A DNA stretch of 64,000 nt from Phycisphaerales bacterium. GTDB taxonomy: Bacteria; Planctomycetota; Phycisphaerae; Tepidisphaerales; Tepidisphaeraceae. Below are positions 1-64,000 of this stretch, one piece after another. Each line of letters begins with the position of its first letter. Positions within the stretch are counted from its first letter, which is position 1. The DNA is taken from NCBI GenBank assembly GCA_020847545.1, contig JADLBV010000026.1, forward strand, positions 1 through 64,000, given 5' to 3'. The notes under the pieces were generated by a model. That model did not search any database. It had not been told where the DNA came from and worked only from the letters and a program-made list of their open reading frames with translations. The position numbers and the translations under genes are program-made.

Positions 1-217
1 ATTCGTCGCTGCCCGTCGGTGTCGCGGCGGGCACTTCACTCAAAATCTGCTGCGACAACAAATCATTCACAATCCCCGTCACCGTTGCCGGCTTCAACCC
101 CGTCTGCCGAGCCACCGCCGCCCGATACGTCGGCTGCATCATCCGCACCGCCTGCAAAATCAACCGGCTGTTCACCGTTGAGATCAGGTCGCTGTTGCCA
201 ATCTGAGCCTTGTCCAT
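1..217 (-). CDS. ROK-family transcriptional repressor, N-terminal part (cut by window edge)
   Basis: Reading the minus strand from ATG at 217 gives 72 residues with no stop before the window edge. They contain a winged helix-turn-helix typical of ROK (NagC/Mlc/XylR) repressors: a segment beginning NSRLILQAVR, then an AAVARQTGLKPATVTGIVNDLL recognition region near residues 32-53. The sugar-kinase-like effector domain would lie outside the window. GAGG is placed well before ATG 217. An in-frame ATG at 257-259, directly beside the operator, would add 14 residues (MSRRRNSALITRVV). The gene lies next to two identical-type operators (261-275 and 5308-5322), so autoregulation and control of the neighbouring hydrolase operon are likely. 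Family is seen in the sequence; target and ligand are inferred. Confidence 0.8.
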   Translation of the reverse strand, partial: MDKAQIGNSDLISTVNSRLILQAVRMMQPTYRAAVARQTGLKPATVTGIVNDLLSQQILSEVPAATPTGSDE

Positions 218-259
218 GACAACCCTCGTTATGAGAGCGGAATTGCGACGACGTGACAT

Positions 260-287
260 AGTTTACCTCGTAAATAATGTGTGTCAA
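260..287 (-). promoter_or_regulatory. Promoter of the ROK gene with overlapping operator (copy 1)
   Basis: On the minus strand a TTGACA -35 box (282-287) is followed after 16 nt by TAAACT (260-265). The near-palindrome GTTTACCTCGTAAAT (261-275) covers the -10 region. The same arrangement recurs at 5307-5335, in front of the hydrolase operon. The two copies agree over about 30 nt, including the GTGTCAAGT end. Repressor binding here would block RNA polymerase, which fits a ROK repressor. Confidence 0.7.
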
Positions 288-338
288 GTAAAATCTTTGA
301 ATTATTTTTTCATTCCCGTCACACCCATACAACGGCCA

Positions 339-1994
339 TTATGGCCGCCTCAACAACGGATCGCGAATCATCTCGGCTTCCATGATTTTCACATGCCCAA
401 CACCCTTGGGCAATTCGACCATCAAATCGGCCTCGGTCAATAAAATCGAATTAAAATCGGTCTTCACCTGAACCGTCCACGACAATTCAGTCTGCCCTTG
501 TGTCGGCTCGATCGGCCGATAGGCCACCATCTCCTCCATCCCATTCTTGTACTTCAATTTCATCCGCAAACCGGGCATACCCTGCGACTTTGCCCCGGAC
601 AAATCCAATTTCATCTTGATTCCCAGTGAATCCACCGACAAATGCCGGATCGGCCGAAACACCACCGCCTGCGTCAACTCAACTCCTTTATCCGTCGACA
701 GTTGCGTCTCAACTCCCGGCCTGATCGCCCCGCCATCCAGTAGATTCTCATAGAAAGGATCGAATTTCTCATTGCGTATCTCACTGATCGACCATTGCGA
801 AATCTCCTTCACCACAGGCCACAAATTGTACTGTTCAATCTCCGAAGCCCGGCAAAACCACAACGAATTGCACCCCAGTTTGATCATCCGCCTGGCCGCG
901 TCGCGCACCATGTCGGCCGTCGGCACATCGCCCTGATCCGTATTAAACCCTTCGGCCAGAAATATCGGCCCCAACAGCTCTGTGGTCGGCCGTTTGACCT
1001 CCATCAGGCTTTGCACCGTGTATGCCAGGTTCCCCATCCCGGCAGTCATCAGAAACATCGGGCTGTGCTGATCGACCAGCCCCTCCGCTTCCCACTCCTG
1101 CCAATCCTGCAACACATCGTGATAACTATCCATCCGGCCATAGGTTCCGGAATTGTAAACGCCGATCGGCAGCTTCACCCCCGCCTCTTTCAAGTCTTGT
1201 TTCAACTCGCGAATAAACTGCGTCACCGTGTCCGAACGAACCTTGAGCCAGCGTGGGTCGTTGGGGGCTGGGATGTAATTCTGGTCATAACCATATTCCT
1301 TGCGGAATTTCTCCAGCGACGGCTGGTCGTACCCGTGCCTGCAATATCCAACCCGCAAGTCGAGCGAGTAATAAGGATAGCGGATGAAATCCAACTGCAG
1401 GCCGTCAATCGGATAATTCTGCACATATTCCATCAGCAGCGCGCGTTTGTATTGTCTGACCAGCGGCCAGGCCGCGCTGAACATGTGCGTGTCCGGTTCG
1501 CCGTTGTTGCTGCGTGTGAATGCCTCCGGATGCGCTTTGGCAAACTCCTCGTTTTTGGCGTGTATATACCCGAATGTCGACATATCCGCGTAAAACTCAA
1601 TTCCATTCGCGTGCGCCCGTTGAATGCAATAGGCGATGTAATCCTCAGTCCCCGGCGCCGGCGAAGGTGAATACTTGGACGGATATTGCTCCTCTTGAAG
1701 CGATGCATAAATCCGGTTCATCCCATTCTCTTTGCACCGCTTGATGAGATAGTCCACCTGCTCCTTGGAAGTGGCCCCATACCCCGTCCACCGCCCATCG
1801 GACAATTTCCAAAGCCCGATCCCGCCGTAAAAACCCAACACCGGCTTGTCCGGATCGTGTTGCAACCGGAACTTCCCCGCGCCCGGGTTGGGAGTCACAT
1901 GGGTGTTGTATGTCTCCCCCGCCCCCATTGCGTTCAGGCTCAACAGAAGAACCAATAATGCAGCAATGCACGGAAAAAGTCTAAAATCCATCAT
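339..1994 (-). CDS. Secreted GHL10-like glycoside hydrolase family protein (TIM barrel)
   Basis: 551 residues. The first 25 form a signal peptide (hydrophobic stretch AALLVLLLSL, small residues AMGA near the cleavage site). Residues about 50-400 read as a (beta/alpha)8 barrel related to the glycosyl-hydrolase-like family 10 group. The key strand is IDGLQLDFIRYP (196-207), with D202 in the position where this group carries an acidic residue after DG-hydrophobic. A beta-rich tail of about 150 residues follows. It is the third gene of the minus-strand run 5304 to 339, 15 nt after the preceding gene, and it resembles the first gene of that run, so the two may act on the same polysaccharide. Substrate is unknown. 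The start may be M1 or M2 (1994 or 1991). Confidence 0.72.
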   Translation of the reverse strand: MMDFRLFPCIAALLVLLLSLNAMGAGETYNTHVTPNPGAGKFRLQHDPDKPVLGFYGGIGLWKLSDGRWTGYGATSKEQVDYLIKRCKENGMNRIYASLQEEQYPSKYSPSPAPGTEDYIAYCIQRAHANGIEFYADMSTFGYIHAKNEEFAKAHPEAFTRSNNGEPDTHMFSAAWPLVRQYKRALLMEYVQNYPIDGLQLDFIRYPYYSLDLRVGYCRHGYDQPSLEKFRKEYGYDQNYIPAPNDPRWLKVRSDTVTQFIRELKQDLKEAGVKLPIGVYNSGTYGRMDSYHDVLQDWQEWEAEGLVDQHSPMFLMTAGMGNLAYTVQSLMEVKRPTTELLGPIFLAEGFNTDQGDVPTADMVRDAARRMIKLGCNSLWFCRASEIEQYNLWPVVKEISQWSISEIRNEKFDPFYENLLDGGAIRPGVETQLSTDKGVELTQAVVFRPIRHLSVDSLGIKMKLDLSGAKSQGMPGLRMKLKYKNGMEEMVAYRPIEPTQGQTELSWTVQVKTDFNSILLTEADLMVELPKGVGHVKIMEAEMIRDPLLRRP

Positions 1995-2009
1995 ATTTCG
2001 ACTCTTAAA

Positions 2010-3356
2010 TTAAACCCCGGTTTCTCGGTACAGATGCAGGACGATGTTTTCATCGCCGGCTTCGGCCGGGGCGTCGTGGTGGTATTCGACCCATACGGGT
2101 TGGTCTGGGCCGGGGGTGTTGAGGAGGTGGATGACGCCGGTTTGGGCGTCGTAGCCGCCGCCGTATTCGTAGTCGGCGATACAGGGGGTGCCCGGGGTGT
2201 GTTCGTTGTTGAGGCAGATGGTGGTGCTGAGCCAGTCGCCGCCGAAATAGGCTCCGTGGTAGATATTGTGGCGGACTTTTCGGCCCAGATGTCGGCTAAT
2301 GCGTTGAATGTCGGCCTCGTCGATCAGGCCGTCGTTGTTCAGGTCAAAGAAATGCTCGTAGCCATTGTAATCGTGAGCTTTTCCAATGGCATTTTCGTAC
2401 CCATAGCCAACCCTGCCCATGACAAACCGGCTTCCGATCCGTTCCCGCGCGCGGGCGATGTGTGCCTCATCGACAACGGCGTATGGCTGGTCGATCATGC
2501 CGATGTCACCCTGGTATAGCTTGCTCTTGACCAGTTTGATACTCAGTTTCAGGAATGCGATTTTCGGCTCATCGAGCGGAATCAACATCTGCTCGATCAC
2601 CCGTGCGGGATCGGTGCAAAGACCGGTTGTGGAATCAAAAGCCTTGTCCAGCGGATCATTCGCCAGCACCTGGAACATCCCATGACACTGCACCACCGGC
2701 AGCTTCGGCGAGATGCCGTAGACGCCATTGTGCATGGGGATCAACTGTACGATGCGTTTGGTGTACAGATTTTCGCCACGCTTGTCCGGGTCGGCCCAGA
2801 CGCCGCGGACGGCGCTGTTGGGCATCGGATAATGAACATTTCCCTCGATGGTCTGGCTGATGGGCGTATTGCGGATGCGGACGGTTTTTCCATCGCGACT
2901 GTCCGTGCGCGCCTCTTCCAGCAAGACATGGTTGCGAAAATGGGTCTGCAAATGGCCGTGAGTCATGTCCCATGTATATTCGTGCGTGTACAGATTGTGG
3001 TCGCAGACCGGATAACACAGCAACGTATGCGACACCGCCCAGCGCGGCCGGCCGGCGGGATATTCAACGCGCGGATCGCTCGGATATATCCCTCCATCCG
3101 TATACGGATCATCCTTCAGATGAAGATCATCCTGCCACTCCACCCGCGAAGTCTTCGGATCCAACAGCGCCCGCGGAAAAAACGTCGTCTTGCCATCACC
3201 GCTCAACTTGACGGTGATACACTTGGCCTTCCCCCAACGTTTCTGATGCACGCGCCAACCGTGCGGAGTCCAGATTCCCATCCAGGTTTTGGGATTGTGG
3301 ATGATATTCGGCTCATAAATCCGCAGTGGAGTCGGTCTGGGTTGGGTGCTGTGCAT
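2010..3356 (-). CDS. Uncharacterised protein with a dockerin/EF-hand-like calcium loop
   Basis: 448 residues, not recognised as a known enzyme. There is no signal peptide at the predicted start; AAGGA lies 12 nt upstream. Much of it is rich in aromatic residues and histidine (segments such as YTHEYTWDMTHGH), typical of a beta-sandwich. Near residues 337-358 it has DLNNDGLIDEADIQRISRHL, which matches one half of a dockerin type I repeat: a DxNxDGxxxxxD calcium loop followed by a helix. Only one copy is present, so cohesin binding is not implied. It sits 13 nt after one GHL10-like gene and 15 nt before another, so a role in handling the same carbohydrate is inferred from context. Confidence 0.6.
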   Translation of the reverse strand: MHSTQPRPTPLRIYEPNIIHNPKTWMGIWTPHGWRVHQKRWGKAKCITVKLSGDGKTTFFPRALLDPKTSRVEWQDDLHLKDDPYTDGGIYPSDPRVEYPAGRPRWAVSHTLLCYPVCDHNLYTHEYTWDMTHGHLQTHFRNHVLLEEARTDSRDGKTVRIRNTPISQTIEGNVHYPMPNSAVRGVWADPDKRGENLYTKRIVQLIPMHNGVYGISPKLPVVQCHGMFQVLANDPLDKAFDSTTGLCTDPARVIEQMLIPLDEPKIAFLKLSIKLVKSKLYQGDIGMIDQPYAVVDEAHIARARERIGSRFVMGRVGYGYENAIGKAHDYNGYEHFFDLNNDGLIDEADIQRISRHLGRKVRHNIYHGAYFGGDWLSTTICLNNEHTPGTPCIADYEYGGGYDAQTGVIHLLNTPGPDQPVWVEYHHDAPAEAGDENIVLHLYRETGV

Positions 3357-3369
3357 CGGATATTGATCC

Positions 3370-5304
3370 TTAATAAACTTCGATTTCCTTCAATCCGACC
3401 GCATAATCCGGATTGAATCCGCGTACGCCGGTGAAACGAATCAGCTTTGCCGGCGTGGGTGGAAGTTTGATTTCGATCCATGTGGTTCCATCATCCGGCA
3501 GTCGGCCTGCGGCGACTTGATGAAAGTTCTTACCGTCGGCTGAGACTTCAATTTTATATTGATCCGTGCGATAGGCCGACATGGCGGAGGAATTGAGCAA
3601 TCGGATTTTCGTGATGCGGTACGGGCGGTCGAGATAGATCGTGATTGACTGATTGATGGCCGGTCGCTGGGAATGCCACGCGGCCCCTTTGCCGTAGTTT
3701 TCACTGGATAAATCACCATCCACGGCATTGTCATACTCAAAACCATTTTCCCAGAACGATGTGCCCCGCACCACCCGGCCGCGGGCGATGTTCATCCCAT
3801 CGGGCGGATCAATCGCCTGAGTAGTCGAGACGGCAAATTGATCCTGCGAGACGACTTTTGGCATGATTTTCAGACTTAAATCATCCAAAACACAAGCCCC
3901 ATCCCCTTTGGCGGGATAAAGATAAAACTCAATCGACTTGAGGTTTTTGGAATCCGCAAGATTCACATCGGCCGACAATTCCTGTTCGGATTCGCCCGGT
4001 CGCAGAGACATTGGCACTCGATAATGCGCATTTTGTCGCGGCCCATTAAATGTCAGTGTGATTTCGGCGACCAGCTCGGCCGGCGCGCCGGATTCCAACT
4101 TCGCCTTCGCGGAAAATTCAATGGCGGTCCCCTGCTCGATCAACCCGCGATCAATGACCTGTCTGATGCCATCGGAGGAGGGCAATTCCATTCGCAATGC
4201 CTTGTCCACGATCTGCACACCCTTGCCAGAACCGACCGCCCAAGCCTGCAAATCCTGATCAAAACCGCTGTTGAGCAGTAGATTCACCCCTTCGCATTGA
4301 ATTTTTTTCAAATCCCAATGGGCCACCTCGCCAATCGCATCCCACAGATTCAAACGGATAACCGAACCTTCATGGTAAAACGCCACCCCATCGGCGCCGG
4401 CCCGCAGCGCCTTGCGGCTTCCTTCGATAAGCAACTGGGGTGTCGGCAGATTGTCATATTCCGGGCAGATCATCGCGATCAAAGGCACCCGGCCGGCGAT
4501 GGCATCCCTGGCAATTCGCACCCGCCCCATCGTGTTGTTGGTGTCGCGTTCATAGACCATGACCGTGACGCCGTCGATCAACCCCTGATCCAGCCACCCT
4601 TTCCAATCCTGCAAATTATTGCTTTTGCACAAATCCGGTTCCGGGTTGACACAGGCGATCAGTTCGACCTTGCGGCCGAGGGTGGCGAGTGATATTTTCA
4701 GGTCACGAACAAAGTCAGTGACATAATCCGCGCGGAACTGCACCCATTGCGGATCGTCGTTTGGGATTTTCATGGGATCGCGGCCGGTTTTTGCCTTGAA
4801 CGCATCAACAATGATCGGGCTGTAACCGCTGTCATTGCCGAAGAAGCGTGTGTAGTCCAGAAGAATGCCATCGACGCCCGATTCCTTGACCAGTCGGGTG
4901 AAGGCTTCGACTTTGTATTGGCGGACTTGATGATAACCCCAACTGAGATTAAAGGCGTCGCCGCTGTTCAGGAGCGAGCCATTTTTGCGTTTTTCCCAGA
5001 ATTCGGGGTGTTCGGCCGCGAATGGAGTGGGTTTGCCCTCGGCGGCATCGTAGGCGGAAGCCAATGAAGGGTAGACCTTGATCCCCCGCTCGTGGGCTTT
5101 TTGGGTCATCGTCGCCAACCATGACGGGGTTTGATACCAGTCGATGGAGGGATAATAAACATCCACGCCAATGGCCGGGGCGCGTTCCTGAGATTGAGCG
5201 TTTGCTCCGCCGTAGATGGCGATGATGGGATTGGGTGTGCCGGCGAAGGCCAGAGGGGAGAAAAATATGAGGGCCAACAGAAGAAGGATTCGCTTCATGG
5301 CCAC
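3370..5304 (-). CDS. Secreted GHL10-like hydrolase with C-terminal F5/8 type C (discoidin) domain
   Basis: 644 residues from GTG 5304; ATG 5298 is two codons further in and equally possible. Signal peptide at residues 1-21 (ILLLLALIFF, then LAFA). Barrel at about 25-340 with VDGILLDYTRFFG (144-156, D150), the acidic strand also seen in the gene ending at 339. Residues about 345-490 resemble a CBM4/9-type jelly roll (LLLNSGFDQDLQAWAVG start). Residues about 510-644 are a discoidin domain (AVDGD, then IKLPPTPAKLIRFTGVRG, ending LKEIEVY). It is the first gene of a minus-strand operon. Its promoter and operator lie at 5307-5335, so close that the mRNA could be leaderless. Likely an extracellular polysaccharide-binding hydrolase. 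Confidence 0.73.
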   Translation of the reverse strand: MAMKRILLLLALIFFSPLAFAGTPNPIIAIYGGANAQSQERAPAIGVDVYYPSIDWYQTPSWLATMTQKAHERGIKVYPSLASAYDAAEGKPTPFAAEHPEFWEKRKNGSLLNSGDAFNLSWGYHQVRQYKVEAFTRLVKESGVDGILLDYTRFFGNDSGYSPIIVDAFKAKTGRDPMKIPNDDPQWVQFRADYVTDFVRDLKISLATLGRKVELIACVNPEPDLCKSNNLQDWKGWLDQGLIDGVTVMVYERDTNNTMGRVRIARDAIAGRVPLIAMICPEYDNLPTPQLLIEGSRKALRAGADGVAFYHEGSVIRLNLWDAIGEVAHWDLKKIQCEGVNLLLNSGFDQDLQAWAVGSGKGVQIVDKALRMELPSSDGIRQVIDRGLIEQGTAIEFSAKAKLESGAPAELVAEITLTFNGPRQNAHYRVPMSLRPGESEQELSADVNLADSKNLKSIEFYLYPAKGDGACVLDDLSLKIMPKVVSQDQFAVSTTQAIDPPDGMNIARGRVVRGTSFWENGFEYDNAVDGDLSSENYGKGAAWHSQRPAINQSITIYLDRPYRITKIRLLNSSAMSAYRTDQYKIEVSADGKNFHQVAAGRLPDDGTTWIEIKLPPTPAKLIRFTGVRGFNPDYAVGLKEIEVY

Positions 5305-5306
5305 AT

Positions 5307-5335
5307 TGTTTATCTCGTAAACTATGTGGTGTCAA
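5307..5335 (-). promoter_or_regulatory. Promoter of the hydrolase operon with overlapping operator (copy 2)
   Basis: On the minus strand TTGACA (5330-5335), a 17-nt spacer and TAAACA (5307-5312) form a good sigma-70-type promoter. The inverted repeat GTTTATCTCGTAAAC (5308-5322; arms GTTTA/TAAAC) covers the -10 box. The expected start of transcription is at or within a few bases of ATG 5298, so there is no room for a Shine-Dalgarno site. The same element stands before the ROK gene. Confidence 0.72.
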
Positions 5336-5340
5336 GTCAA

Positions 5341-6012
5341 TTATTCAAATTGGATATCGCCGAAAAGTTGGGGTTGGTGGAAACGCAGCGGACCGGTGAT
5401 GGGGGACCAACTGGCCCAATGGGGGTGGGATGTTTCGGGTGCTGCTTTGAAAAAGTTGCCTTGCCAGGTTTGGCCTGAGAGTGGAGAGAGAGGGCCGACA
5501 TATGATTCGAGGATGGACAAAGGGACTGAGGCGGTCAGTTGCCATTTGACCGGGGTGGTGATTTCGGGATCGATGCGTTTGGGGAGGGAGCTTTGGATGC
5601 GGATGAGTTGGCCTTGTTCCCAGGGGATGGTGGTGAATTTTGTAAAAAAGGCGTTTGGGGCACGGGTGGGGTCTTCGATGTAAAAGAGCAGAATCGTGCC
5701 GCCGCAGTTGACTTCAAAGTTGAAATAACCGGCGGATTGTTTGGGTTTGAGGAAGAATTCGACGCAGGTGTCACTGCTGACCAGGTCCTGATACTGGTCG
5801 CGGACGCAGCGGACAAATTGATCCTGCACGTCGAAGCGGACGAACAGCGTCTTATCGTGATGAAGCAGTCGGGCATCGGTTATGGGATGATGGGAGGAGC
5901 TTTCGGGACGGAACTGATCCACATGAAGGACCTCGGCGGCATTCCAGCTTGAGAGGTCGGCATTTGGAGACAGATCGGGAGCTTTATTGGATCGGCGAAC
6001 AATATATTGCAT
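5341..6012 (-). CDS. CBM9-like carbohydrate-binding protein
   Basis: 223 residues from ATG 6012. A longer reading back to 6213 runs into zwf and is basic and disordered, so it was not used. The sequence follows the pattern of family-9-like carbohydrate-binding proteins: NADLSSWNAAE near the N terminus, then DARLLHHDKTLFVRFDVQD, a DTCVEFFLKP strand and a GYFNFEVNCGG strand, ending with FKAAPETSHPHWASWSP. No signal peptide is visible. It lies just upstream of the operator/promoter at 5307-5335 and divergent from zwf. It probably belongs functionally to the hydrolase island, but it has its own promoter region. Confidence 0.7.
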   Translation of the reverse strand: MQYIVRRSNKAPDLSPNADLSSWNAAEVLHVDQFRPESSSHHPITDARLLHHDKTLFVRFDVQDQFVRCVRDQYQDLVSSDTCVEFFLKPKQSAGYFNFEVNCGGTILLFYIEDPTRAPNAFFTKFTTIPWEQGQLIRIQSSLPKRIDPEITTPVKWQLTASVPLSILESYVGPLSPLSGQTWQGNFFKAAPETSHPHWASWSPITGPLRFHQPQLFGDIQFE

Positions 6013-6119
6013 GTTGGGCAAATTTAAGTCATGCGATGGGGATGCACAAGTTGGGACGACAACGTACTTGCACTTTGGTCGGCGCGTGCGTATCAGTGGC
6101 GTTTTATTGAAAGGTTTAT

Positions 6120-7661
6120 ATGCCAGCATCGCCATCGTGCGCGATTGTGATTTTCGGAGCCAGCGGAGACCTGGCGCATCGCAAGCTGATCCCGGCGTTG
6201 TATGAACTGACATTGCAGGGGTTGCTCAATGAACATTCTTATATCGTCGGGTATTCACGGTCGGCCGTGAGTGATGAGCAGTATCGAGGGCAGTGCCGCG
6301 AGGCGGTGGAGAAGCACGCCCGCAGCCGGCCGATTGATTTGGAGGCGTGGAAGAGGCTGGAGGGGCGGCTTTTTTATGTACAGGCGGATTATGGGTCGGC
6401 CGAGGATCATGCGAAAGTGGCGTCGAGGCTGGACCAACTGGATGTGAAATTTGGCAATGAGGCGGGGAACCGGCTGTTTTATCTGGCGACGCCCCCCAAT
6501 ACGTTTGAACCGATCATCACCCGGCTGGGAGAGCGCCGGCAGACGCGACAGGATGAGCAGCACCCCCGCCGCTGGGAACGGATCATCATCGAAAAGCCGT
6601 TTGGGCGGGATCTGGCCACGGCGAAAAAACTCAATGGCCTGTTGTTGAATCATTTCACGGAAGATCAGGTTTTTCGGATCGATCATTATCTGGGGAAGGA
6701 GACGGTGCAGAATCTGATGGTGATGCGGTTCGCCAATTCGATTTTTGAGCCGATCTGGAATTACAAATACATCGACCATGTGCAGATCACGGTCAGCGAG
6801 ACGCTGGGGGTGGAAGGTCGTGGCGGATATTACGACCGGAGCGGGGCGTTGCGTGACATGGTGCAGAATCATCTGTTTCAATTGATGGCGCTGGTGGCGA
6901 TGGAGCCGCCGGTGGCGCTCGATGCGCAATCGGTGCGTGATGAGAAGGTGAAGGTGTATCGTTCGATTCGCGCGCCACGGACCGCGGATGTGGATACGTT
7001 CACCGTTCGCGGCCAATACGCCGCCGGCGAACACGCGGGGCATCAGACCGAGGGGTATTTGAAGGAAAAAGAGGTCAATCCCGCGTCGACCACCGAGACA
7101 TTCGCGGCGGTGAAGCTGTACATCGACAACTGGCGCTGGAGCGGGATGCCGTTTTATCTTCGCACGGGGAAATTTCTGGAGGAGAAACTGAGCGAGATCG
7201 TGGTGCGGTTCCGGTCGCCGCCTTTGACGCTGTTTCAGAAGCAGTGTGAATCGCCGGTCTATCCCAACGACCTGGTGATCCGGGTTCAGCCGGAGGAGGG
7301 GATCAGTTGGCGGCTCAATGGGAAGGTTCCGGGATCGCAAATGAGCATCAAGTCGGTGGCGCTGGATTTTCTGTATCACACCACGTTTAACACCGAGCCG
7401 CCGGAGGCGTATGAACGGCTGATCCATGATGCGATGCTGGGGGAACAGACGCTATTTATTCGCGGCGATGAAGTGGAGGCGGCGTGGTCGGTGATTGACC
7501 GGATTGAGGAAGGATGGGCGATGTCGAAAAATCCGCCGCAGAGTTATGCGCCGGGATCCTGGGGCCCAAAGCGGGCGATGGATTTGATTGAGAACGATGG
7601 GCGACGGTGGTTGCACTCAGGCAACGGAGCGCCGGAGCCGATCATCGCCTGCGCGTTGTGA
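6120..7661 (+). CDS. zwf: Glucose-6-phosphate 1-dehydrogenase
   Basis: 513 residues, the usual length. It catalyses the NADP-dependent oxidation of glucose 6-phosphate to 6-phosphogluconolactone, the entry to the oxidative pentose phosphate pathway, in the cytoplasm. The N-terminal Rossmann motif FGASGDLAHRKLIPAL (12-27) binds NADP. The family signature RIDHYLGKE is at residues 186-194. The C-terminal half has the expected blocks (RNxxFEPxWN type, GRGGYYDRSGALRDMVQNH). The gene stands alone, divergent from the carbohydrate-binding protein gene, with no 6-phosphogluconolactonase gene beside it. Confidence 0.96.
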   Translation: MPASPSCAIVIFGASGDLAHRKLIPALYELTLQGLLNEHSYIVGYSRSAVSDEQYRGQCREAVEKHARSRPIDLEAWKRLEGRLFYVQADYGSAEDHAKVASRLDQLDVKFGNEAGNRLFYLATPPNTFEPIITRLGERRQTRQDEQHPRRWERIIIEKPFGRDLATAKKLNGLLLNHFTEDQVFRIDHYLGKETVQNLMVMRFANSIFEPIWNYKYIDHVQITVSETLGVEGRGGYYDRSGALRDMVQNHLFQLMALVAMEPPVALDAQSVRDEKVKVYRSIRAPRTADVDTFTVRGQYAAGEHAGHQTEGYLKEKEVNPASTTETFAAVKLYIDNWRWSGMPFYLRTGKFLEEKLSEIVVRFRSPPLTLFQKQCESPVYPNDLVIRVQPEEGISWRLNGKVPGSQMSIKSVALDFLYHTTFNTEPPEAYERLIHDAMLGEQTLFIRGDEVEAAWSVIDRIEEGWAMSKNPPQSYAPGSWGPKRAMDLIENDGRRWLHSGNGAPEPIIACAL

Positions 7662-7678
7662 CATAGGCTATGCGTTGT

Positions 7679-7963
7679 TCAGGCATGGACGGTGGTGTGA
7701 TCGTCCGGCCGCCACCATCCGCCGGCTAGGGCGGGAATGGGGGCCATGGCGACGCCCAGCCAAGTTGCGCAGACGGCAATGGCATGGCGGGCTTGTTGCG
7801 GGGTATCAAATACTTGCTCAATAGATTTTTGATTTTTCGGACTACGCCATGCGTTGAGCAGGCTACCGACGGTATGAATTTGAAGAACCTGCTGCAATGT
7901 GAGGGCGATTTCCGCCCGCATGAAGTTATGCAGTGGTAGGTCGAGAACGGGATTTTTCGCCAT
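7679..7963 (-). CDS. Small hypothetical protein
   Basis: 94 residues in the 419-nt gap between zwf and ctaC, on the opposite strand. It has a plausible AGGA 8 nt before ATG 7963. The N-terminal two thirds look helical (AEIALTLQQVLQIHTVGSLLNAW). The last 35 residues include a weak hydrophobic stretch (ATWLGVAMAPIPALAGGWW). No family recognised. The ribosome binding site and reasonable composition favour a real gene, but this is not certain. The remaining sequence from 7964 to 8080 shows nothing recognisable. Confidence 0.4.
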   Translation of the reverse strand: MAKNPVLDLPLHNFMRAEIALTLQQVLQIHTVGSLLNAWRSPKNQKSIEQVFDTPQQARHAIAVCATWLGVAMAPIPALAGGWWRPDDHTTVHA

Positions 7964-8080
7964 GATTGGTCCTGTCGAGCCTGCCGTGAATCACAAAATC
8001 AGCCTGCGTCAAGGCTTATGGCGAAGACGCACGCCTGATAAATCGCGACAGACCCCGTTGTCTGGATGTAGCCGGATGGG

Positions 8081-9226
8081 ATGAAAATACCCGTCCGAAC
8101 CTGCCCAAATTCGTGTAATGGAGCGAGATGTAACATCCATGTAAAAATCGCTCCTGCCCGATGCAACCACCCTACTTTTCTTATCGGTTCTGTCAATGGT
8201 TTGGCCCGCAGGAAACAACCAATATCTTTGGTTGGCGAGCGGCGAGGTGATCATTATGATGGCCGACCTGCTAACCCTTGTAATTTGATATTTCTTGTTG
8301 CTTTGATTGCGATTTTTCTGATCCCATCCAACACATTGGCGGGCGAGTGGTCTTCGTGGTGGTTGCCGCCCAATTATTCCATTCATGGGAGGTCGGTGGA
8401 TCGGTTGTTTGATTGGATTTTCTGGATCACGGTTGTGGTGATGGTGTTGGTGCAGGGGGCGATTGTGGTTTTGATGATTCGGTATCGTCACCGCGCCGGC
8501 CGAAAGGCAAGATATATTCATGGCAACGCCCGTGTGGAGATCATCTGGACGATTGTGCCGGCGGTGATATTGGGCGTGTTGACCTATTCCAGCAAACAGG
8601 TTTGGACCGCCATTCGATATGCCCCTGAATTGCGCCCCCGTGCCGTCAAGTCGGCGAAGATTCTGGTCATTGGGCAGCAGTTCAAATGGAACATCATTTA
8701 TCCGGGACCGGATGGGGAATTTGGAGAGTATCTGGTTTATCCCAAGCCGAGTGACCTAAGATGGCCTGATGGTAAACGGCACGGGGGCGTGATTGGGCCG
8801 CGTGATTTGCCGGCCGATCAGGTTGAGTTTGAGATCAATCGTTACATCAGCGTCGAAAATCCGCTTGGGAAAGTTTATGACGATCCCAAGGGGAAGGATG
8901 ATGATTATGAGGGGGCGATGGCGCGGGTGATGGAAGTGCCGGTCAATCGGCCGGTGGATGTGTATCTGACCTCCAAGGATGTGATACATAGCTTCACGTT
9001 GCCCAATTTCCGGGTCAAACTGGATACGGTTCCGGGGTTGATGGGGGTGTTTACATTTACGCCGACGGTGACCAACAAGCAGCTTGGTCCGCCGGGATAT
9101 TTTGAGATCGCTTGTCAGGAATTGTGCGGGCAGGGGCATTACACGATGCAGGGGAGGATGGTGGTGATTTCACAGGAGGAATATGCCGCCAAATATGAAA
9201 CACATGGAGGAGGGGCAAATCCATGA
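8081..9226 (+). CDS. ctaC: Cytochrome c oxidase subunit II
   Basis: This subunit carries the CuA centre that takes electrons from cytochrome c and passes them to subunit I. The open frame gives 381 residues from ATG 8081. The first ~68 residues are polar and unlike the family; the real start may be later (for example TTG 8285), just before the hydrophobic leader IFLVALIAIFLIP. Two transmembrane helices follow (about 108-130 and 145-165). The periplasmic cupredoxin domain has the CuA ligands in DVIHSFTLP and CQELCGQGHYTM (C-x-E-x-C-x3-H-x2-M). No fused cytochrome c domain is present. First gene of the oxidase operon, overlapping ctaD by 4 nt. Confidence 0.92.
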   Translation: MKIPVRTCPNSCNGARCNIHVKIAPARCNHPTFLIGSVNGLARRKQPISLVGERRGDHYDGRPANPCNLIFLVALIAIFLIPSNTLAGEWSSWWLPPNYSIHGRSVDRLFDWIFWITVVVMVLVQGAIVVLMIRYRHRAGRKARYIHGNARVEIIWTIVPAVILGVLTYSSKQVWTAIRYAPELRPRAVKSAKILVIGQQFKWNIIYPGPDGEFGEYLVYPKPSDLRWPDGKRHGGVIGPRDLPADQVEFEINRYISVENPLGKVYDDPKGKDDDYEGAMARVMEVPVNRPVDVYLTSKDVIHSFTLPNFRVKLDTVPGLMGVFTFTPTVTNKQLGPPGYFEIACQELCGQGHYTMQGRMVVISQEEYAAKYETHGGGANP

Positions 9227-11133
9227 GCGGTAAATTGCCGGCACATCCTCTGGATCATCCGCCTGTCGGCTGGTTGAAACGATATATCTACTCAACCGAT
9301 CATAAGGTCGTCGCATTGCAGTTTTTGTTTGTGTCGCTGGCGTTTTTCGCGTTGGGCGGATTGCTGGCGATGTTGATCCGGTGGCAACTGGCCTTTCCGG
9401 GGGATGTGAACCATCCGGTGCCGATCCTGGGGAAGGTGATGGGGTGGGCGGATGGGTTGATGCCGCCCGATTTTTATAACATGGTTTTTTCGATGCACGC
9501 GACGATCATGGTTTTTTTCGTGATCATTCCGCTGCTGGTGAATGTCTTTGGGAATTATCTGATTCCGCTGAAGATCGGCGCCCGCGACATGGCGTTTCCA
9601 TTTATGAACGGGTTGTCGTTCTGGATGGGGTTGCCGGCCGGGGCGATCATGCTGGCGGGGTTTTTTCTTCCCGGCAATGCCGCAGCAGCCGGTTGGACGA
9701 GTTATCCGCCATTGAGCGCCATCTGGCAGAACAATCCGGCCGAGTGGCCGATTGTGCCGTTGGTGATGAATTTCATCGCGGGGTTTCTTTGCTTTGGATA
9801 TGTCTGCTCCCATTGCATCCAACTTGGCAATCGATTTTTGAATGTCGGCGTTTCGATCCTGTTGTCTGCCGTGGCGGCGGCGGGTTGGGTCATGATGGTG
9901 CAAACCATCGCATTTGACGGCCAATCGGCATGGTTTTTGAGCCTGCTGGTGTTGGGGTTCGCCAGTTTGCTGGGCGCGATCAACTACATCACCACGGTGG
10001 CGATGTTTCGCTGTCCGGGGATGACGATGTTCCGATTGCCATTGTCGGTCTGGTCGCTGTTCATCACCGCGATTCTAGTGTTGCTGGCGACGCCGGTGTT
10101 GAGCGCGGCGATGGTGATGAATTTGATGGACCATCATCGACTGACCGGATTTTTTTCAGATGGGGGCGTGCCGCTGCTGCACCAGCATCTGTTCTGGTTT
10201 TATTCACACCCGGCCGTCTACATCATGATTTTGCCGGCGATGGGGATGGTGTCGGACATTTTGGCGGTCTTTTCGCGAAAGCCGGTCTTCGGCTATCGGC
10301 CGATGGTTTATGCGATGGGAGCAATCGCCTTTTTGGGGTTTGTGGTTTGGGGACATCATATGTTTCAGTCGGGGATGAACCCGGCGCTGGGGACCACGTT
10401 TGCCATCTCCAGCATGTTGATCGCGGTTCCGTCGGGGGTCAAAGTGTTCAACTGGCTGGCGACGATGTGGGGAGGGAACATTCGATTGACCATCCCGATG
10501 TGCAACGCGGTCGCGTTTGTTTCGATGTTTGTCATTGGGGGGTTGTCGGGCATATTCATGGCATCGACGCCGGTGGACATTTACATTACCGACACCTATT
10601 TCATCGTGGCCCACATTCATTATGTCCTGTTTGGCGGGTCGATGTTCGGTGTCTTCGCGGCGATTTATTTCTGGTATCCCAAGATGTTTGGGAAGATGAT
10701 GAGCGACAAACTGGGTTATGTTCATTTTGTCCTGACGTTCATCACCTTCAACTGCACGTTTTTCGCGATGCACATCCTGGGGATCGGCGGGTTTCCGAGG
10801 CGTTACGCGGATTACACCAACTTTCAGCTTTGGGCGCATTTCAAGCCGATGAATCAGTTCATCAGTTACAGCGCGTTCGCACTGGCGTTGGCGCAGATTC
10901 CGTTTATCATCAATTTCATCGGGAGCTGGTTTTGGGGACGTGCCGCGCCGGCCAATCCGTGGCAGGCCAACACTCTGGAATGGACAGAGGCCGCCAGCCC
11001 CCCGCCGGCGGGCAATTTTATCCGCATTCCGGTGGTGCATCGGGGGCCTTATGAGTATTCTTCGCCTTTGGTCGCCGAGGACTGGCTGCCGCAAACCCGC
11101 GTGTTGGCCGATTCCATAGGGACAAATGGTTGA
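9223..11133 (+). CDS. ctaD: Cytochrome c oxidase subunit I, A2-type haem-copper oxidase
   Basis: 636 residues with about 12-14 transmembrane helices. It is the catalytic subunit reducing oxygen to water and pumping protons. Metal ligands read directly: H92 (low-spin haem), H329, H378 and H379 (CuB), H464 (haem a3) and H466 (low-spin haem). Y333 is the tyrosine cross-linked to a CuB histidine. The CuB helix reads YSHPAVY (327-333), not GHPEVY. The D-channel glutamate is therefore absent and the YS pair that defines A2-type enzymes is present. Translation is coupled to ctaC by a 4-nt overlap. Confidence 0.96.
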   Translation: MSGKLPAHPLDHPPVGWLKRYIYSTDHKVVALQFLFVSLAFFALGGLLAMLIRWQLAFPGDVNHPVPILGKVMGWADGLMPPDFYNMVFSMHATIMVFFVIIPLLVNVFGNYLIPLKIGARDMAFPFMNGLSFWMGLPAGAIMLAGFFLPGNAAAAGWTSYPPLSAIWQNNPAEWPIVPLVMNFIAGFLCFGYVCSHCIQLGNRFLNVGVSILLSAVAAAGWVMMVQTIAFDGQSAWFLSLLVLGFASLLGAINYITTVAMFRCPGMTMFRLPLSVWSLFITAILVLLATPVLSAAMVMNLMDHHRLTGFFSDGGVPLLHQHLFWFYSHPAVYIMILPAMGMVSDILAVFSRKPVFGYRPMVYAMGAIAFLGFVVWGHHMFQSGMNPALGTTFAISSMLIAVPSGVKVFNWLATMWGGNIRLTIPMCNAVAFVSMFVIGGLSGIFMASTPVDIYITDTYFIVAHIHYVLFGGSMFGVFAAIYFWYPKMFGKMMSDKLGYVHFVLTFITFNCTFFAMHILGIGGFPRRYADYTNFQLWAHFKPMNQFISYSAFALALAQIPFIINFIGSWFWGRAAPANPWQANTLEWTEAASPPPAGNFIRIPVVHRGPYEYSSPLVAEDWLPQTRVLADSIGTNG

Positions 11134-11148
11134 ATTTATCGCAAGATC

Positions 11149-12390
11149 ATGCAACGCGACGCCACATACAGTCCGGTGCTTCATTGGCTGGCCATCGCCA
11201 CGATGGCGGCGACTTTTCCGCTGATTTTTCTGGGCGGACTGGTCACCAGCCACAAGGCGGGGATGTCGGTCCCCGACTGGCCCAACAGCTATGGGTACAA
11301 CATGTTTTTGTTCCCGCCCAATTTATGGATTGGCGGGATATTTTATGAGCACACCCACCGGCTGATGGGGACTTTGGTGGGGTTTTGTTCGATTTTGCTG
11401 GTGTTGCGGGCGTGGGCGCCGGCGGGCGCTGCGCGCACGGCGCGCATTTTGCGCAACATTGCGATTTCGTGTGCCATATTGACCCTTGGGGCGGGGGTGG
11501 CGAATTTGCATCAGGTGGCGGTGGGTTTTGGGGGAATATCGTTGATCTGCTTTGCGGCGTTGCCTTTTCGCACGCGCGAAGCGCGAAGAAGCGTTCGATG
11601 GCTCGCGATGGCGATTTTGGGGGCGGTCATATTTCAGGGGATTCTGGGTGGTTTGCGGGTGGTGATGGTGAATCTGGATTTGGCGATTGTTCATGCGTGT
11701 TTCGCGCAGGCGTTTTTCTGTTTGTCGGCGGCCGCGGCGGTGATGACCTCGAAGTGGTGGGTGAACCAGATTGCCAACAGTACAAATTCGACCTTGAATG
11801 CCACTTCATTGCGGCGGGCGTGGGGGTGGGGATTGACGGCGGTTTGTCTGATTTATGCCCAACTGATCATCGGGGCGGTGATGCGGCACGAGCAGGCGGG
11901 GTTGGCGATACCGGATTTTCCGCTCAATTATGGGCATGTGTTGCCACCGACCAACGCACAGGAGTTGCAGGCCGCCAATTTGTCGCGGTTGGGTGATCCG
12001 AAGTTGGATCAGCGGGTGAGTCTGTGGCAGGTTTGGGTGCATTTTACGCATCGGATGGGGGCGGTGGTGGTGAGCGTCGGGGTGATTGGATTGGCGGTTC
12101 ATCTGCTGAGAAGGCATGGACAGGCAGTGTTTCTGAAACGGGCCGGATGGATGCTTTTGGGGCTGCTGGTGGTACAGTTGGCGTTGGGCGTGTATACGGT
12201 TCTGTGGCGAAAGCCGGCGGACCTGGCCAGCGCGCATGTGGCGACCGGGGCGTTATTGCTGGTCTGTACGTTTGTTGTGACGCTGCGGATTTGGCATTTG
12301 AGACGGCTCAATGGCGTTGACGCGGCGGGCGTTGAAGCTTCGGCACAACGATTTAATGTGATTGGTTCCGCCCCCGGGGCGGTGGGTTAA
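11149..12390 (+). CDS. ctaA: Haem A synthase (COX15/CtaA family)
   Basis: 413 residues, polytopic membrane protein, converting haem O to haem A for the oxidase. The N-terminal half has the family pattern GGLVTSHKAGMSVPDWPNSY and then EHTHRLMGTLVG, where the His residues bind haem. The second half repeats it (AVMRHEQAGLAIPDFPLNYG and HFTHRMGAVVVS), as expected from the internal duplication in COX15. Located between ctaD and ctaB, so it supplies the cofactor for the oxidase encoded beside it. Confidence 0.93.
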   Translation: MQRDATYSPVLHWLAIATMAATFPLIFLGGLVTSHKAGMSVPDWPNSYGYNMFLFPPNLWIGGIFYEHTHRLMGTLVGFCSILLVLRAWAPAGAARTARILRNIAISCAILTLGAGVANLHQVAVGFGGISLICFAALPFRTREARRSVRWLAMAILGAVIFQGILGGLRVVMVNLDLAIVHACFAQAFFCLSAAAAVMTSKWWVNQIANSTNSTLNATSLRRAWGWGLTAVCLIYAQLIIGAVMRHEQAGLAIPDFPLNYGHVLPPTNAQELQAANLSRLGDPKLDQRVSLWQVWVHFTHRMGAVVVSVGVIGLAVHLLRRHGQAVFLKRAGWMLLGLLVVQLALGVYTVLWRKPADLASAHVATGALLLVCTFVVTLRIWHLRRLNGVDAAGVEASAQRFNVIGSAPGAVG

Positions 12391-12397
12391 TTGATTC

Positions 12398-13312
12398 ATG
12401 GATATTGATACTTCAACAACGGTGGTCGAGGAAGCGGTGGTTCGGCCGGCATCATTGTCGGCGCGGCTGCATGATTATTATGAATTGACCAAGCCGCGAA
12501 TGAATTTTCTGATCGTCATCACCACGATGGTCGGGTTTTACATGGCCAGCCGCGATTCGATGCAGTGGGTTTTGCTGTTGCATACGCTGTTTGGGACGGC
12601 GTTGGCGGCGTCGGCGGCGGGGGTTTTTAATCAGTTGATCGAACGTAAATATGACATTCTGATGCCGCGGACACAAAACCGGCCGCTGCCGGCCGGGCGG
12701 ATGATGCCGTGGGAGGCGCTCTGGTTTGGGGTGGCGCTGGCGATCGGGGGGGTGGCGTGGCTGGCGTTGTTTGTCAATGTGCTGACGGCGCTGCTGGGGG
12801 CGTTTACGATCGGGAGTTATGTTTTTCTGTACACGCCGATGAAGCGGATATCGACGTTGAACACGGTGATCGGCGCGGTGCCGGGGGCGATTCCGCCGGT
12901 GATGGGGTGGAGCGCCTGTCAGGGGGGATTGTCGATGGAGGCGTTGGCGCTGTTTGGGATATTGTTCATGTGGCAGATGCCGCATTTTCTGGCGATTGCG
13001 ATTTTGTACAAGGATGATTACGCGCGGGGCGGGTTTGCGATGTTGCCGGTGGTGGATCCGGGGTTGGAAATCACCGGGAGGCAGATTGTGATTTATGCCC
13101 TTGCGCTGATTCCGATCAGTTTGATGCCGCCGATGTTGCGGATGACCGGGGCGGTATATTTCACGGCGGCGGTGCTGCTGGGGCTTGGGTTTTTGTCATT
13201 CGGCGTCTCGGCGGCGATCTCGAAGACTCGGCTGGACGCACGCAAGTTGTTTTTCGCGTCGATCATTTATCTGCCGTTGTTGCTGGGTGTGATGATGCTG
13301 GATCGTCTGTAA
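12398..13312 (+). CDS. ctaB: Protohaem IX farnesyltransferase (haem O synthase)
   Basis: 304 residues, UbiA superfamily membrane enzyme that adds a farnesyl group to haem B to make haem O, the substrate of CtaA. It starts with the typical YYELTKPRMNFLIV. The first polyprenyl-diphosphate site is NQLIERKYDILMPRTQNRP, and the second region holds YKDDYARGGFAMLPVVD. Eight to nine transmembrane helices are apparent. The gene follows ctaA after 7 nt and belongs to the oxidase operon. Confidence 0.95.
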   Translation: MDIDTSTTVVEEAVVRPASLSARLHDYYELTKPRMNFLIVITTMVGFYMASRDSMQWVLLLHTLFGTALAASAAGVFNQLIERKYDILMPRTQNRPLPAGRMMPWEALWFGVALAIGGVAWLALFVNVLTALLGAFTIGSYVFLYTPMKRISTLNTVIGAVPGAIPPVMGWSACQGGLSMEALALFGILFMWQMPHFLAIAILYKDDYARGGFAMLPVVDPGLEITGRQIVIYALALIPISLMPPMLRMTGAVYFTAAVLLGLGFLSFGVSAAISKTRLDARKLFFASIIYLPLLLGVMMLDRL

Positions 13313-13323
13313 ATGATGGAGAT

Positions 13324-14088
13324 ATGGTGAGAGTCGCGGGCAAACGAAAACGCTGGGTGATTGGTATCTTGCTGGCGGGGATGATTGGGCTGGGGGCGGG
13401 GTGCGACAGGGGTTCGACCAAGGATAATTCAACGGTGACGGCCGGGCCGACGACTCAATTGGTCGGCAATGGGATCGTGCGGGGACGGGTGGTTTTTGAG
13501 GGGACGGTGCCGGAGATGCGCACCATCGCCAATCAGCCTTGCCATGAGGGTTCGACACCGTTGAAGGAGGAGACTCTGCTGGTGGATGGGCAGGGTGGGT
13601 TGAAAAATACGGTGGTTTATCTGGAGGGTGGGCCGGAGATTGGTGGATTACCGCCGACGGCCCCGGCGGTGCTGGATCAGAAGAATTGCCAGTATCTGCC
13701 GCATGTGCTGCTGGTTCGGGTGGGCCAGCCGGTGCGGATTCATTCCAGTGATCCGACGTTGCACAATGTGCATTACGACCCGCAGAAAAATCAACCGGCC
13801 AATTTTGGCATGACCGGGGCGGGGCAGGAAAAGACGGTCACGTTCAAGTTTCCGGAGTGGATTCATGTGCGCTGTGATGTGCATCCGTGGATGAGCGCGT
13901 GGATCGCGGTGGTGAATACACCCTTGTCGGCGCTTTCGGCGGCGGATGGGTCGTTTCAGATCGAACACATTCCGCCGGGCCGATATAAGCTGGTGACTTG
14001 GCACGAGCGGCTGGGGCGGCAGGAGCAGGCGGTGACGGTTGAGGATGGGAAGCCGGTGGAGTTGAAGGTGAAATATGCCGGATCATGA
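13324..14088 (+). CDS. Cupredoxin-like lipoprotein with carboxypeptidase-regulatory-like domain
   Basis: 254 residues. A lipoprotein signal ends at LGAGC (C27), so the protein should be anchored to a membrane on the periplasmic side. Residues about 50-195 form a plastocyanin/cupredoxin-like fold with candidate copper ligands H147 (in LHNVHYDP), C184, H187 and M190 (CDVHPWM). A C-terminal segment (DGSFQIEHIPPGRYKLVTWHE) resembles a carboxypeptidase regulatory-like beta sandwich. It lies between ctaB and ctaE and overlaps ctaE by 14 nt. A role as copper donor or electron carrier for the oxidase is inferred from context and was not shown directly. Confidence 0.75.
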   Translation: MVRVAGKRKRWVIGILLAGMIGLGAGCDRGSTKDNSTVTAGPTTQLVGNGIVRGRVVFEGTVPEMRTIANQPCHEGSTPLKEETLLVDGQGGLKNTVVYLEGGPEIGGLPPTAPAVLDQKNCQYLPHVLLVRVGQPVRIHSSDPTLHNVHYDPQKNQPANFGMTGAGQEKTVTFKFPEWIHVRCDVHPWMSAWIAVVNTPLSALSAADGSFQIEHIPPGRYKLVTWHERLGRQEQAVTVEDGKPVELKVKYAGS

Positions 14089-14620
14089 ATCGGTTCACCC
14101 CATTTCGGCCGGGAGAGTGGGGATATGGATGTTTCTGGCGGCCGAGATGATGTTTTTCATCGGGTTGGCGGGGTCTTATATCGTATTGCGATCAGCGTCG
14201 CCGATGATGTTTGAATCGCAGTCGATGAAGTTGAAAAGGTCTGTCGAAGTGGGTGAAACGGTGGTGTTGCTGGGGTCATCGGTGACGATGATGTTGGCGG
14301 TGTCGGCCGCGCGATTGGGGAAAAATCGGCGTGTGGTGGGGATGATTGCGTTGACGGTGCTGTTGGGGTTCGGTTTTCTGTTTGTCGGAAGTCTTCAGCC
14401 CATTGGCGACATGCGACAGAATCGGTTTTGGGCTTCGTATGCCCTGTTGACAGGGGCACACTGGGCGCATCTGGCGGGTGGATTGGTGGCGTTGATGTTG
14501 CTGGGGGTTCAGGCATCGCGGGGCAGGATGTTTGCGGCAACAACCGAATATGTGGGGATGTATTGGCATTTTGTGGTGGGTGTGTGGGTTGTGTTGTTCG
14601 GATTTTTGTATTTGATGTGA
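14075..14620 (+). CDS. ctaE: Cytochrome c oxidase subunit III
   Basis: 181 residues with five predicted transmembrane helices, the short form found in caa3-like oxidases rather than the seven-helix mitochondrial type. The opening GIWMFLAAEMMFFIGLAGSY is characteristic (the conserved Glu lies in the first helix), as are GAHWAHLAGG and the closing MYWHFVVGVWVVLF. It stabilises subunit I. It overlaps the preceding lipoprotein gene by 14 nt, which suggests translational coupling. No subunit IV gene was found. Confidence 0.92.
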   Translation: MPDHESVHPISAGRVGIWMFLAAEMMFFIGLAGSYIVLRSASPMMFESQSMKLKRSVEVGETVVLLGSSVTMMLAVSAARLGKNRRVVGMIALTVLLGFGFLFVGSLQPIGDMRQNRFWASYALLTGAHWAHLAGGLVALMLLGVQASRGRMFAATTEYVGMYWHFVVGVWVVLFGFLYLM

Positions 14621-14630
14621 AAGGTGGCGG

Positions 14631-15593
14631 ATGAACGTGCCGGTCAATGAAGCGAATCAGTCGGGATCGGCCGTGGTGCGGATCGAGCATTTGACCCATG
14701 CGTATGGGGAGCATGTGGCGGTGCGCGATTTGTCGCTGGAGGTTCGACAGGGGGAGATTTTCGGATTTCTGGGGCCAAATGGTTCGGGCAAGACGACGTT
14801 GTTTCGCATCTTGTGTACGTTGATCAGACCATCGCAGGACCAGCCGCCGACGAATGTTCGGATATTGGGGATGGACCTGCTGAGCCAGCGGGAAGCGATT
14901 CGACAGCAGATCGGGGTGGTGTTTCAGTATCCATCGCTGGACAAGCAACTGACGGCCGATGAAAACCTGCGGCATCATGGGCATCTGTATGGCATTCGTG
15001 GGGCGGAATTGAATCGACGGATGGAACGGCTGTTGTCGCGGCTGAAACTGATCGACCGGCGATATGAAAAGGTGGGAAATTTTTCGGGCGGGATGCGCCG
15101 GCGGGTGGAATTGGCCAAGGGGTTGTTGAATCAGCCGCGTGTCCTGTTGCTGGATGAACCCTCCACCGGGTTGGACCCGGGGGCGCGGATCGACCTGTGG
15201 CATTATCTGCAGGAGATTCAGGCGCACGATGGAGTGACGATCCTGATGACGACCCACCTGATGGATGAGGCGGATAAATGCGGGCGGCTGGCGATCATGG
15301 AAAAGGGTTCGCTGGTGGCGTGTGATTCGCCGGCAACGCTCAAATCAACCCTTGGGGGGGATGTGATCACACTCAGCACGAGCGATCCCAATCGGGCCAG
15401 GGAATTGATTCAGAAGAATTTTGACATCATCCCCGAACCAATTGATCAAACCCTGCGCATCCAGCGGGAGCGGGGGCATGAATTCATCCCGGCTTTGATT
15501 GGCGCGCTGCCGGGGCTGGTGGAATCGGTCTCGGTCGGCAAACCGACGCTGGAGGATGTGTTCATCCATTTCACGGGGCATCGATTTGGTTAA
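14631..15593 (+). CDS. ABC transporter ATP-binding protein (CcmA/DrrA-like), no permease beside it
   Basis: 320 residues, cytoplasmic ATPase. Walker A is GPNGSGKTT near residue 51, the Q loop VVFQYPSLDKQ, the signature FSGGMRRRVELA, and Walker B VLLLDEPST with the D loop GLDPGA. A C-terminal region of about 80 residues resembles the DrrA/NatA-type extension. It is 10 nt after ctaE and ends the operon. The usual partner, an ABC-2 permease, is not found next to it or elsewhere in the window. Possible roles are export linked to oxidase assembly or an unrelated export system with a distant permease. Confidence 0.88.
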   Translation: MNVPVNEANQSGSAVVRIEHLTHAYGEHVAVRDLSLEVRQGEIFGFLGPNGSGKTTLFRILCTLIRPSQDQPPTNVRILGMDLLSQREAIRQQIGVVFQYPSLDKQLTADENLRHHGHLYGIRGAELNRRMERLLSRLKLIDRRYEKVGNFSGGMRRRVELAKGLLNQPRVLLLDEPSTGLDPGARIDLWHYLQEIQAHDGVTILMTTHLMDEADKCGRLAIMEKGSLVACDSPATLKSTLGGDVITLSTSDPNRARELIQKNFDIIPEPIDQTLRIQRERGHEFIPALIGALPGLVESVSVGKPTLEDVFIHFTGHRFG

Positions 15594-15708
15594 AATCAAG
15601 GGATATAGAGCGTCCGCATCTCATTCGCAGTGCCTTGGTACGTCAACCTAACACAACGCAACGATTCCACTAACTGCGTCCTTGTTTATTTACCCAATTG
15701 AATACGGA

Positions 15709-16107
15709 TCAATGGCCGCGCAACAGGGCCGCCTCGGCCGTCTCCTCATCGAGCGTGTGCAGTCGGTTTTGCGGCATCGACACGCCGCCATCGGTTGGTT
15801 TGGCCATGGGATCGGAAGGCATGGGGGTTGAATTCATGGCTGTCATGCGAGTGTTGTGTTCGATGTCGATCACCAGCTTGAGCACCTCGGCGATCGCCAG
15901 CATGGTGATGAAGAGGAAAAAGGTGGCCGCCAAAACGCCTACGGCCAGCATGAGGCGGTCCCCCCAGTTCGCCGGCGCACTGGCCAGCGCCCAGATGCAC
16001 GCCGCGATCCCCACCAGCACCGAGACCCCCGCGCCGATCAGATACAAAATCCCAAGGGTCCGCAAGACCGGATATCGTCCGCCGCTGATGAAATGCCTCT
16101 GGCTCAT
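15709..16107 (-). CDS. Small membrane protein, unknown function
   Basis: 132 residues from ATG 16107, chosen because a strong GGAGG lies about 7 nt upstream; the frame could be opened to 16164. Two transmembrane helices are clear: LGILYLIGAGVSVLVGIAAC, and LMLAVGVLAATFFLFITMLAIAEV. They are followed by a short amphipathic segment (LKLVIDIEHNTR) and a polar C-terminal tail rich in Pro, Met and Thr. No family recognised. It lies between the oxidase operon and a methyltransferase gene, convergent to the former and divergent from the latter. The 115-nt gap at 15594-15708 holds nothing recognisable. Confidence 0.65.
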   Translation of the reverse strand: MSQRHFISGGRYPVLRTLGILYLIGAGVSVLVGIAACIWALASAPANWGDRLMLAVGVLAATFFLFITMLAIAEVLKLVIDIEHNTRMTAMNSTPMPSDPMAKPTDGGVSMPQNRLHTLDEETAEAALLRGH

Positions 16108-16304
16108 AAAGCCTCCGGAACAATGGACATCCCCCTGCACGATGGATTCATCATCGCGCGCCAACCCGATGGAAGGGAACGCATGATTTATTCAGTTTTT
16201 CGCTGATTTGCGGATGAGGCTGCCGTTCGTGCCATCCCTGGTTCCTTGCGGGTACAATCGGTGGGAAGGAGTGGAGAGAGTCTTTTTGAGAAAGGGGCAA
16301 AGCA

Positions 16305-16952
16305 ATGCAACCCTCGCTGAATTATCCCTATCCGGATCAGGCGCGCGACGACATTCTCCGCATGATCCCAGAGGATGGGCGGGTGATCGGATCGATCGGG
16401 TGCGGAAGTGGCGCCACCGAATGGGAATTGATCAAGACCGGCCGACAGGTGCATGGGGTCGATGTTGAAGCCAACGCCATCGAATTGGCCGCCCGACGAC
16501 TGACCAGTGCCCGTGTGGTGGCCGGGGATGAGTTGCAACCGTTCGCGCCCGATTCGCTCGATGGTTTGATTCTGGCGGATGTGATCGAACATCTGCCGCG
16601 GGCTTGGGATCGACTGGCCCGATTCACCCTTTGTGTCAAACCGGGCGGCTGGGTAGCGATATCGGTCCCCAACATGCGCAATTTGAAGGTCTTGTGGACA
16701 TTCATGGTCCGGGGCGACTGGCCCGAAGAACCCATTGGCATCTTTGACGCCACCCATCTCCAGGTTCTGTCGGTCAGTCGACTGGAGCGTTGGTGTCGGC
16801 TGGCCGGTCTGCGACCAGAGCGTTGGTTTGATAAATATCTGTCGGCCGCCACCCCCCGCAGCAGGTGGCTGCGCGCCGCCGATGCACTCAGCGGCCGAAT
16901 ATTTCACGAGTGGTTTCAGATGCAGCTACAGGTGCTTGCACGGCGAGTCTGA
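16305..16952 (+). CDS. Class I SAM-dependent methyltransferase
   Basis: 215 residues. A glycine-rich SAM-binding loop IGSIGCGSGATEWEL (28-42) is followed by an acidic residue at the end of strand 2 (VHGVDVEANAIELAARR) and a strand-4 region GLILADVIEHLPRAWDRL. The later block VKPGGWVAISVPNMRN is typical of Methyltransf_11/23-type enzymes that modify sugars, lipids or small molecules. AAGGGG lies 8 nt before the ATG. A GGTGGGG/CCCCACC hairpin follows 25 nt after the stop. The substrate cannot be read from the sequence; nearby surface-polysaccharide genes suggest a glycan or lipid target. Confidence 0.82.
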   Translation: MQPSLNYPYPDQARDDILRMIPEDGRVIGSIGCGSGATEWELIKTGRQVHGVDVEANAIELAARRLTSARVVAGDELQPFAPDSLDGLILADVIEHLPRAWDRLARFTLCVKPGGWVAISVPNMRNLKVLWTFMVRGDWPEEPIGIFDATHLQVLSVSRLERWCRLAGLRPERWFDKYLSAATPRSRWLRAADALSGRIFHEWFQMQLQVLARRV

Positions 16953-16977
16953 GATTGGGAGATGCGATAATCAAATC

Positions 16978-16996
16978 GGTGGGGATGAACCCCACC
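16978..16996. terminator. Hairpin between convergent genes, possible bidirectional terminator
   Basis: A perfect 7-bp stem GGTGGGG (16978-16984) / CCCCACC (16990-16996) with a 5-nt loop lies between the ends of the methyltransferase and phosphohexomutase genes. No T-run follows on either side, so intrinsic termination is uncertain. The flanking CCCTAC is shared with the larger palindrome at 21825-21877. Confidence 0.45.
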
Positions 16997-17023
16997 CTAC
17001 AACTATCCCCTGGCTCCTTGCGA

Positions 17024-18415
17024 TCAATGTCCCTCCAACGGCTCTCCCAGAACACGCTTGAGTTCGCGCAATTTCTCCTCCAGCAACGCCAGGGTCTTGG
17101 TTTCGAGATTCAGCCGCAGCAGCGGCTCGGTGTTGCTCTTGCGGACGTTGAACCACCAGTCGCCAAAGTCGATGGTGATCCCGTCGAGATAATCGATCTT
17201 CGCCTTTTTATACATCTCGGCCAGTTCGCGGATTTTGGCGTCCTTGTCTTCAACCTGAAAATTCAATTCACCGCTTTGGCTGTAGCGATAAAGGGGCGCC
17301 ACCAGGTTCCCCAGTGACTTGGGCTGATTGGAGAGGACCGACACAAGCCGGGCGAAGGCGATGGCGGCCGAGTCGGCGTAAAAATTGTCTCGGAAATAAA
17401 TATGTCCCGACAATTCGCCGCCGAAGATCGCCTGGGTTTCGGCCATGGTCTTTTTGATGAACGCATGGCCGACGCGGTCACGCCGGGGAACGCCGCCGGC
17501 GGCCTGTATCTCATCGGGGACCACATGGCTGGAACGCAGGTCATAGACGACCGTTGATCCTTCATTGCCCGGCTGGCCCAGAAAATCGCGGGCCAGCAGG
17601 GCGGTGATGATATCCGAGCCGATCACCTTCTGATTTTCATCGAGGAAAATGCACCGATCCGCATCCCCGTCAAAGCAGACGCCGATGTCCGGTTTCACCT
17701 GCGCCATTTTTTCCTTGAGCATGTCGAGGTTTTTTTCCACCAGCGGGTTGGGATCGTGGACGAAGGAGCCGGTGATTTCAAACAAAATCGGGATGATCTC
17801 CAGATTGGGCACGCCGCCGAAGACGGCCGGGACCATTTTGCCCGCCATGCCGTTGCTGGCATCGACCGCGACGCGGAGTTTTCTCCCCATGTTCATGAAT
17901 TTCAGGACATGCTGGCGGTAGGCGGGCCAGATGTCGCGCTCCTCATATTTTCCCTGCAGACCGGTCTGCCCCACCCGCAGCGTGGTGGCGATGCGCTTGA
18001 TGTCATCCAGACCGCTGGCCGATCCGATCGGCTTGGCCTTGGGACCGGAGATCTTAAAGCCGTTGTATTGTACCGGGTTGTGGGATGCGGTGGTCTGTAT
18101 CCCCCCCACCGTGTCGAGATGATTGATCGCGAAATAGATCATGGAGGTATCAACCATGCCGATGTCGATCACATTCATGCCGGTGGATCGAATCCCATCC
18201 GAAAGGTTTCGGCACAAATCCGGTGAGCTGGGACGCATGTCCCTGCTGACGACCATTGTGTCTTCCAGCTTGACCCGTGCGGATTCGGGCAGATTCTGTC
18301 GGCTGCGCTTGAGATATTGCCCCGTGGCGTGTCCCACCCGCCAGGCCGATTCCTCGTTTAAGGGGTTGGGGTAGGTGGCGCGAATGTCGTAGGCTTTGAA
18401 AATCTTCTCGATCAT
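17024..18415 (-). CDS. Phosphomannomutase/phosphoglucomutase (alpha-D-phosphohexomutase family)
   Basis: 463 residues from ATG 18415 (AAGGA just upstream). The frame stays open to 18742, but that extension covers the promoter region and the start of the divergent gene and is unlike the family. The enzyme interconverts hexose 1- and 6-phosphates. Visible features: active-site phosphoserine loop TTASHNPVQYNG, metal loop DGDADRC, sugar-binding loop GGELSGHIYFRD, and a C-terminal phosphate-binding block SNTEPLLRLNLE. It starts MIEKIFKAYDIRATYP, as in AlgC-like enzymes. It would supply sugar phosphates for the surface polysaccharides encoded on both sides. Confidence 0.93.
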   Translation of the reverse strand: MIEKIFKAYDIRATYPNPLNEESAWRVGHATGQYLKRSRQNLPESARVKLEDTMVVSRDMRPSSPDLCRNLSDGIRSTGMNVIDIGMVDTSMIYFAINHLDTVGGIQTTASHNPVQYNGFKISGPKAKPIGSASGLDDIKRIATTLRVGQTGLQGKYEERDIWPAYRQHVLKFMNMGRKLRVAVDASNGMAGKMVPAVFGGVPNLEIIPILFEITGSFVHDPNPLVEKNLDMLKEKMAQVKPDIGVCFDGDADRCIFLDENQKVIGSDIITALLARDFLGQPGNEGSTVVYDLRSSHVVPDEIQAAGGVPRRDRVGHAFIKKTMAETQAIFGGELSGHIYFRDNFYADSAAIAFARLVSVLSNQPKSLGNLVAPLYRYSQSGELNFQVEDKDAKIRELAEMYKKAKIDYLDGITIDFGDWWFNVRKSNTEPLLRLNLETKTLALLEEKLRELKRVLGEPLEGH

Positions 18416-18502
18416 GTTTTCCTTCTGAGTGAATGTTGCATTGAGTGTATCGGGGTGTAAGCAACGCTGCAATTTGGTCCAAAGGTCCATACAATTGCCC
18501 TC

Positions 18503-19078
18503 ATGGCCGAGTTCGCATCGCGCGCTGGATTCAAACTGGAACACGCCCTGAATGTCTTTCGGGTTGATGTCGCCGGTTTGATCTGCGCGGACCTGGGTTC
18601 CAACACCGGCGGGTTTGTCGATTGTCTGTTGCAACACGGCGCCGCCAAGGTCTATTCCATCGACACGGGTTACGGTGTGCTGGACTGGAAGCTCCGCAAG
18701 GATCCCCGCGTTGTCGTCATGGAACGCACCAACGCGATGCATGTGCAGCTTCCCGAAGCGGTTTCACTGGTAACCATCGATGTCGCCTGGACCCGCCAGC
18801 GCAACATCCTGCCGGCCGCGATCAAGATGCTCGCCCCCAATGGAACCATCATCTCCCTGATTAAACCGCACTACGAAGCCGAGGGGGCGCAGCGACACAA
18901 GGGAATACTCAATGAAGAGGCGATGCCGCGGGTCATCGAACAGGTGCGGGCGGACATCACCGCGGCAGGCATGACCATCCTGGCCATGGCCGACAGCCCC
19001 ATTCGCGGCGGCAAGGGAAATCGGGAACTGCTGGCGTATCTCCAACCGGTTTCAACGGATGACAGTGGGCCGGCGTGA
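18503..19078 (+). CDS. TlyA/FtsJ-like RNA methyltransferase without S4 domain
   Basis: 191 residues. The sequence MAEFASRAGFKLEHALNVF followed by CADLGSNTGGFVDCLLQHGA and DTGYGVLDWKLRKDPRV matches the TlyA-type FtsJ methyltransferases that methylate ribose 2'-OH groups in rRNA. Known TlyA proteins have about 60 more N-terminal residues forming an S4 RNA-binding domain, which is absent here. Catalytic-type residues are in VTIDVAWTRQRNILPAA and LIKPHYEAEG. The 3' end overlaps the convergent membrane-protein gene by 27 nt. rRNA target is inferred from the family; another substrate is possible. Confidence 0.8.
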   Translation: MAEFASRAGFKLEHALNVFRVDVAGLICADLGSNTGGFVDCLLQHGAAKVYSIDTGYGVLDWKLRKDPRVVVMERTNAMHVQLPEAVSLVTIDVAWTRQRNILPAAIKMLAPNGTIISLIKPHYEAEGAQRHKGILNEEAMPRVIEQVRADITAAGMTILAMADSPIRGGKGNRELLAYLQPVSTDDSGPA

Positions 19079-20614
19079 CTGGTTGGTGGGGCTTAAAAAG
19101 ATATGCCATTGCCCCGCCGATGGTTCAATTTTTTGCAGCGGATGCCCCGCTTCCGGCTGGTCGATTGGGCGATTCAGCCTCGCCTCCACCATCGGGTCGG
19201 CAATCCAACCGGCATCGAGCAAATCTTTGATGTGAATCGAATGATCGCCGGTGGCGTTGTAAACCCCATAGATCGGATCCCAGATCAGAATCGTCCCGCC
19301 GGGGGCCTGGCGTACGGTCTCCAAATTCCATTGTCTTGCCCGGCCGGTGTCGTTGACGCTTAAATCCAGAAAATAAAAGATTCCCGGATGGGCTGCCATC
19401 AACTTGGGATATTCCAACCTTAGCGGACTGTTCTCATACCAGTCGGCCACCCATTTCGCCCGCCGCCACTGAGAATCCGGCTGGATCGGCAGCATATGGT
19501 AATAAAAATTCACTCCCCCCGGGATCAATACCGCCAATCCCGCCCATATCACCGGCCGACGCCAGTTGAACCGCTCAAAAAACCATTCCCATCCGCGCGC
19601 CGACAAGATGCCCCAGAATGAAGCCAGAATCAGCAAATATCGCAATTCTCCATTGCTGGCCATTTTCCCCAACCAATAGAGCAGACTATGCCCCACTAGG
19701 ACCAGCAATGGCAGCAATGCCGTTAAAACGATGCACCGATTCCGATGAGCGGCATGAATAAACGCGTGGACGGTTGGCGCAATCCGCAGGTTCCGCCAGG
19801 TGCCAAGGCAAGTCATTGGAAAGACCAAGGGAGAGACCAGCATCGGCAGCAGTGCCGCGAATTTGAAGAGATTCCCGGCCGGATAAAGACTGTTGGCCGA
19901 ATAAGGCCAGTTGTCGATCAACCATCGCCACCACACCCCGTTTCGCCCGCTCAGCACCCACCCCGCATGATTCCAAAGCAGCAGCGGCACCGGCAAGAGC
20001 AGCAACCAGGTCCATCGTCTGGCCGCCAGCAATGCCACCGCCGCCAGGATGATGAATCCAAACCCCTCCGGCCGGGCCAATGGCAGCATCGACGCCAACA
20101 ACGCCATCACCAGCCATTGCCGGCGCTGATAGGCCCAAAACGCCAACACCAGCAGCGCCGCGAACGGAACCTCGGTCAATTCACTGAACGAATGCAAAAA
20201 GAGCAGTGGCTGGCCGAGGGTCAAAATCAATGCCAATACCGGCCGGCGATGCCCCTGCTCTTTGGCCAGTTGATATGCCACGATGGCGCACAGCAACGCC
20301 AGCGCCAGACTCATCAACCGAACCCCAAGCAACCCCGCAACCGCGGCCGGTATCGCATACAACCCCGTACACCAGGGCCTCCCCCAGACATTGGCAAAAT
20401 AATGCGGCTCGGCAAATGCAAATCGGGCATACAGGTAATGCGTACACCCATCCGCCTCCAGAAATCCCTCGCTGGCGGCCGCGAAATAGGCCGACAACCC
20501 CGCGAAAATCAGCAGTGCGACCCCCGCCGCGCCCCAATCCCAGCGACAGATCCTTGCCCCTTCTGAAATGAAGGTATGAGAATCGATTTGATGAATATTG
20601 TTATCACTACGCAT
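19052..20614 (-). CDS. Polytopic membrane glycosyltransferase (GT-C, GT39-like)
   Basis: 520 residues from ATG 20614, with roughly ten hydrophobic helices followed by a soluble C-terminal part of about 150 residues. The first periplasmic loop contains GFLEADGCTHYLYARFAF, with an acidic pair in the position where GT-C enzymes keep their catalytic Asp/Glu. Further blocks such as LPLARPEGFGFIILA are typical of membrane mannosyl- or arabinosyl-transferases using polyprenyl-phosphate sugars. The stop codon of the upstream GT2/GtrA gene touches this ATG (TGATG), so the two are translationally coupled. The GT2 protein probably makes the lipid-linked sugar donor that this enzyme uses. Confidence 0.68.
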   Translation of the reverse strand: MRSDNNIHQIDSHTFISEGARICRWDWGAAGVALLIFAGLSAYFAAASEGFLEADGCTHYLYARFAFAEPHYFANVWGRPWCTGLYAIPAAVAGLLGVRLMSLALALLCAIVAYQLAKEQGHRRPVLALILTLGQPLLFLHSFSELTEVPFAALLVLAFWAYQRRQWLVMALLASMLPLARPEGFGFIILAAVALLAARRWTWLLLLPVPLLLWNHAGWVLSGRNGVWWRWLIDNWPYSANSLYPAGNLFKFAALLPMLVSPLVFPMTCLGTWRNLRIAPTVHAFIHAAHRNRCIVLTALLPLLVLVGHSLLYWLGKMASNGELRYLLILASFWGILSARGWEWFFERFNWRRPVIWAGLAVLIPGGVNFYYHMLPIQPDSQWRRAKWVADWYENSPLRLEYPKLMAAHPGIFYFLDLSVNDTGRARQWNLETVRQAPGGTILIWDPIYGVYNATGDHSIHIKDLLDAGWIADPMVEARLNRPIDQPEAGHPLQKIEPSAGQWHIFLSPTNQSRRPTVIR

Positions 20615-21783
20615 CAACCCCCTACCTTACTTTCATCCGGAGTATCTGTGGAAGTGATCGGTGACAACTCCTCCAGCCTCATATCCCGGCGCAATCCGCG
20701 CACATCCTGTAAAAATTCCTTGCGCATGATGTACCGCGTCACCGTCGCCAGCCCAAAGCTGATGAGAAAAATCTCCACATCCCACGGATTATCCAGCCGG
20801 GCGGCCGCATACACCGCCGCCAATGAGCAGGCCGCCCATTCCGCCAGCGCGATAAACCAGAAATCCACCCAGGGACGTTTGCGCAGGATAAATTCCCTCT
20901 GTGTTCGCACATATCGCAAATGAAAGACCGCCGTCACCGCGATCGAACCCAGATAAGCGATTGACGGCGCCGCCGCCGGTCCCACCTTCAGCCGCAGCAT
21001 CGAGAGATAAATCCCCCATCCCACAAACCACGCGGTCGTGGTGACGATTAAAAACTTGAAAATCGGCGACAATCGCGGAAAACAAAAATCGTACAGCCGG
21101 CTCAGGTGTTCCAGATATTTGAACTGCTGCTTCACCGTCAGCTTCGACTCACCCCGCTGACGAACCGCAAAATGGATCGGCACCTCACCCACCTGCCGCA
21201 CCCTGCACTTACAAATCAACTCCAAACCGATCTTGTACCCCAATGGAGTCAGTCGCAGCGCCCGCTCGTAGGTGGATCGCCGCAGGGCGAAAAAACCGGA
21301 CATCGGGTCGGAGACTTTCCCTGCGAATGGACGTGCCAACAGCGTCGCCACCGATGAATTGATCCGCCGGAGCAAACCCCATTCCTGCTGCATCGATCCA
21401 CCGGCGGCATATCGCGAACCAATGACAAAATCAGCCCCATCCCGCTCCAGCTTTTGGATCAATTCCGGGATTTTCTCGGGTGGATGCTGCAAATCCGCAT
21501 CCATCACCACCAGGATCTCCCCCTTTGCCTCCGTCATGCCGTGCATCACCGCGCCGCTCAATCCATTGGTTGGATGCTGACGAACCAGCAGACGCAACGG
21601 ATACCGCTTTGCCATTTGAGCGGCAATTTCGGGCGTGCGATCCCGGCTGTTGTCGTCAACGATTAAAATTTCATATTCCCGCCCCGCCAATGCCCCCGCG
21701 ATGCGTTCCACCAACGACTCAAGATTTTCCGCCTCATTCAGCGTCGGGACAATCAGGCTGATGGGCGGGGGTGGGGAGGACAT
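20614..21783 (-). CDS. Polyprenyl-phosphate glycosyltransferase (DPM1-like GT2) fused to GtrA-like membrane domain
   Basis: 389 residues. Residues 1-230 are a GT2 domain: ISLIVPTLNEAENLE, the nucleotide-sugar site LIVDDNSRDRT, DADLQHPPE, and DPMSGFFALRR, all typical of dolichol-phosphate mannose synthases. Residues about 245-360 hold four transmembrane helices resembling GtrA flippase domains. The enzyme would transfer a sugar from a nucleotide donor to polyprenyl phosphate at the inner face of the membrane and perhaps help flip it. First gene of a two-gene operon with the GT-C enzyme. Confidence 0.9.
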   Translation of the reverse strand: MSSPPPPISLIVPTLNEAENLESLVERIAGALAGREYEILIVDDNSRDRTPEIAAQMAKRYPLRLLVRQHPTNGLSGAVMHGMTEAKGEILVVMDADLQHPPEKIPELIQKLERDGADFVIGSRYAAGGSMQQEWGLLRRINSSVATLLARPFAGKVSDPMSGFFALRRSTYERALRLTPLGYKIGLELICKCRVRQVGEVPIHFAVRQRGESKLTVKQQFKYLEHLSRLYDFCFPRLSPIFKFLIVTTTAWFVGWGIYLSMLRLKVGPAAAPSIAYLGSIAVTAVFHLRYVRTQREFILRKRPWVDFWFIALAEWAACSLAAVYAAARLDNPWDVEIFLISFGLATVTRYIMRKEFLQDVRGLRRDMRLEELSPITSTDTPDESKVGG

Positions 21784-21824
21784 GACTACGAATACACCGA
21801 CCTGAAGGGTTTATGGTCTGATTC

Positions 21825-21877
21825 GTAGGGCCCGCCTCGCGGACCATTCCAATTCCGGTCCGCGGAGCGGACCCTAC
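21825..21877. repeat. Imperfect palindrome, REP/MITE-like
   Basis: Left arm 21825-21845 (GTAGGGCCCGCCTCGCGGACC) and right arm 21857-21877 pair with 3 mismatches in 21, with an 11-nt loop. It lies between the start of the glycosyltransferase gene and the end of the bactofilin gene, so it is not placed as a simple terminator. Shape and GTAGGG ends suggest an interspersed repeat. Confidence 0.6.
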
Positions 21878-21898
21878 AAATCCATATGACATCATCAA

Positions 21899-22318
21899 CT
21901 ACGTCGCCGCCGGCGGTTTGGGACCGATGGCGTATTGTCCATCCAGAATCGCCCCCGCTCCCACCGCCAGGACCGGGGCGCTGACATCCCCCTTGACCTC
22001 CGCCTCCGGTCCGATCAGCACCGGCCCGCGGCTGACGATTTTTCCCTTCAATTTTCCGCGAACAATCAGGCCACCACAGTTGACCTTGTCGGTCACGACA
22101 TTCCCCTTTTTTTCCACCGTCACCATCCCGCAGGTGTCGATCACCCGACGGGCCTGATATTCCTTGAATCGCAAGTCCTCCAGCCGCAACGGCTTGTGAC
22201 AGAACTTGCAGGTGACGCTCATCGCCTTGCGCCCCACCTCCTGCGCGCGGTCGCAGTACAGGCAGATGATCGTGGTCCGATCATCGGGCGAAGGGACATT
22301 GTATTCGTTGGCGGCCAT
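21899..22318 (-). CDS. Bactofilin-like protein with N-terminal zinc ribbon
   Basis: 139 residues. Residues 19-42 hold a zinc ribbon (CLYCDRAQEVG, then CKFCHKPL). The rest is a short run of glycine/valine-rich beta-helix repeats (GLIVRGKLKGKIVSRGPVLIGPEAEVKG read as successive rungs) as in bactofilins, the polymer-forming bacterial cytoskeletal proteins. It lies 41 nt downstream of a second bactofilin gene in the same operon. The zinc ribbon suggests a special anchoring or regulatory form. Confidence 0.8.
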   Translation of the reverse strand: MAANEYNVPSPDDRTTIICLYCDRAQEVGRKAMSVTCKFCHKPLRLEDLRFKEYQARRVIDTCGMVTVEKKGNVVTDKVNCGGLIVRGKLKGKIVSRGPVLIGPEAEVKGDVSAPVLAVGAGAILDGQYAIGPKPPAAT

Positions 22319-22359
22319 GCCCTACTTCCTGACAGCACTGACGGCTCGGCCGGGAAATA

Positions 22360-22791
22360 TCACTTGATCGGTTGCGGCTGGGCCGGCGACATTCCGCCAA
22401 CCGCCGGCCGCGCCATGTTCGGCGTCCCCGAACCCTGCGCCGGACGATTCTTGACGGCTTCCGGGCCGACCGTCACATGGCCGCTGAAAACCGCCCCTTC
22501 ATCCACCACCAGTTTGCTGGCGCGTAAATCACCCTCATATCGGGCGGTCTGCTTCATCTCGATGCGGTCGTTGGCAACCAGATTGCCGTGGACATCCCCT
22601 TCGATGATGATCGCGCCGGCCTCCACATCCGCCTGCAACTTGGCCTCCTTGGCCACATGCAGTCGGCCGGGCGTGGTGATTTTCCCTTCCAGCCGGCCGT
22701 GCAACCGCAGGCCCTTTTCAAAACTCAATTCCCCCTTAAACGTCGCATCCGGTCCGAGAATCGTCGGAAATTCCTGATTGGCTTCCGCCAT
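22360..22791 (-). CDS. Bactofilin (polymer-forming cytoskeletal protein)
   Basis: 143 residues. The central region from about 10 to 110 shows the bactofilin beta-helix pattern (ATFKGELSFEKGLRLHGRLEG, HVAKEAKLQADVEAG, IIIEGDVHGNLVANDRIEM), flanked by short disordered ends; the C-terminal tail is rich in Pro and Gly. Bactofilins polymerise without nucleotides and organise cell-shape or envelope enzymes. First gene of a two-bactofilin operon. The 116-nt upstream gap leads to a divergent acyltransferase gene. Confidence 0.88.
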   Translation of the reverse strand: MAEANQEFPTILGPDATFKGELSFEKGLRLHGRLEGKITTPGRLHVAKEAKLQADVEAGAIIIEGDVHGNLVANDRIEMKQTARYEGDLRASKLVVDEGAVFSGHVTVGPEAVKNRPAQGSGTPNMARPAVGGMSPAQPQPIK

Positions 22792-22907
22792 GGTGGCTCC
22801 TGGGCTAGAGGCTATAAAGAGATTCGTTTACAGGGGGTAGAGACTAGAAACAGGATGACGATCTTGCAAGACCGCCGACCCAACTTTAGGCTTTTGTTCT
22901 GACTTGC

Positions 22908-23558
22908 ATGGAAACGTTAATTATTGGCGCCGGCGGACATGGACGGGTGGTGCTGGATATTCTGCGCGCCGCCGGCCAATACACGCCGGTTGGATTCATC
23001 GATTCCGACCCCACACTGGCCGGCACACAGGTGATGGATTTGGATGTTCTGGGCGATATCAACCTACTGCCAAAGCTCCGAAAACAGAATATTTCGCGAG
23101 CAATCGTCGCCATCGGAGATAATCGCAACCGACTCACCCAGGCGCAATTCCTTTTGGAACATGGTTTTGAACTCATCAACGCCATTCATCCCACTTCTCG
23201 ACTCTGTTCGGGCGTGCAGATCGGCCGAAATGTCGTTATCGCGGCCGGTGCGATTGTCTGCACTCAATCCACACTTGCCGACTCCACCATCATCAACACC
23301 GGTGCCATCGTGGACCATGAATGTCGGATCGAAGCAGGTTCGCACATCGCCCCCGGCGCGATACTGGCCGGCCGGGTGCGGGTGGAGCAGGGCGCTTTTG
23401 TCGGCATCGGCGCGCGGATCATCCAAAACCTCACCATCGGTTCTTTTGCCATCGTCGGCGCGGGTGCCGTGGTGTTGGAAGATGTCCCGCTGAATGCCAC
23501 CGTCGTCGGTGTACCAGCCCGTCAATTGCCTTCCTCAAATCGAACCGTAACTGCTTAA
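22908..23558 (+). CDS. NeuD/PglD-like sugar O/N-acyltransferase
   Basis: 216 residues. The N-terminal Rossmann-like half starts METLIIGAGGHGRVVLDIL and contains GFIDSDP. The C-terminal half is a left-handed beta helix of hexapeptide repeats (GVQIGRNVVIAAGAIVCT, then INTGAIVDHECRIEAGSHI), ending with the family tail VVGVPARQL. H in VDHE is the usual catalytic base. These enzymes acetylate nucleotide-linked amino sugars for surface glycans. It sits near WecA- and Wzy-like genes. Confidence 0.9.
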   Translation: METLIIGAGGHGRVVLDILRAAGQYTPVGFIDSDPTLAGTQVMDLDVLGDINLLPKLRKQNISRAIVAIGDNRNRLTQAQFLLEHGFELINAIHPTSRLCSGVQIGRNVVIAAGAIVCTQSTLADSTIINTGAIVDHECRIEAGSHIAPGAILAGRVRVEQGAFVGIGARIIQNLTIGSFAIVGAGAVVLEDVPLNATVVGVPARQLPSSNRTVTA

Positions 23559-23640
23559 CATAACGTCACTTCGGAATATTTTTTCATTGCCTTTTGGGCA
23601 TGCGGATACTATCATTCACCGAACATCAGGGAGTGACGCC

Positions 23641-23823
23641 ATGAGCACGGTTTACAACCCCGAATCGGACATCATCGCCCAGATCGAACGTCTTGAACTC
23701 GAAGCCCGTGAAGTCCGCAAACGACTCCAGCAAGCCGCCCAGAAAGAGGATCGGCGCGTCTTAACCCAACAACTCAAGGAATTGGAAGAGCAAGTGGATG
23801 TACTGCGTGCCCGTCTGCCATAA
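23641..23823 (+). CDS. Small coiled-coil protein
   Basis: 60 residues from ATG 23641, chosen because GGGAG lies 8 nt upstream; the frame is open to 23587. Residues 11-58 show a heptad-like helical pattern rich in Glu, Arg, Gln and Leu (AQIERLELEAREVRKRLQQA). It may be a small scaffold or regulatory protein. No family recognised. It lies 52 nt before the WecA-like gene on the same strand. Confidence 0.62.
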   Translation: MSTVYNPESDIIAQIERLELEAREVRKRLQQAAQKEDRRVLTQQLKELEEQVDVLRARLP

Positions 23824-23875
23824 ACAACCGCCGCCGCTTCATTTTTGTCGTTCGGCGGGTATTCTCGACTTCTGA

Positions 23876-25000
23876 ATGATCGCACCGATTGTCTCTCTTT
23901 GCGGGGTCAGTTTTGTTCTGAGCTGGCTTTTGACGGCCGCCATGAAGCGCATCGCCCCGCGCATCGGCTTTGTGGACAAGCCCGGCCATCGCAAAATCCA
24001 CGTTCAACCCAAACCACTGGGAGGGGGAGTGGCGATATTCTGGGCCTTTGCATTGCCGGTCGTCGCGGTGTTGGTGGTGTCATGGTTTGCCCAACCACAG
24101 AGCGCCGACTGGATGGCATCCGTTGGCGGCGTGCGGCTGCGTTCCCCGCTGGCGTGGGCCATTCTGGGATGCACCTTCGCAATCCATCTGCTGGGGCTGA
24201 TCGACGACAAAAAAGCCCTTGGGCCGTACATCAAACTATTGGCGCAACTCGCCATCACCGCGTTTCTTGTGGTCGAGTTTGATCTGCGGATTCTCACCGC
24301 GCTGGGAGATGTCGCTTCGGTGGTGCTGACCATTTTATGGATCACCGCCATCACCAATGCCTTTAATTTTCTGGACAACATGGATGGCCTGTCGGCAGGC
24401 GTGGCGGCGGTCTGCACCGCGGCGTTCATGGTCACCGCCCTCTCCATCGGACAATGGTTCGTGGCGGCCAATTTGGCGCTGCTGTTGGGGGCGTTGTTGG
24501 GATTTCTCTGCTTTAACTTCTCCCCCGCCAGCATTTTCATGGGGGACAGCGGTAGCCTCGTTATCGGTTTTTTACTGGGCATTTTGACTGTCCGAACCAC
24601 CTTTTTGCCCCCTGACACGCAGTTGGCGGCCGGCTGGTATTCACTGTTCGCGCCGATCATCGTGCTGGCATTGCCTTTGTACGACCTGATCGTGGTCAGC
24701 ATCATCCGCATGAGCCGGGGCAAAAGCCCCTTTGTGGGTGACACCAATCATTTCAGCCATCGATTGGTGGCGCGCGGCATGAGCAAACGAACGGCCGTCC
24801 TGTGCATCTATCTGGTCACGGCCGCGACCGCCATCGCGGCGATGCTGCTGCCCCATGTGCAATCCACCTTCGCGGCGATTCTGATTGTCATCCAAACCCT
24901 CCTGGTGCTGGGAGTGGTCGCCTTGTTGGAACAACACCCGTTGCCAACAGCCCCCCGCGCGCCGGCCGATTCAACCCCCGCTTCATCCCAACCCGACTGA
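23876..25000 (+). CDS. wecA: WecA/TagO-like undecaprenyl-phosphate sugar-1-phosphate transferase
   Basis: 374 residues, about ten transmembrane helices, PNPT family. It transfers a sugar 1-phosphate (usually GlcNAc-1-P) from UDP-sugar to undecaprenyl phosphate, the first step of a lipid-linked surface polysaccharide. Diagnostic blocks: FVDKPGHRKIHVQPKPLGGG near residues 33-52, the Asp motif LIDDKKALGP, NAFNFLDNMDGLSAG, FMGDSGSL, and the cytosolic loop GDTNHFSHRLVARGMS with the conserved histidines. It precedes an O-antigen ligase-like gene by 6 nt. Confidence 0.9.
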   Translation: MIAPIVSLCGVSFVLSWLLTAAMKRIAPRIGFVDKPGHRKIHVQPKPLGGGVAIFWAFALPVVAVLVVSWFAQPQSADWMASVGGVRLRSPLAWAILGCTFAIHLLGLIDDKKALGPYIKLLAQLAITAFLVVEFDLRILTALGDVASVVLTILWITAITNAFNFLDNMDGLSAGVAAVCTAAFMVTALSIGQWFVAANLALLLGALLGFLCFNFSPASIFMGDSGSLVIGFLLGILTVRTTFLPPDTQLAAGWYSLFAPIIVLALPLYDLIVVSIIRMSRGKSPFVGDTNHFSHRLVARGMSKRTAVLCIYLVTAATAIAAMLLPHVQSTFAAILIVIQTLLVLGVVALLEQHPLPTAPRAPADSTPASSQPD

Positions 25001-25006
25001 TGTCAC

Positions 25007-27226
25007 ATGGCCACGAGCAACCGAAATACAAATTTTCCGCGAACCATCGATGCTGACGAGCCGGGCCGCTGGCTCTTGCTGTCACGGGTGGCTCTTGCGT
25101 TGATTCTCGCCCTCGTCGCGGCGCGGGCGACGATGATGGAATATCAGCGCGATCCCTTCGCGGTCGATCCCAATTCCTCCCCCATCCCGCGCGGCGTGGG
25201 TATCACCACATCCATCTTTCTTGACCTGCTCTGCTGCGTGCCGGCGTTGTTGGTCTTAACCCGCCGGGCATATGACCCAACCTTCGCCCTGGTGCGATGC
25301 TACAGCGCATTGCCGCTGGGATTGCTGGTCGGCTGGGCGATGCTCAGCACACGCTGGGCCGATGACCGATTTTTGACGCTGATCACATCCACCCATCTGG
25401 TTGCGGCATTGGCCATCATCTGGGCAACCGCGCAACTGGTGCGAACATGGCGGCACATTCGTCTGGTGGCGGCCATCGCACTGGGATTATTGCTGGCCTA
25501 CGCGGTTCACGGGGCCATTTATCGCTATGTGGAACTGCCGGACCTGCAACGCAGTTTTCAGCAGAACCGGACACAGATATTCGCCGAGCGCGGCTGGCAA
25601 CCCGATTCCTTCTCGGCTCAACAATTCGAGAGAAAAATCACCAATGGCGAAATGGCCGGCTTCTCGGCATCCCCCAACACATACGCCGCCGCGACCGTGA
25701 TGCTGGCAATCGTGGCGCTGGGTTGGCTGGCGGAATTATTGCGCGACCGCCCGATTGATGGAAGAATCGGACTGCCAATCATCGCTCTATTATCGGCCGG
25801 GTGGATCATCTATTACACCCAGAGCAAGGCTGCGATGATCTCCCCGATCCTGGGCGCGGGGTTGCTCCTCTTTGTCGGCCTGTTCGGGCCTTGGCTGGCT
25901 CGTCGGCGCAGACTGGTCTTTGTCCTGTCGGTATTGGTGATTTTGCTTGGCATGTTGGCCGTCATCGGACATGGGCTTTATCACGGCACACTCCCCAGCG
26001 TCAGCTTGGCGTTTCGCTGGAAATACTGGATCGCCTCATGGGAAATGTTCCGCGCCGAACATCCTTGGATCGGCGTCGGTTGGGCCAATTTTGGCCAGCA
26101 TTATCTGGCCTATCGCCTGCCCGATGCGCCCGAGGAGATCAAAGACCCGCACAATTTCATCATCCGCGTGCTGACCGAACTGGGCATCGTCGGCGTCATT
26201 TTCCTGGTCGCGTGGCTCCTGCGGCTCTGGTGGGAATTGTCACGCCCGTCAATGCCAACATCCGCACCGCAACACTCGCGATTGTCGGCCCTTCGCGTCA
26301 TCGGCGCCATCGGCTCGGCCGCGATCCTGATCAACATTTTCGCCTCCATCGATTTTTCGCAAGGGTCGGCCTTCGCGATCATCGAATTATTCAAACGGTT
26401 GCTTTATCTGTGCGCAATTCTGATTGGGGCGATTATTCTCGCCAACAAGCCGCAATCCCAAGGCGAATTGGACGACCGATCTGCCCCTTGGTTGATGTAT
26501 TCTGTCCTGATCGCGGCGGGAATTTTCCTGATTCACAATCTGGTCGATTTTTCCATGTTCGACACCAGCGTCGGGCCATTGTTGATGCTGGCGATGCTGA
26601 TCGGGGCCGGCATGGGATCGCGCGGGCAAATCAATCCTCGCCCCTACCGTCGTGGTTTGTGGATCGGTTTGTTGTCAGCGGTGTCGGTGCTATGGCTGAC
26701 GGCGTGGTTCCTGATCGCAGTGCCCATCGCGATGGCCGAAGCATCCGCACAATCGGGTGATGACCAGTTACGGGCCAACCACCCGATGGATGCGGCCCGG
26801 CTCTATCAGCAGGCGATGGAATTGTCCCCGGTGGATAATTTCGATTATGCCTTTCGTGCCGCGCGGGCGATGATCTTCGCGGGCGATTCTCCCGCCAAAA
26901 TCCGCCAGATGATCGACAAGGCCCACTCGCTGAACCCTACCTCGCCCGATCCGCTGCTGATGCGGGCGCAATTTGAACTGCGTCTGCCTCAACCCAATCT
27001 CCAACAGGTCATCGACGACCTGTCGGCGGCATTGCGACTGAATCCCAATGACCTGACCACCCGCGAGCAATACGCCGATGTGCTGGCCACCACCGGCCGG
27101 CACGATGACGCCCGCCGGGAGTACGATCAAACCCTCTGGTACAACAATCAACTTGCCGACGATGAACCCAGGCGGCTAACCCCCGATGCCATTGCTCGGA
27201 TCGAACACAAAATTCAGGCGCTCTGA
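25007..27226 (+). CDS. O-antigen ligase/polymerase-like membrane protein with TPR tail
   Basis: 739 residues with 12 or more transmembrane helices in residues 20-580. The large periplasmic loop carries the Wzy_C-type motif MFRAEHPWIGVGWANFGQHY and, after it, KDPHNFIIRVLTELGIVG, typical of O-antigen ligases and polymerases. Residues about 590-735 are TPR-like helices (AARLYQQAMELSP, TREQYADVLATTGRHDDAR). It likely joins polysaccharide chains at the outer face of the inner membrane. The 3' end overlaps the convergent recX by 13 nt. A second Wzy-like protein is encoded at 62565. Confidence 0.83.
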   Translation: MATSNRNTNFPRTIDADEPGRWLLLSRVALALILALVAARATMMEYQRDPFAVDPNSSPIPRGVGITTSIFLDLLCCVPALLVLTRRAYDPTFALVRCYSALPLGLLVGWAMLSTRWADDRFLTLITSTHLVAALAIIWATAQLVRTWRHIRLVAAIALGLLLAYAVHGAIYRYVELPDLQRSFQQNRTQIFAERGWQPDSFSAQQFERKITNGEMAGFSASPNTYAAATVMLAIVALGWLAELLRDRPIDGRIGLPIIALLSAGWIIYYTQSKAAMISPILGAGLLLFVGLFGPWLARRRRLVFVLSVLVILLGMLAVIGHGLYHGTLPSVSLAFRWKYWIASWEMFRAEHPWIGVGWANFGQHYLAYRLPDAPEEIKDPHNFIIRVLTELGIVGVIFLVAWLLRLWWELSRPSMPTSAPQHSRLSALRVIGAIGSAAILINIFASIDFSQGSAFAIIELFKRLLYLCAILIGAIILANKPQSQGELDDRSAPWLMYSVLIAAGIFLIHNLVDFSMFDTSVGPLLMLAMLIGAGMGSRGQINPRPYRRGLWIGLLSAVSVLWLTAWFLIAVPIAMAEASAQSGDDQLRANHPMDAARLYQQAMELSPVDNFDYAFRAARAMIFAGDSPAKIRQMIDKAHSLNPTSPDPLLMRAQFELRLPQPNLQQVIDDLSAALRLNPNDLTTREQYADVLATTGRHDDARREYDQTLWYNNQLADDEPRRLTPDAIARIEHKIQAL

Positions 27227-27876
27227 TCGCCCGAATCATCCGCCGGCTCATCCCCCAACACCTCATCAATCACCGGCCGGACCGTTTCGTAATCAAACCC
27301 CCGCCGCAACAGCATCCCCGCCAATCTTCGCCGAGCGGCCAAAGGATCAAGCCTGCGAAGGGAAGGTGCTTTCTTTTTCGCCAGTTGCCGTGCCGTCGCC
27401 ATGGAATCATGCACTTCATATACCGTTTCCAGCGCCCGATCCGCCGTCGTGCGATCCACGCCCGATTTGATCAATTCCAGCATCGCACGACGTTTGCCAT
27501 GATGCTTGTGTTGGGCCGCTGACAGCGCCTTGGTGCGGGCAAAACGCTCATCGTCCACATAACCGAGGCGTTGCAGATCATTGAGAACCTCCTCAATAAC
27601 CGCCGGCCCATATTCGCCGCGGGTCAGCCGGGTGTGCAGCTCATGGCGGCTGTACAACCGCCTTTCAAGGAACCGCAATGCCTTGTCCATGCACTCCTGA
27701 CGAACCTCCCCCCGCTGTATGTCCAGCACCTGCTGGTCCGTCAATTCCATCCCCTCCTTGAGATGAAACTGAGCCACCACGTTCAGATTGACCCCAAAGG
27801 CAAACCGCCCATCCAGATGGATGTTTCGTCGGTTGGGCCGTCGTTTTTGTTCGGTCATCCGGGTGAGAATCGGCAT
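27214..27876 (-). CDS. recX: Regulatory protein RecX
   Basis: 220 residues from ATG 27876; ATG 27858 would shorten it by six. An open frame to 29184 is an antisense artefact over aspS. It shows the three-helix repeats of RecX: ALRFLERRLYSRHELHTRL, VLNDLQRLGYVDDERFAR, and MLLRRGFDYETVRPVIDEVLGD near the C terminus. RecX binds RecA filaments and limits recombination. The N-terminal 60 residues form a small beta domain (HLDGRFAFGVNLNVVAQF) seen in some family members. recA is not in the window. Confidence 0.85.
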   Translation of the reverse strand: MPILTRMTEQKRRPNRRNIHLDGRFAFGVNLNVVAQFHLKEGMELTDQQVLDIQRGEVRQECMDKALRFLERRLYSRHELHTRLTRGEYGPAVIEEVLNDLQRLGYVDDERFARTKALSAAQHKHHGKRRAMLELIKSGVDRTTADRALETVYEVHDSMATARQLAKKKAPSLRRLDPLAARRRLAGMLLRRGFDYETVRPVIDEVLGDEPADDSGDQSA

Positions 27877-27972
27877 GGTTTGATTATACCCCCGGCCGAA
27901 TCGGATGCGCCCCCTCGACGCAAGCGCCCGGATCGCGATACTTTGTGCCGACCGATATAACTGAAAGAATCT

Positions 27973-29769
27973 ATGGAAGCCATTGAAACCCGTTATCGTA
28001 CGCAAACCTGTGGACAACTCCGCCAGTCGGATGTCGGTAAAACCGTCAAACTGGCGGGGTGGGTCCATTCCTATCGCGATCATGGGGGGCTGGTCTTTGT
28101 GGACCTGCGCGACCGCGACGGGATCACCCAACTGGTCTTTGACCCCGACACCTGCGGACAACTGGTTCACGAAGAATCCCGACGCCTGCGCAGCGAATTT
28201 GTCATCAGCATCAGCGGCAAGATCACCGCGCGGTCGGCCGAGGCCTTGAACAAGAAAATTCCCACCGGCGAAATCGAAATCCACGTCCAGACGATGGACC
28301 TGCTTAGTGCCGCCGCCACCCCCCCCTTCACGCCCGATGAGCATGAGTCGATCAACGAGGAACGCCGGCTGGAATACCGCTACATCGATCTGCGTCGCCC
28401 GGAAATGAGCCAAACCCTGCGTACGCGCTACCGCGTGAGCAAAATCATGCGCGACTACCTCGGCGAACGCGGATTCTGGGAGATCGAAACCCCCTTCCTG
28501 ACCAAATCCACCCCAGAAGGTTCGCGCGATTTCATCGTCCCCTCGCGGCTGGTGCCGGGATCGTTTTATGCCCTGCCGCAGTCGCCGCAGTTGTTCAAGC
28601 AGATTTTGATGGTTGGCGGCGTCGACAAATACATGCAGATCGTCCGCTGTTTCCGCGATGAAGACCCCCGCGCCGACCGACAGGCCGAGTTCACGCAACT
28701 GGACGTGGAGATGTCCTTCATCGACAAGGAAAACATCATCGCCATCATCGAAGGGCTTTTGCGGACGATCTGGAAGGAGATTCTGGGCGTTGAAATTCCC
28801 GATCCGATCCCGCACATGGATTACGATGAGGCGGTCAACCGTTATGGCACCGACCGCCCCGATTTGCGCTTCGGCATGGAACTGATGGATGTCACCGATC
28901 TGGCGCACACCACCGATTTTGGCGTCTTCAAATCCGCAGCGATGGTGAAATGCATCCGCGTCCCCGGCGGCGCGAAGTTGACGCGCAAGGAGACCGATGC
29001 CCTGGCCGACTGGTCCAAGGGGTATGGCGCCAAAGGTCTGGCGGTGAGCAAGGTCACGGCCACCGGCCTGGACACCGGCATCGCCAAGTTCCTCTCCGGC
29101 ATCGCTCCTGCCTTGATCGGGCGAATGGAGGCCAAGGAGGGTGATCTGCTCTGTTTCGCCGCCGACCAACCGGGCGTCGTTCACAAGGTTCTGGGCGAAT
29201 TGCGGTTGAAAATGGCGCGCGACCTCAAACTCGAACCCTCAACCCCCTGGGCGTGGGTCTGGGTGGTCAATTTCCCGCTGCTGGATTGGGATGCGGAGGA
29301 GAAAAAATGGAACGCGGTGCATCACCCCTTCACCTCGCCGCGCGATGAGGACATGTCAAACCTCTCCAACCGGGATCAGGGCGTTTTATCCTCCCTGAAA
29401 TCCAAGGCGTACGACATCGTCCTCAACGGCTACGAATTGGGGGGTGGCTCGATTCGTATCCACCGCATGGATATTCAACAGGAAATTTTCTCGATCCTGG
29501 GCATCAACCCCGAACAGCAGAAACTGCGCTTTGGATTTCTGCTCGATGCCCTCAAATTTGGCGCTCCCCCCCACGGCGGCCTGGCATTGGGCCTGGACCG
29601 GATCGTCATGCTCCTGCGCGGCACGAGCAACATCCGCGATGTGATCGCCTTCCCCAAAACCCAAAGCGGCGCGGACCTGATGTGCGGCTCCCCCAGCGAG
29701 CTGGATGAAAAACAGCTCCGCGAAACCCACATCAGACTATCCCTCGCCCCCAAACCGGCGACGACTTGA
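27973..29769 (+). CDS. aspS: Aspartyl-tRNA synthetase
   Basis: 598 residues, the bacterial size. N-terminal OB-fold anticodon-binding domain (VKLAGWVHSYRDHGGLVFVDLRDRDG). Class II motifs follow: motif 1 around FLTKSTPEGSRDFIVPSR, motif 2 QIVRCFRDEDPRADRQAEFTQLD, and motif 3 GLALGLDRIVMLLRG. The large GAD insertion domain between motifs 2 and 3 is present. It charges tRNA-Asp and, in some organisms, tRNA-Asn; no gatCAB genes are in the window to judge specificity. The upstream GAAAG is well placed. Confidence 0.97.
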   Translation: MEAIETRYRTQTCGQLRQSDVGKTVKLAGWVHSYRDHGGLVFVDLRDRDGITQLVFDPDTCGQLVHEESRRLRSEFVISISGKITARSAEALNKKIPTGEIEIHVQTMDLLSAAATPPFTPDEHESINEERRLEYRYIDLRRPEMSQTLRTRYRVSKIMRDYLGERGFWEIETPFLTKSTPEGSRDFIVPSRLVPGSFYALPQSPQLFKQILMVGGVDKYMQIVRCFRDEDPRADRQAEFTQLDVEMSFIDKENIIAIIEGLLRTIWKEILGVEIPDPIPHMDYDEAVNRYGTDRPDLRFGMELMDVTDLAHTTDFGVFKSAAMVKCIRVPGGAKLTRKETDALADWSKGYGAKGLAVSKVTATGLDTGIAKFLSGIAPALIGRMEAKEGDLLCFAADQPGVVHKVLGELRLKMARDLKLEPSTPWAWVWVVNFPLLDWDAEEKKWNAVHHPFTSPRDEDMSNLSNRDQGVLSSLKSKAYDIVLNGYELGGGSIRIHRMDIQQEIFSILGINPEQQKLRFGFLLDALKFGAPPHGGLALGLDRIVMLLRGTSNIRDVIAFPKTQSGADLMCGSPSELDEKQLRETHIRLSLAPKPATT

Positions 29770-29790
29770 TCGTAATGAAAAGAGGTTGAC

Positions 29791-29885
29791 GCCACAGAGA
29801 CACAGAGAGCACAGAGGAAAGACAAGGAGACAAGGAGACTAAGATTTTCTGTGTATTTCCTCTGTGACCTCTGTGGCTCTGTGGC
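29791..29885. repeat. Inverted repeat of CACAGAG units between aspS and pyk
   Basis: Left arm 29791-29820 and right arm 29856-29885 are 30 nt each and complementary with 3 mismatches, separated by 35 nt. The arms are built of CACAGAG units. A further partial copy of the right arm lies at 31462-31490 inside a lipoprotein gene. It is probably an interspersed miniature repeat and could also act as an RNA hairpin between the two genes. Confidence 0.7.
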
Positions 29886-29911
29886 ACATTAAATTTTTAG
29901 GCGGAACCAGC

Positions 29912-31399
29912 ATGATCCGAACCAAAATTCTCGCCACAATGGGCCCCGCATGCTCCACTACGGAGACGCTCTTAAGTCTATTCGAGGCCGGCGCCGATGT
30001 CTGCCGGTTGAATTTTTCGCACGGCGCGCTCGACCAGCATCTGAAAATGCTCAACACCATCCGCGAGGCCGCCTCCAAGTTTGAACACCCCATCGCCATC
30101 TTGGGCGATCTGTGCGGCCCAAAAATTCGCCTCGGCGAAGTGGCCGACATCGACCAGACCGGCGGAATGCCGATCAAAGTGGGCGATGAACTGATCATCC
30201 AGCGCAACCCCATCGTCGGCCGGGATGGCCGGGTGAGCTGCACCTACAAAAACTTTGTCGATGATGTCGCGGTCGGCGACCGCATCCTGATCGAAGATGG
30301 AATGTTGCGATTCGTCTGCACCGACAAGAATTTCAACGAAGTCGCCTGCCGCTGCACCATCGGCGGCATTCTGAAAAGCTCAAAGGGGGTGAATCTCCCC
30401 AACACCACCATCAACATCCCCTCCATCACCGAGCGCGACTGGCAATGCACCGACTGGGCGATTGAAAACGATCTCGACTATCTCGCCCTGTCGTTCGTCC
30501 GCAAACCCGAAGACCTGAATCTGCTGCGCGAACATCTGCGCAACAAGGACTCGGACATCCAACTGATCGCCAAAATCGAAAAAGTCGAGGCGATCAAGCA
30601 GATCGACGGCATCCTCGACGCGGCCGACGGCCTGATGGTCGCCCGCGGCGATTTGGGCGTGGAGATGGATGTCGCACAAGTCCCCATCATCCAAAAAGAC
30701 CTCATCCGCCGCTGCCAAACCGCCGGCAAGCCGGTCATCGTCGCCACGCAGATGTTGCAGAGCATGATCGAGGAAGCCTCCCCCACCCGCGCCGAAGTCT
30801 CCGATGTCGCCAACGCCATCTTCGACGGCACCGATGCCGTCATGCTCAGTGGCGAAACCTCGGTTGGCAAATTTCCCGTCGGCGCGGTCCATACCATGGC
30901 CCACGTCGCCGAAGTCACCGAGGATTATCTGATCTCCTCCGCCGTCGCCCTGCCCTCCACCGGCCCGGCGCCAACCACCCTGCGCTATTCCGCCGCCATC
31001 GCCGCCGGTGTTTATCGAATCGTGCGAGATCTCAAAGTATCGCTGGTCGTCGTCTGGAGCCAGACCGGCGCCACCGCACGCATCTTCTCCAAACATCGTT
31101 TCCCTGTGCCGATCATCGCCCTCTCCTCCGACCGCCGCGCCCTTCGCCGCATGGCATTACATTATGGCGTCGTTCCCCAGGAAATGGCCCCGCCGGCCAA
31201 CATGGGTGAACTGGTCGCACAGGTAGACCTGCTCGTCCGCGACCGCGAATTCGCCACCCTCGGCCAGCGCATCGTCATCGTCGCCGGCGCGGCCCTGGGC
31301 ACTCCCGGCACGCTCAACGGCATCCTCGTCCACACCATCGGCGAAGAAACCTCCAACCTCCCGGCCGTCCCCACCATCCTCGAAATCGGCCGGCCATGA
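29912..31399 (+). CDS. pyk: Pyruvate kinase
   Basis: 495 residues from ATG 29912 (AGGCGGAACC upstream). The reading from 29864 runs through the repeat and was rejected. It transfers phosphate from phosphoenolpyruvate to ADP at the end of glycolysis. Features: MIRTKILATMGPACSTTETL, VCRLNFSHGALDQH, barrel residues LIAKIEKVEAIKQID, the metal/PEP region MVARGDLGVEMD, VIVATQMLQSMIEEASPTRAEVSDVANA, and SGETSVGKFPV. The C-terminal domain ends in the effector-binding region. Cytoplasmic. Confidence 0.97.
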   Translation: MIRTKILATMGPACSTTETLLSLFEAGADVCRLNFSHGALDQHLKMLNTIREAASKFEHPIAILGDLCGPKIRLGEVADIDQTGGMPIKVGDELIIQRNPIVGRDGRVSCTYKNFVDDVAVGDRILIEDGMLRFVCTDKNFNEVACRCTIGGILKSSKGVNLPNTTINIPSITERDWQCTDWAIENDLDYLALSFVRKPEDLNLLREHLRNKDSDIQLIAKIEKVEAIKQIDGILDAADGLMVARGDLGVEMDVAQVPIIQKDLIRRCQTAGKPVIVATQMLQSMIEEASPTRAEVSDVANAIFDGTDAVMLSGETSVGKFPVGAVHTMAHVAEVTEDYLISSAVALPSTGPAPTTLRYSAAIAAGVYRIVRDLKVSLVVVWSQTGATARIFSKHRFPVPIIALSSDRRALRRMALHYGVVPQEMAPPANMGELVAQVDLLVRDREFATLGQRIVIVAGAALGTPGTLNGILVHTIGEETSNLPAVPTILEIGRP

Positions 31400-31413
31400 T
31401 GAACCCATAAATA

Positions 31414-32079
31414 ATGGACACAAAAATGCAACCGATAATATTAACTCTAAATAGATTGAAATTTCTCTGTGTGCCTCTATGTCTCTGTGGTTCACTATTC
31501 CTGATGACCGGCTGCATCAACGGAAATTCCAACCCCGCCGCCACCCAGCCCGCCACCGCCATCGACCCCGATCGCGCCACCCTCCAATACTGGATCGATC
31601 AGCCGGCCGTCGCCCACGTCCACAACGATGCGTTTCAACCCCTCTGGGACGCCGCCCACAACTGTGCCCGCAACCGCTTTTTCAACATCGACCGCAATGA
31701 TTACCGCGACGGCCTGCTGACCACCTTCCCGGTCATCTCCGAGCAGTTCTTCGAACCCTGGCGTCGCGACACCGGCGACGGCCGGGAATTGCTGCAAAGC
31801 TCACTGGCCACCGTCCGCCGCACGTTAAGATTTGAATTTGAACGCGAAGGCCAATTCTGGACAGTGACCCCCAAAGTGATTGTCGAACGCTATTCGCTGG
31901 CCGAACGACGGATCACCTCCGTCACCCAATACCGCACCATCGTCCAAGGCTCAACCGATCCCGACCGCCCCGGCCTCAATGGCGAACGCATCGCCAATTC
32001 CTACTGGTACGCCATCGGCCGCGACACCGCCTTGGAAAAAACCCTCGCCGACGAAATCCACGACCAGCTCCAGCGCTAG
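31414..32079 (+). CDS. Lipoprotein of unknown function, signal peptide encoded by repeat DNA
   Basis: 221 residues. A lipoprotein signal ends at LFLMTGC (C34). The hydrophobic core FLCVPLCLCG is encoded by nt 31462-31490, a copy of the CACAGAG-type repeat found between aspS and pyk. The mature part is acidic/aromatic and starts after a Pro/Ala-rich linker, with blocks such as LQYWIDQPAVAHVHNDAF and RFFNIDRNDYRDGLLTTFPV. It ends with ADEIHDQLQR. No family recognised with certainty; the size and pattern are those of a small envelope lipoprotein. ATG 31426 is an alternative start. It follows pyk by 14 nt. Confidence 0.72.
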   Translation: MDTKMQPIILTLNRLKFLCVPLCLCGSLFLMTGCINGNSNPAATQPATAIDPDRATLQYWIDQPAVAHVHNDAFQPLWDAAHNCARNRFFNIDRNDYRDGLLTTFPVISEQFFEPWRRDTGDGRELLQSSLATVRRTLRFEFEREGQFWTVTPKVIVERYSLAERRITSVTQYRTIVQGSTDPDRPGLNGERIANSYWYAIGRDTALEKTLADEIHDQLQR

Positions 32080-32435
32080 GCACTATCTGAAATCGCCCGT
32101 ACTCCATGATGGCCCGGAATTTTCAGACCAAGTCCCGACAGGAAAAAGAAAAGTTGCCAGGGTTCGACCGCCGGCACCACCGCCGATGCGACGCCACCCT
32201 GGATGTTGGTGGTGACCGGCAGGCTCATCGGCCCGACCTCCTGTTTGCGATTGATCCACGCACAGCGGATCCAAATAGGCTGTCCGGAAGGGACCGAGTC
32301 GGCGAAGGTGATCTCATGTCTGGACTTGGTGGCCGACCCTTGAAACTGCCACACGGCCAATGCACCGGCCGGTTTGCCCCGTTTGTTGGAGATCGCCGAG
32401 TCGGAGAAAATGAACCGGGACGCGTGTAGTGGCAT
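32076..32435 (-). pseudogene. Truncated remnant of a conserved planctomycete-type beta-sandwich protein
   Basis: 119 codons. The segment KRGKPAGALAVWQFQG, then FADSVPSGQPIWIRCAWINRKQEVGPMSLPVTTNIQGG, has the pattern of a fibronectin-III-like C-terminal domain I associate with planctomycete proteins of 200 residues or more (from memory, unchecked). Here only about 75 N-terminal residues fit and the upstream half is missing. The last 35 residues are out of character. A 13-nt direct repeat (TAGGCACTATCTG) at 32077-32089 and 32491-32503 brackets the segment, which suggests that a rearrangement cut it. It overlaps the end of the lipoprotein gene by 4 nt. A short functional gene cannot be excluded. 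Confidence 0.5.
32077..32089 (+). repeat. 13-nt direct repeat, copy 1
   Basis: TAGGCACTATCTG; identical copy at 32491-32503. The pair encloses the truncated gene remnant and lies at the left edge of the island with transposase and HEPN genes, so it may mark an insertion or deletion junction. Confidence 0.6.
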
Positions 32436-32490
32436 CGTTGTATTGTGTTAGAATGACGTGTCATGATGCGACGAAGCGAGAAGAATGATG

Positions 32491-32503
32491 TAGGCACTAT
32501 CTG
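32491..32503 (+). repeat. 13-nt direct repeat, copy 2
   Basis: Identical to 32077-32089. It lies directly upstream of the IS3 transposase remnant. Confidence 0.6.
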
Positions 32504-32531
32504 CGTCTCCGTCTCATTTCCCCCGTTCGTG

Positions 32532-32663
32532 GGGAAGTCCACCACGCGCGAGCAGGCGAAAGCGTCGATCTTTGAATACATCGATGTGTTTTACAATAGA
32601 AAACGATTACACAGTTCGTTAGACTACCGAAGTCCCGAAGCGTTCGAGACCGGCCTCAACTAA
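32532..32663 (+). pseudogene. IS3-family transposase, C-terminal remnant
   Basis: The frame encodes [36 protein letters not shown] before a stop. This is the C-terminal end of the IS3-family OrfB integrase core: the last catalytic helix region followed by the YNxxRxHSxLxYxSP(xx)F tail. The DDE-bearing part, OrfA and terminal inverted repeats are missing, so the element is dead. It lies at the left border of the DUF5343/HEPN gene pair and supports acquisition of that island. Confidence 0.85.
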
Positions 32664-32746
32664 CCACTTTGTCGCGCCCACCATTCGTGAGGAAGTCCAT
32701 CGACCGAACGGGCGGCTACGGCAAACACATAGCATAGAAGTTACAT

Positions 32747-33382
32747 ATGGCATTACCAGACATTTACACCATCAAACCCGGGTCGATCCCAGCTTACTTC
32801 GACGCGATCCTACAAGCCGAGGCCCCAGAGCGATTCTCGACCAAGTTTTTGGAGGGATTGGAGTTTAAGAGTACAAACGATCGCTCGATAATCGGAATCC
32901 TAAAAGACCTTAAGTTTCTCGACGCCGACGCAAAGCCCACCAAACTCTATTTTGAGTATCTTGATCGTGAACAGTCTAAAAAGATCCTCGCGAAGGCGAT
33001 CCGTGCTACCTATGCAGACCTTTTTTCCCTTAACAAGGACGCGCACAAATTCACGCAGCAAGAGACGAAGAATAAGCTCCGAACGCTCTACGCTGGAACT
33101 AAGAAAGACTCATTAATCAGCCTTATCGCCAGCACATTCACTGCGCTCTGTAAGTACGCAGATTTCACCGGTGGGCCACCTCAGGATGGATCCAAGGAAA
33201 TGAAGGATGAAGCGGCACCGCCTCCTGTGGTGCACCACCCGGACGCCATATCACAAACACCTCGGCCAAAATCCATCCCGCCGGGTTCGCTACAATACCA
33301 CATCAATATCGTACTTCCGGATACGCGCGATCAGGCAGTATACGACGCGATTTTCAAGAGCCTCCGAGACCATCTTGGGTAG
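32747..33382 (+). CDS. DUF5343-like protein
   Basis: 211 residues, soluble. The N-terminal half (YTIKPGSIPAYFDAILQAEA, then FLEGLEFKSTNDRSIIGILKDL) and the helix LAKAIRATYADLF match the DUF5343 family pattern, which looks like a winged-helix or helical DNA/RNA-associated domain. The C-terminal 70 residues contain a Pro-rich linker and a short domain (YHINIVLPDTRDQAVYDAIFKSL). The next gene starts 3 nt after the stop and encodes an Swt1-like HEPN protein, so the two are a translational unit. The partnership suggests a toxin-antitoxin or defence module; the function is not demonstrated. Confidence 0.75.
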   Translation: MALPDIYTIKPGSIPAYFDAILQAEAPERFSTKFLEGLEFKSTNDRSIIGILKDLKFLDADAKPTKLYFEYLDREQSKKILAKAIRATYADLFSLNKDAHKFTQQETKNKLRTLYAGTKKDSLISLIASTFTALCKYADFTGGPPQDGSKEMKDEAAPPPVVHHPDAISQTPRPKSIPPGSLQYHINIVLPDTRDQAVYDAIFKSLRDHLG

Positions 33383-33385
33383 CCT

Positions 33386-33955
33386 ATGGACGATTTATAC
33401 ACATTCATTTATCGCGGCCTTTTGACTGAGGAGAGCCTCGATAAGGCCGGACGACGGAGACGCCACCATTTTGGCACCGAGGAAGCGAGCAAGATTAGAG
33501 AGGCGTTGTCATTCGAGATGCTGGATCCCAGTGCGTTAGCGAACGCCGAACGAATGGCGATAATTTACACCGCTATTCATGCGTTCGAGAATACCGTGCG
33601 TGAGCTTGTGAAAAAGGCAATGGGAGAAGCCTACAGTTCGACGTGGTGGTCAAAAGTTCCGGACAAGGTCCAGAAGAAATCGAAGTCGCGAATGGAGGAC
33701 GATGCCAAATTCAAATGGCACGGGGCGAGAGGTGCAGATGAGATCACCTATTGTGATTTCGGAGATCTGTCCTCGATCATCGTCACGAATTGGACACAGT
33801 TTCAGAATATCCTTGTCGACATGGAATGGGCAAAGGCGATCCTCAATACACTCGAACGATCGCGGAACATTATTATGCACGGCGGCCTGCTTGCGAGGGA
33901 AGACGTTGAGCGAATTGGGATGAACATTCGTGACTGGATTAGACAGGCTGGATGA
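33386..33955 (+). CDS. Swt1-like HEPN domain protein (putative RNase)
   Basis: 189 residues. A helical HEPN fold is indicated by AERMAIIYTAIHAFENTVRELVKKA and by the near-C-terminal motif RSRNIIMHGG, which carries the R-x4-H catalytic pair of HEPN ribonucleases (R155 and H160). The overall arrangement resembles the Swt1-type HEPN family that accompanies DUF5343 proteins. It probably cleaves RNA when released from its partner. Base and codon use here differ from the neighbours (more A/T-ending codons), in line with transfer. No other HEPN or defence gene is adjacent. Confidence 0.78.
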   Translation: MDDLYTFIYRGLLTEESLDKAGRRRRHHFGTEEASKIREALSFEMLDPSALANAERMAIIYTAIHAFENTVRELVKKAMGEAYSSTWWSKVPDKVQKKSKSRMEDDAKFKWHGARGADEITYCDFGDLSSIIVTNWTQFQNILVDMEWAKAILNTLERSRNIIMHGGLLAREDVERIGMNIRDWIRQAG

Positions 33956-33987
33956 TGACGAATAAACGGATTCGCATGGGAAGAAAA

Positions 33988-34037
33988 AGAAATGAACGGG
34001 GACGCAGCTAGAAGAAATGAGACGGGGGCGCAGCTAG
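33988..34037 (+). repeat. Two tandem copies of a ~24-nt GC-rich unit
   Basis: Copy 1 (33988-34011) and copy 2 (34013-34037) share AGAAATGA, then ACGGGG/GCGCAGCTAG-type sequence with few differences. This layout recalls REP-type units mobilised by REP-associated tyrosine transposases, but no such gene is intact here. An ATGGCGCGTCC a little downstream (34071) may be the start of a lost transposase. No other gene is seen in 33956-34164. Confidence 0.4.
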
Positions 34038-34164
34038 TGGAATCGTAGCATTCTGTTGGAAAGACGAACTATGGCGCGTCCAAACGAGAAGAACGATGAA
34101 GGAAATTCGCACGTCCAGTCCGAAAATTGGCGGGTTGATGGAGGATGTCGGGGGAGTGTGGTGG

Positions 34165-34953
34165 TCAGTCCCCACCTTCATTCACCACCAGCGCCCTTGG
34201 CGGTGAATCGATCAATCCATACCCCGCCGTCCTGGCATGAAACCGTCGGATCGCCTCCAGTTCACGCGGCCCAATCCCAAATTGCAGGTGCTCAGTCAGA
34301 TATTTCCGCGCCACATCGGCCGGCCAGCGATATGGCCCGGCGTGTGTGTTGATAATCCGCTCCACATTTTGCATCCCCCGCTCGCGCGCATCGTTCAATA
34401 TCGCGGGTAAATCACCAAGATTAACATCCGATCTTCCCATCCAGACCGCAAATACAAACGGCAGCCCCGTCATCCGTTTCCACGCCTCTCCCAAATCCAG
34501 TTGATGATCAAACCCGATCGGCCGATCCGCGATTACCTTGTCCCCGATCAACAACCGAGCCCCCGCATCGGACTTGTGATCCAGCGGCACAAACTCCGGC
34601 CGCACTCCATACAAATCCCCCAGCACCACCCGCGCCAACGCCACGCTGGTATGGCTGTCGGTGTCACAGGCCAGCGTCTCGATTTGCTCAATCGGACCAC
34701 GACTGAAAATCCGCACCGTCAACGTCGGCCCATCGCTGCCGATCCCACCCGATGGAATCACCCGCAACCCCTCCATCCGCTGATAATCAATCACCGGCAA
34801 CAACGCCACATCAAATTCACTCTCCCTCAACCCCTCCAACAGCCGCGACGGAATCCGCAAATGCAGCGACACCCGATCATCCGACTCCAAACCATAAATC
34901 AACGGCTTGGCATTCAAATAACTGACACTGCCGATCTGATACTTCCTGGTCAT
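34165..34953 (-). CDS. mqnA: Chorismate dehydratase of the futalosine menaquinone pathway
   Basis: 262 residues from ATG 34953; GTG 34962 is an alternative start. The family pattern is clear: KYQIGSVSYLNAKPLIYGL at the start, FDVALLPVIDYQR, LACDTDSHTSVALARVVL, and ADRPIGFDHQLDLGEAWKRMTGLPFVFAVW. MqnA makes 3-enolpyruvoyl-benzoate from chorismate, the first step towards menaquinone. Its partners MqnB-MqnE are not in the window. The ABC-type two-lobe fold explains the likeness to solute-binding proteins. Confidence 0.92.
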   Translation of the reverse strand: MTRKYQIGSVSYLNAKPLIYGLESDDRVSLHLRIPSRLLEGLRESEFDVALLPVIDYQRMEGLRVIPSGGIGSDGPTLTVRIFSRGPIEQIETLACDTDSHTSVALARVVLGDLYGVRPEFVPLDHKSDAGARLLIGDKVIADRPIGFDHQLDLGEAWKRMTGLPFVFAVWMGRSDVNLGDLPAILNDARERGMQNVERIINTHAGPYRWPADVARKYLTEHLQFGIGPRELEAIRRFHARTAGYGLIDSPPRALVVNEGGD

Positions 34954-34989
34954 GGTATTCACTTAAAATGGTACGCGAAAAACTTCATC

Positions 34990-36090
34990 CTATCGGTTCA
35001 ACAACGGCGCCAACCGCTTAAACCGCTTCTCAATCCGATCCTTCAGCAGTCGATGTCCCGGCTCATATTCATGCCCCATCCGCGCCAGATGAACAAACAG
35101 TTTCACCATGTTCTTCCAATCGGATATATCCACATATTCCGCCCCCAACCTCTTTTTGGCCCGATCCATGTTGTGATAATTCCCAAGCGCCACGCAGATC
35201 GAAACGGCCATGTATCCATAAATATCATACACCGTCGCCTCGCACGTCCCACCCGGCATCAACGCCCGTTGAAATCTGAACGTTGAATCCTTCTTCGCCA
35301 AAGCCTCCGCCTGATGGGTCATAAAATAACTCAGGCTTGAATTAAAGACGCTCGACTTGTCCCCGATGCGGATAATCGCCCCCGCCCCCTGCGGGGCATG
35401 GGGTTGCTCGGCCGATGTTTCAATCGCGATCACCCGATCGGTCTTTCTCAGCAGCACCGGCCGTTTCACCGCCGCCACCGCCCCGATAAACCCCTCCTCC
35501 TCGGCGCGGGTCAACAACACCGCCACCGGGCTTTTGGCCGGCCGGCGCAACAGCTCATCCAGCATCGCCAACGCCCCCGCCGCCCCGGCCAGATCATCAC
35601 AACACCGGCTATAAAACCGTTTCCCACGCACCCGCCCTTCCCCCAGATCAAACATCCCCGGCGCCCCGGCCGCCACCGGTTTGCTGACCCTCACCCTCAC
35701 CTTCGACGGAACCGTCAATTTGTCATACTCATCGGCCGTCGTTTCGATCACCCGCCCCGGCACCTCCTCCCATCCCTTGGCGGCCGAATTAAAAAACCGC
35801 ACCTTTGCCCCCTTCACATAATCAATCTGCACCCACCCCCGAAAATCCGCCTCCAACACCCCCTTTTCCACCATCCGCCCCGCAACCATCCCCGGATGAT
35901 CCATATGTGCCGTAAACACCCACCTCGGCAACCGACTTTGCGAACGCATCTCAATCAACAAATTCCCCACCCCATCCCGCCGCAGCCGCAACTTCGGCCG
36001 GGTCTTCACAAACTCCTCCACAAACCGCACCACAAACCCCTCCGCAAACGGCGCGGTGGGAATCGAACACAACGATTGCAAAATTTTCAT
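34990..36090 (-). CDS. M42/M28-like metallo-aminopeptidase
   Basis: 366 residues from ATG 36090; the frame extends to 36123. Metal and catalytic residues read in order: FTAHMDHPG (His and Asp), CCDDLAGAAGAL (bridging Asp), LLTRAEEEGFIGA (general-base Glu and metal Glu), IAIETS, and a late His in GNYHNMD. The order and spacing fit the dinuclear-metal M42/M28 clan, cytoplasmic peptide trimming. It lies 36 nt from mqnA on the same strand, with no functional link visible. Confidence 0.8.
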   Translation of the reverse strand: MKILQSLCSIPTAPFAEGFVVRFVEEFVKTRPKLRLRRDGVGNLLIEMRSQSRLPRWVFTAHMDHPGMVAGRMVEKGVLEADFRGWVQIDYVKGAKVRFFNSAAKGWEEVPGRVIETTADEYDKLTVPSKVRVRVSKPVAAGAPGMFDLGEGRVRGKRFYSRCCDDLAGAAGALAMLDELLRRPAKSPVAVLLTRAEEEGFIGAVAAVKRPVLLRKTDRVIAIETSAEQPHAPQGAGAIIRIGDKSSVFNSSLSYFMTHQAEALAKKDSTFRFQRALMPGGTCEATVYDIYGYMAVSICVALGNYHNMDRAKKRLGAEYVDISDWKNMVKLFVHLARMGHEYEPGHRLLKDRIEKRFKRLAPLLNR

Positions 36091-36136
36091 GGGAGCGGGA
36101 TTGTACCGCACACAACCATCCATGCCATCGGTTGAA

Positions 36137-36940
36137 TTACCCCTTCACCGCCCCGCCACTCAATCCCGCGACAAAATCACGTTGTAAAATCAAAAACAAC
36201 GTCGCCGCCGGCAATACACCCACCAGCGTCGCCGCCATTAGCAACCCCTGATTCGCCTGGTATCCCGGCAGCGCGCTCAAATTCGCCAAGCCGATCGGCA
36301 ATGTATATTTGCCCTGATCCTGTAAAATGATCTGCGGCCACAAAAACGCATTCCATGCCGAAATAAAACTCATCAACGTAAACGCGCCAGCCATCGGTCC
36401 CACCATCGGCATCGCCACACCCCACCACAACCGAAATTCGCCGCACCCATCCATCCTGCCGGCCGACAACAACTCATCCGGAACCGCCATCATCGCCTGA
36501 CGAAAGAGGAGCATCCCGAAGACGCTCACACCCCCCGGCACAATCAACGCCGCGAAACTGTCAATCCACCCGATCCGAACCATCAATTCATAACTGCCCG
36601 GCAATAACACCTGCGGCGGCAACAGCAGCGCGCCAACCAATACAACCTGCGCCAACCCCTTGCCGGCGAATCGAAACTTCGCCAGCGCATAACCACCCAA
36701 TGCGCTCAACATCACCACCAGCACCGCGTAGGAACATGACACAAACAGCGAATTGACCAGCCACCTCCCCATCGGCTCATCCGCCATTAAAATCCTGAAA
36801 TTCTCCAGCGTCCATTTCCCTCCAGGCAACCCTCCAAACGCCATCCCCACCATCCACGCCAACGGCAACACCGCCACCCCCGCCAGTCCCCACACCAGCA
36901 GGTTCAAACCCAATCCTGAAACGACTCCCCGCCGGCTCAT
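36137..36940 (-). CDS. Sugar ABC transporter permease (MalG/UgpE type)
   Basis: 267 residues from ATG 36940; the frame is open to 37018, but this ATG overlaps the upstream stop by 4 nt (ATGA), showing coupled translation. Six transmembrane helices. The cytoplasmic EAA-type loop PDELLSAGRMDGCGEFRLWWG contacts the ATPase. Together with the next two genes it forms a carbohydrate importer (CUT1-like). No dedicated ATPase gene is nearby, so a shared MsmX-like ATPase elsewhere is likely. Confidence 0.9.
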   Translation of the reverse strand: MSRRGVVSGLGLNLLVWGLAGVAVLPLAWMVGMAFGGLPGGKWTLENFRILMADEPMGRWLVNSLFVSCSYAVLVVMLSALGGYALAKFRFAGKGLAQVVLVGALLLPPQVLLPGSYELMVRIGWIDSFAALIVPGGVSVFGMLLFRQAMMAVPDELLSAGRMDGCGEFRLWWGVAMPMVGPMAGAFTLMSFISAWNAFLWPQIILQDQGKYTLPIGLANLSALPGYQANQGLLMAATLVGVLPAATLFLILQRDFVAGLSGGAVKG

Positions 36941-37839
36941 CGACGCTCCTCCCTCATCAACCCCGTGGATCGCAGATACAACACCGAAAACACGCCGATT
37001 AGCGCCACCAGCGCCCAACCAATCGCCGATGCGTAACCCAGGTCACCCACCTCAAAACCGGTGATGAACAGATACATCACCACCGTCAGCCCGGCCGAAT
37101 TGGGGCCGCTGCCGCCAAACAGAACGTACGGCAATTCAAAAAGTTGCAACCCCCCAATCGCCCCCACCAGCACCAGAAACCACAACACCGGCCTGATTCC
37201 CGGCAATGTCACATGCACCAGCCTCCCCCATCCATTGGCCCCATCCACCGCGGCCGCCTCATACAACTGCTGATCCACCCCCTGCAATGCCGCCAGCAGA
37301 TAAACCATCCCATACCCGCTCATCAGCCACAGCGCCGCGATCCACATCGACACCATCGACCAGCGCGGATCGGTCAAAAACCCGATCGGCTCGGACACAA
37401 TTCCACCCTCCATCAGCATCCGATTGACCAACCCACCCCTTCCACCCAGCAACATCACAAAGATCACCGCCACAAAGACCTGTCCCACCAGATAGGTTGA
37501 GAAAAAGGCCGTCCGAAATAGATTTTTCAACCACACCCGCCGATGGTTCAACAGCAATGCCAATCCCAGCGCCAATGGCAATTCCAACGCCACAAACCCG
37601 GCAGTGAATAGCACCGTATTCACAACCGCCCACCAGAAATAACGATCCCGCAACAAGAACGAATAATTGGCCAGCCCCACAAACACTTCATTGTTCGGCC
37701 CGGCCGACTTGTAAAAGCTCAACACCGCGCTGCGCGCCAGCGGATAAGCCAGAAAAACCACAAACAACACCCCCGCCGGCGCCAAAAACAGATAGGGTGT
37801 GCAATGACGACGCCATTTCCATCCGCCGATTCCGCTCAT
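36937..37839 (-). CDS. Sugar ABC transporter permease (MalF/UgpA type)
   Basis: 300 residues from ATG 37839, which overlaps the stop of the binding-protein gene by 4 nt. Six transmembrane helices after an N-terminal basic segment (GGWKWRRHCTPYLFLAPA). The EAA-type motif is QLYEAAAVDGANGWGRLVHVTLPGI. It pairs with the MalG-type permease to make the translocation pore. Substrate is not indicated by the sequence. Confidence 0.91.
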   Translation of the reverse strand: MSGIGGWKWRRHCTPYLFLAPAGVLFVVFLAYPLARSAVLSFYKSAGPNNEVFVGLANYSFLLRDRYFWWAVVNTVLFTAGFVALELPLALGLALLLNHRRVWLKNLFRTAFFSTYLVGQVFVAVIFVMLLGGRGGLVNRMLMEGGIVSEPIGFLTDPRWSMVSMWIAALWLMSGYGMVYLLAALQGVDQQLYEAAAVDGANGWGRLVHVTLPGIRPVLWFLVLVGAIGGLQLFELPYVLFGGSGPNSAGLTVVMYLFITGFEVGDLGYASAIGWALVALIGVFSVLYLRSTGLMREERR

Positions 37840-39206
37840 GATGGAAATTCCCCAAACCGAATCTGTTCCCGCAACCGCCCTGCCGCCTCTGAGAGCCAAA
37901 CACGCACCTTCTCCTCCAACCCATCTGTTCGCCCAGCCTCCACCTCGCGAACCGTTCGATTCAACACGGCCGACAGATGCGCCGATGCTAGCACCGCATA
38001 CGGACTGCTATACGATGGCGGGATCTGGCCGGCCAGTTGAACGTACAACTCCTCGATTTTCTGCCCTCCAAAATACGCATCAGGCCGATGATATGCCGAA
38101 TTTTCCCACGCCCCCTTCAATGGCGGCAAAATATCACTGGTCCGCCTCCTTACCTCCAGCGCCTGGGGCGAAAATTGCAAAAACCGTAACAATTCCCACG
38201 CCCCTTTCGTATCCGCACTGTTTTTAACGATCCCCATCATCGTCCCACCCCATGTCGCGGTGGGCGCATCGTTCGCCTCAAATCGTGGCAACGGCATCAT
38301 CGCCATCTTTCCCGCCAGTTCGGGGGCGAATTCACGCAAATAATCCACCCGCCAATCCGGCATCAACAACGAACACAATTCCCCCCTCGCCAGATCACGC
38401 GCGAACCCCACCTCACCGGCGGACGCATCCTCGCCGATCTTCCCCGGACCGGCCACCAGTTGGGCATAAAACAGGACCGTCCGCGCCACGCCGGCCTCAT
38501 CCAGATGCACCGAATTTCCCGCCCCAAGCGGATGAATCCGCCGCTGCTGCAACATCATCCGCAAAATGTCGGCCGACGACTGTGGCAATTCCATCGCCCA
38601 CCGCCGGCTGATCCCGCGATCCCGCCAATACCGCTGAAACCGCAACCCCATCTTATGAAATTCAACCCACGTTTTCGCACTGGCCAGATCAATACCAGCC
38701 TCATCAAACAAATCCTTGCGATACACCAAACTGACGGGGTGAACATCATGCGGCACACCAAAAAGCACCCCGTTTTTGGTCCATGGCGCAAGCCGCCACG
38801 GCACGATCTGATCCAACAATCCACTCTGTTGTAGATAACCATTCAAAGGCAGCAAACCGACCCGATCCATTGGAGCGCGGAAATATTTCCCAATCGATCC
38901 GATCTCAATCTCCACCAAGTCCGGAACATCACGGCCATTGGAATGGATCAACGATAACAATCGCACATCCAGCGCATTGGCCGACAACAGCCGCACATCC
39001 ACCCGCTTGCCGGTCAGCAATTCATACTGCTCCACCAACGACGGCCGGCCGTCAATTCGGTCGCGGTACATTCGCGCGTGTTCCGGCGCGAATGTCCAAA
39101 CCGTCAGATCGGTCGGGCGGGACTCAGGGCGAACCATCACCAACAAACCCGTAACGATCGCCAACAACCCCATCAGCGCAATCGGTTTGGGTAAAAAAAA
39201 GTTCAT
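37836..39206 (-). CDS. ABC transporter sugar-binding protein (family 1)
   Basis: 456 residues with an N-terminal hydrophobic helix (ALMGLLAIVTGLLVMV) acting as signal or anchor. There is no lipobox Cys. The two-lobe fold is suggested by LTVWTFAPEHARMY, PDLVEIEIGSIGKYF, GVPHDVHPVSLVYRKDLFDEAGI and WGGTMMGIVKNSADTKGAWELL, the last being typical of family 1 binding proteins. First gene of a three-gene importer operon. Its promoter lies between it and the divergent Fur-like gene (39207-39286). Confidence 0.9.
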   Translation of the reverse strand: MNFFLPKPIALMGLLAIVTGLLVMVRPESRPTDLTVWTFAPEHARMYRDRIDGRPSLVEQYELLTGKRVDVRLLSANALDVRLLSLIHSNGRDVPDLVEIEIGSIGKYFRAPMDRVGLLPLNGYLQQSGLLDQIVPWRLAPWTKNGVLFGVPHDVHPVSLVYRKDLFDEAGIDLASAKTWVEFHKMGLRFQRYWRDRGISRRWAMELPQSSADILRMMLQQRRIHPLGAGNSVHLDEAGVARTVLFYAQLVAGPGKIGEDASAGEVGFARDLARGELCSLLMPDWRVDYLREFAPELAGKMAMMPLPRFEANDAPTATWGGTMMGIVKNSADTKGAWELLRFLQFSPQALEVRRRTSDILPPLKGAWENSAYHRPDAYFGGQKIEELYVQLAGQIPPSYSSPYAVLASAHLSAVLNRTVREVEAGRTDGLEEKVRVWLSEAAGRLREQIRFGEFPS

Positions 39207-39286
39207 GCGGATGAAGGATTGTGGTGCTGTAATTCACGCAATGCAAACTTGACCCCATCCATCGGAGGGTTAGACTCAATCAATAG

Positions 39287-39808
39287 ATGAGCCAAGGCAC
39301 AAATATACTGCCAAGCCTGCCGAGGATCAGTGCCCGCGCCCGCAAGCAGGCGCTGCCGTACGAACCGGTCTGCGCGATCTTCCGGCGATACCTGCACCTT
39401 GAAAAACTCAAATTCACCCCCGAACGGGCGATGATTCTGGATGCGGTATTGCGCAAGACTGGATTATTTGAGGCCGAACAACTGGTCGATGATCTCAAAC
39501 AGCTCGGCCACCGCGCCAGCCGGGCCACTGTTTACCGCACCCTGAGCCATTTACAGGATGCGGGGATTCTCAAACAGGTGTTTTTCGACAACAAGCAGTC
39601 CTATTATGAAGTGATCGCCGGCCGACAGACCTATGACTACCTGATCTGCGTCTGTTCCGGAAAAGTGATTGAATTCAACAGTGATAAATTGCGTAAACTT
39701 CGCGATGAAATCTGCCGTGAACATGGGTTTGAACCCGTGTCGCACCAGTTTCATATTTTTGGATTGTGTCCCGAAGCCAGGGAGAAGGCCAAGGAATCAA
39801 AGTCCTAG
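39287..39808 (+). CDS. Fur-family regulator lacking the canonical metal-binding histidines
   Basis: 173 residues. The winged helix is intact (FTPERAMILDAVLRKTGLFEAEQL, HRASRATVYRTLSHLQDAGIL). In the dimerisation domain the usual HHDHLIC reads TYDYLIC (115-121), so three metal-site His are lost. The upstream His before AE(E/Q)L is replaced by Phe/Leu. The paired CxxC is broken (C121, C123, then Ser), and no second CxxC exists near the C terminus. E108, D117, E129 and H153 remain. DNA binding therefore looks possible while metal sensing is probably changed or lost. It is divergent from the sugar importer operon. Confidence 0.85.
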   Translation: MSQGTNILPSLPRISARARKQALPYEPVCAIFRRYLHLEKLKFTPERAMILDAVLRKTGLFEAEQLVDDLKQLGHRASRATVYRTLSHLQDAGILKQVFFDNKQSYYEVIAGRQTYDYLICVCSGKVIEFNSDKLRKLRDEICREHGFEPVSHQFHIFGLCPEAREKAKESKS

Positions 39809-39924
39809 CACAACGCCATGTAGGTGGCCAATGCCAGGATGGCGATTCGGATTTTTTTGTCCCAAAACAACGGATTGTTCAGCAATGCGAGCATAACCGA
39901 CTCCAACGACTCTTGTCCCCAGCG
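39805..39924 (-). other. Possible remnant of a small membrane protein
   Basis: The minus strand from 39924 reads TLFHRWGQESLESVMLALLN, then NPLFWDKKIRIAILALATYMALC and a stop at 39805-39807. This resembles the end of a small membrane protein. No good start exists: in-frame TAA TAA precede it at about 39934-39939. It may be a degenerate gene or chance. The rest of 39809-40175 (367 nt) shows no clear gene; a weak TTGACG..TAACGC promoter-like pair lies near 40083-40112, upstream of the AraC gene. Confidence 0.25.
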
Positions 39925-40175
39925 ATGAAACAAGGTCCATGCCAGAAATTATTAAAGTGCGGAGACTACCGATGCCGAGCGACAGGACCAAGAAAAATCT
40001 CAAACTGTTGAATTCACCCATGTCCGATTATGCGGAATGTTGCTTATTTGCACCATTTCGACCCAATTCCATGCCTATTATGTTGACGTGACGCCACAAA
40101 AGTGAATAACGCAGGAATTGGTAACCAAGGCGTTTTTTTACCAACAACAATGGATTTTACATCGTAGTAATTAGT

Positions 40176-41381
40176 ATGACTCAAATCAGCACTCAACGAG
40201 AACCATATTCGCCCGCTCCATTGGCAACCAGCAATGTGGGTGGATTTTCGTATCCTCAGCATTTTGAACGACTTGAGCGGACTTTGCCCTATGCCGAGGC
40301 GTTGATCATCGCCAGCGTTCCACGAGGGGGTTTGCAGGTCACACAGGCCGCCCACGGCAACGAGGGATTGCTCCGCTCCTATGCCAGGGGAATGCACGCC
40401 GAAGACCGCCTGACTTGGCAAACCATCATTGGCGGCCAACCCCTGACCGGCCAGGATGCCTGCGGCAAGCAAGGGTTTGAAAACTGTCGATTTCGTCAGG
40501 AAGTTGTTATTTCATCAGGATTTGCGCATGTCGCCGCCGCCCGCATCCGCAATGTGATTTTGCCCGGATATGATGGGGCTTTGCAGGTGTATCGCAAAGC
40601 CGAACAGGGGCCATTTACCCCGGCCGATTTGCAGAAGCTGGCATCGGCGGCCAAAGAGATCGAGGCCGGCCTTGCCCGTGACCGCGAAGCCCGAACCGAG
40701 CGCAACCATGAAGCCACCCCCTCGTGGGCGCAGCGTCCCACGGCACGACAATTTGTCTTTGACCACGAAATAAACGAACTGCTGGGCAACGACCGACTCA
40801 ACCAGCTTGATGACCGACTGCGGCACCAGATACTCCAGCACGCCCGCCAGCAGCTTCAGCTTCTGGATGGGCAATCTACCATCGCGGATCGCTTGCAACT
40901 CCCTGATTCCCGGTCGGATTTGTGGACGTTTCGGGTGTCGGTCTACAAAAATTATCCCGCATTGTCGGATGGGCCGGTGATTTTCTTCTGTTTACAGCCG
41001 ACATGTGGTGAATGGGCGTTGATTCGGCCGGGGGATTTTCAGGCCGATGCGGACCTGGCACGGCTGGTTCCGTCGATGAAATACATGCGTGATGAGTTTC
41101 ATCGCGTGCCGACGCTTGATGAGATCGCCAAGCCGTCGCACCTCAGCCCGTATCATTTTCACCGGCAGTTTTCCGATCTGATTGGGCTGACCCCAAAGCA
41201 TTTCATGTTGGAATGCCAGATTCAAAAAGCCAAACAACAACTGGCGGGCGGCGACGCGGCGTTGCCGGAGATTTCCAAGTCGTGCGGGTTTTCGCACCAG
41301 AGTCATTTCACCAGCCGGTTCAAACAGGCCACCGGCCTGACCCCCACACGCTGGCGGCGAATGGTCGCTCAAAGTCGGTGA
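40176..41381 (+). CDS. AraC-family transcriptional regulator
   Basis: 401 residues. The last ~100 residues form the two helix-turn-helix AraC domain (TLDEIAKPSHLSPYHFHRQFSDLIGLTPKHFM, then EISKSCGFSHQSHFTSRFKQATGLTPTRWRR). The N-terminal part resembles a GAF-like sensor (around 50-170: LIIASVPRGGLQVTQAAHG and VAAARIRNVILPGYDGALQVYRKAEQGPF) with a linker and a further mixed domain. Ligand and targets are unknown. Confidence 0.9.
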   Translation: MTQISTQREPYSPAPLATSNVGGFSYPQHFERLERTLPYAEALIIASVPRGGLQVTQAAHGNEGLLRSYARGMHAEDRLTWQTIIGGQPLTGQDACGKQGFENCRFRQEVVISSGFAHVAAARIRNVILPGYDGALQVYRKAEQGPFTPADLQKLASAAKEIEAGLARDREARTERNHEATPSWAQRPTARQFVFDHEINELLGNDRLNQLDDRLRHQILQHARQQLQLLDGQSTIADRLQLPDSRSDLWTFRVSVYKNYPALSDGPVIFFCLQPTCGEWALIRPGDFQADADLARLVPSMKYMRDEFHRVPTLDEIAKPSHLSPYHFHRQFSDLIGLTPKHFMLECQIQKAKQQLAGGDAALPEISKSCGFSHQSHFTSRFKQATGLTPTRWRRMVAQSR

Positions 41382-41396
41382 TAATTGCAGTGAGAT

Positions 41397-41660
41397 TCAG
41401 GCCGGGTCGTACCCTTTGCCTCCCCAGGGGTGGCATCGGCCGATGCGTTTGAGGGCTTTCCATCCGCCGCGCCATGGGCCGTATTTGGCGATGGCGTCGA
41501 GGGCATACTGGCTGCATGTCGGATAATAGCGGCACTGTCCGCCCAAGATTCGGCTCAGGGTCACCCGGTAAAACAAGACCAGATGAATCATCAACCAACC
41601 GGCAAGCCGGCGGGCAAGCGATGATTTTCCATTGCTTTCAATTTTTGCTTCATCGGGCAT
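41397..41660 (-). CDS. yidD: Membrane protein insertion efficiency factor YidD
   Basis: 87 residues from ATG 41660 (GAGGG upstream); GTG 41672 is another start. Pattern is diagnostic: [51 protein letters not shown]. YidD is a small membrane-associated protein linked to YidC-mediated insertion. It lies apart from rnpA, oxaA/yidC and rpmH, unlike in many bacteria. Confidence 0.93.
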
Positions 41661-41705
41661 ACACGCCCTCACAAATCCGATACGATAAAATATTGCTCAA
41701 TCAAC

Positions 41706-42608
41706 ATGCGCCTTTGGTCCAACATACTCAAATGGATTCTATACTCCAGCGTCTTTGCGGGGCTATGCGCGCTGGGTTTGACGATGGCGACCGAAAGCCT
41801 GCTGCTGGAGACCAGTCCGTTCTCCAGTGCCGGCGGGCTGGCATGGGTTTCGCCGCTTCATCTGTTCGTATTCGCCAATACGATCCTGATTTACAACCTT
41901 CATTATGGAATCAAACAACTGCCGGCCGGCGTCAGCGACCGCGCCGACTGGTCGGCCAAACATCGCGCGGTCCATTACTGGCTGATCATCCTCAGCGCCA
42001 TCACCTCCGGGTTTTGCCTGATTTTTCTCAATGGCAAGATTTTTCTCGCCAGTTTGTTTCTGGGCATCCTGTCGCTGGCTTATTCACTACCCATCCTGCC
42101 ATTCATTGAAAAAAAACGACTCAAGGATTTCGGGCTGCTCAAGTTGTTGCTGCTCTGCTTTGTCTGGGCGTGTGTGACCACCTGGCTCCCCACGCTTCAG
42201 TGGGGCAGGGAATTGAAAAACTACGATGTGGAATTTCTGCTGCGGTTTTCACTCATGATGCCGCTGTGCATCGCCTTTGACATCCGCGACATGCGCATCG
42301 ACCGCCAAAACCGCATCTTCACCCTCCCCAACGTCATCGGCCTGACCAACGCCTATCGCCTGATCAACCTATCACTTCTTGTCATCATCACCCTGGCGAT
42401 ATGGCAGTATGTGCGATACCCCATCCCGCACCGGCTCATCAGCGCCATCGCCATCGCGTTGCTGATTAAAGTTATCATTCATTATTCCAAACGATACAAA
42501 AGCGACCGCTACCACCTGCTGGCCATCGACGGCGTCATGATCATCTATGCGATGTTGATTATCATGCCAATGACAGGTCTGATGCCGTGGGCCGGCACAG
42601 GCGGATAA
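41706..42608 (+). CDS. UbiA-like prenyltransferase family membrane protein
   Basis: 300 residues, eight to nine transmembrane helices. The second Asp-rich site of UbiA enzymes is present as FDIRDMRIDRQNRIFTLPNVIG. The first NDxxDxxxD site is not conserved; the region reads FANTILIYNLHYGIKQL. The protein therefore belongs to the fold but may have altered or lost prenyl-diphosphate binding at site 1. Possible products are menaquinone-related or other prenylated lipids. It is followed by the M24-like gene after 27 nt. Confidence 0.65.
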   Translation: MRLWSNILKWILYSSVFAGLCALGLTMATESLLLETSPFSSAGGLAWVSPLHLFVFANTILIYNLHYGIKQLPAGVSDRADWSAKHRAVHYWLIILSAITSGFCLIFLNGKIFLASLFLGILSLAYSLPILPFIEKKRLKDFGLLKLLLLCFVWACVTTWLPTLQWGRELKNYDVEFLLRFSLMMPLCIAFDIRDMRIDRQNRIFTLPNVIGLTNAYRLINLSLLVIITLAIWQYVRYPIPHRLISAIAIALLIKVIIHYSKRYKSDRYHLLAIDGVMIIYAMLIIMPMTGLMPWAGTGG

Positions 42609-42635
42609 GTCAAGATTTAATTTAGGAGCAATTTC

Positions 42636-43763
42636 ATGCCATCAACAGAGATTTCGACCAAATTACGGAAACTGGGTGATTTTCTGGATCGGCATCGGTT
42701 GGAGGGGGTGATCCTGCAAAACCGCAACAATTTCGCATGGATCACCGGGGGGCAAAACAACATGATTCCGAACAATTCCTCGGCCGGCGTGGCGGCGGTC
42801 TTCGCGACGGCCGACTCGCGGGTTTGCCTGGCAAATAATATCGAATCGGTACGGTTTGCTCAGGAGGAATTGAAGGGGAGGGGTATCGAGGTGGTGGATT
42901 ACCCCTGGTATGACCTGCAGGCGGCGGGCAAACGGATACGGGAAATCATCGGCGGCCGGCGGGTGGCGGCCGATGTGGGGCATGTGGGAGAGTTTGCACA
43001 ACTGGGGCCGCAATTGCAGGCGTTGCCGGAAGATTTTCGGGAATTGCGTTGGTCGTTGACGCCGGAAGAAATCGAACGATACCGCGAAGGAGGAGCGCGG
43101 GCATCAAGGGCGATGGAATTGGCCTGTCATCAGGTTCAGCACGGAATGAGCGAGCATGAGATCGCGGGATTGCTGGACCATGAGGTGAGGCGAACCGGAT
43201 GCACGCCGGTGGTGACGTTGGTGGCGGCCGATGGACGAATTGAGCGGTATCGTCATCCGATCCCGACAGACCAGCGCGTGGAGGGGTATGTCATGCTGGT
43301 GTCTTGCGCTGAATTTGGCGGGTTGATCTCCAATCTGACGCGGTTTGTGAGTTTCAGGCAGCTCAGCGCGGAACTGCGACACAAACAACAGGCGGTGGTG
43401 AATGTCGATCTGGCGGTGAATGCGCAAACCCGTCCGGGCCGGACCCTGGGGCAGGTTTTTGCTGATTTGCAAAAGGCGTACGCAGACAATGGGCATCCGG
43501 ACCAATGGCGGCATCATCATCAGGGTGGATCGACCGGATATGCCGGCCGGGAGGAATTTGCCCGCCCGGCCAGCGATGTTGTCGTGCGGGACAATCAGGC
43601 GTTCGCGTGGAATCCATCGATCACGGGGGTTAAATCGGAAGATACGATGGTCTGTACGCCGAAGGGGTTTGAATTTTTAACCCGGCCATCGGACGATTGG
43701 CCGATGTTGACGGCGCGGTTTGGCGATCTGGAGATGGACCGGCCCGATATTTTGGTGCGATAA
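42636..43763 (+). CDS. M24 (pita-bread) family protein with altered metal site
   Basis: 375 residues: an N-terminal creatinase/prolidase-like domain (about 1-145, LEGVILQNRNNFAWITGG) and a C-terminal pita-bread fold. The metal ligands are not kept. The usual DxGAxxxGYxSDxTR strand pair reads VSCAEFGGLISNLTRFV, with Ser and Asn at the Asp positions. The first EPG-type ligand is replaced (AWNPSITGVKSEDTM). The His region (HHHQGGSTGY) and a late Glu remain. It may be a creatinase-like metal-free hydrolase or a non-catalytic relative. GGAGC precedes the ATG. Its neighbour downstream is a branched-chain amino-acid importer. Confidence 0.8.
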   Translation: MPSTEISTKLRKLGDFLDRHRLEGVILQNRNNFAWITGGQNNMIPNNSSAGVAAVFATADSRVCLANNIESVRFAQEELKGRGIEVVDYPWYDLQAAGKRIREIIGGRRVAADVGHVGEFAQLGPQLQALPEDFRELRWSLTPEEIERYREGGARASRAMELACHQVQHGMSEHEIAGLLDHEVRRTGCTPVVTLVAADGRIERYRHPIPTDQRVEGYVMLVSCAEFGGLISNLTRFVSFRQLSAELRHKQQAVVNVDLAVNAQTRPGRTLGQVFADLQKAYADNGHPDQWRHHHQGGSTGYAGREEFARPASDVVVRDNQAFAWNPSITGVKSEDTMVCTPKGFEFLTRPSDDWPMLTARFGDLEMDRPDILVR

Positions 43764-43841
43764 AGTCACCTCATCAGGTTGCGACAGCGTCGGGTTGAAG
43801 CTACATTTCGCGCAAGATTTTGACCTCTCCGGGAGCATGAA

Positions 43842-44993
43842 ATGAAACGCATCGCCTTCATCGTTTTATTGGTTTTAGCGTTTGGCCTGACGCCAATGGC
43901 GTGCAAGCAAAAAAGCGGCCAGCGGGACAATTCGACCGGCGACATACTGATCGGCGAATATGGCTCGATGACCGGCCCAACCGCGACGTTTGGGCAAAGT
44001 TCACACGAAGGGTTGATGCTGGCGATTGAACAGATCAACGCCGAGGGTGGCGTGCTGGGGCGGAAGATCAAGATCATCTCCGAGGACGATCAATCCAAGG
44101 CGGATGAGGCGGTCAACGCGGTGCAAAAGCTGATCAACCGCGACGGCGTGGTGGCGATCATCGGCGAGGTGGCCTCCAAGCGCAGCCTGGCGGCCGGCTC
44201 GGTCTGCCAGAAATACAAAATCCCGATGCTCTCGCCCGCCAGCACCAACCCTGAAGTGACCAAGACCGGCGATTACATCTTCCGCACCTGTTTCACGGAT
44301 GATTTTCAGGGCAAGGTGAACGGCCAATTCGCACTTCGACGCGGCTGGAAAAACGTGGCGATTTTGACGGATGTGAACAACGATTACAGCAAGGGATTGG
44401 CGCACTTTTTCCGCGAGGTGTATGGCAAATCGGGCAACATCGTGGCCGATGAGAGCTATCGCGAGGGGGACAAGGATTTCAAGGCGCAACTGACGAAGAT
44501 CAAGGGGACCAACCCGGACGCGGTCTTTTTGCCGGGGTATTACACGGATGTGGGGCTGATTTTGCGGCAGGCGCGGGTGCTGGGTTTGAATGTCCCCTTT
44601 TTTGGCGGCGATGGGTGGGACAGCCCCGACACGCTGACGTTGGGGGATGTGGTGAATGGGTGTTTTTATTCCAACCATTATTCACCCGAAGACCCCCGAC
44701 CCGAGGTGCAGGCTTTTTTGAAGGCCTATCAGGCCAAATACAACAAAACCCCCGATGCGATGGCGACGCTGGGATATGATGCGGCGAGGGTGATGGCGGA
44801 TGCGATCAAACGGGCGGGCAAGGCCGACCCCAAGGCCATTCGCGACGCATTGGCCCAGACCAGGGATTTTGCCGGCGCCAGCGGCATCATCACCATCGAC
44901 GCCGAACGCAATGCCAAAAAACCCGCGGTCATCCTGGAAATCCGCGACGGCAAAACGCACCTGGTAGACACGATACTCGATACTGGAACCTAG
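43842..44993 (+). CDS. livK: Branched-chain amino-acid ABC transporter binding protein (lipoprotein)
   Basis: 383 residues. Lipoprotein signal with lipobox TPMAC (C21). The mature protein has the LivJ/K fold: GEYGSMTGPTATFGQSSHEG, INAEGGVLGRKIKIISEDDQ, EVASKRSLAAGSVCQKYKIPM and the hinge-side LTKIKGTNPDAVFLPGYYTD. It captures hydrophobic amino acids or related small molecules outside the cell and delivers them to LivHM. First gene of the importer, separated from livH by an inverted repeat. Confidence 0.9.
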   Translation: MKRIAFIVLLVLAFGLTPMACKQKSGQRDNSTGDILIGEYGSMTGPTATFGQSSHEGLMLAIEQINAEGGVLGRKIKIISEDDQSKADEAVNAVQKLINRDGVVAIIGEVASKRSLAAGSVCQKYKIPMLSPASTNPEVTKTGDYIFRTCFTDDFQGKVNGQFALRRGWKNVAILTDVNNDYSKGLAHFFREVYGKSGNIVADESYREGDKDFKAQLTKIKGTNPDAVFLPGYYTDVGLILRQARVLGLNVPFFGGDGWDSPDTLTLGDVVNGCFYSNHYSPEDPRPEVQAFLKAYQAKYNKTPDAMATLGYDAARVMADAIKRAGKADPKAIRDALAQTRDFAGASGIITIDAERNAKKPAVILEIRDGKTHLVDTILDTGT

Positions 44994-45065
44994 AAACTGG
45001 AAACTGGAAACTGGAAGTAATGTATGCCTACCTCTAGTTTCGAGTTTCCAGTCTCCAGTTTCTAG
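44990..45065. repeat. Inverted repeat between livK and livH
   Basis: Left arm 44990-45017 is made of CTGGAAA units (CTAGAAACTGGAAACTGGAA, then ACTGGAAG). Right arm 45034-45065 is complementary with about 3 differences over 28 nt. The left end overlaps the last bases of livK. It could form a hairpin that sets the livK:livHMGF expression ratio, as seen in many binding-protein operons, or be an interspersed repeat. Confidence 0.7.
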
Positions 45066-45068
45066 CCC

Positions 45069-45989
45069 ATGGACCAACTGATTCAGCAATTGATCAACGG
45101 CCTTTCGGTGGGCGCGACCTATGCCCTGATCGCGCTGGGTTACACCATGGTCTATGGCATTTTGCGGCTGATCAATTTTGCGCATGGTGAAGTGTACATG
45201 GTCGGGGCGGTCAGTTCGTATTATCTGGCCGAATGGTCGATGGGGTGGACGCATTCATTGTGGGTCTCTTTGCCGATCGTTGTGGTCGGATCAATGGTCA
45301 CCTGTGCGATATTGGGGTTTTTGATTGAGTTTCTGGCGTATCGGCCGCTGCGCGACCGGCCGCGACTGGTGGTGTTGATCTCGGCCATCGGGGTGTCGCT
45401 GCTGTTGCAGAATCTGGCGCAGTTTCAGGCGATTTTCGGACCGACGCCCAAGCGGTTTCCGGAATTGATCCAAAGCACGCCCGTATTATACAACGCCGCC
45501 CATACCATCGTTTTGACGAACCTGGATATTTTGAGCCTGGGGTTGTCGTTGGGGTTGATGGTCATCATGACCTGGGTGGTGTTGGGGACCAAAACCGGGC
45601 TGGCGTTGCGGGCGGTGTCGTTTCGGTTTGACATCTCTATGCTGATGGGGATCAACACGGGGAAGATCATCTCCTTCACCTTCATGTTCGGCTCGGCATT
45701 GGCTGCGGTGGCGGGGACAATTGATGCGATTCGGTACGATGTGCGGCCATTGATGGGCTTGATGCCGGGATTGAAGGCGTTCGTGGCGGCGGTTTTGGGG
45801 GGCATCGGATCGATCCCCGGCGCGGTGGTGGGAGGGTTGTTGATGGGGTTGTCGGAGACGCTGGTTAAAGGGTATTTGCCCAGCGCCTATACGGGATATG
45901 CGGATGCGGTGGCGTTTGTGGTGTTGATTGTGATTCTGCTGGTGCGGCCGACGGGATTGTTTGGCCGGGTGGCGCCGGAGAAGGTCTGA
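45069..45989 (+). CDS. livH: Branched-chain amino-acid ABC transporter permease LivH
   Basis: 306 residues, about eight transmembrane helices. LivH-type start MDQLIQQLINGLSVGATYALIALGYTMVYGILRLINFAHGE; the segment IGVSLLLQNLAQFQ and the C-terminal RPTGLFGR are also typical. Inner-membrane half of the pore. The upstream repeat leaves it 75 nt from livK. Confidence 0.94.
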   Translation: MDQLIQQLINGLSVGATYALIALGYTMVYGILRLINFAHGEVYMVGAVSSYYLAEWSMGWTHSLWVSLPIVVVGSMVTCAILGFLIEFLAYRPLRDRPRLVVLISAIGVSLLLQNLAQFQAIFGPTPKRFPELIQSTPVLYNAAHTIVLTNLDILSLGLSLGLMVIMTWVVLGTKTGLALRAVSFRFDISMLMGINTGKIISFTFMFGSALAAVAGTIDAIRYDVRPLMGLMPGLKAFVAAVLGGIGSIPGAVVGGLLMGLSETLVKGYLPSAYTGYADAVAFVVLIVILLVRPTGLFGRVAPEKV

Positions 45990-46004
45990 TCGAGGCGGAT
46001 TGGG

Positions 46005-47054
46005 ATGAATGTGAATATGACACCATTTCGCCGATTGCCGACATTGCCGGTGTGGGTGATCAATTCGGCGTTGACGGCCATTCTGGTGGGGCTTTGGCCG
46101 TTGGGGCGGGCGCTGGAACAAAATCTCAATCCGTATTACCTGCAAATTCTGATTCTGGTCGGGATCAACATCATGCTGGCGGTGAGTTTGAATCTGGTGA
46201 ATGGGATCACCGGACAGTTTTCGTTGGGACACGCGGGGTTTATGGCGGTGGGCGCCTATACGGCCGGCGTGTTGTTGAGGCATTACCAGCCGGAAGGAGG
46301 GGCCATTGTGCCGGCCATGCTGGGGGTGCTGATTCTCGGTGGATTGCTGGCGGCGGCGGCGGGGTTGATCGTGGGGATTCCGACATTGCGGTTGCAGGGG
46401 GATTACCTGGCCATCGCGACGCTGGGGTTTGGTGAGATCATCAACGTGGTCATCATCAACACCGAATCGGTGGGCCCGTTTTATGTCGGTGGGTCGGCCG
46501 GTTTGCATGGGATTCCGATCTATGCCAATTTTTTCTGGACGTTTGGAGCGGCGTTGTTTTGTGTCGTTTGTGTCTGGCGGCTGGCCTATTCCAACAAGGG
46601 AAAGGCGTTCGCGGCCATTCGCGAGGATGAGATCGCGGCCGGGGCGATGGGGGTCAATACAACCTATTACAAGGTGGCGGCGTTTGTGATCGGGGCGTTT
46701 TTTGCCGGGGTGGCCGGGGGCGTTTCGGCGACATGGTTCGGCAATCTCGACCCCGAATCGTTCCGGTTCATGCGATCCATCGAAATCGTGGCGATGGTGG
46801 TGTTGGGGGGGAGCGGATCGATCACCGGGGCGATTGTGGCGGCAATTTTGCTGACGTGGCTTCCTGAACAATTGCGGGCGGTGCAGGAATGGCGGCTGGT
46901 GATTTACGCGCTGGTGCTGATTTTGATGATGATTTTCCGGCCGGCCGGGCTGCTGGGCAATCGCGAACTGTGGCCGGTACCGGGAAGACGAAAGCCCGCG
47001 CCGCCGGCGACGAGCGACCCGGATTCGCGTCAGCGGATGATGGCCGAGGGATGA
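46005..47054 (+). CDS. livM: Branched-chain amino-acid ABC transporter permease LivM
   Basis: 349 residues. Family blocks: ILVGINIMLAVSLNLVNGITGQFSLGHAGFMAVGAY, TLRLQGDYLAIATLGFGEII, AIREDEIAAGAMGVNTTYYK, and FRPAGLLG near the end. It pairs with LivH. It starts 15 nt after livH. Confidence 0.94.
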   Translation: MNVNMTPFRRLPTLPVWVINSALTAILVGLWPLGRALEQNLNPYYLQILILVGINIMLAVSLNLVNGITGQFSLGHAGFMAVGAYTAGVLLRHYQPEGGAIVPAMLGVLILGGLLAAAAGLIVGIPTLRLQGDYLAIATLGFGEIINVVIINTESVGPFYVGGSAGLHGIPIYANFFWTFGAALFCVVCVWRLAYSNKGKAFAAIREDEIAAGAMGVNTTYYKVAAFVIGAFFAGVAGGVSATWFGNLDPESFRFMRSIEIVAMVVLGGSGSITGAIVAAILLTWLPEQLRAVQEWRLVIYALVLILMMIFRPAGLLGNRELWPVPGRRKPAPPATSDPDSRQRMMAEG

Positions 47055-47068
47055 AATTGACATAGACG

Positions 47069-47833
47069 ATGGCGCTGCTTGAGATTTCCAATTTGTCGGT
47101 GGTGTTTGGCGGATTGAAGGCGCTGTGCGATTTTGATTTGTCGCTGGAACAGGGGGAACTGGTGGGGTTGATCGGCCCCAACGGAGCGGGCAAGACCACG
47201 ACTTTCAACATCGTCACGGGGGTGTATCGCCCCGCCGCCGGCGGTGTGCGGCTGGGGGGGCGGTCGATTGCGGGATTGAATCCGTACCAGATCAACCACC
47301 GTGGGATCGCGCGGACATTCCAGAATATCCGGTTGTTTGCCGGCATGAGCGTGCTGGACAATGTGCTGGTGGGATTTAATCAGTCATTGCGCCATGGATT
47401 TGTCGGCACGGTGTTGCGCACGCCCCGCCACCAGCGCGAAGACAAGCGCAATCAGGATCGGGCGATGGAGTTGCTGGCCAAATTGGGATTGGACGACCGG
47501 GCGATGGAGACGGCCCACAACCTGCCCTATGGCGACCAACGACGACTGGAAATCGCGCGGGCGCTGGCGACCAATCCCAAAATCCTGCTGCTGGATGAGC
47601 CGGCGGCGGGGATGAACCCACAGGAAAAGATCGAACTGGCCGCCATGATCGAGATGATCCGCACGCAGTTTCGGGTGGGGATCTGGCTGATCGAACATGA
47701 TATGAAACTGGTGATGTCGATTTGCCAGCGAATCACGGTGCTGGATCATGGGCAAACCATCGCGGTCGGCACACCTGATCAGGTGCGGGCCGATCCGCGC
47801 GTCTGCGAGGCGTATCTTGGAGAGCCGACATGA
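47069..47833 (+). CDS. livG: Branched-chain amino-acid ABC transporter ATPase LivG
   Basis: 254 residues. Walker A GPNGAGKTT (about 37-45), family-specific GIARTFQNIRLFAGMSVLDNVLVG, signature-like LPYGDQRRLEIARAL and Walker B ILLLDEPAAGMNP. ATPase subunit on the cytoplasmic side. Overlaps livF by 4 nt. Confidence 0.95.
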   Translation: MALLEISNLSVVFGGLKALCDFDLSLEQGELVGLIGPNGAGKTTTFNIVTGVYRPAAGGVRLGGRSIAGLNPYQINHRGIARTFQNIRLFAGMSVLDNVLVGFNQSLRHGFVGTVLRTPRHQREDKRNQDRAMELLAKLGLDDRAMETAHNLPYGDQRRLEIARALATNPKILLLDEPAAGMNPQEKIELAAMIEMIRTQFRVGIWLIEHDMKLVMSICQRITVLDHGQTIAVGTPDQVRADPRVCEAYLGEPT

Positions 47834-48558
47834 GCCAGACGCCGACCACGCTATTGTCGGTGGATCATCTGTCGGTTGCCTATGGGGCGATTCGCGCCTT
47901 GCGCGATGTGTCGCTGCGGATTCAGGCCGGCGAGATCGTGACACTGATCGGTTCCAACGGCGCGGGAAAGACGACACTGCTGCGGACGATTTCCGGCCTG
48001 TTGCGGCCGACCGATGGGACGATCCGGTGCAATGGGGACGATCTTCACACGCTGGCCCCGCATCGAATCGTGCGCAAGGGCATTTGTCATGTGCCCGAAG
48101 GGAGGCAAATTTTTGCCAATTTGAGTGTTCGCGAAAACCTGATCTTAGGTGCTTATTCATTGCCGCACGACAAGGCCGCACAGAAATCGGCAATGGAGCG
48201 GGTGTATGAGTTTTTTCCGATTCTGGCCGAACGAAGACACCAGAATGCCGGCACGCTCTCCGGCGGCGAGCAGCAGATGCTCGCCATCGGGCGGGCGCTG
48301 ATGGGCAAACCAAAACTGTTGCTGCTGGATGAGCCTTCGCTGGGTCTGGCGCCGTTGATCGTCCGCAAGATTTTTCAGATCATTCGTGAGATCAATGCGC
48401 AGGGGACGACCATTTTTTTGGTCGAACAAAACGCCCACATGGCGCTGATCACCGCGCATCGCGGATATGTTCTGCAATCGGGAGAAGTGCAACTCTCCGG
48501 CTCGGCGGCCCAATTGCTGGATGATCCGCAAGTCAAACAAGCCTATCTGGGCGGATGA
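47830..48558 (+). CDS. livF: Branched-chain amino-acid ABC transporter ATPase LivF
   Basis: 242 residues. Walker A GSNGAGKTT, GICHVPEGRQIFANLSVRENL (LivF hallmark), signature LSGGEQQMLAIGRAL, Walker B LLLLDEPSLGLAP, and the H-loop region TIFLVEQNAHMAL. Ends 25 nt from the convergent E2-like gene of the ubiquitin-like operon. Confidence 0.95.
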   Translation: MSQTPTTLLSVDHLSVAYGAIRALRDVSLRIQAGEIVTLIGSNGAGKTTLLRTISGLLRPTDGTIRCNGDDLHTLAPHRIVRKGICHVPEGRQIFANLSVRENLILGAYSLPHDKAAQKSAMERVYEFFPILAERRHQNAGTLSGGEQQMLAIGRALMGKPKLLLLDEPSLGLAPLIVRKIFQIIREINAQGTTIFLVEQNAHMALITAHRGYVLQSGEVQLSGSAAQLLDDPQVKQAYLGG

Positions 48559-48583
48559 TGGCGGGCATCGGCATTGACGTGAA

Positions 48584-49201
48584 TCATAATGAGGGTGGGT
48601 GCAAATTGGCAGGGTCGATGGGCAATTCGGCCGTGTGAAGATCGGCCCACATGGCGGCCTCCCCATCGAGCGGGCTGCGGATGTTGTATGCCTGATAGGC
48701 GATCATCTCGCCGATGCGGATGACCAGGTCCACCAGCCGTTCGCCGGCGGTCCAGTGATCGCCCACGCAGATGGTGGCCGGGTCGATGTTGGGATGAAAA
48801 ATGGGGGTGAGCATCCGGCATTTGGGGGCTAGTCGCGGGTAATCGGCGGTCAATTGAATTTCCACCTCGTGGCGGTCGCGCCGGGCCGGTTTGCCATCCG
48901 TGGCGCGATCAAGCCCCCAGACACGATACGCGATGCGATACAGATCGGGTGGATCGCCTTGGGTGTGGATGATTTTGATCGCGGGAAAATCCGCAAACGC
49001 ATGGGCGATCTGCTGGGCGTCGGCCGTCAAACGACGATATCGTACGCCGGGCTTGGCGACGGGCGCTGGATCAGATACAGATTTTGTGGCCGTGGGGACG
49101 GTGATTGTGGCCCCGCAACCTTTGCACTTGGCGGATCGCCCGGCATAGGCATCGGGGACGCTGAAAGATTTACCGCAACCTGTACAAGCAAACTCAATCA
49201 T
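48584..49201 (-). CDS. E2-like (UBC-fold) conjugating enzyme with N-terminal zinc ribbon
   Basis: 205 residues from ATG 49201. Residues 1-35 are a zinc ribbon (C6, C9, C26, C29). Residues about 55-190 read as a UBC fold. YPRLAPKCRMLTPIFHPNI (121-139) contains the HPN triad (H136-P137-N138). ICVGDHW follows with C145 at the thioester-cysteine position, seven residues after the HPN asparagine as in eukaryotic E2s, then the helix LVDLVIRIGEMIAYQAYN. It would accept a ubiquitin-like protein from the E1 and transfer it to targets. Last gene of the minus-strand operon, 21 nt after the FHA/RING gene. No ribosome site is visible, so translation may depend on the upstream genes. Confidence 0.85.
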   Translation of the reverse strand: MIEFACTGCGKSFSVPDAYAGRSAKCKGCGATITVPTATKSVSDPAPVAKPGVRYRRLTADAQQIAHAFADFPAIKIIHTQGDPPDLYRIAYRVWGLDRATDGKPARRDRHEVEIQLTADYPRLAPKCRMLTPIFHPNIDPATICVGDHWTAGERLVDLVIRIGEMIAYQAYNIRSPLDGEAAMWADLHTAELPIDPANLHPPSL

Positions 49202-49222
49202 AAATAACGATTTCAACAGTAT

Positions 49223-50158
49223 TTACCGCATCGACCACAATGGACGGCGCAGCCAGAACGAATAAGAAAACACGATCCCCGCCGCCAAGCCAACCAATGA
49301 GACCAGCAACGCGCCGGCCGCCAGTTTTCGATGTTGGCGCGTGCGAACGAGATATATTCCGTCAATCAAGCTCGTGACCAGCGCGGTCAGGCCAAATGTG
49401 AACATCCCCAGCACGGCGGCGAATAGACTCGATGCCAGCAACAACAAAGGCCAATGGTGTTGCGCGTTGGTGGGCGCATCATCCTCGACGGCTTGTGATA
49501 TGGGCGCTGTATCTTCCGGCCCACCCAATATGTCCACCTGATCGCATCCATAGGCCGCACATCCCCGGTTTTCGGCCCAGCAATCCGCATGATAAATATG
49601 TTTGCAGGATGGACAGGAGGTGGTTTTTTCACCGGACAAAATGACGCACTGACAAATACTGCAAGCGGCTTGGCCGGCCGATGCGACCACGGGTTTGGGT
49701 TGTATGACGGATTGTGGAATCCGCACCGATCTCCCGCAATGCAGGCATCTTCCCTTTGATCTGGCGTGATTGGGGCTGACCCACAACGGCGCGCCACACT
49801 CGCAATTGAAGAGCGTACCGGCAGACTCGGCCGAATCTTTACGATCCAGTGTCAACATCCCTTCGGGCAATTGGTCGCTGAGATGGAAGGTGATCCGCGT
49901 CGGGCCGATTTCGATCTGATCCCCATCGGCCAGTGGTTGTCGGCCGGTGGCTGATTTTCCATTCAGTTTGACACCAGTGCGCGAAGAATTATCGGCGACA
50001 TAAAACCGATCCTTGTCGCCATCAAACCACGCATGGATTCGCGACACCGCGACATCGTTGATGATGATGTCATTGGTCAACCGCCGACCCACCAGCAACC
50101 GGCCTTCCAACCGGCAGCCAACCTGACCATCGTGTTGTTGAATGATGAGCGTCGGCAT
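49223..50158 (-). CDS. FHA + zinc ribbon + RING-like + membrane protein (candidate E3)
   Basis: 311 residues from ATG 50158. FHA domain at 1-95 (GRRLTNDIIINDVAVSRIHA with S39, R40, H42; then NSSRTGVKLNG). Zinc ribbon C119/C121/C138/C141. A binuclear treble-clef RING-like domain has C166, C169, C182, C185, H190, C193, C200 and C205 (spacing Cx2C-x12-Cx2C-x4-Hx2C-x6-Cx4C), close to the prokaryotic RING family. Two transmembrane helices follow near 236-262 and 280-302. In a ubiquitin-like pathway such a protein would hold an E2 and a phosphorylated partner at the membrane. It follows the polytopic FHA gene with a 5-nt gap. Confidence 0.82.
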   Translation of the reverse strand: MPTLIIQQHDGQVGCRLEGRLLVGRRLTNDIIINDVAVSRIHAWFDGDKDRFYVADNSSRTGVKLNGKSATGRQPLADGDQIEIGPTRITFHLSDQLPEGMLTLDRKDSAESAGTLFNCECGAPLWVSPNHARSKGRCLHCGRSVRIPQSVIQPKPVVASAGQAACSICQCVILSGEKTTSCPSCKHIYHADCWAENRGCAAYGCDQVDILGGPEDTAPISQAVEDDAPTNAQHHWPLLLLASSLFAAVLGMFTFGLTALVTSLIDGIYLVRTRQHRKLAAGALLVSLVGLAAGIVFSYSFWLRRPLWSMR

Positions 50159-50163
50159 GATCT

Positions 50164-51432
50164 TCAACCAGCGGCCGCGGCCTTTGGTTTTTCCTGGAAT
50201 GTGAAGGTGGTGGCGCCGATCTGGATGCGGTCGTTGTTGCGCAGCCGTGTCCGCTGGACCGGCCGGCCATTGATCAGCGTCTGTCCGCCCAGCGGCAAAT
50301 CCTCGATCTCATACCCGCCGGGAACAATGTGGACGGCCGCATGACGACGCCCCACCTGCGGGTCTTTGAACAGATAAATCGCGCATTGAAGCGATGATCC
50401 GATGTAAGTTGGATTGCGATAAAGGACAAACTGTTTTCCGGCGATCAGCCCGGCGCTGACCTTCAACCAGCCGGATTTGACGACATTTTCGATCAATCCC
50501 GTGCCGAATCCCGCGATCGCGCCGATCATCACCACCCCCACCAGCCGCGACAAATGGGCATTGCCGGTATTGACGGCGATGAACTCATATAGCACGCCAC
50601 CCACCACTCCGCCGACCAACCCGCCCACCATGCCGACGAAAAATTTTCGCCCGTTTCGCATCACCAGCCCCGGCGCGATGCTCAAAAACAATCCCAACAC
50701 CGCCCACGACCCCGCGCGGGCCAATATTTGTCTGGTTTGGGTGGCGATGGCCGGATCCCCTTCGATGTATCGAAACACCCGATCCACACAAAACGCCGCC
50801 GCGATGCCGCCGGCCAGCCCCAAAATCGCCCCCACCGATCCATTGATAATCGCGGCCTGCGCGTTGCGCTGAACCATCGCCTCGGCCATCGCCAGACACA
50901 TGGCGATCATCATCCCGGCGATGGAATAAAACAGAACATTGGCGACAAATTCATCCCATTCCTCACCCGCGGCCACTTGTGCCCGGCGTTGCCCCTTTTC
51001 AATTTCCGACAATGAACGATTGGCCTCAATCGCGTAATACGGATTGTTTTGAGCGACGCGGTCAATCTGCAAGATCGCCGCATCCGCCTGAGATTCGGTT
51101 AGCCGGCCGTCGTTGCGGTCCTGTAGAATCTGCCGACGTGCGTCGATCCATTCGCGCGCCTCGGTGCGGGCGTTTGGCCTAAAATGCAACACCTCGCCGC
51201 ACGCCCACCCCAACATCCCACCCAACAGACCAAACAACGTCATGTAGACCAGCGTGTTGTACCAAAGACCCGCCGATGCACGGGCCGGCTGAGGATGGTC
51301 CGCCACCGGCAGCATCTGCAATTCCTGGCTGGCACCGGCCAATGCCTCCTGCTGGCGCAATTTCTCATCGATACGCGGGTTGTTGATCTCATCCCACGAA
51401 ATGGTCATGGGTTGGTCATTAGAACTTAACAT
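50164..51432 (-). CDS. Polytopic membrane protein with C-terminal FHA domain
   Basis: 422 residues from ATG 51432, overlapping the JAB gene end by 7 nt; the frame continues to 51504. An N-terminal cytoplasmic part (1-56) is followed by a helix at about 57-83, a long charged helical loop (85-160), and then about five hydrophobic glycine-rich helices (165-185, 195-215, 240-258, 264-285, 296-315). The FHA domain is at about 333-415 (YIGSSLQCAIYLFKDPQVGRRHAAVHIV, INGRPVQRTRLRNNDRIQIG) and binds phosphothreonine. Likely scaffold bringing the conjugation machinery to phosphorylated proteins at the membrane. Inferred from context. Confidence 0.8.
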   Translation of the reverse strand: MLSSNDQPMTISWDEINNPRIDEKLRQQEALAGASQELQMLPVADHPQPARASAGLWYNTLVYMTLFGLLGGMLGWACGEVLHFRPNARTEAREWIDARRQILQDRNDGRLTESQADAAILQIDRVAQNNPYYAIEANRSLSEIEKGQRRAQVAAGEEWDEFVANVLFYSIAGMMIAMCLAMAEAMVQRNAQAAIINGSVGAILGLAGGIAAAFCVDRVFRYIEGDPAIATQTRQILARAGSWAVLGLFLSIAPGLVMRNGRKFFVGMVGGLVGGVVGGVLYEFIAVNTGNAHLSRLVGVVMIGAIAGFGTGLIENVVKSGWLKVSAGLIAGKQFVLYRNPTYIGSSLQCAIYLFKDPQVGRRHAAVHIVPGGYEIEDLPLGGQTLINGRPVQRTRLRNNDRIQIGATTFTFQEKPKAAAAG

Positions 51433-52175
51433 AATCGCACCCAAGATTTCTGTAGTTCGATCAACAAAGCGGATTGATTGCCACCCATCCAAAACAACAT
51501 CCAAAGCGTCCAGGCGATCAGCGCCAGCACCAGCAGCAGAATCAGTATGACAATGTAAATGCCCATCTTCCCGCCCAGTGGCTTGGAATCGACCACCGGT
51601 GTTACAGGCACTGGTTGTTCTCCAGCAGGTTTATCGGATTGAACAAGAAATGCCTTGCGGACCGGTTTGCCATCATCCCAGACAAACGACCCTTCATCCC
51701 CCCCCAGCGGGTCATACACAAACGCCACCTGCCAGGGGAGATCAAAAAAACTTTGGTGAATGAAAAGGTCCATCCCCGACAGGAAGATGCCAAACCCCGG
51801 ATGGGTGTGATACCACCCGACGATTTTGCGATCCGGATAGAGGCGGTCCATCTCCGCCTGAATGTGCGTCCAAGTCTCGGCCGTGAAGGTGACATTGGCG
51901 CTGGCGCTGGTGGCGTTTTCGCCTCGAATACACGCTTCAACGTGCAGATACGGCCCCGCATCATCCCGACACGGCATCCCAACCAATACGCCGCACACCT
52001 CCGCATCACGGCTGGACTGGCCGTGAGTGTGAATTTCATCCAGCACCGATTGGCGCATGATGGCCTGAAATTCCCCCTTTCGACGCCCAGCCACTTCCGG
52101 CAAGGCACGAAAGTCGAATTGAGTAGAATCCAGCGCGGCCGGGCCGCTGTTTTGGGATGGAGAATTCAGGTCCAC
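51426..52175 (-). CDS. JAB1/MPN (JAMM) metalloprotease with C-terminal transmembrane helix
   Basis: 249 residues from GTG 52175, supported by AGGAGG 8 nt upstream. JAMM motif complete: E59 (AEVCGVLVG), H123-x-H125-x10-D136 in GWYHTHPGFGIFLSGMD, the zinc-site pattern of deubiquitinase-like isopeptidases. Residues 204-231 form one transmembrane helix (MGIYIVILILLLVLALIAW), anchoring the enzyme with the catalytic domain in the cytoplasm. It would trim the ubiquitin-like protein or remove it from targets. Overlaps the E1-like gene by 10 nt and the FHA gene by 7 nt. Confidence 0.88.
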   Translation of the reverse strand: MDLNSPSQNSGPAALDSTQFDFRALPEVAGRRKGEFQAIMRQSVLDEIHTHGQSSRDAEVCGVLVGMPCRDDAGPYLHVEACIRGENATSASANVTFTAETWTHIQAEMDRLYPDRKIVGWYHTHPGFGIFLSGMDLFIHQSFFDLPWQVAFVYDPLGGDEGSFVWDDGKPVRKAFLVQSDKPAGEQPVPVTPVVDSKPLGGKMGIYIVILILLLVLALIAWTLWMLFWMGGNQSALLIELQKSWVRLC

Positions 52176-53404
52176 TGCAAATCCTCCTGCCCACCATGCA
52201 AAGACCCCAGCACCGCCTGGGCATCGCCTGACAATTCCAAACCAATCGCCCGATCCGCGGTGCGGGCGATGAGACTATCAAATGGGGGAATCCCGATTAG
52301 TGCGGGCGTGCGGCCTAAAAAATCCTCCTCGCCGGTCATTTTGTAAAACGTCCGCACCTGACGCTTGGTATCCGCACATCGCGGACACGCCGCCCGGTCG
52401 GCCGAGATTCGCCCCAATGATGCGAATATCTGCTCCTCATCGCCGCAATTCGGGCATACCAGTTTTTCAAGAATGTCCCGCCCCAGCTCAAGTTGCGCCC
52501 GCGAGCCAAGATGCTGCCGCGCGATCTCCAGCAATTTTGCCAGTGTGATCGTGTTGGCCGTCTCCTCCAGCGTCACCACCGACTCCAATGGATCATGGCT
52601 CAGACAATCGGCCTTACGCTGATATTCCACTTGATAAGAATCGGTGGATAATCCCGCAAAATTCCAACCCCGCCCCCCGATCGTCTCCATGCCATGAATG
52701 ATCTTCAGCGCCTCCTGACATTGCACGCCGGCGATGATTGAACTGATCGTCGGCGTCGTCGGCGTTTTACCCCCTTGCATCTCCTGTTGAGACAGGAGGT
52801 TGCATGAACGCCTGCTTTGCAGCAGTTTCCAATCGGTCTGCGACATCGTGCATTCATAGCACGGCCCATCGGGCACAAAAACACGCGCCACACCCTGAAT
52901 CTGCTCAATCGCCCCATCAATCCAGGGTTTATTCAGCTTGTAACAGGCCCGGTTGATCGCCAGTCGTGCTTCGCGGTTGTCCAACCCGCCAATCACGACA
53001 TCCGCCCAGCGATAGACCCCCAGCCCCAGATCATGCACCACATTGCCATCAAAATGGTTGACGCGCATGGCGGGGTACAAATCCCGCGCCGCCGTCGCCG
53101 CCACTTGTGCCTTGGATTTGCCATTGTCGGCGGCACGATAGAGCACCGAGCGGGACAAATTGGAATTTTCGATCCGATCCAGGTCCGCAATCAGCAAATT
53201 TCCGATACCCAGCAACGCCAGATTCTTGATGATCTCATTGCCCAGCGCCCCGGCGCCGATGACCAGCACCTTGGCTTGGGAGAGTTTTTCCTGATCCCAC
53301 CATGAGATCAGGCGAAATCGATCAAACCGATCCTCCTCCACCGAAACCTTGAGGATCGGTTCATCCGATTGTTCGTTTTGGAATGACGTATTGGAGCGGG
53401 TCAT
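52166..53404 (-). CDS. E1-like (ThiF/MoeB-fold) ubiquitin-like-protein activating enzyme
   Basis: 412 residues from ATG 53404 (the frame reaches 53476 inside the Ubl gene). Adenylation domain: GAGALGNE at 50-57, ATP/Mg residues D74 and D76 with N82 and R85 (LIADLDRIENSNLSRS), K96/K98 and D142. Zn cysteines C182 and C185 (GPCYEC). C201, in RRSCNLL before the helix SSIIAGVQCQEALK, is the best candidate for a thioester cysteine. A C-terminal extension of about 130 residues carries a second zinc site (C317, C320, C340, C343). It would adenylate the Ubl C terminus and pass it to E2. Starts 7 nt after the Ubl stop. Confidence 0.87.
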   Translation of the reverse strand: MTRSNTSFQNEQSDEPILKVSVEEDRFDRFRLISWWDQEKLSQAKVLVIGAGALGNEIIKNLALLGIGNLLIADLDRIENSNLSRSVLYRAADNGKSKAQVAATAARDLYPAMRVNHFDGNVVHDLGLGVYRWADVVIGGLDNREARLAINRACYKLNKPWIDGAIEQIQGVARVFVPDGPCYECTMSQTDWKLLQSRRSCNLLSQQEMQGGKTPTTPTISSIIAGVQCQEALKIIHGMETIGGRGWNFAGLSTDSYQVEYQRKADCLSHDPLESVVTLEETANTITLAKLLEIARQHLGSRAQLELGRDILEKLVCPNCGDEEQIFASLGRISADRAACPRCADTKRQVRTFYKMTGEEDFLGRTPALIGIPPFDSLIARTADRAIGLELSGDAQAVLGSLHGGQEDLQWT

Positions 53405-53411
53405 GGATGAT

Positions 53412-53681
53412 TCATCCGGCCGTAATTTCAGGTTGCAACCGCAGCACATCCCCTTCTTTGACGCCGATTTCCGCAAGGGTCTGATGATCCAGCAATTGTT
53501 TGCCGGTGGCGCGATGATGAAACTTATAGCTCAAGATTTGACCATCAGGCCCATATTGCGGAAAATTCATCTTTTCCAGCAACACCGCCAGGATTCGGTT
53601 GACCGGCGCATCGTCCGGCATCTGCACCTGCTGGCGTTTGTTGCCGGTGGCGTCCCAAATCTGGACGGTCAACATGCCCAT
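53412..53681 (-). CDS. Ubiquitin-like (beta-grasp) protein
   Basis: 89 residues with a strong AGGAG 8 nt before ATG 53681. The order of strands fits a beta-grasp fold: LTVQIWDATGNKRQQVQM, helix NRILAVLLEKMNF, SYKFHHRATGKQLLDHQTLAEIGVKEGDVLRLQP. The last part (LADLGVxxGDxLxL pattern) is the hallmark of ubiquitin-like and YukD-like proteins. The C terminus is PEITAG: a single terminal Gly preceded by Ala, not GG. First gene of the operon, followed by E1, JAB, FHA, FHA/RING and E2 genes, so it is the likely conjugated modifier. Confidence 0.84.
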   Translation of the reverse strand: MGMLTVQIWDATGNKRQQVQMPDDAPVNRILAVLLEKMNFPQYGPDGQILSYKFHHRATGKQLLDHQTLAEIGVKEGDVLRLQPEITAG

Positions 53682-54093
53682 GCCACAATCTCCTTCACGA
53701 ACACACTTTCAATGCGCGATGAGGATCGGCCCCGTCGTCCGAACCTTCAGCAGTATATACACCACGCGCCCAGCGACGACCACCGCAAAACAAACCTTCC
53801 ATTTCCCCCCATGAAAAGATCGTCAAAACGCCCCCCGCACAAGCGTCGCAATCGGCGAATTTGGAAAATCTTTCGATTTGTTTTTATCCTATGTCCAATA
53901 AATACAATGGGTTATGAACGACCGATAAATGGCATGTCCAATTTCTCTATTGCGAACAAACGCTATAGATTGCATATTATGTCGGTCGTGGGTGCGATAT
54001 TCGGGGTGATTTTTTGTCAATCCCCCGCATTTCAGGGAACGTGTAATATACTCTGTTCACTCACTGAGATTTTTCGTCGATGAGTGGGAAGAG
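53682..54093. other. Divergent control region between Ubl operon and exopolysaccharide cluster
   Basis: 412 nt without a credible gene. It is A/T-richer than its surroundings (53870-54060) and must hold the promoters for both the minus-strand ubiquitin-like operon and the plus-strand BY-kinase gene. TAATATACT near 54046 is a possible -10 element for the latter. An imperfect CACTCA/TGAGTG pair is found just before the BY-kinase start. No known riboswitch recognised. Confidence 0.5.
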
Positions 54094-56277
54094 ATGCAAA
54101 AGAATAAACAAGCATTGACGTTGTATGAGCCAAGGACATTGGCCGTACCCCCCGCGCCCGAACCGGTGTCGCATGATGCCATGGTGCAGATCATCTGGCG
54201 GCAGCGCCGGGTGGTCATGGTCGCATTGGCGGCAAGTCTGCTGATTGGCGCGCTCTATCTGGTGACGGCCAAACGCCTCTACACCGGCGAATCGAGGCTT
54301 TATGTCGAGCAATCCGGGCCGAAGCTGATCAAGGATGGGGAAACCCGCGTTTCCGAGAATTACCTCAACACACAGTGCGAATTGATCAATTCCACGCCTA
54401 TTTTGGCGCTGGCATTGTCAACGCCGGAAGTTCGGGCGATTCCTTCACTGGAAAAGATCAACACGGTCTGGCTGAAAAAAGAGTTATTGGTTGAACCAGG
54501 CAAGCATGATGACATCATCACGGTGTCGTTGGAACTACCCGATGCGGTGGGCGCTTCGACTTTGGTGAACGCCATCGTCAACTCCTATGTGACTTATCAG
54601 ACCAACCACCGACGCGACACCGCCAACGAGGCGTTGGCGATCCTGTCGGCCGAGAAACAAAAACGTGACGAGGAGCTGCAAGCCAAGGTTCATCAGTTGT
54701 TTGAACTCAAGGAATCGGCCGGCACGCTCTCATTTGACAATGACCGCGGCAATCCGATCCTGCAACGACTGGCAAGTCTTTCTGAAGCCCTGACGGCCGC
54801 ACGAATGGAGACCGTCAACGCCAAGTCCGATTACGAGGAAGCCCGCCGCATCCTGGGCAACGACCCGGAAAAGCTCAAGCAGGTGGAACACCAGCAGAAC
54901 TTGAGCGGCGTGGCTGTGGCATCGGTCGCCGAGGCCAATCTCATCCGAAGCCAGCTCTTCGCGATGCAGCAGCAGTTGGAAGACCTCAAACGGCAATACA
55001 TGCCCGAACATCCGCTGGTCCGCACGCAGCAACTGCGGGTGGATCAACTGACCGTGGCGTATGTCGCGGCCGCCTATCAACGCTGGAATACATCCAAATT
55101 GCGTGAGGAGAGCCTGCAACAGGCCTTTGACGCCCAGCAGAAACTCGCGTTGGAACAATCCACCAAGGCGGCGCAATACGCCCGCCTGGATGCGGAAGTG
55201 AAACGCCTGCAACAGGTTTCCGACGGTCTGGAGACGCGCATGCGGGAACTGAGCCTGCAAGGCGCTTCGGTCCTCGATATCAACGTCCTGGAGACCGCCC
55301 ACCCCGATACGCACGCCACCAGCCCCAACATCATGCGGGTGCTGGTGCTGGCGCTGGTGGTGGGTCTGGTGCTGGGGATCATCAGCGCGTTCATTCGCGA
55401 CTGGATGGATCAGCGGATGCGGTCGCTGGATGAGGTGAAGGCGACATTGGGCATGCCGGTGCTTGGAACCGTACCGCAGATGCCGGGGGTTTTGTCACCC
55501 CAGATGCGTGGCACGCGCGTGCAACTGGAACCGACATCGGATGTGGCCGAGGCGTATCGCAACATTCGCACGGCCGTCTATTTCGGTCTGACCGAAGGTC
55601 GAGCCAAGACGGTGCTGATCACCTCCCCCTCCGCCGGCGACGGCAAGTCCACGCTGGCCAGCAACCTCGCCATCGCCATGGCGCAGGCGGGCCAGCGCGT
55701 GCTGCTGATCGATGCCGATTTCCGCGATCCGACGCAGCACAAGACGTTTGAAGTGGATGATGCCGTGGGCCTCTCCAGCGTGTTGTGCGCCGGTTTCAGC
55801 ATCGACAAGGCCACGCGGCCAACCGCCGTCAGCGGGCTTGATCTGCTGCCGTGCGGCCCGATCCCGCGCAACCCTTCGGAAATTCTCAACAGCCAGGGTT
55901 TCAACGACATCTTGGGCGATCTGGCGGCGAAGTATGACCAGATTCTGCTCGACAGCCCGCCGGTGTTGGCGGTGACGGATGCCCGCATCGCCAGCGCCGC
56001 CTGCGAAGTGACACTGCTGGTGCTGAACGCGGAAAGGTCCAGCCGCAAGACGGCCGAACTGGCCCGCGACAGCCTGTTGGCGGTGGGCGCCAACATCCTG
56101 GGCATCGTTGTCAACGATGTTCCCCAGAATGGCAACGGAGAAGGATTTCACAGCAAATATGGTTACTACGGTCATGCCGACGCCAAGGACAATGACCGTT
56201 CATCCGGCGCGGTGCGCCAGATACAGAAAAGTTTTAGTGGATTGAAACTGGTGAACCAGTCCGGCGGACGCGCCTGA
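54094..56277 (+). CDS. Polysaccharide co-polymerase / BY-family tyrosine kinase (Wzc-like)
   Basis: 727 residues. Wzz-type N-terminal domain with transmembrane helix at about 46-64 (VMVALAASLLIGALYLV), long coiled-coil region (about 200-400) and a second helix near 412-432. Cytosolic kinase: Walker A SAGDGKST (513-520, K518), Walker A' LLIDADFRD (D540, D542), Walker B QILLDSPP (D620). A small tyrosine cluster, YGYYGH (689-694), is available for autophosphorylation. It controls export and chain length of the exopolysaccharide. First gene of the plus-strand cluster. Confidence 0.93.
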   Translation: MQKNKQALTLYEPRTLAVPPAPEPVSHDAMVQIIWRQRRVVMVALAASLLIGALYLVTAKRLYTGESRLYVEQSGPKLIKDGETRVSENYLNTQCELINSTPILALALSTPEVRAIPSLEKINTVWLKKELLVEPGKHDDIITVSLELPDAVGASTLVNAIVNSYVTYQTNHRRDTANEALAILSAEKQKRDEELQAKVHQLFELKESAGTLSFDNDRGNPILQRLASLSEALTAARMETVNAKSDYEEARRILGNDPEKLKQVEHQQNLSGVAVASVAEANLIRSQLFAMQQQLEDLKRQYMPEHPLVRTQQLRVDQLTVAYVAAAYQRWNTSKLREESLQQAFDAQQKLALEQSTKAAQYARLDAEVKRLQQVSDGLETRMRELSLQGASVLDINVLETAHPDTHATSPNIMRVLVLALVVGLVLGIISAFIRDWMDQRMRSLDEVKATLGMPVLGTVPQMPGVLSPQMRGTRVQLEPTSDVAEAYRNIRTAVYFGLTEGRAKTVLITSPSAGDGKSTLASNLAIAMAQAGQRVLLIDADFRDPTQHKTFEVDDAVGLSSVLCAGFSIDKATRPTAVSGLDLLPCGPIPRNPSEILNSQGFNDILGDLAAKYDQILLDSPPVLAVTDARIASAACEVTLLVLNAERSSRKTAELARDSLLAVGANILGIVVNDVPQNGNGEGFHSKYGYYGHADAKDNDRSSGAVRQIQKSFSGLKLVNQSGGRA

Positions 56278-56469
56278 TGGACAATCGGGCCGGACGCGGC
56301 GATGGAAGGCGCCGCGATTTCGGCCCATGCCGGATCACCAACGGGGCCGCAAGGCCAAAGTGGGTGAAGGAGAAACTCTCGGATGTTTTGTGGAGCGGGT
56401 CGATGACGACGAATGCGTCAAAGACCTGATGTCGGGCCACATCGGAAGGTTCTCAGAAAAGTGAATCTC

Positions 56470-56532
56470 GCCCCTGGCGACGGGGGCAAGTTGGAGACGG
56501 GAGAAAATGCAATCCCGGAAACGCCTGTCTCC
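56470..56532 (+). ncRNA. Predicted structured leader, two stacked hairpins
   Basis: In the 394-nt space before the next gene: hairpin 1 pairs 56470-56474 (GCCCC) with 56483-56487 (GGGGC). Hairpin 2 pairs GGAGAC (56493-56498) with GTCTCC (56527-56532) and contains an inner stem GGGA (56499-56502)/TCCC (56513-56516). No T-run follows. It could be a cis-acting RNA of the exopolysaccharide genes. It is unrelated to riboswitch classes I can recall. The remainder of 56278-56671 shows nothing clear. Confidence 0.4.
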
Positions 56533-56671
56533 ATGACTTTGCCAATCGCACATCATGCGGCCACGGTGGCCCATGGGCGGGTTGGCAATTGGAAAGGACT
56601 CCTCAATCGCCGTGCGGTCGGCCGGGTGAACGATCGGCGGACGGTTGAGTCATGCAAAGGTTTGGTGTGGG

Positions 56672-57181
56672 ATGAAGGTTCAATTTCTTATGCGCAGGCC
56701 GCCAAAGCGTGACTGGCCCATGATCGCCGCCAGTCTGTCGATGCGGGAACAACATCAGCTCATGCAGCGGGTGTTGCAACGTGAACACGCGCGGGCCGAC
56801 CGCAATGGCCAGCCGTTTTCGCTGGTGGTGCTGCACATTGACCGCCTGGCGTCCCATCGAGCGGTGCGTCGGCTGTTCGCGGCGATTCGTGACCGCGCCC
56901 GATTGACCGATGAAATCGGCTGGCTGGACAACGACCGTCTGGCGATCCTGTTGCCGGAAACCAACGATATTGGGGCACAGCAATTTACGGCCCATTTGCG
57001 CGATTTGCGGCAATTTTCGGCCGTGATGCCCCGTTTGAGCGTGCATGTATATCCGCCGACACCGGTGGCCGCACCCGCCTCGCCGGCGGCCGCGCGGGAG
57101 ATCGATGCCACATTGGAAATTCCGGTGCGGTTTGAAATCCCGGCGACTACTCCCGGCATGGAGGCGGCGTGGCAGCAGTAA
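56672..57181 (+). CDS. Degenerate GGDEF-like protein in the exopolysaccharide cluster
   Basis: 169 residues from ATG 56672; ATG 56690 is equally possible. Residues about 20-120 have the pattern of a diguanylate-cyclase-like fold (QREHARADRNGQPFSLVVLHIDRL, then RLTDEIGWLDNDRLAILLPET) without the GG(D/E)EF active-site loop, so catalysis is unlikely. The C-terminal 50 residues are Pro/Ala-rich. Similar domains precede sugar transferases in planctomycete polysaccharide clusters, as I recall. It overlaps the WecB-type gene by 13 nt. Role may be as scaffold or nucleotide sensor. Confidence 0.6.
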   Translation: MKVQFLMRRPPKRDWPMIAASLSMREQHQLMQRVLQREHARADRNGQPFSLVVLHIDRLASHRAVRRLFAAIRDRARLTDEIGWLDNDRLAILLPETNDIGAQQFTAHLRDLRQFSAVMPRLSVHVYPPTPVAAPASPAAAREIDATLEIPVRFEIPATTPGMEAAWQQ

Positions 57182-57963
57182 GCGTCAATTGGCCCGCCCG
57201 ACACGACGTTTTTGGCGTGCAGGTCAGCGCCACAACGTATGACCAGGCCGAGGCGGTCATCATCGAGGCCGCCCGACAACGCCGCGGCGCGGTGGTGACG
57301 CACATGCCCGTTCATGGGCTGATCACCGCCGCGACCGATGCCAAATATCGAGAGTGCGTCAATCGTTTTGACATCATCGCCCCCGATGGCCAACCGGTGC
57401 GCTGGGCGCTCAATAAATTCCACGATGCCGGGCTGGACGACCGATGTTATGGTCCGGAACTGATGATTCGCCTCTGTCGTCGGGCGGCCGAGCAGCACAT
57501 CGGCGTCTATCTGTATGGCAGCACGCCCGAAGTGATTGAAAAATTAAGCCGGCGATTGCTGGAGCTTTGCCCTGGTCTGAAGATCGCCGGAAGTGAATCG
57601 CCGCCGTTTCGGCCATTGTCCGATGCCGAACGACAGGAAGTGGTCGGGCGCATCAATGACAGCGGCGCGGGGCTGGTTTTCATCGGACTGGGCTGCCCGC
57701 GTCAGGATTATTTTGCCGGCCAGACCAAAAATGAAATCCACGCGGTGCAACTGTGCGTCGGGGCCGCCTTTGATTTTCACGCCGGCAACAAGAAAATGGC
57801 CCCCGCGTGGATGCAGCGCATGAGCCTTGAATGGCTCTTTAGACTGACCCATGAACCCGGTCGCCTTTGGAAACGATATCTGGTCACCAACAGCATTTTT
57901 CTGATGCTCTGTGCCAAAAGACTCATCGCGGGCGACAGAAAGCGCCAAGTGGTGACCCCTTGA
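57169..57963 (+). CDS. WecB/TagA/CpsF-family glycosyltransferase
   Basis: 264 residues from GTG 57169 (GGAGG close upstream). Family blocks: FGVQVSATTYDQAEAVI, THMPVHGLITAATD, FDIIAPDGQPVRWALN, YLYGSTPEVIEKL, LVFIGLGCPRQDYFAG, and the terminal APAWMQRMSLEWLFRLTHEPGRLWKRYL. It transfers an amino sugar or ManNAc-type residue to the lipid-linked carrier in polysaccharide assembly. Translation is coupled to the preceding gene. Confidence 0.92.
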   Translation: MAAVSVNWPARHDVFGVQVSATTYDQAEAVIIEAARQRRGAVVTHMPVHGLITAATDAKYRECVNRFDIIAPDGQPVRWALNKFHDAGLDDRCYGPELMIRLCRRAAEQHIGVYLYGSTPEVIEKLSRRLLELCPGLKIAGSESPPFRPLSDAERQEVVGRINDSGAGLVFIGLGCPRQDYFAGQTKNEIHAVQLCVGAAFDFHAGNKKMAPAWMQRMSLEWLFRLTHEPGRLWKRYLVTNSIFLMLCAKRLIAGDRKRQVVTP

Positions 57964-57988
57964 TATTGGGCCGCTGGAAGACCTTGTT

Positions 57989-59338
57989 ATGTCAGTCGTC
58001 ACACAAAAACCCGTCGATTTGCCGCAGTCGAATGCGCCGACGGTCGCATGGCTGAGTCGCGGCATCTGGGCCGTGCTGGATCAGGGTCTGTTCGCCGGTT
58101 CCAATTTCGTTCTCAACGTTCTGTTGGCCAAATTTCTCAGTGAGCGCGACTACGGCGCATTCGTCACCGCCTTTTCCATTTTCCTGTTATTGGGAACCAT
58201 CCACAGCGCCCTGCTGATCGAACCGATGCTGGTTTATGGGCCGGACCGGTATCGGGGAAGACTTCCCGCCTATTTCAACGTCCTGACGCTGGGTCATGCG
58301 GCCATGGCGATTCTGGCGTCCATGCTGCTGCTGATCGGAGCGGCGGTTTGTCATTGGTTTGCCGGGCCAAGCCTGGCGGTGGCACTGGTTGGATTGGCCG
58401 CCGCCTCTCCCTTTATTCTGTATCAATGGCTGATGCGCCGGGCATCGTATGTGCATAATGAGCCGCAACAGGCCGCGATCGCCGGGGCGGGATATTGTGT
58501 GGTGATGATCAGCGGGTTGTTGGCGCTGGAACATTGGAAAGTCTTAACAATCCCATCAGCCCTTGCGGTCATGGGCGGCGCAAGCCTCGTGGTGGGCATC
58601 TGGTTGGCTTATCAGGAAGGGGTGCGCAGTCCATGGAAACTGGATAAGCCGCTGCTGAAAGAGGCCGCTACCGAACATGGGCGTTATGGTCGATGGGCCA
58701 TGGCCAGCGGGCTGGTGGGTTTCGTTCCTGCCTATGTCTATTACCTGATCCTCCCCCTGGTGGCCAACTTGCAGCAAAGCGGCGCATTGCGGGCACTGAC
58801 CAACCTTGTCATGCCGTTGTTGCAGGCCAACGTGGCTCTTTGCATTTTATTGCTGCCGCGGCTGGTGCGTTGTCGTGGTACACCTCATTTTGCGCGTACG
58901 GCGCGCAACGCCATGTTCATCCTGGTGGGCGCTTCAACCGCCTATTACCTGTTTATTGCGATTTTTCATGAACCGATCCGGCATCTGGTCTATGGCGATA
59001 AATTCGCGGAATATTCGTTTCTGCTCTGGCTGATTGGGTTGCAACCCATTTTGACCGCCGCCACAGGCGTATTGGATGTGGTGGTGGCCTCGCATGAACG
59101 CCCCGATTATGTCTTTTATTCGTGTCTGGCATCGGCCATCGCGGCCGTGACACTGGGGGCAGGGCTGACATGGCAATGGGGTGTGGCCGGTGTGACGGTG
59201 GCGGTTTTAATCAACTTTCTGATTCATCTAATCGTGATTGCGATTTTGGCACGCAAGCTGTTGCGTGAACAATCCGACAAACCATTAACAGGCACGGTTC
59301 CGCCGTTAAGTGAACTGAACGCGATGATTCAGGAATAG
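57989..59338 (+). CDS. Polysaccharide flippase (Wzx-like, MOP superfamily)
   Basis: 449 residues with about 12 transmembrane helices and no large soluble domain. The first helix region GIWAVLDQGLFAGSNFVLNVLLAKFLSERDYGAFVTAF is typical of Wzx/PST-type exporters. It would flip lipid-linked repeat units across the inner membrane. Gene order with the BY-kinase and the polymerase supports this. Confidence 0.85.
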   Translation: MSVVTQKPVDLPQSNAPTVAWLSRGIWAVLDQGLFAGSNFVLNVLLAKFLSERDYGAFVTAFSIFLLLGTIHSALLIEPMLVYGPDRYRGRLPAYFNVLTLGHAAMAILASMLLLIGAAVCHWFAGPSLAVALVGLAAASPFILYQWLMRRASYVHNEPQQAAIAGAGYCVVMISGLLALEHWKVLTIPSALAVMGGASLVVGIWLAYQEGVRSPWKLDKPLLKEAATEHGRYGRWAMASGLVGFVPAYVYYLILPLVANLQQSGALRALTNLVMPLLQANVALCILLLPRLVRCRGTPHFARTARNAMFILVGASTAYYLFIAIFHEPIRHLVYGDKFAEYSFLLWLIGLQPILTAATGVLDVVVASHERPDYVFYSCLASAIAAVTLGAGLTWQWGVAGVTVAVLINFLIHLIVIAILARKLLREQSDKPLTGTVPPLSELNAMIQE

Positions 59339-59353
59339 GGAGTTGGACTGGGA

Positions 59354-60628
59354 ATGACAAAGGTGCTTTACATAGCCTTTGCCTGCGAGCCGGGTAAGGG
59401 GTCTGAGCCGGAGGTGGGATGGAATTTTTCCCGCCTGATGGCCGACCATTGCCAGGCATGGATATTGACCGATCCGGCCCATCAGGCCGGCATCGAGGCG
59501 TATTTACGCCAAAATCCCCAGTGCCAATTGCGTGTTATTTATCACAAACTGCCAGATTGGCAGCAGTGGCTGGTGCGATTGGGCGGCTATAACCTGCACT
59601 ATTACCTCTGGCAACGACAGGTCTGGAAGACGGCTCGTTCATTGCACCGCCGCGAGCGGTTTGATCTGGTTCACCATGTGACCTATGCCCGCTATTGGAT
59701 GCCATCGGCCGCCCGTAAGCTGGATGTGCCCTTTGTCTGGGGTCCGGTGGGTGGGGCCGAAGAGGTCAGCGGCAACATGCTGCGGCAGATGGATTGGCGA
59801 ACGCGGATGAAAGAGGCCGCCCGTTCGTTTATCCGACGGATATTTGAATGGCATCCGGCCACGGTGCGTTCGATCCGCAAGGCCACGATGATTCTGGCCG
59901 GCACCGAACAGACGGCCAAGCGACTTCGTGAACTGGGCGCTGGGCACGTTGAGGTCGTTGCGATGATTGGATGCACCCTGCCGTTTAATATCGCACCGGA
60001 GGTGCCGGTGGACAAGGGAATCCGGTTCGTCAGTGCGGGGCGATTGCTATACTGGAAAGGTTTTGATCTGGGTTTGCGCGCCTTCGCCGAGGCGAAACTC
60101 AAAAATGCGAAATACACCATCATTGGCGATGGACCGGAACGAAATCGCTTGATGAAGCTGGCAACGCAATTGGGAATCGAAAAACAGGTGGAATTGGCCG
60201 GGAGCATTCCACGAAACGAATGTCTTGCACGCATGGGACAGGCCGATGTGCTGGTGCATCCGAGTCTGCACGATTCGGGTGGATATGCCTGCCTGGAATC
60301 GATGTGCATGGGGAGGCCGGTGATCTGTCTTGATGTGGGCGGCCCGGCGATTCAGGTGGATGAGTCGTGCGGCTTTAAGATTGAACCGCGCGGAATGAAA
60401 CAGGTGATTGCGGATATTGCACAGGCGATGCGTCGGCTGGCCAGCGATGAAAACCTGCTCCGGTCGATGGGACACAAGGCCCGACAACGGGCAACCGATG
60501 AGTTCACCTGGGATAAGAAGGTGGCCGGGATCGAAGAATTGTATCGACAGGCGTTGTCAACAAATGAGATTTCGGATGCCAATTTTCATCCGATGACGGA
60601 AGATTTGACCACGGAATGGGCGACCTGA
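59354..60628 (+). CDS. Glycosyltransferase family 4 (GT-B)
   Basis: 424 residues. The N-terminal domain starts TKVLYIAFACEPGKGSEPEVGWNF. The C-terminal domain has RFVSAGRLLYWKGFDLGLRAFAEA, YTIIGDGPERNRL and the nucleotide-sugar site DVLVHPSLHDSGGYACLESMCMGRPVICLDVGGP, where the ESM/E residue replaces the EX7E first Glu. Retaining transferase acting in cytoplasm on the lipid-linked glycan. Fourth gene of the cluster with enzyme function. Confidence 0.92.
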   Translation: MTKVLYIAFACEPGKGSEPEVGWNFSRLMADHCQAWILTDPAHQAGIEAYLRQNPQCQLRVIYHKLPDWQQWLVRLGGYNLHYYLWQRQVWKTARSLHRRERFDLVHHVTYARYWMPSAARKLDVPFVWGPVGGAEEVSGNMLRQMDWRTRMKEAARSFIRRIFEWHPATVRSIRKATMILAGTEQTAKRLRELGAGHVEVVAMIGCTLPFNIAPEVPVDKGIRFVSAGRLLYWKGFDLGLRAFAEAKLKNAKYTIIGDGPERNRLMKLATQLGIEKQVELAGSIPRNECLARMGQADVLVHPSLHDSGGYACLESMCMGRPVICLDVGGPAIQVDESCGFKIEPRGMKQVIADIAQAMRRLASDENLLRSMGHKARQRATDEFTWDKKVAGIEELYRQALSTNEISDANFHPMTEDLTTEWAT

Positions 60629-60631
60629 ACA

Positions 60632-61456
60632 ATGGCGTGGAACGTGTTAAACAACATTCGCCAATCTCTGGGCGCGAAGATACGCCGGCTGCATGCCGAC
60701 TCGTTGTGCCGTTGGGTGGCGGATGTCTGCAGTAAGCCGTATGCGATGTCGCCGCACCCGGTTCTGGTAATCGCGCCCCATCAGGATGATGAAACCCTTG
60801 GTTGCGGCGGCCTGATCGCCATGAAACGCGATTTGGGCGTGCCGGTCTCCGTTATTTTTCTCACCGATGGCTCCAATTCGCACTCTGATCGCCCCGATCT
60901 TGGGGCGTTCACCTCGGATCAGTTGATCAACACCCGTCAGCACGAAGCGGTGCGCGCCCTGGAAATCCTCGGCCTGCCTAGGTCCGATATTCATTTCCTC
61001 AACGCCCCCGATGGAAAGCTTGATGAATTGACCGGGCTGGACAAACAAACCCTCGTTGACCGCCTGGCGGCCATCATGAGCCGTCACAAGACGCTTGAAG
61101 TTTATGTTCCCCACCGAAAGGACCGACACAAGGATCATGAGGCCGTGTGGGATCTGGTACATGATGCGCTGGCTCAGGCGGATGTGGAGCATGAGCTTTA
61201 TCAGTACCTGATCTGGATGCCCTGGCGGTCGCCGATCTTCTGGAAATGCGCCCCATCCGACTTGCGCGGGGCGTTGTGCCTGGAGATCAACGGCGTGCTG
61301 GATCGTAAAATCCGGGCGATTGATGCGTATCGCTCGCAGCACAGTGTGTTGCCGCCCGGTTTTCTGGGACGATTTCACGAGCCTTACGAGGTCTTTTTTC
61401 GCCCACGCAACGGAACATCCAACGGCCACGGCCGTGTCGATGTGCAGCGATGTTAA
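60632..61456 (+). CDS. PIG-L/LmbE-family N-deacetylase
   Basis: 274 residues. Zinc site APHQDDE (H50, D52, D53) near the N terminus and RHKDHEAVWDL (H166, H169) further on are the metal-binding pattern of the LmbE/PIG-L family, which deacetylates N-acetylhexosamines in lipids or small molecules. It starts 3 nt after the GT4 gene and overlaps the next one by 7 nt, so it probably deacetylates an amino sugar of the exopolysaccharide. Confidence 0.92.
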   Translation: MAWNVLNNIRQSLGAKIRRLHADSLCRWVADVCSKPYAMSPHPVLVIAPHQDDETLGCGGLIAMKRDLGVPVSVIFLTDGSNSHSDRPDLGAFTSDQLINTRQHEAVRALEILGLPRSDIHFLNAPDGKLDELTGLDKQTLVDRLAAIMSRHKTLEVYVPHRKDRHKDHEAVWDLVHDALAQADVEHELYQYLIWMPWRSPIFWKCAPSDLRGALCLEINGVLDRKIRAIDAYRSQHSVLPPGFLGRFHEPYEVFFRPRNGTSNGHGRVDVQRC

Positions 61457-62568
61457 AAACGCTCTTCATCCACCGCGACCTCCCCTTCCATGGAGGTGTG
61501 CCGCGCACCATCCTGAATTTGGCAAAATCCTGCGACAAAGCCCGGATGCAGATGAATGTCGCCAGTTTTGCCACCCCATCGTCCGAGATGCGAACCGCGT
61601 TTGGCGAACTGGACATCACCCCGCGCGAACTGGGGGACAACGGATACCTCCGGCCCGCCCGGCGGCTGCGACGATTGGTACGACAGGATCATATTGAGGT
61701 GATCGTCGCCAATTCGTTCAAATCATACCTGGTCTCCAAGATGGCCTGCGCCGGCCTTCGCTGCCGGGTGATCCCCTGGGTGCATTCGATCCCGATGGTG
61801 CTGGATGGTGCGATGCGGCGGCGGATATTTCATTGGCTGTCGAAAAATGACACGATGGTCTTCTCATCCAAGGCCATCAAACACGTCCACCAATCGCCCG
61901 ATCACAACGGAAAGTCGGCCGTGGTCTATTATGGCGTGGCCGACCCATCCTCCGATGAATCGTATCGCCCATACGACCATTCGATGCGGCGGGAACTGGG
62001 CATCCCCGATGAGGCGCTGACGATCAGCTATATCGCCGAATTCATCGGATGGAAGGATCACGCGACGCTGTTGCGGGCGTTTGATCGGCTGGATGAAAAG
62101 CTCAACGCCCATCTGCTGCTCATCGGCACCGGGCAGTTGTGTAATCAGATCCGCAAGTGCGCGGGCAAACTGAAAAGCGTTTCCCGCATCCATTTTCTAG
62201 GCCCGCGTCTGGACGCCCGCAAAATCCTCGGCCTGACCGACCTGTATGTTCATCCCAGCAGAGGTGAAGGTTTCGGCCTGGCGGTGGTGGAGGCGATGCT
62301 GGCCGGTTGTCCGGTGATCGCATCACGCGATGGAGCGCTTATCGAATATATAGACGACGGGAGCAACGGAATCCTGTTCAAGGCCGGCGATGATCGGGAT
62401 TTGGCGGCGCAAATCACCGAACTGGCCGAGGATCGGATGCGCGCCAAACAACTCGGCCAGCAGGCACGGACATTCGCTTTGCAGACCTTTTCACCGCGTA
62501 AATTTGCCGAGTCCGCCTGTCGGGTGATTGAGAGCGCTGCGACGACACGCCGGGGGAATGTGGCATGA
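61450..62568 (+). CDS. Glycosyltransferase family 4 (GT-B)
   Basis: 372 residues. Starts LKTLFIHRDLPFHGGVPRTILNLAKS; donor-side motifs ISYIAEFIGWKDHATLLRAFDRL, LLLIGTGQL, and LYVHPSRGEGFGLAVVEAMLAGCPVIASRDGA with an E-x7-E-like pair (EGFGLAVVE). Overlaps the deacetylase gene by 7 nt and the polymerase gene by 4 nt. Confidence 0.92.
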   Translation: MLKTLFIHRDLPFHGGVPRTILNLAKSCDKARMQMNVASFATPSSEMRTAFGELDITPRELGDNGYLRPARRLRRLVRQDHIEVIVANSFKSYLVSKMACAGLRCRVIPWVHSIPMVLDGAMRRRIFHWLSKNDTMVFSSKAIKHVHQSPDHNGKSAVVYYGVADPSSDESYRPYDHSMRRELGIPDEALTISYIAEFIGWKDHATLLRAFDRLDEKLNAHLLLIGTGQLCNQIRKCAGKLKSVSRIHFLGPRLDARKILGLTDLYVHPSRGEGFGLAVVEAMLAGCPVIASRDGALIEYIDDGSNGILFKAGDDRDLAAQITELAEDRMRAKQLGQQARTFALQTFSPRKFAESACRVIESAATTRRGNVA

Positions 62569-63962
62569 GCCGGACGATTCATCCTGAACTTCTCACCCAA
62601 GCTCCCGACCGGCCGCTGACCGATGAAAAGAACTCGGTAGTTCGCAAGTCATGGGCCGACAAATTCCTGTTGTGGCTGTCGATTGTCTTATTAGGGTACG
62701 CCCTTGCCGGCCGTGGATTTGCATACATCGGTTTTCCGCCGTTGTTTATCGGCGAAATCACACTGATGTTCGGGCTGTCGGCGTTGGTGGTGTCGGCCAA
62801 TGTCGGGCGGGTCATGGGTTCCGGCCTGATCTGGCTCATCGTCGCCTTCATGGGATGGGGCGCGATGCGAACCATCCCCTTCGTTCACGAGTATGGCATT
62901 GATGCGTTGCGCGACGGGATGACGTGGGGTTATGCCTCATATGCGATCATCGTGGCCGCGTTGATCGCCGCCTATCCGGAACGACTGCTGGTGATGATGG
63001 CGCGATACCGGAAATTCGTCTGGATCGTGCTGGTTTTGGGGCCGATATTCTGGTTGATCGCCCGTTTCGCCAAGCCGGTCATGCCGGTGTGGCCCTGGGC
63101 GCATGTGGAATTGATCGAAGTCAAAGGGGGCGACTACGCGGTGCATTTGAGCGGCATTTATGCCTATCTGGTCAGTGTGGGACGATTGAGCAACCCCTGG
63201 GTTCCATTGATTTTATTGCCGATTGGGTTGGCGATGAACGTCACCGGACGGGCGGCCATGTTGTCATTCATCCTCTGTGCCGCCGTCGCCACGGCATTGC
63301 GTCCTTTGACGCGATTCATGGTCAAGTTGCCGATTGTCATCTTGTTGCTGATCGCCTTCGGCTGGGGGCTGGATGCGCACATGCGCGCCGGTCCGGAAGT
63401 GACCCGCGAAATTTCGGTCGACCAGTTGTTCAAAACCCTCGACAGCATCCTGCCGGGCAGCCGCCACCATGATCTGGACTCCACCAAGGAATGGCGGCTG
63501 GACTGGTGGGACAAGATCGTCAAATACACGATCCACGGGCCTTATTTCTGGACCGGCAAGGGGTTTGGCGTCAATTTGGCCAATGACGATGGGTTTCAGG
63601 TCTTCGCCGATGAATCGCTGCGCAGCCCGCACAGCGCGCACCTGAGTATCCTCGCCCGCGCCGGGGTGCCGGGGTTGTCGATCTGGTTCGCGCTTCATGC
63701 CGCATGGGCGCTGACGTTGTTCAACGCCTATTTCTCGGCCCGAAAATTGGGACACAAACGCTGGTGTGGTTTGTTCGCCTTTATTCTGGCGTACTGGGTT
63801 GCGTTCATTGCCAACGCCTCGTTTGACGTATACCTTGAAGGGCCGATGGGAGCGATCTGGTTCTGGTCCCTGGTCGGGTTTGGCATCGGAGCGGTTTGGG
63901 TGCATAAGAATCGGCCATGGATATTGGAATCGGCCAACGATGCGGGTATTGATCGCGCATAA
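62565..63962 (+). CDS. O-antigen ligase/polymerase-like membrane protein (Wzy-like)
   Basis: 465 residues, about 11 transmembrane helices. Large extracytoplasmic loop with YTIHGPYFWTGKGFGVNLANDDGF followed by SLRSPHSAHLSILARAGVPGLSIW, the RSPHN-type motif of Wzy/WaaL proteins. It would polymerise the exported repeat units. Coupled by a 4-nt overlap to the GT4 gene upstream; the next GT gene begins inside its 3' end (63940). Confidence 0.86.
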   Translation: MSRTIHPELLTQAPDRPLTDEKNSVVRKSWADKFLLWLSIVLLGYALAGRGFAYIGFPPLFIGEITLMFGLSALVVSANVGRVMGSGLIWLIVAFMGWGAMRTIPFVHEYGIDALRDGMTWGYASYAIIVAALIAAYPERLLVMMARYRKFVWIVLVLGPIFWLIARFAKPVMPVWPWAHVELIEVKGGDYAVHLSGIYAYLVSVGRLSNPWVPLILLPIGLAMNVTGRAAMLSFILCAAVATALRPLTRFMVKLPIVILLLIAFGWGLDAHMRAGPEVTREISVDQLFKTLDSILPGSRHHDLDSTKEWRLDWWDKIVKYTIHGPYFWTGKGFGVNLANDDGFQVFADESLRSPHSAHLSILARAGVPGLSIWFALHAAWALTLFNAYFSARKLGHKRWCGLFAFILAYWVAFIANASFDVYLEGPMGAIWFWSLVGFGIGAVWVHKNRPWILESANDAGIDRA

Positions 63963-64000
63963 TTTCTACCAGCAGCCGGGCGGTGAGGATCAGGTTTTCG
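63940..64000 (+). CDS. Glycosyltransferase family 4, N-terminal start (cut by window edge)
   Basis: ATG 63940 opens a frame MRVLIAHNFYQQPGGEDQVF that runs off the window, overlapping the polymerase gene by 23 nt. This opening, with the acceptor-side PGGED motif, is characteristic of GT4 glycosyltransferases. Continues the exopolysaccharide cluster. Confidence 0.78.
   Translation, partial: MRVLIAHNFYQQPGGEDQVF

Follow-up and report, generated by a model that had tools for sequence, protein, structure and literature searches.

A membrane-linked ubiquitin-like conjugation operon in Phycisphaerae with a candidate FHA–RING ligase and a proposed envelope role

Bacterial operons combining a YukD-type ubiquitin-like modifier (Ubl) with an E1, an E2, a JAB protease and a RING protein, Planctomycetes included, were reported by Burroughs et al. 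in 2011, as summarized in PMC4197634, and planctomycete E2s were described by Arcas et al. in 2013, as cited in PMC5493775. The rarity claimed in the preliminary description of the locus treated here was therefore overstated. In archaea, an operon of Caldiarchaeum subterraneum comprises Ub, E1, E2, RING and an RPN11-like JAMM protease (as summarized in PMC4197634), and an archaeal E1/E2/RING cascade has been reconstructed in vitro (as outlined in PMC5654768). For the RING-bearing bacterial gene sets predicted in 2011, no experimental test was found in the literature.

The RING of the Caldiarchaeum operon is a small separate protein, and we know of no FHA or membrane components from this operon. 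The BilABCD and Bub systems carry Ubl, E1, E2 and JAB within a single operon as well; to our knowledge, they include no RING, FHA or membrane proteins, and we are aware of no RING ligase in the bacterial ubiquitin-like systems that have been studied. A further point of comparison is type VII secretion (T7SS), whose YukD/EsaB/EccD proteins and FHA-bearing EssC share the YukD-type beta-grasp, FHA and membrane parts with the present locus but come without E1, E2, RING or JAMM, whereas the locus holds a full conjugation set. A T7SS reading of the YukD-type Ubl was rejected because EssC/EccC ATPase and WXG100 genes are missing at 41.7–48.6 and 54.1–64.0 kb.

The window analyzed here, a 64,000-nucleotide stretch of DNA from a Phycisphaerales bacterium, carries at 48584–53681 on the minus strand six ordered open reading frames for a YukD-type Ubl, an E1, a JAMM/JAB protease with a transmembrane (TM) helix, a polytopic FHA protein (FHA-TM), an FHA–zinc ribbon–RING–three-TM protein and an E2. 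Counted from the likely starts, the intergenic gaps are 7, −10, −7, 5 and 21 nt, in agreement with the gaps of at most 21 nt or short overlaps first described; a promoter and terminator scan gave nothing above chance. Ubl, E1, E2, JAB and RING are encoded together, in an order kept in relatives, and the E1 and E2 catalytic cysteines, the E2 HPN, the JAMM motif and the eight RING zinc ligands are intact, all catalytic and zinc-ligand residues checked being invariant among relatives. Values of dN/dS between 0.06 and 0.22 indicate purifying selection on all six genes. The preliminary description had read from the DNA a complete, membrane-linked set of modifier, E1 with candidate Cys, E2 with HPN and thioester Cys, JAMM and RING, and this reading is borne out by Pfam and PDB profile matches, by invariant residues and by predicted TM segments in the JAB, FHA-TM and RING proteins. 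A conjugation cascade of Ubl, E1, E2, RING and JAMM is well supported at the level of sequence, and we infer with considerable confidence that it is active in conjugation.

Compared with the 2011 operons through their summary in PMC4197634, the locus shares the five core enzymes, the Prok-RING_1 family, Planctomycetes hosts and a sporadic distribution, and differs in the FHA-RING-TM and FHA-TM proteins, the protease fusions, a short motif, the Ubl tails and the linkage to a Wzc gene. New relative to that summary are the links between RING and protease, the recurrent KIxISxDDI-type motif and the family-wide Wzc/exopolysaccharide linkage.

The Ubl (53412..53681, minus strand) is a YukD-type beta-grasp protein of 89 aa that ends in ...RLQPEITAG and matches Pfam YukD (PF08817) at 9.8e-10, above the cut-off. 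It is the most conserved protein of the set (60–87% identity), far above its partners. PEITAG occurs in 38/38 Ubls of the class, with the C-terminal Gly at a fixed, exposable position, and in about half of these Ubls the Gly is followed by an unconserved tail of 2–51 residues. In the window, PEITAG ends at residue 89 (ORF numbering), and the Ubl is made without a tail. An invariant PEITAG together with unconserved tails after the Gly is the pattern expected of a processed, conjugated modifier.

The E1 (52166..53404, minus strand; the ORF can extend to 53476) has a ThiF-type adenylation domain, with matches to Pfam ThiF at 1.7e-53 and, by profile, to UBA7, UBA1 and UBA3 in the PDB at about 1e-34 to 1e-30. 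Its candidate thioester residue, Cys225 (RRSC), is invariant among the aligned relatives, as are C206, C209, C291 and H294, a likely zinc site. The C-terminal domain (about residues 300–430) carries two further CxxC pairs and is possibly UFD-like. In the predicted model this domain has high confidence and the remainder, adenylation domain included, is poor; a Foldseek search with this poorly modeled E1 gave a full-length alignment to UBA3.

The E2 (48584..49201, minus strand) joins an N-terminal zinc ribbon to a UBC domain that matches Pfam UQ_con at 4.9e-9, above the cut-off, and UBE2C-type E2s in the PDB by profile at 5.6e-9. H141-P142-N143 and the catalytic C150 are invariant across 27 aligned sequences. 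It is the sole E2 found in the genome, in which no other UQ_con or Prok-RING_1 protein was found. The JAB/JAMM protein (51426..52175, minus strand), a putative deconjugase or processing protease, matches Pfam JAB (PF01398) at 5e-12 and RPN11 by PDB profile at 6e-18; E59, H123, H125, S133 and D136 are invariant in 16/16 sequences, and a C-terminal TM helix is predicted at about residues 198–232.

The candidate E3 (49223..50158, minus strand) consists of an FHA domain, a zinc ribbon, a C4HC3 RING and three TM helices. YukD, ThiF, JAB, FHA and UQ_con were all matched in the Pfam check; Prok-RING_1 reached 1e-3 for the window protein, below the cut-off, and 32–42 bits for its homologues, above the cut-off of 29.1. 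The eight zinc ligands (C169, C172, C185, C188, H193, C196, C203 and C208) are invariant in 16/16, and an I or V sits between the first two zinc cysteines in 15/16, at the residue where RINGs touch the E2. The AlphaFold model is well folded (mean pLDDT 82, three TM helices); its Foldseek search returned FHA domains alone among the matches listed, so that support for the RING fold comes from the sequence, the zinc ligands and the model. An FHA followed by a RING in one polypeptide is also the layout of the eukaryotic phospho-directed ligases RNF8, CHFR and Dma1, which the protein resembles by design, its own distinctions being the C4HC3 Prok-RING and the three-helix membrane anchor. Relatives carry a RING protein joined to a trypsin/HtrA-like protease in one fusion (RING-TM-trypsin), or have a TM-trypsin gene within a sister operon.

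Phosphothreonine (pThr) reading had been proposed for both FHA domains, and only one of them keeps the pocket for it. The FHA of the RING protein (Pfam FHA, 5.5e-13) has a canonical pThr pocket, with GR and SRxH kept in 8/9 FHA-bearing sequences, and the host genome encodes six Ser/Thr kinases. Homologues aligned from beyond Phycisphaerae lack this domain, which marks phospho-reading as specific to the lineage and leaves it outside the conserved core; the chances that the RING-linked FHA gates the ligase are about even. The FHA-TM protein (50164..51432, minus strand) has an N-terminal ITISWDEI-type motif, about five predicted TM-like segments and a C-terminal FHA (Pfam FHA, 1.5e-11), whose key pThr-binding Arg is lost in 16/16 homologues and whose canonical pThr residues are missing. 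Judged from its residues, this domain looks unable to bind pThr, and a reading in which both FHA domains recognize it was rejected.

The co-occurrence survey, named earlier as a check that could refute the description, found the six genes staying together across Phycisphaerae, with the core recurring in Planctomycetia and Kiritimatiellae. The system is present in 18/26 genomes of the window's family versus 6/272 elsewhere in the class and, phylum-wide, has a patchy occurrence in 25/294 genomes. Around the operon (41.7–45.0 and 54.1–64.0 kb scanned, 45.0–48.6 kb read from the sequence) lie genes for a branched-chain amino acid ABC transporter, an M24 peptidase, UbiA and exopolysaccharide (EPS) functions. 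A Wzc-type chain-length protein/tyrosine autokinase (54094..56277, plus strand; TIGR01007 above cut-off), a linked neighbor and not an operon member, is divergent from the Ubl gene and heads an exopolysaccharide cluster with WecG, a polysaccharide synthase, glycosyltransferases and Wzy downstream. With this gene context on the envelope side, the earlier suggestion of an envelope process more than a phage defense is better supported than before, still as an inference.

As the best explanation of the whole, we moderately favor a phospho-gated membrane Ubl ligase acting in envelope regulation; an envelope role as such also seems rather probable. The JAB would trim tailed Ubls to expose ...ITAG, a step that the window Ubl, tailless as made, would not need. 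The Gly would then be adenylated by the E1 and loaded onto Cys225, and the Ubl would pass to Cys150 of the E2. At the cytoplasmic membrane face, the FHA-RING-TM protein would recruit the loaded E2 while its intact FHA binds a Thr-phosphorylated partner, so that the Ubl would be attached to a lysine. The polytopic FHA protein may serve as a membrane hub whose ITISWDEI motif docks the Ubl as SUMO- and Atg8-interacting motifs do, and the TM-anchored JAB would remove the mark. The output would be control of exopolysaccharide assembly in the window's family, where the Wzc linkage is conserved, and quality control of envelope proteins in lineages with a RING–HtrA-like protease fusion. Only tentatively do we propose a pathway devoted to the envelope and not to immunity, with a phospho-gated transmembrane FHA-RING ligase, its own Ubl-docking motif and coupling, according to lineage, to Wzc/exopolysaccharide control or, across the membrane, to a periplasmic HtrA-like protease.

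It is possible, if somewhat doubtful, that the Wzc linkage reflects ancestral gene order and that the system is generally regulatory and unrelated to exopolysaccharide. Only one family shows the linkage, which was not seen in the five other positive class members compared (L105, L107, L114–L116). Against this, the divergent Wzc adjoins the operon in 15/18 positive family genomes, the window included, keeping its place while being very divergent within the family (E-values 1e-29 to 0), whereas beyond the E2 no gene is conserved in position among these genomes.

It is fairly unlikely that the Ubl directs proteolysis for envelope quality control, with tagged membrane proteins degraded by HtrA-like or other proteases. 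The RING–trypsin-like fusions, the TM-trypsin genes of sister operons, the prediction of RING and protease on opposite membrane sides, and the other trypsin_2 proteases and HslV-like protein of the host genome all speak for it. However, the window operon itself lacks a protease gene, and with the protease predicted to be periplasmic and the tagging cytoplasmic, a coupling between tag and protease is not obvious. No 20S proteasome was seen in the genome; a proteasome link was discarded, as the sole match looks like HslV.

A role in phage defense like that of the Bil/Bub systems, in which virion or host proteins are tagged during infection and the membrane proteins and the relatives' protease act as effectors, is unlikely. 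Studied bacterial Ubl–E1–E2–protease operons appear to be mainly phage-defensive (PMC12687455), the patchy phylum-wide occurrence would suit defense, and the E1 has distant, weak PADLOC matches (E1-E2, 6.9e-18; BilD, 5.6e-9). The other proteins reached 3.8e-3 (E2) and 2.1e-6 (JAB), and the Ubl matched only MzaE (0.015); PADLOC gave no Bil match for Ubl or E2, the BilABCD composition is absent, and the set as a whole has no convincing match, which upholds the difference from Bil-type systems noted at the outset. Moreover, within the window's family the system is near-core and its chromosomal synteny is fixed, no defense genes were recognized in flanks that hold the ABC transporter and the EPS cluster instead, and neither the Ubl in plasmids nor the E2 in phages found a match. 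BilA is a tandem Ubl with two domains (PMC11354881), in contrast to the single-domain, 89-aa window Ubl. It is very improbable that the Ubl serves as a scaffold without being conjugated, or as a sulfur carrier, like T7SS YukD or ThiS/MoaD: its best Pfam family is YukD and the E1 also resembles ThiF/MoeB, but a dedicated E2 (HPN and Cys) and a JAMM accompany it, the E1 has an extra Cys and a C-terminal domain, and Ubl tails extend beyond the invariant Gly.

Under the favored reading of a membrane Ubl ligase, about 5 kb holds the full eukaryotic logic of modifier, E1, E2, RING and JAMM together with phospho-recognition and membrane anchoring, so a single operon allows tests of how RING-type ubiquitin signaling originated and how it works in its minimal form. 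The protease and Wzc links offer concrete hypotheses on the targets that the pathway controls. A motif common to several components suggests, in addition, that bacterial Ubl-interacting motifs may exist. Its pattern is [KP]-[ILM]-x-[IVL]-[ST]-x-[DE]-[DE]-[ILVT], the window copy is PMTISWDEI (51385..51411, minus strand), and the chance that it docks the Ubl is put at slightly below even. The KIxISxDDI-type motif recurs on several unrelated operon proteins of relatives: a position weight matrix trained solely on the FHA-TM protein matched 17 other operon proteins, versus about 1.9 expected from shuffles, and 1/327 flanking controls.

Six genes packed on the minus strand between 48584 and 53681, as reported in the preliminary description, were confirmed by ORF calls and by Pfam. 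The HMM check proposed there placed all six proteins in families: the Ubl is YukD-type, the E1 ThiF, the JAB protein JAB, the FHA-TM protein (FHATM) FHA, the RING protein FHA plus Prok-RING_1, and the E2 UQ_con with an N-terminal zinc ribbon. With the likeliest starts, Ubl and E1 are separated by 7 nt, E1 and JAB overlap by 10 nt, JAB and FHATM overlap by 7 nt, and gaps of 5 nt and 21 nt follow between FHATM and RING and between RING and E2. The window is part of a 3.75-Mb draft genome, and a Phycisphaerales MAG was its closest relative found in public data; compared with the nearest relative, each of the six genes shows purifying selection (dN/dS 0.06–0.22).

Conserved residues are found in each enzyme, and the biochemical reading of the operon is strong. 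Among aligned relatives, the E2 keeps FHPN and a single Cys seven residues later (27/27), the JAB protein E59 and HTHPxFGxFLSxxD (16/16), and the E1 CYEC, RRSC, C291/H294 and, within the C-terminal domain, another two CxxC pairs (all 14/14); Cys225, within RRSC, is the candidate thioester residue. Profile matches extend to eukaryotic UBE2C-type E2s (5.6e-9), to UBA7/UBA1/UBA3 for the E1 and to RPN11 for JAB (6e-18). Conservation within the set is highest for the Ubl, with 60–87% identity compared to 19–42% for the RING proteins, a range that leaves out a same-genus homologue at 83%. All 38 Ubls of this class of system carry the PEITAG terminus; about half end exactly there, and the remainder continue for 2–51 unrelated residues past the Gly. 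The combination of a fixed Gly and disposable tails is, at the level of sequence, the signature of a modifier that would be trimmed and then conjugated, and for this reason conjugation of the Ubl is considered highly probable.

The window RING protein scores below the Prok-RING_1 cut-off, which its homologues exceed, and its eight ligands, spaced C-x2-C-x12-C-x2-C-x4-H-x2-C-x6-C-x4-C in the window protein, are invariant in 16/16 aligned sequences. The protein models well (mean pLDDT 82): an FHA, a zinc ribbon and the RING are followed by three TM helices at the C terminus. In eukaryotic RNF8 and CHFR the FHA likewise precedes the RING, and the RNF8 FHA was also among the matches obtained. The idea that both FHA domains read phosphothreonine holds only in part: in the RING protein, the Arg and Ser that bind pThr are retained by 8/9 FHA-bearing sequences, whereas FHATM, with its FHA at the C terminus and about five TM-like segments, has Ser or Ala in place of the Arg in 16/16. 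FHATM would therefore be a structural hub or bind something other than pThr. A zinc-ribbon Ser/Thr kinase directly upstream of, and divergent from, a Planctomycetia operon (L068:5601-7112) is a candidate phosphothreonine writer. The JAB protein has a C-terminal TM helix. The aligned RING proteins from outside Phycisphaerae have no FHA, and some have DUF805 in its place; at four loci (L018, L014, L015, L017) the RING is joined to a polytopic membrane domain, DUF805-like or of another type, which shows a swapped anchor with the RING retained.

An E2-seeded search returned 30 loci from Phycisphaerae, Planctomycetia, Kiritimatiellae and Victivallales. The six genes co-occur in other Phycisphaerae genomes, and the order Ubl-E1-JAB-FHATM-RING-E2 is maintained in complete loci; in Planctomycetia the order is the same, the RING proteins number one to three and additional zinc-ribbon TM proteins are present. 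Across 294 genomes of the phylum, the Ubl occurs in 25 and an E2-profile match in 40, several of which cover the zinc ribbon only; where both occur they mostly lie close together. The system is near-core in the window's family (18/26 genomes) and sporadic elsewhere (6/272 in the rest of the class), and a dedicated E1 was also absent from the four system-negative family members checked. In one genome (G376) the operon is split, with Ubl and FHATM on one contig and E1 on another. Loci L103 (in this genome) and L106 (G411) hold Ubl with FHATM only, or Ubl alone, with E1 on a different contig, which suggests that Ubl and FHATM can occur as a pair apart from the enzymes.

The last RING gene in Planctomycetia often encodes a RING-TM-trypsin-like protease (L025, L066, L067, L069, L070) with TN[RK]HV and GNSGGG intact, and L026 reads similarly. 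Pfam gives Trypsin_2 at 4e-22 and 2.5e-20 in L025 and L069, with Prok-RING_1 above cut-off in both. Four loci (L012, L017, L019, L020) have a separate one-TM protease gene immediately before FHATM, with Pfam support in L012 and L019. The TM count predicts a periplasmic protease and a cytoplasmic RING. The window operon contains neither such a protease gene nor a RING-protease fusion, and trypsin-like proteases are present elsewhere in its genome.

Divergent from the Ubl gene lies a Wzc-type tyrosine autokinase (54094..56277, plus strand; TIGR01007 above cut-off) heading an exopolysaccharide cluster. This neighbour recurs in 15 of the 18 positive family genomes, the window counted, and a few genes off in one more; its position is kept although Wzc sequences diverge greatly, and seven loci share a second gene on the exopolysaccharide side. 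Beyond E2, where a branched-chain amino acid ABC transporter was read in the window, no gene is positionally conserved among the positive family loci. Since the Wzc side is conserved and the E2 side is not, a functional or promoter link is favoured over chance, within this one family. Reasoning from the whole, we regard an envelope role as fairly probable. The main rival is an anti-phage function: Bil/Bub systems, which appear to be anti-phage (PMC12687455), have Ubl, E1, E2 and JAB in common with the operon. However, no recognised defence genes were seen among its neighbours, the Ubl had no plasmid match and the E2 no phage match, and no PADLOC system fits, making this function unlikely. The discovery of relatives of this operon in Planctomycetes, Actinobacteria and Acidobacteria is attributed to Burroughs et al. 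2011 in PMC4197634, which in 2014 termed them uncharacterised; some architectures noted here may already appear in that work. By comparison with those operons and with Bil/Bub, the operon falls within the predicted RING-bearing kind, as a membrane/FHA variant, and is not a Bil system.

A KITISWDDL-like pattern, hydrophobic-x-hydrophobic followed by acidic residues, recurs at the N-termini of unrelated operon proteins. A PWM trained on 16 FHATM N-termini alone exceeded threshold in 5/33 E1s, 4/31 E2s, 2/51 RING proteins and 6/14 extra operon proteins, against 0.2–0.4 expected per class from shuffles and 1/327 flanking control proteins; these counts are indicative, the threshold having been fixed after a first pass and the L020 operon bounds corrected by hand. 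Because it resembles SUMO- and Atg8-interacting motifs, we propose it as a putative Ubl-docking motif. The SIM-binding groove of SUMO is common to none of the prokaryotic systems found so far (PMC12687455).

A related compact four-gene class, E1/Ubl/E2/JAB (L078, L080, L081, L087, L090, also L076 and L085), lacks RING and FHATM, has Ubl termini that are mostly VAG (PEIVAG or STFVAG) and is apparently a separate bacterial Ubl system in the same phylum. At L071:8610-11705, the E2 reading frame continues into several Cys-rich zinc-finger-like repeats; the long ORF has an upstream portion that resembles a frame artefact, which leaves the fusion a putative one. A third class (L084, L086, L117) combines a zinc/RING-like protein, E1, E2 and JAB with a divergent Ubl ending in DAG.

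Follow-up and report, generated by a model that had tools for sequence, protein, structure and literature searches.

A putative FHA-RING ligase component of a ubiquitin-like operon in a planctomycete bacterium

The operon and its FHA-RING protein

The stretch of DNA analysed here (the window, 64,000 nucleotides) contains a six-gene operon encoding, in order, a ubiquitin-like modifier (Ubl), an E1, a JAB peptidase, a membrane protein with an FHA domain, an FHA-RING protein and an E2, with all genes on the minus strand; neighbouring genes overlap or lie apart by a few bases to about 20. The YukD/ubiquitin-like modifier (53412..53681; Pfam YukD, 9.8e-10) has 89 amino acids and the C-terminal residues PEITAG, and a sequence resembling a ribosome-binding site (AAGGAGA) lies upstream of its gene. 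An invariant Ala-Gly, in place of Gly-Gly, is found at the same site of the Ubl in every operon examined. In many of them it forms the C terminus itself, and in many others it precedes a short, varied tail; relatives have TAG, VAG or DAG at this site, with the tail optional. The simplest reading of these sequences is that the mature Ubl would end in Ala-Gly, uncovered by the JAB peptidase where a tail is present.

The E1 (52166..53404; likely ATG start at 53404, in a reading frame listed from 53476) is of the ThiF type (Pfam ThiF, 1.7e-53), with a single ThiF domain and an RRSC motif whose Cys is invariant in 19/19 alignment rows; the closest named record, from a Phycisphaerales MAG, is 76% identical. 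It is followed by a JAB/JAMM peptidase with a C-terminal membrane helix (51426..52175; Pfam JAB, 5e-12; helix at residues 206-224) and by a polytopic membrane protein with a C-terminal FHA domain (50164..51432; likely ATG start at 51432). In the window's family the phosphothreonine site of this FHA is degenerate, with Gly-Ser for Gly-Arg and GRRHA for SRxHA, and thus only one of the two FHA domains in the operon is a likely phospho-reader. The last gene, directly downstream of FHA-RING as originally predicted, encodes a 205-residue E2 of the UBC type (48584..49201; Pfam UQ_con, 4.9e-9) with an N-terminal zinc ribbon, an HPN motif and the catalytic Cys145, the motif and Cys being invariant in 18/18 alignment rows. 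Scans of the operon for promoters and terminators gave results no better than shuffles. Judged by eye from translations, the flanking plus-strand genes encode a branched-chain amino-acid-type ABC transporter (an operon at 43842-48558) and a Wzc-like polysaccharide protein (54094-56277).

The fifth gene (49223..50158, including the stop) encodes a protein of 311 amino acids, a candidate E3 comprising an FHA domain, a zinc ribbon, a C4HC3 RING-type finger and a membrane region. The reading frame lies where the original prediction, which did not give the strand, had placed it, and runs on the minus strand from an ATG at 50158 to a stop at 49223; an alternative TTG start at 50167 would add three residues. 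Comparison with the same-genus copy (L035) gave a dN/dS of 0.13 overall, 0.09 in the FHA domain and 0.21 in the RING, indicating a real gene under constraint. The observation of a real, constrained and well placed FHA-RING gene is therefore confirmed.

The N-terminal FHA domain that had been proposed is clearly present (residues 3-95, 49874..50152; Pfam FHA, 5.4e-13), and its site is canonical for phosphothreonine, with Gly-Arg, Ser-x2-His and the following Asp-Ser loop (G24, R25, S39 and H42 kept). Among orthologs, G24, S39 and H42 are conserved in 18/18 aligned sequences and S59 in 16/18, while R25, followed in the alignment by eye, is lost in L044. The full-length model, built from a 7-row alignment, has low confidence in the FHA region, to which the nearest solved structures are nevertheless FHA domains; the nearest solved FHA sequences are those of GarA/OdhI. 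Between FHA and RING lies a zinc ribbon that had gone unnoticed (residues 117-148, 49715..49810), of the form CxC...CxxC with C119, C121, C138 and C141, of which C121 and C138 are present in 18/18 orthologs and C141 in 17/18. This small ribbon resembles that of the E2 (49085-49201). The C terminus is hydrophobic (residues 235-303, 49250..49456), with two segments identified by hydropathy (238-256 and 279-297) and two helices in the model (236-271 and 277-309). The expected membrane anchor was thus found, although the proposed number of two membrane helices is a minimum, since the helix 236-271 could span the membrane twice, giving two or three passes in all.

The RING-type finger

The finger occupies residues 164-207 (49538..49669), and all eight ligands proposed for it are in place, with the spacing C166-x2-C169-x12-C182-x2-C185-x4-H190-x2-C193-x6-C200-x4-C205. 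The window, translated in six frames, contains this pattern a single time; it came up once in 200,000 shuffles of the FHA-RING protein and not at all in 6.4 Mb of codon-shuffled window, and its near absence from shuffles argues against a chance arrangement. Similarity searches of genomes from the window's family yielded 20 further complete RINGs, and 20/20 keep the eight ligands; among the more distant relatives included, one RING has Asp at ligand 2 (L037:12395). In an alignment of 25 RINGs the ligands are the only invariant columns, but the rows of this alignment were selected by a regular expression for the ligands, so that the independent evidence comes from the set found by similarity. 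An alternative assignment as RING-H2, in which H187 would be one of the ligands, was suggested by the alignment to zf-RING_2 and was rejected: H187 occurs only in the window and L035, and its lack of conservation indicates that the original choice of C182 and C185 was correct.

The Pfam family Prok-RING_1 (PF14446) matches 25/25 aligned fingers, all with E values of 0.01 or better and the best at 1.1e-13, compared to 14/25 for PHD (PF00628; best E 3.3e-5) and likewise 14/25 for zf-RING_2. The window protein scores 19.4 bits against Prok-RING_1 and its isolated domain 25.2 bits, just below the curated cut-off of 29.1, and the finger has both the C4HC3 ligand set with the spacing of this family and its typical neighbourhood of Ubl, E1, E2 and JAB genes. 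The C4-x4-H5 spacing is PHD-like, while C7-x4-C8 is that of neither a textbook RING nor a textbook PHD; the C7-x2-C8 spacing of PHD fingers and their conserved aromatic residue two before C7 were not found in the 25-row alignment, where this residue varies. In sequence searches, PHD chains and RING chains scored about equally weakly.

Modelled by itself, the finger has a core of good confidence (pLDDT 86-91), and its structural neighbours are mainly cross-brace domains, namely RING/U-box and PHD. The best VIA neighbour is the Slx1 RING (Z 5.2, 52 residues, rmsd 2.4), a middling score that supports the fold class but does not prove it; Foldseek with this model gave no match below E 0.001, and PHD chains were among its top rows. 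Together with the Prok-RING_1 matches in 25/25 relatives, these predicted neighbours point to a binuclear finger of RING type, as had been suggested. The two unrelated zinc knuckles considered as the opposing outcome were not seen at the level of these profile and fold comparisons.

Gene context suggests that the finger works with the E2 of the operon, while the evidence from individual residues is mixed. I168, between ligands 1 and 2, provides the hydrophobic residue expected at an E2 contact, and most family members have I or V here. However, the linchpin Arg/Lys after ligand 8 is absent, the window having D206 followed by Q and the relatives in the 25-row alignment varied residues (D, S, P and others), and the loop-4 and loop-7 contacts of eukaryotic E2s (F; P-A/S) are not kept in the window E2, which has YPR and W-T-A-G, with R in the place of the loop-4 F and A-G in that of the loop-7 P-A/S. 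In the E2 alignment P69 is invariant and R70 and A99 nearly so. If FHA-RING is an E3, its interface with the E2 would therefore appear to have diverged. No natural RING-E2 fusion was found. The E1/E2/srfp RING cascade of Caldiarchaeum subterraneum, which is encoded in an operon with Ub, E1, E2 and RING and has been reconstituted (PMC5654768), offers a useful comparison: it shares with the window the operon content and the hydrophobic residue between C1 and C2, where the archaeal I30, the counterpart of I168, is essential for activity (PMC5654768). In contrast to the window protein, its small RING keeps the linchpin Arg (R69) and its E2 keeps P-Y/P-S, and no FHA or membrane anchor is described for it (PMC5654768).

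Distribution and relation to known systems

Orthologs of the FHA-RING protein are present in most searched genomes of the window's family, and the order Ubl-E1-JAB-TMFHA-(FHA)RING-E2 is found at nearly all same-family loci with enough flanking contig. At greater distance, operons of planctomycete families (f27, f31, f42, f64, f69 and f86), Acidobacteriaceae MAGs and one Opitutia MAG preserve this order as far as their contigs reach and have RINGs without FHA. In several of these the position ahead of the E2 is taken by two or three RING genes, and in most operons with conserved order a RING gene directly precedes the E2. Of the loci fetched, only some from the window's family encode FHA and RING as a single protein, and even there L057 has a RING gene without FHA. 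The fusion to FHA thus looks like an addition specific to this lineage, made to a RING that was probably in the operon earlier.

Other arrangements were also observed. RING proteins that adjoin the E2 carry a trypsin/HtrA-like protease region, recognised by eye, at L060, L063-L067, L069, L137, L138, L143 and L155-L157, a form of the operon that couples RING, protease and E2. Divergent operons with the order RING-E1-E2-Ubl-JAB, in which the Ubl ends in DAG plus a tail, are present at L152, L153 and L154 (G072, G075 and G108), and G083, G190 and G245 (L146-L148) have an E2 of the same type in whose vicinity neither E1 nor Ubl, JAB or RING was detected.

Among 294 genomes of the phylum, a RING was detected in 25/32 E2-positive compared to 14/262 E2-negative genomes (Fisher p 3e-20); the profile used was itself derived from operon RINGs, and the genomes share ancestry and are not independent. 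By family the figures are 14/18 and 6/84 (p 1.5e-9), with the total of 102 families taken from the highest family label shown.

Eukaryotic E3 ligases that combine FHA and RING include RNF8 and CHFR, both soluble nuclear proteins with canonical RINGs. In RNF8 an N-terminal FHA reads phosphothreonine and places the C-terminal RING E3 (PMC3705210); the window protein shares this plan of FHA plus RING, although RNF8 and CHFR are not known to have a zinc ribbon or a membrane anchor, and the likeness is one of plan. As FHA-RING was confined, at the loci examined, to a single planctomycete family, its distribution suggests that the fusion arose independently of RNF8 and CHFR. Also closely comparable are the operon RINGs of Prok-RING_1, which have the same finger family, a YukD-like Ubl/E1/E2/JAB neighbourhood and an occurrence in Planctomycetes and Acidobacteria, and whose Pfam entry includes a C-terminal membrane segment; to these the window adds an FHA and a zinc ribbon at the N terminus, and its operon includes a further FHA protein, which lies in the membrane. 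As early as 2011, RINGs were described as components of bacterial Ubl operons (Burroughs, Iyer and Aravind 2011, Mol BioSyst 7:2261, as cited in PMC4197634 and PMC7159879), related ubiquitylation operons are mentioned in Actinobacteria, Planctomycetes and Acidobacteria (PMC4197634, citing Burroughs 2011), and RING-type E3s are named as components of prokaryotic Ubl operons in a paper from 2020 (PMC7159879). With these RINGs described in 2011 and eukaryotic FHA-RING ligases known (RNF8, PMC3705210), the novelty first attributed to the fusion was overstated: the kind of operon is already known, and the fusion of a phospho-reading FHA to the RING is its less usual part.

The Ubl, E1, E2 and JAB set is shared with the Bil (BilABCD) and Bub operons, whose four-gene sets, as described, are without a RING component. 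Bil comprises BilA (Ubl), BilB (E2), BilC (JAB) and BilD, an E1 with two adenylation domains, whereas the window E1 has one ThiF domain; in PADLOC the window Ubl and E2 matched no model and the E1 matched BilD weakly (5.6e-9).

Possible function and wider significance

We consider it likely that FHA-RING, anchored in the membrane, acts as an E3 guided by phosphothreonine and directs a Ubl with an Ala-Gly end to phosphorylated proteins. The E1 would adenylate the terminal Ala-Gly of the Ubl, take the Ubl onto its own Cys and pass it to the E2 at Cys145, and the RING-type finger of the anchored protein would hold the charged E2 (E2~Ubl) beside the membrane. The FHA domain would recruit proteins that have been threonine-phosphorylated by one of the cell's Ser/Thr kinases (six protein kinases are encoded in the genome, none in the operon), and the Ubl would be transferred to their lysines; the membrane-tethered JAB would trim tailed Ubl precursors and could also remove the tag. 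Of this scheme, the genes and their constant order, the conserved catalytic, zinc-binding and FHA-site residues and the membrane segments are observed; we infer E2 binding, E3 activity, phospho-dependence, lysine targets and JAB trimming from the sequences and their context. A proteasome search of the genome gave one match, to a family that also matches in E. coli and B. subtilis and may therefore represent HslV, so that it is uninformative on the degradation of tagged proteins. Several points count against the E3 reading, namely the absent linchpin, the altered E2 contacts and the PHD-like spacing. In addition, similar fingers occur in 14/262 E2-negative genomes and on unrelated domains such as a GntR regulator, and thus the fold alone is no proof of an E3. 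The lack of FHA in the L057 RING and in other lineages also speaks against a phospho-guided ligase.

In a rather doubtful alternative, the finger is a PHD-like or general docking zinc module, the protein a phosphothreonine-reading membrane scaffold for the Ubl machinery, and the E2 acts without an E3, as in Bil. The C4-x4-H5 spacing, PHD matches as frequent as those of zf-RING_2, PHD chains in the top Foldseek rows, the missing linchpin and canonical E2 contacts and the presence of such fingers in non-Ub contexts would all fit a docking module. However, Prok-RING_1 matches every aligned finger and has a far better best E value than PHD, the C7-x4-C8 spacing and the lack of a conserved aromatic residue two before C7 are unlike PHD, and the strict placement beside the E2 and co-occurrence with it also count against this reading. 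It is very improbable that the operon is instead a sulfur-carrier or cofactor pathway with the finger as an accessory and no protein tagging; the E1 does resemble ThiF/MoeB, but the same operon encodes an E2 with a catalytic Cys, a JAB, a YukD-type Ubl and a RING, and has no cofactor genes, and this reading of the E1 was rejected on operon content.

It is also possible, if on the unlikely side, that the RING is an E3 but that the FHA binds a phosphorylated partner from the operon (the membrane FHA protein, the JAB or the RING protein itself) and serves only to assemble or switch the complex. Such a role would suit an operon that has two FHA proteins, one with a degenerate site, and no kinase, as well as the similarity to GarA/OdhI, since in bacterial FHA proteins of this kind the FHA serves regulatory, including internal, phospho-switching. 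There is no direct counterpoint to it; it differs from the phospho-guided ligase solely at the FHA step, and both roles fit.

Fingers of the Prok-RING_1 type are expanded in some planctomycetes. In families f36 (G229, G201, G242, G172, G215, G077 and G187), f69 (G122) and f95 (G265) they number 27-80 per genome at E 1e-5, the counts in the largest genomes being lower bounds as not all candidates were scored, and they are scattered over the genome with varied partner regions (examples at L092-L111), including a GntR regulator and, judged by eye, a Ser/Thr-kinase-like region. Nine of ten such proteins scanned match Prok-RING_1, six of them over the cut-off. Both E1 and E2 are present in 8/9 finger-rich genomes, usually as one set (two in G122), and at the loci read these form a compact E1-Ubl-E2 set with no RING adjoining, except for one of the two G122 sets. 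No E1 or E2 was found in the draft genome G172 (89% complete), which has 58 fingers. We tentatively suggest that planctomycete Ubl systems might have acquired, in the course of evolution, a range of E3s like that of eukaryotes, with one E1/E2/Ubl/JAB and many RINGs with differing readers, of which the window FHA-RING would be a phospho-guided branch. This expansion may be weightier than the FHA-RING fusion itself.

To our knowledge, no RING E3 belonging to an endogenous bacterial Ubl pathway has been demonstrated to act. The sole prokaryotic RING cascade reconstituted in the literature covered is archaeal (PMC5654768). The operon provides a compact set (Ubl, E1, E2 and FHA-RING) for asking whether bacteria tag proteins upon phosphorylation, and if the expanded RINGs are real E3s, the layout of one E1 and many E3s would have arisen in bacteria too.
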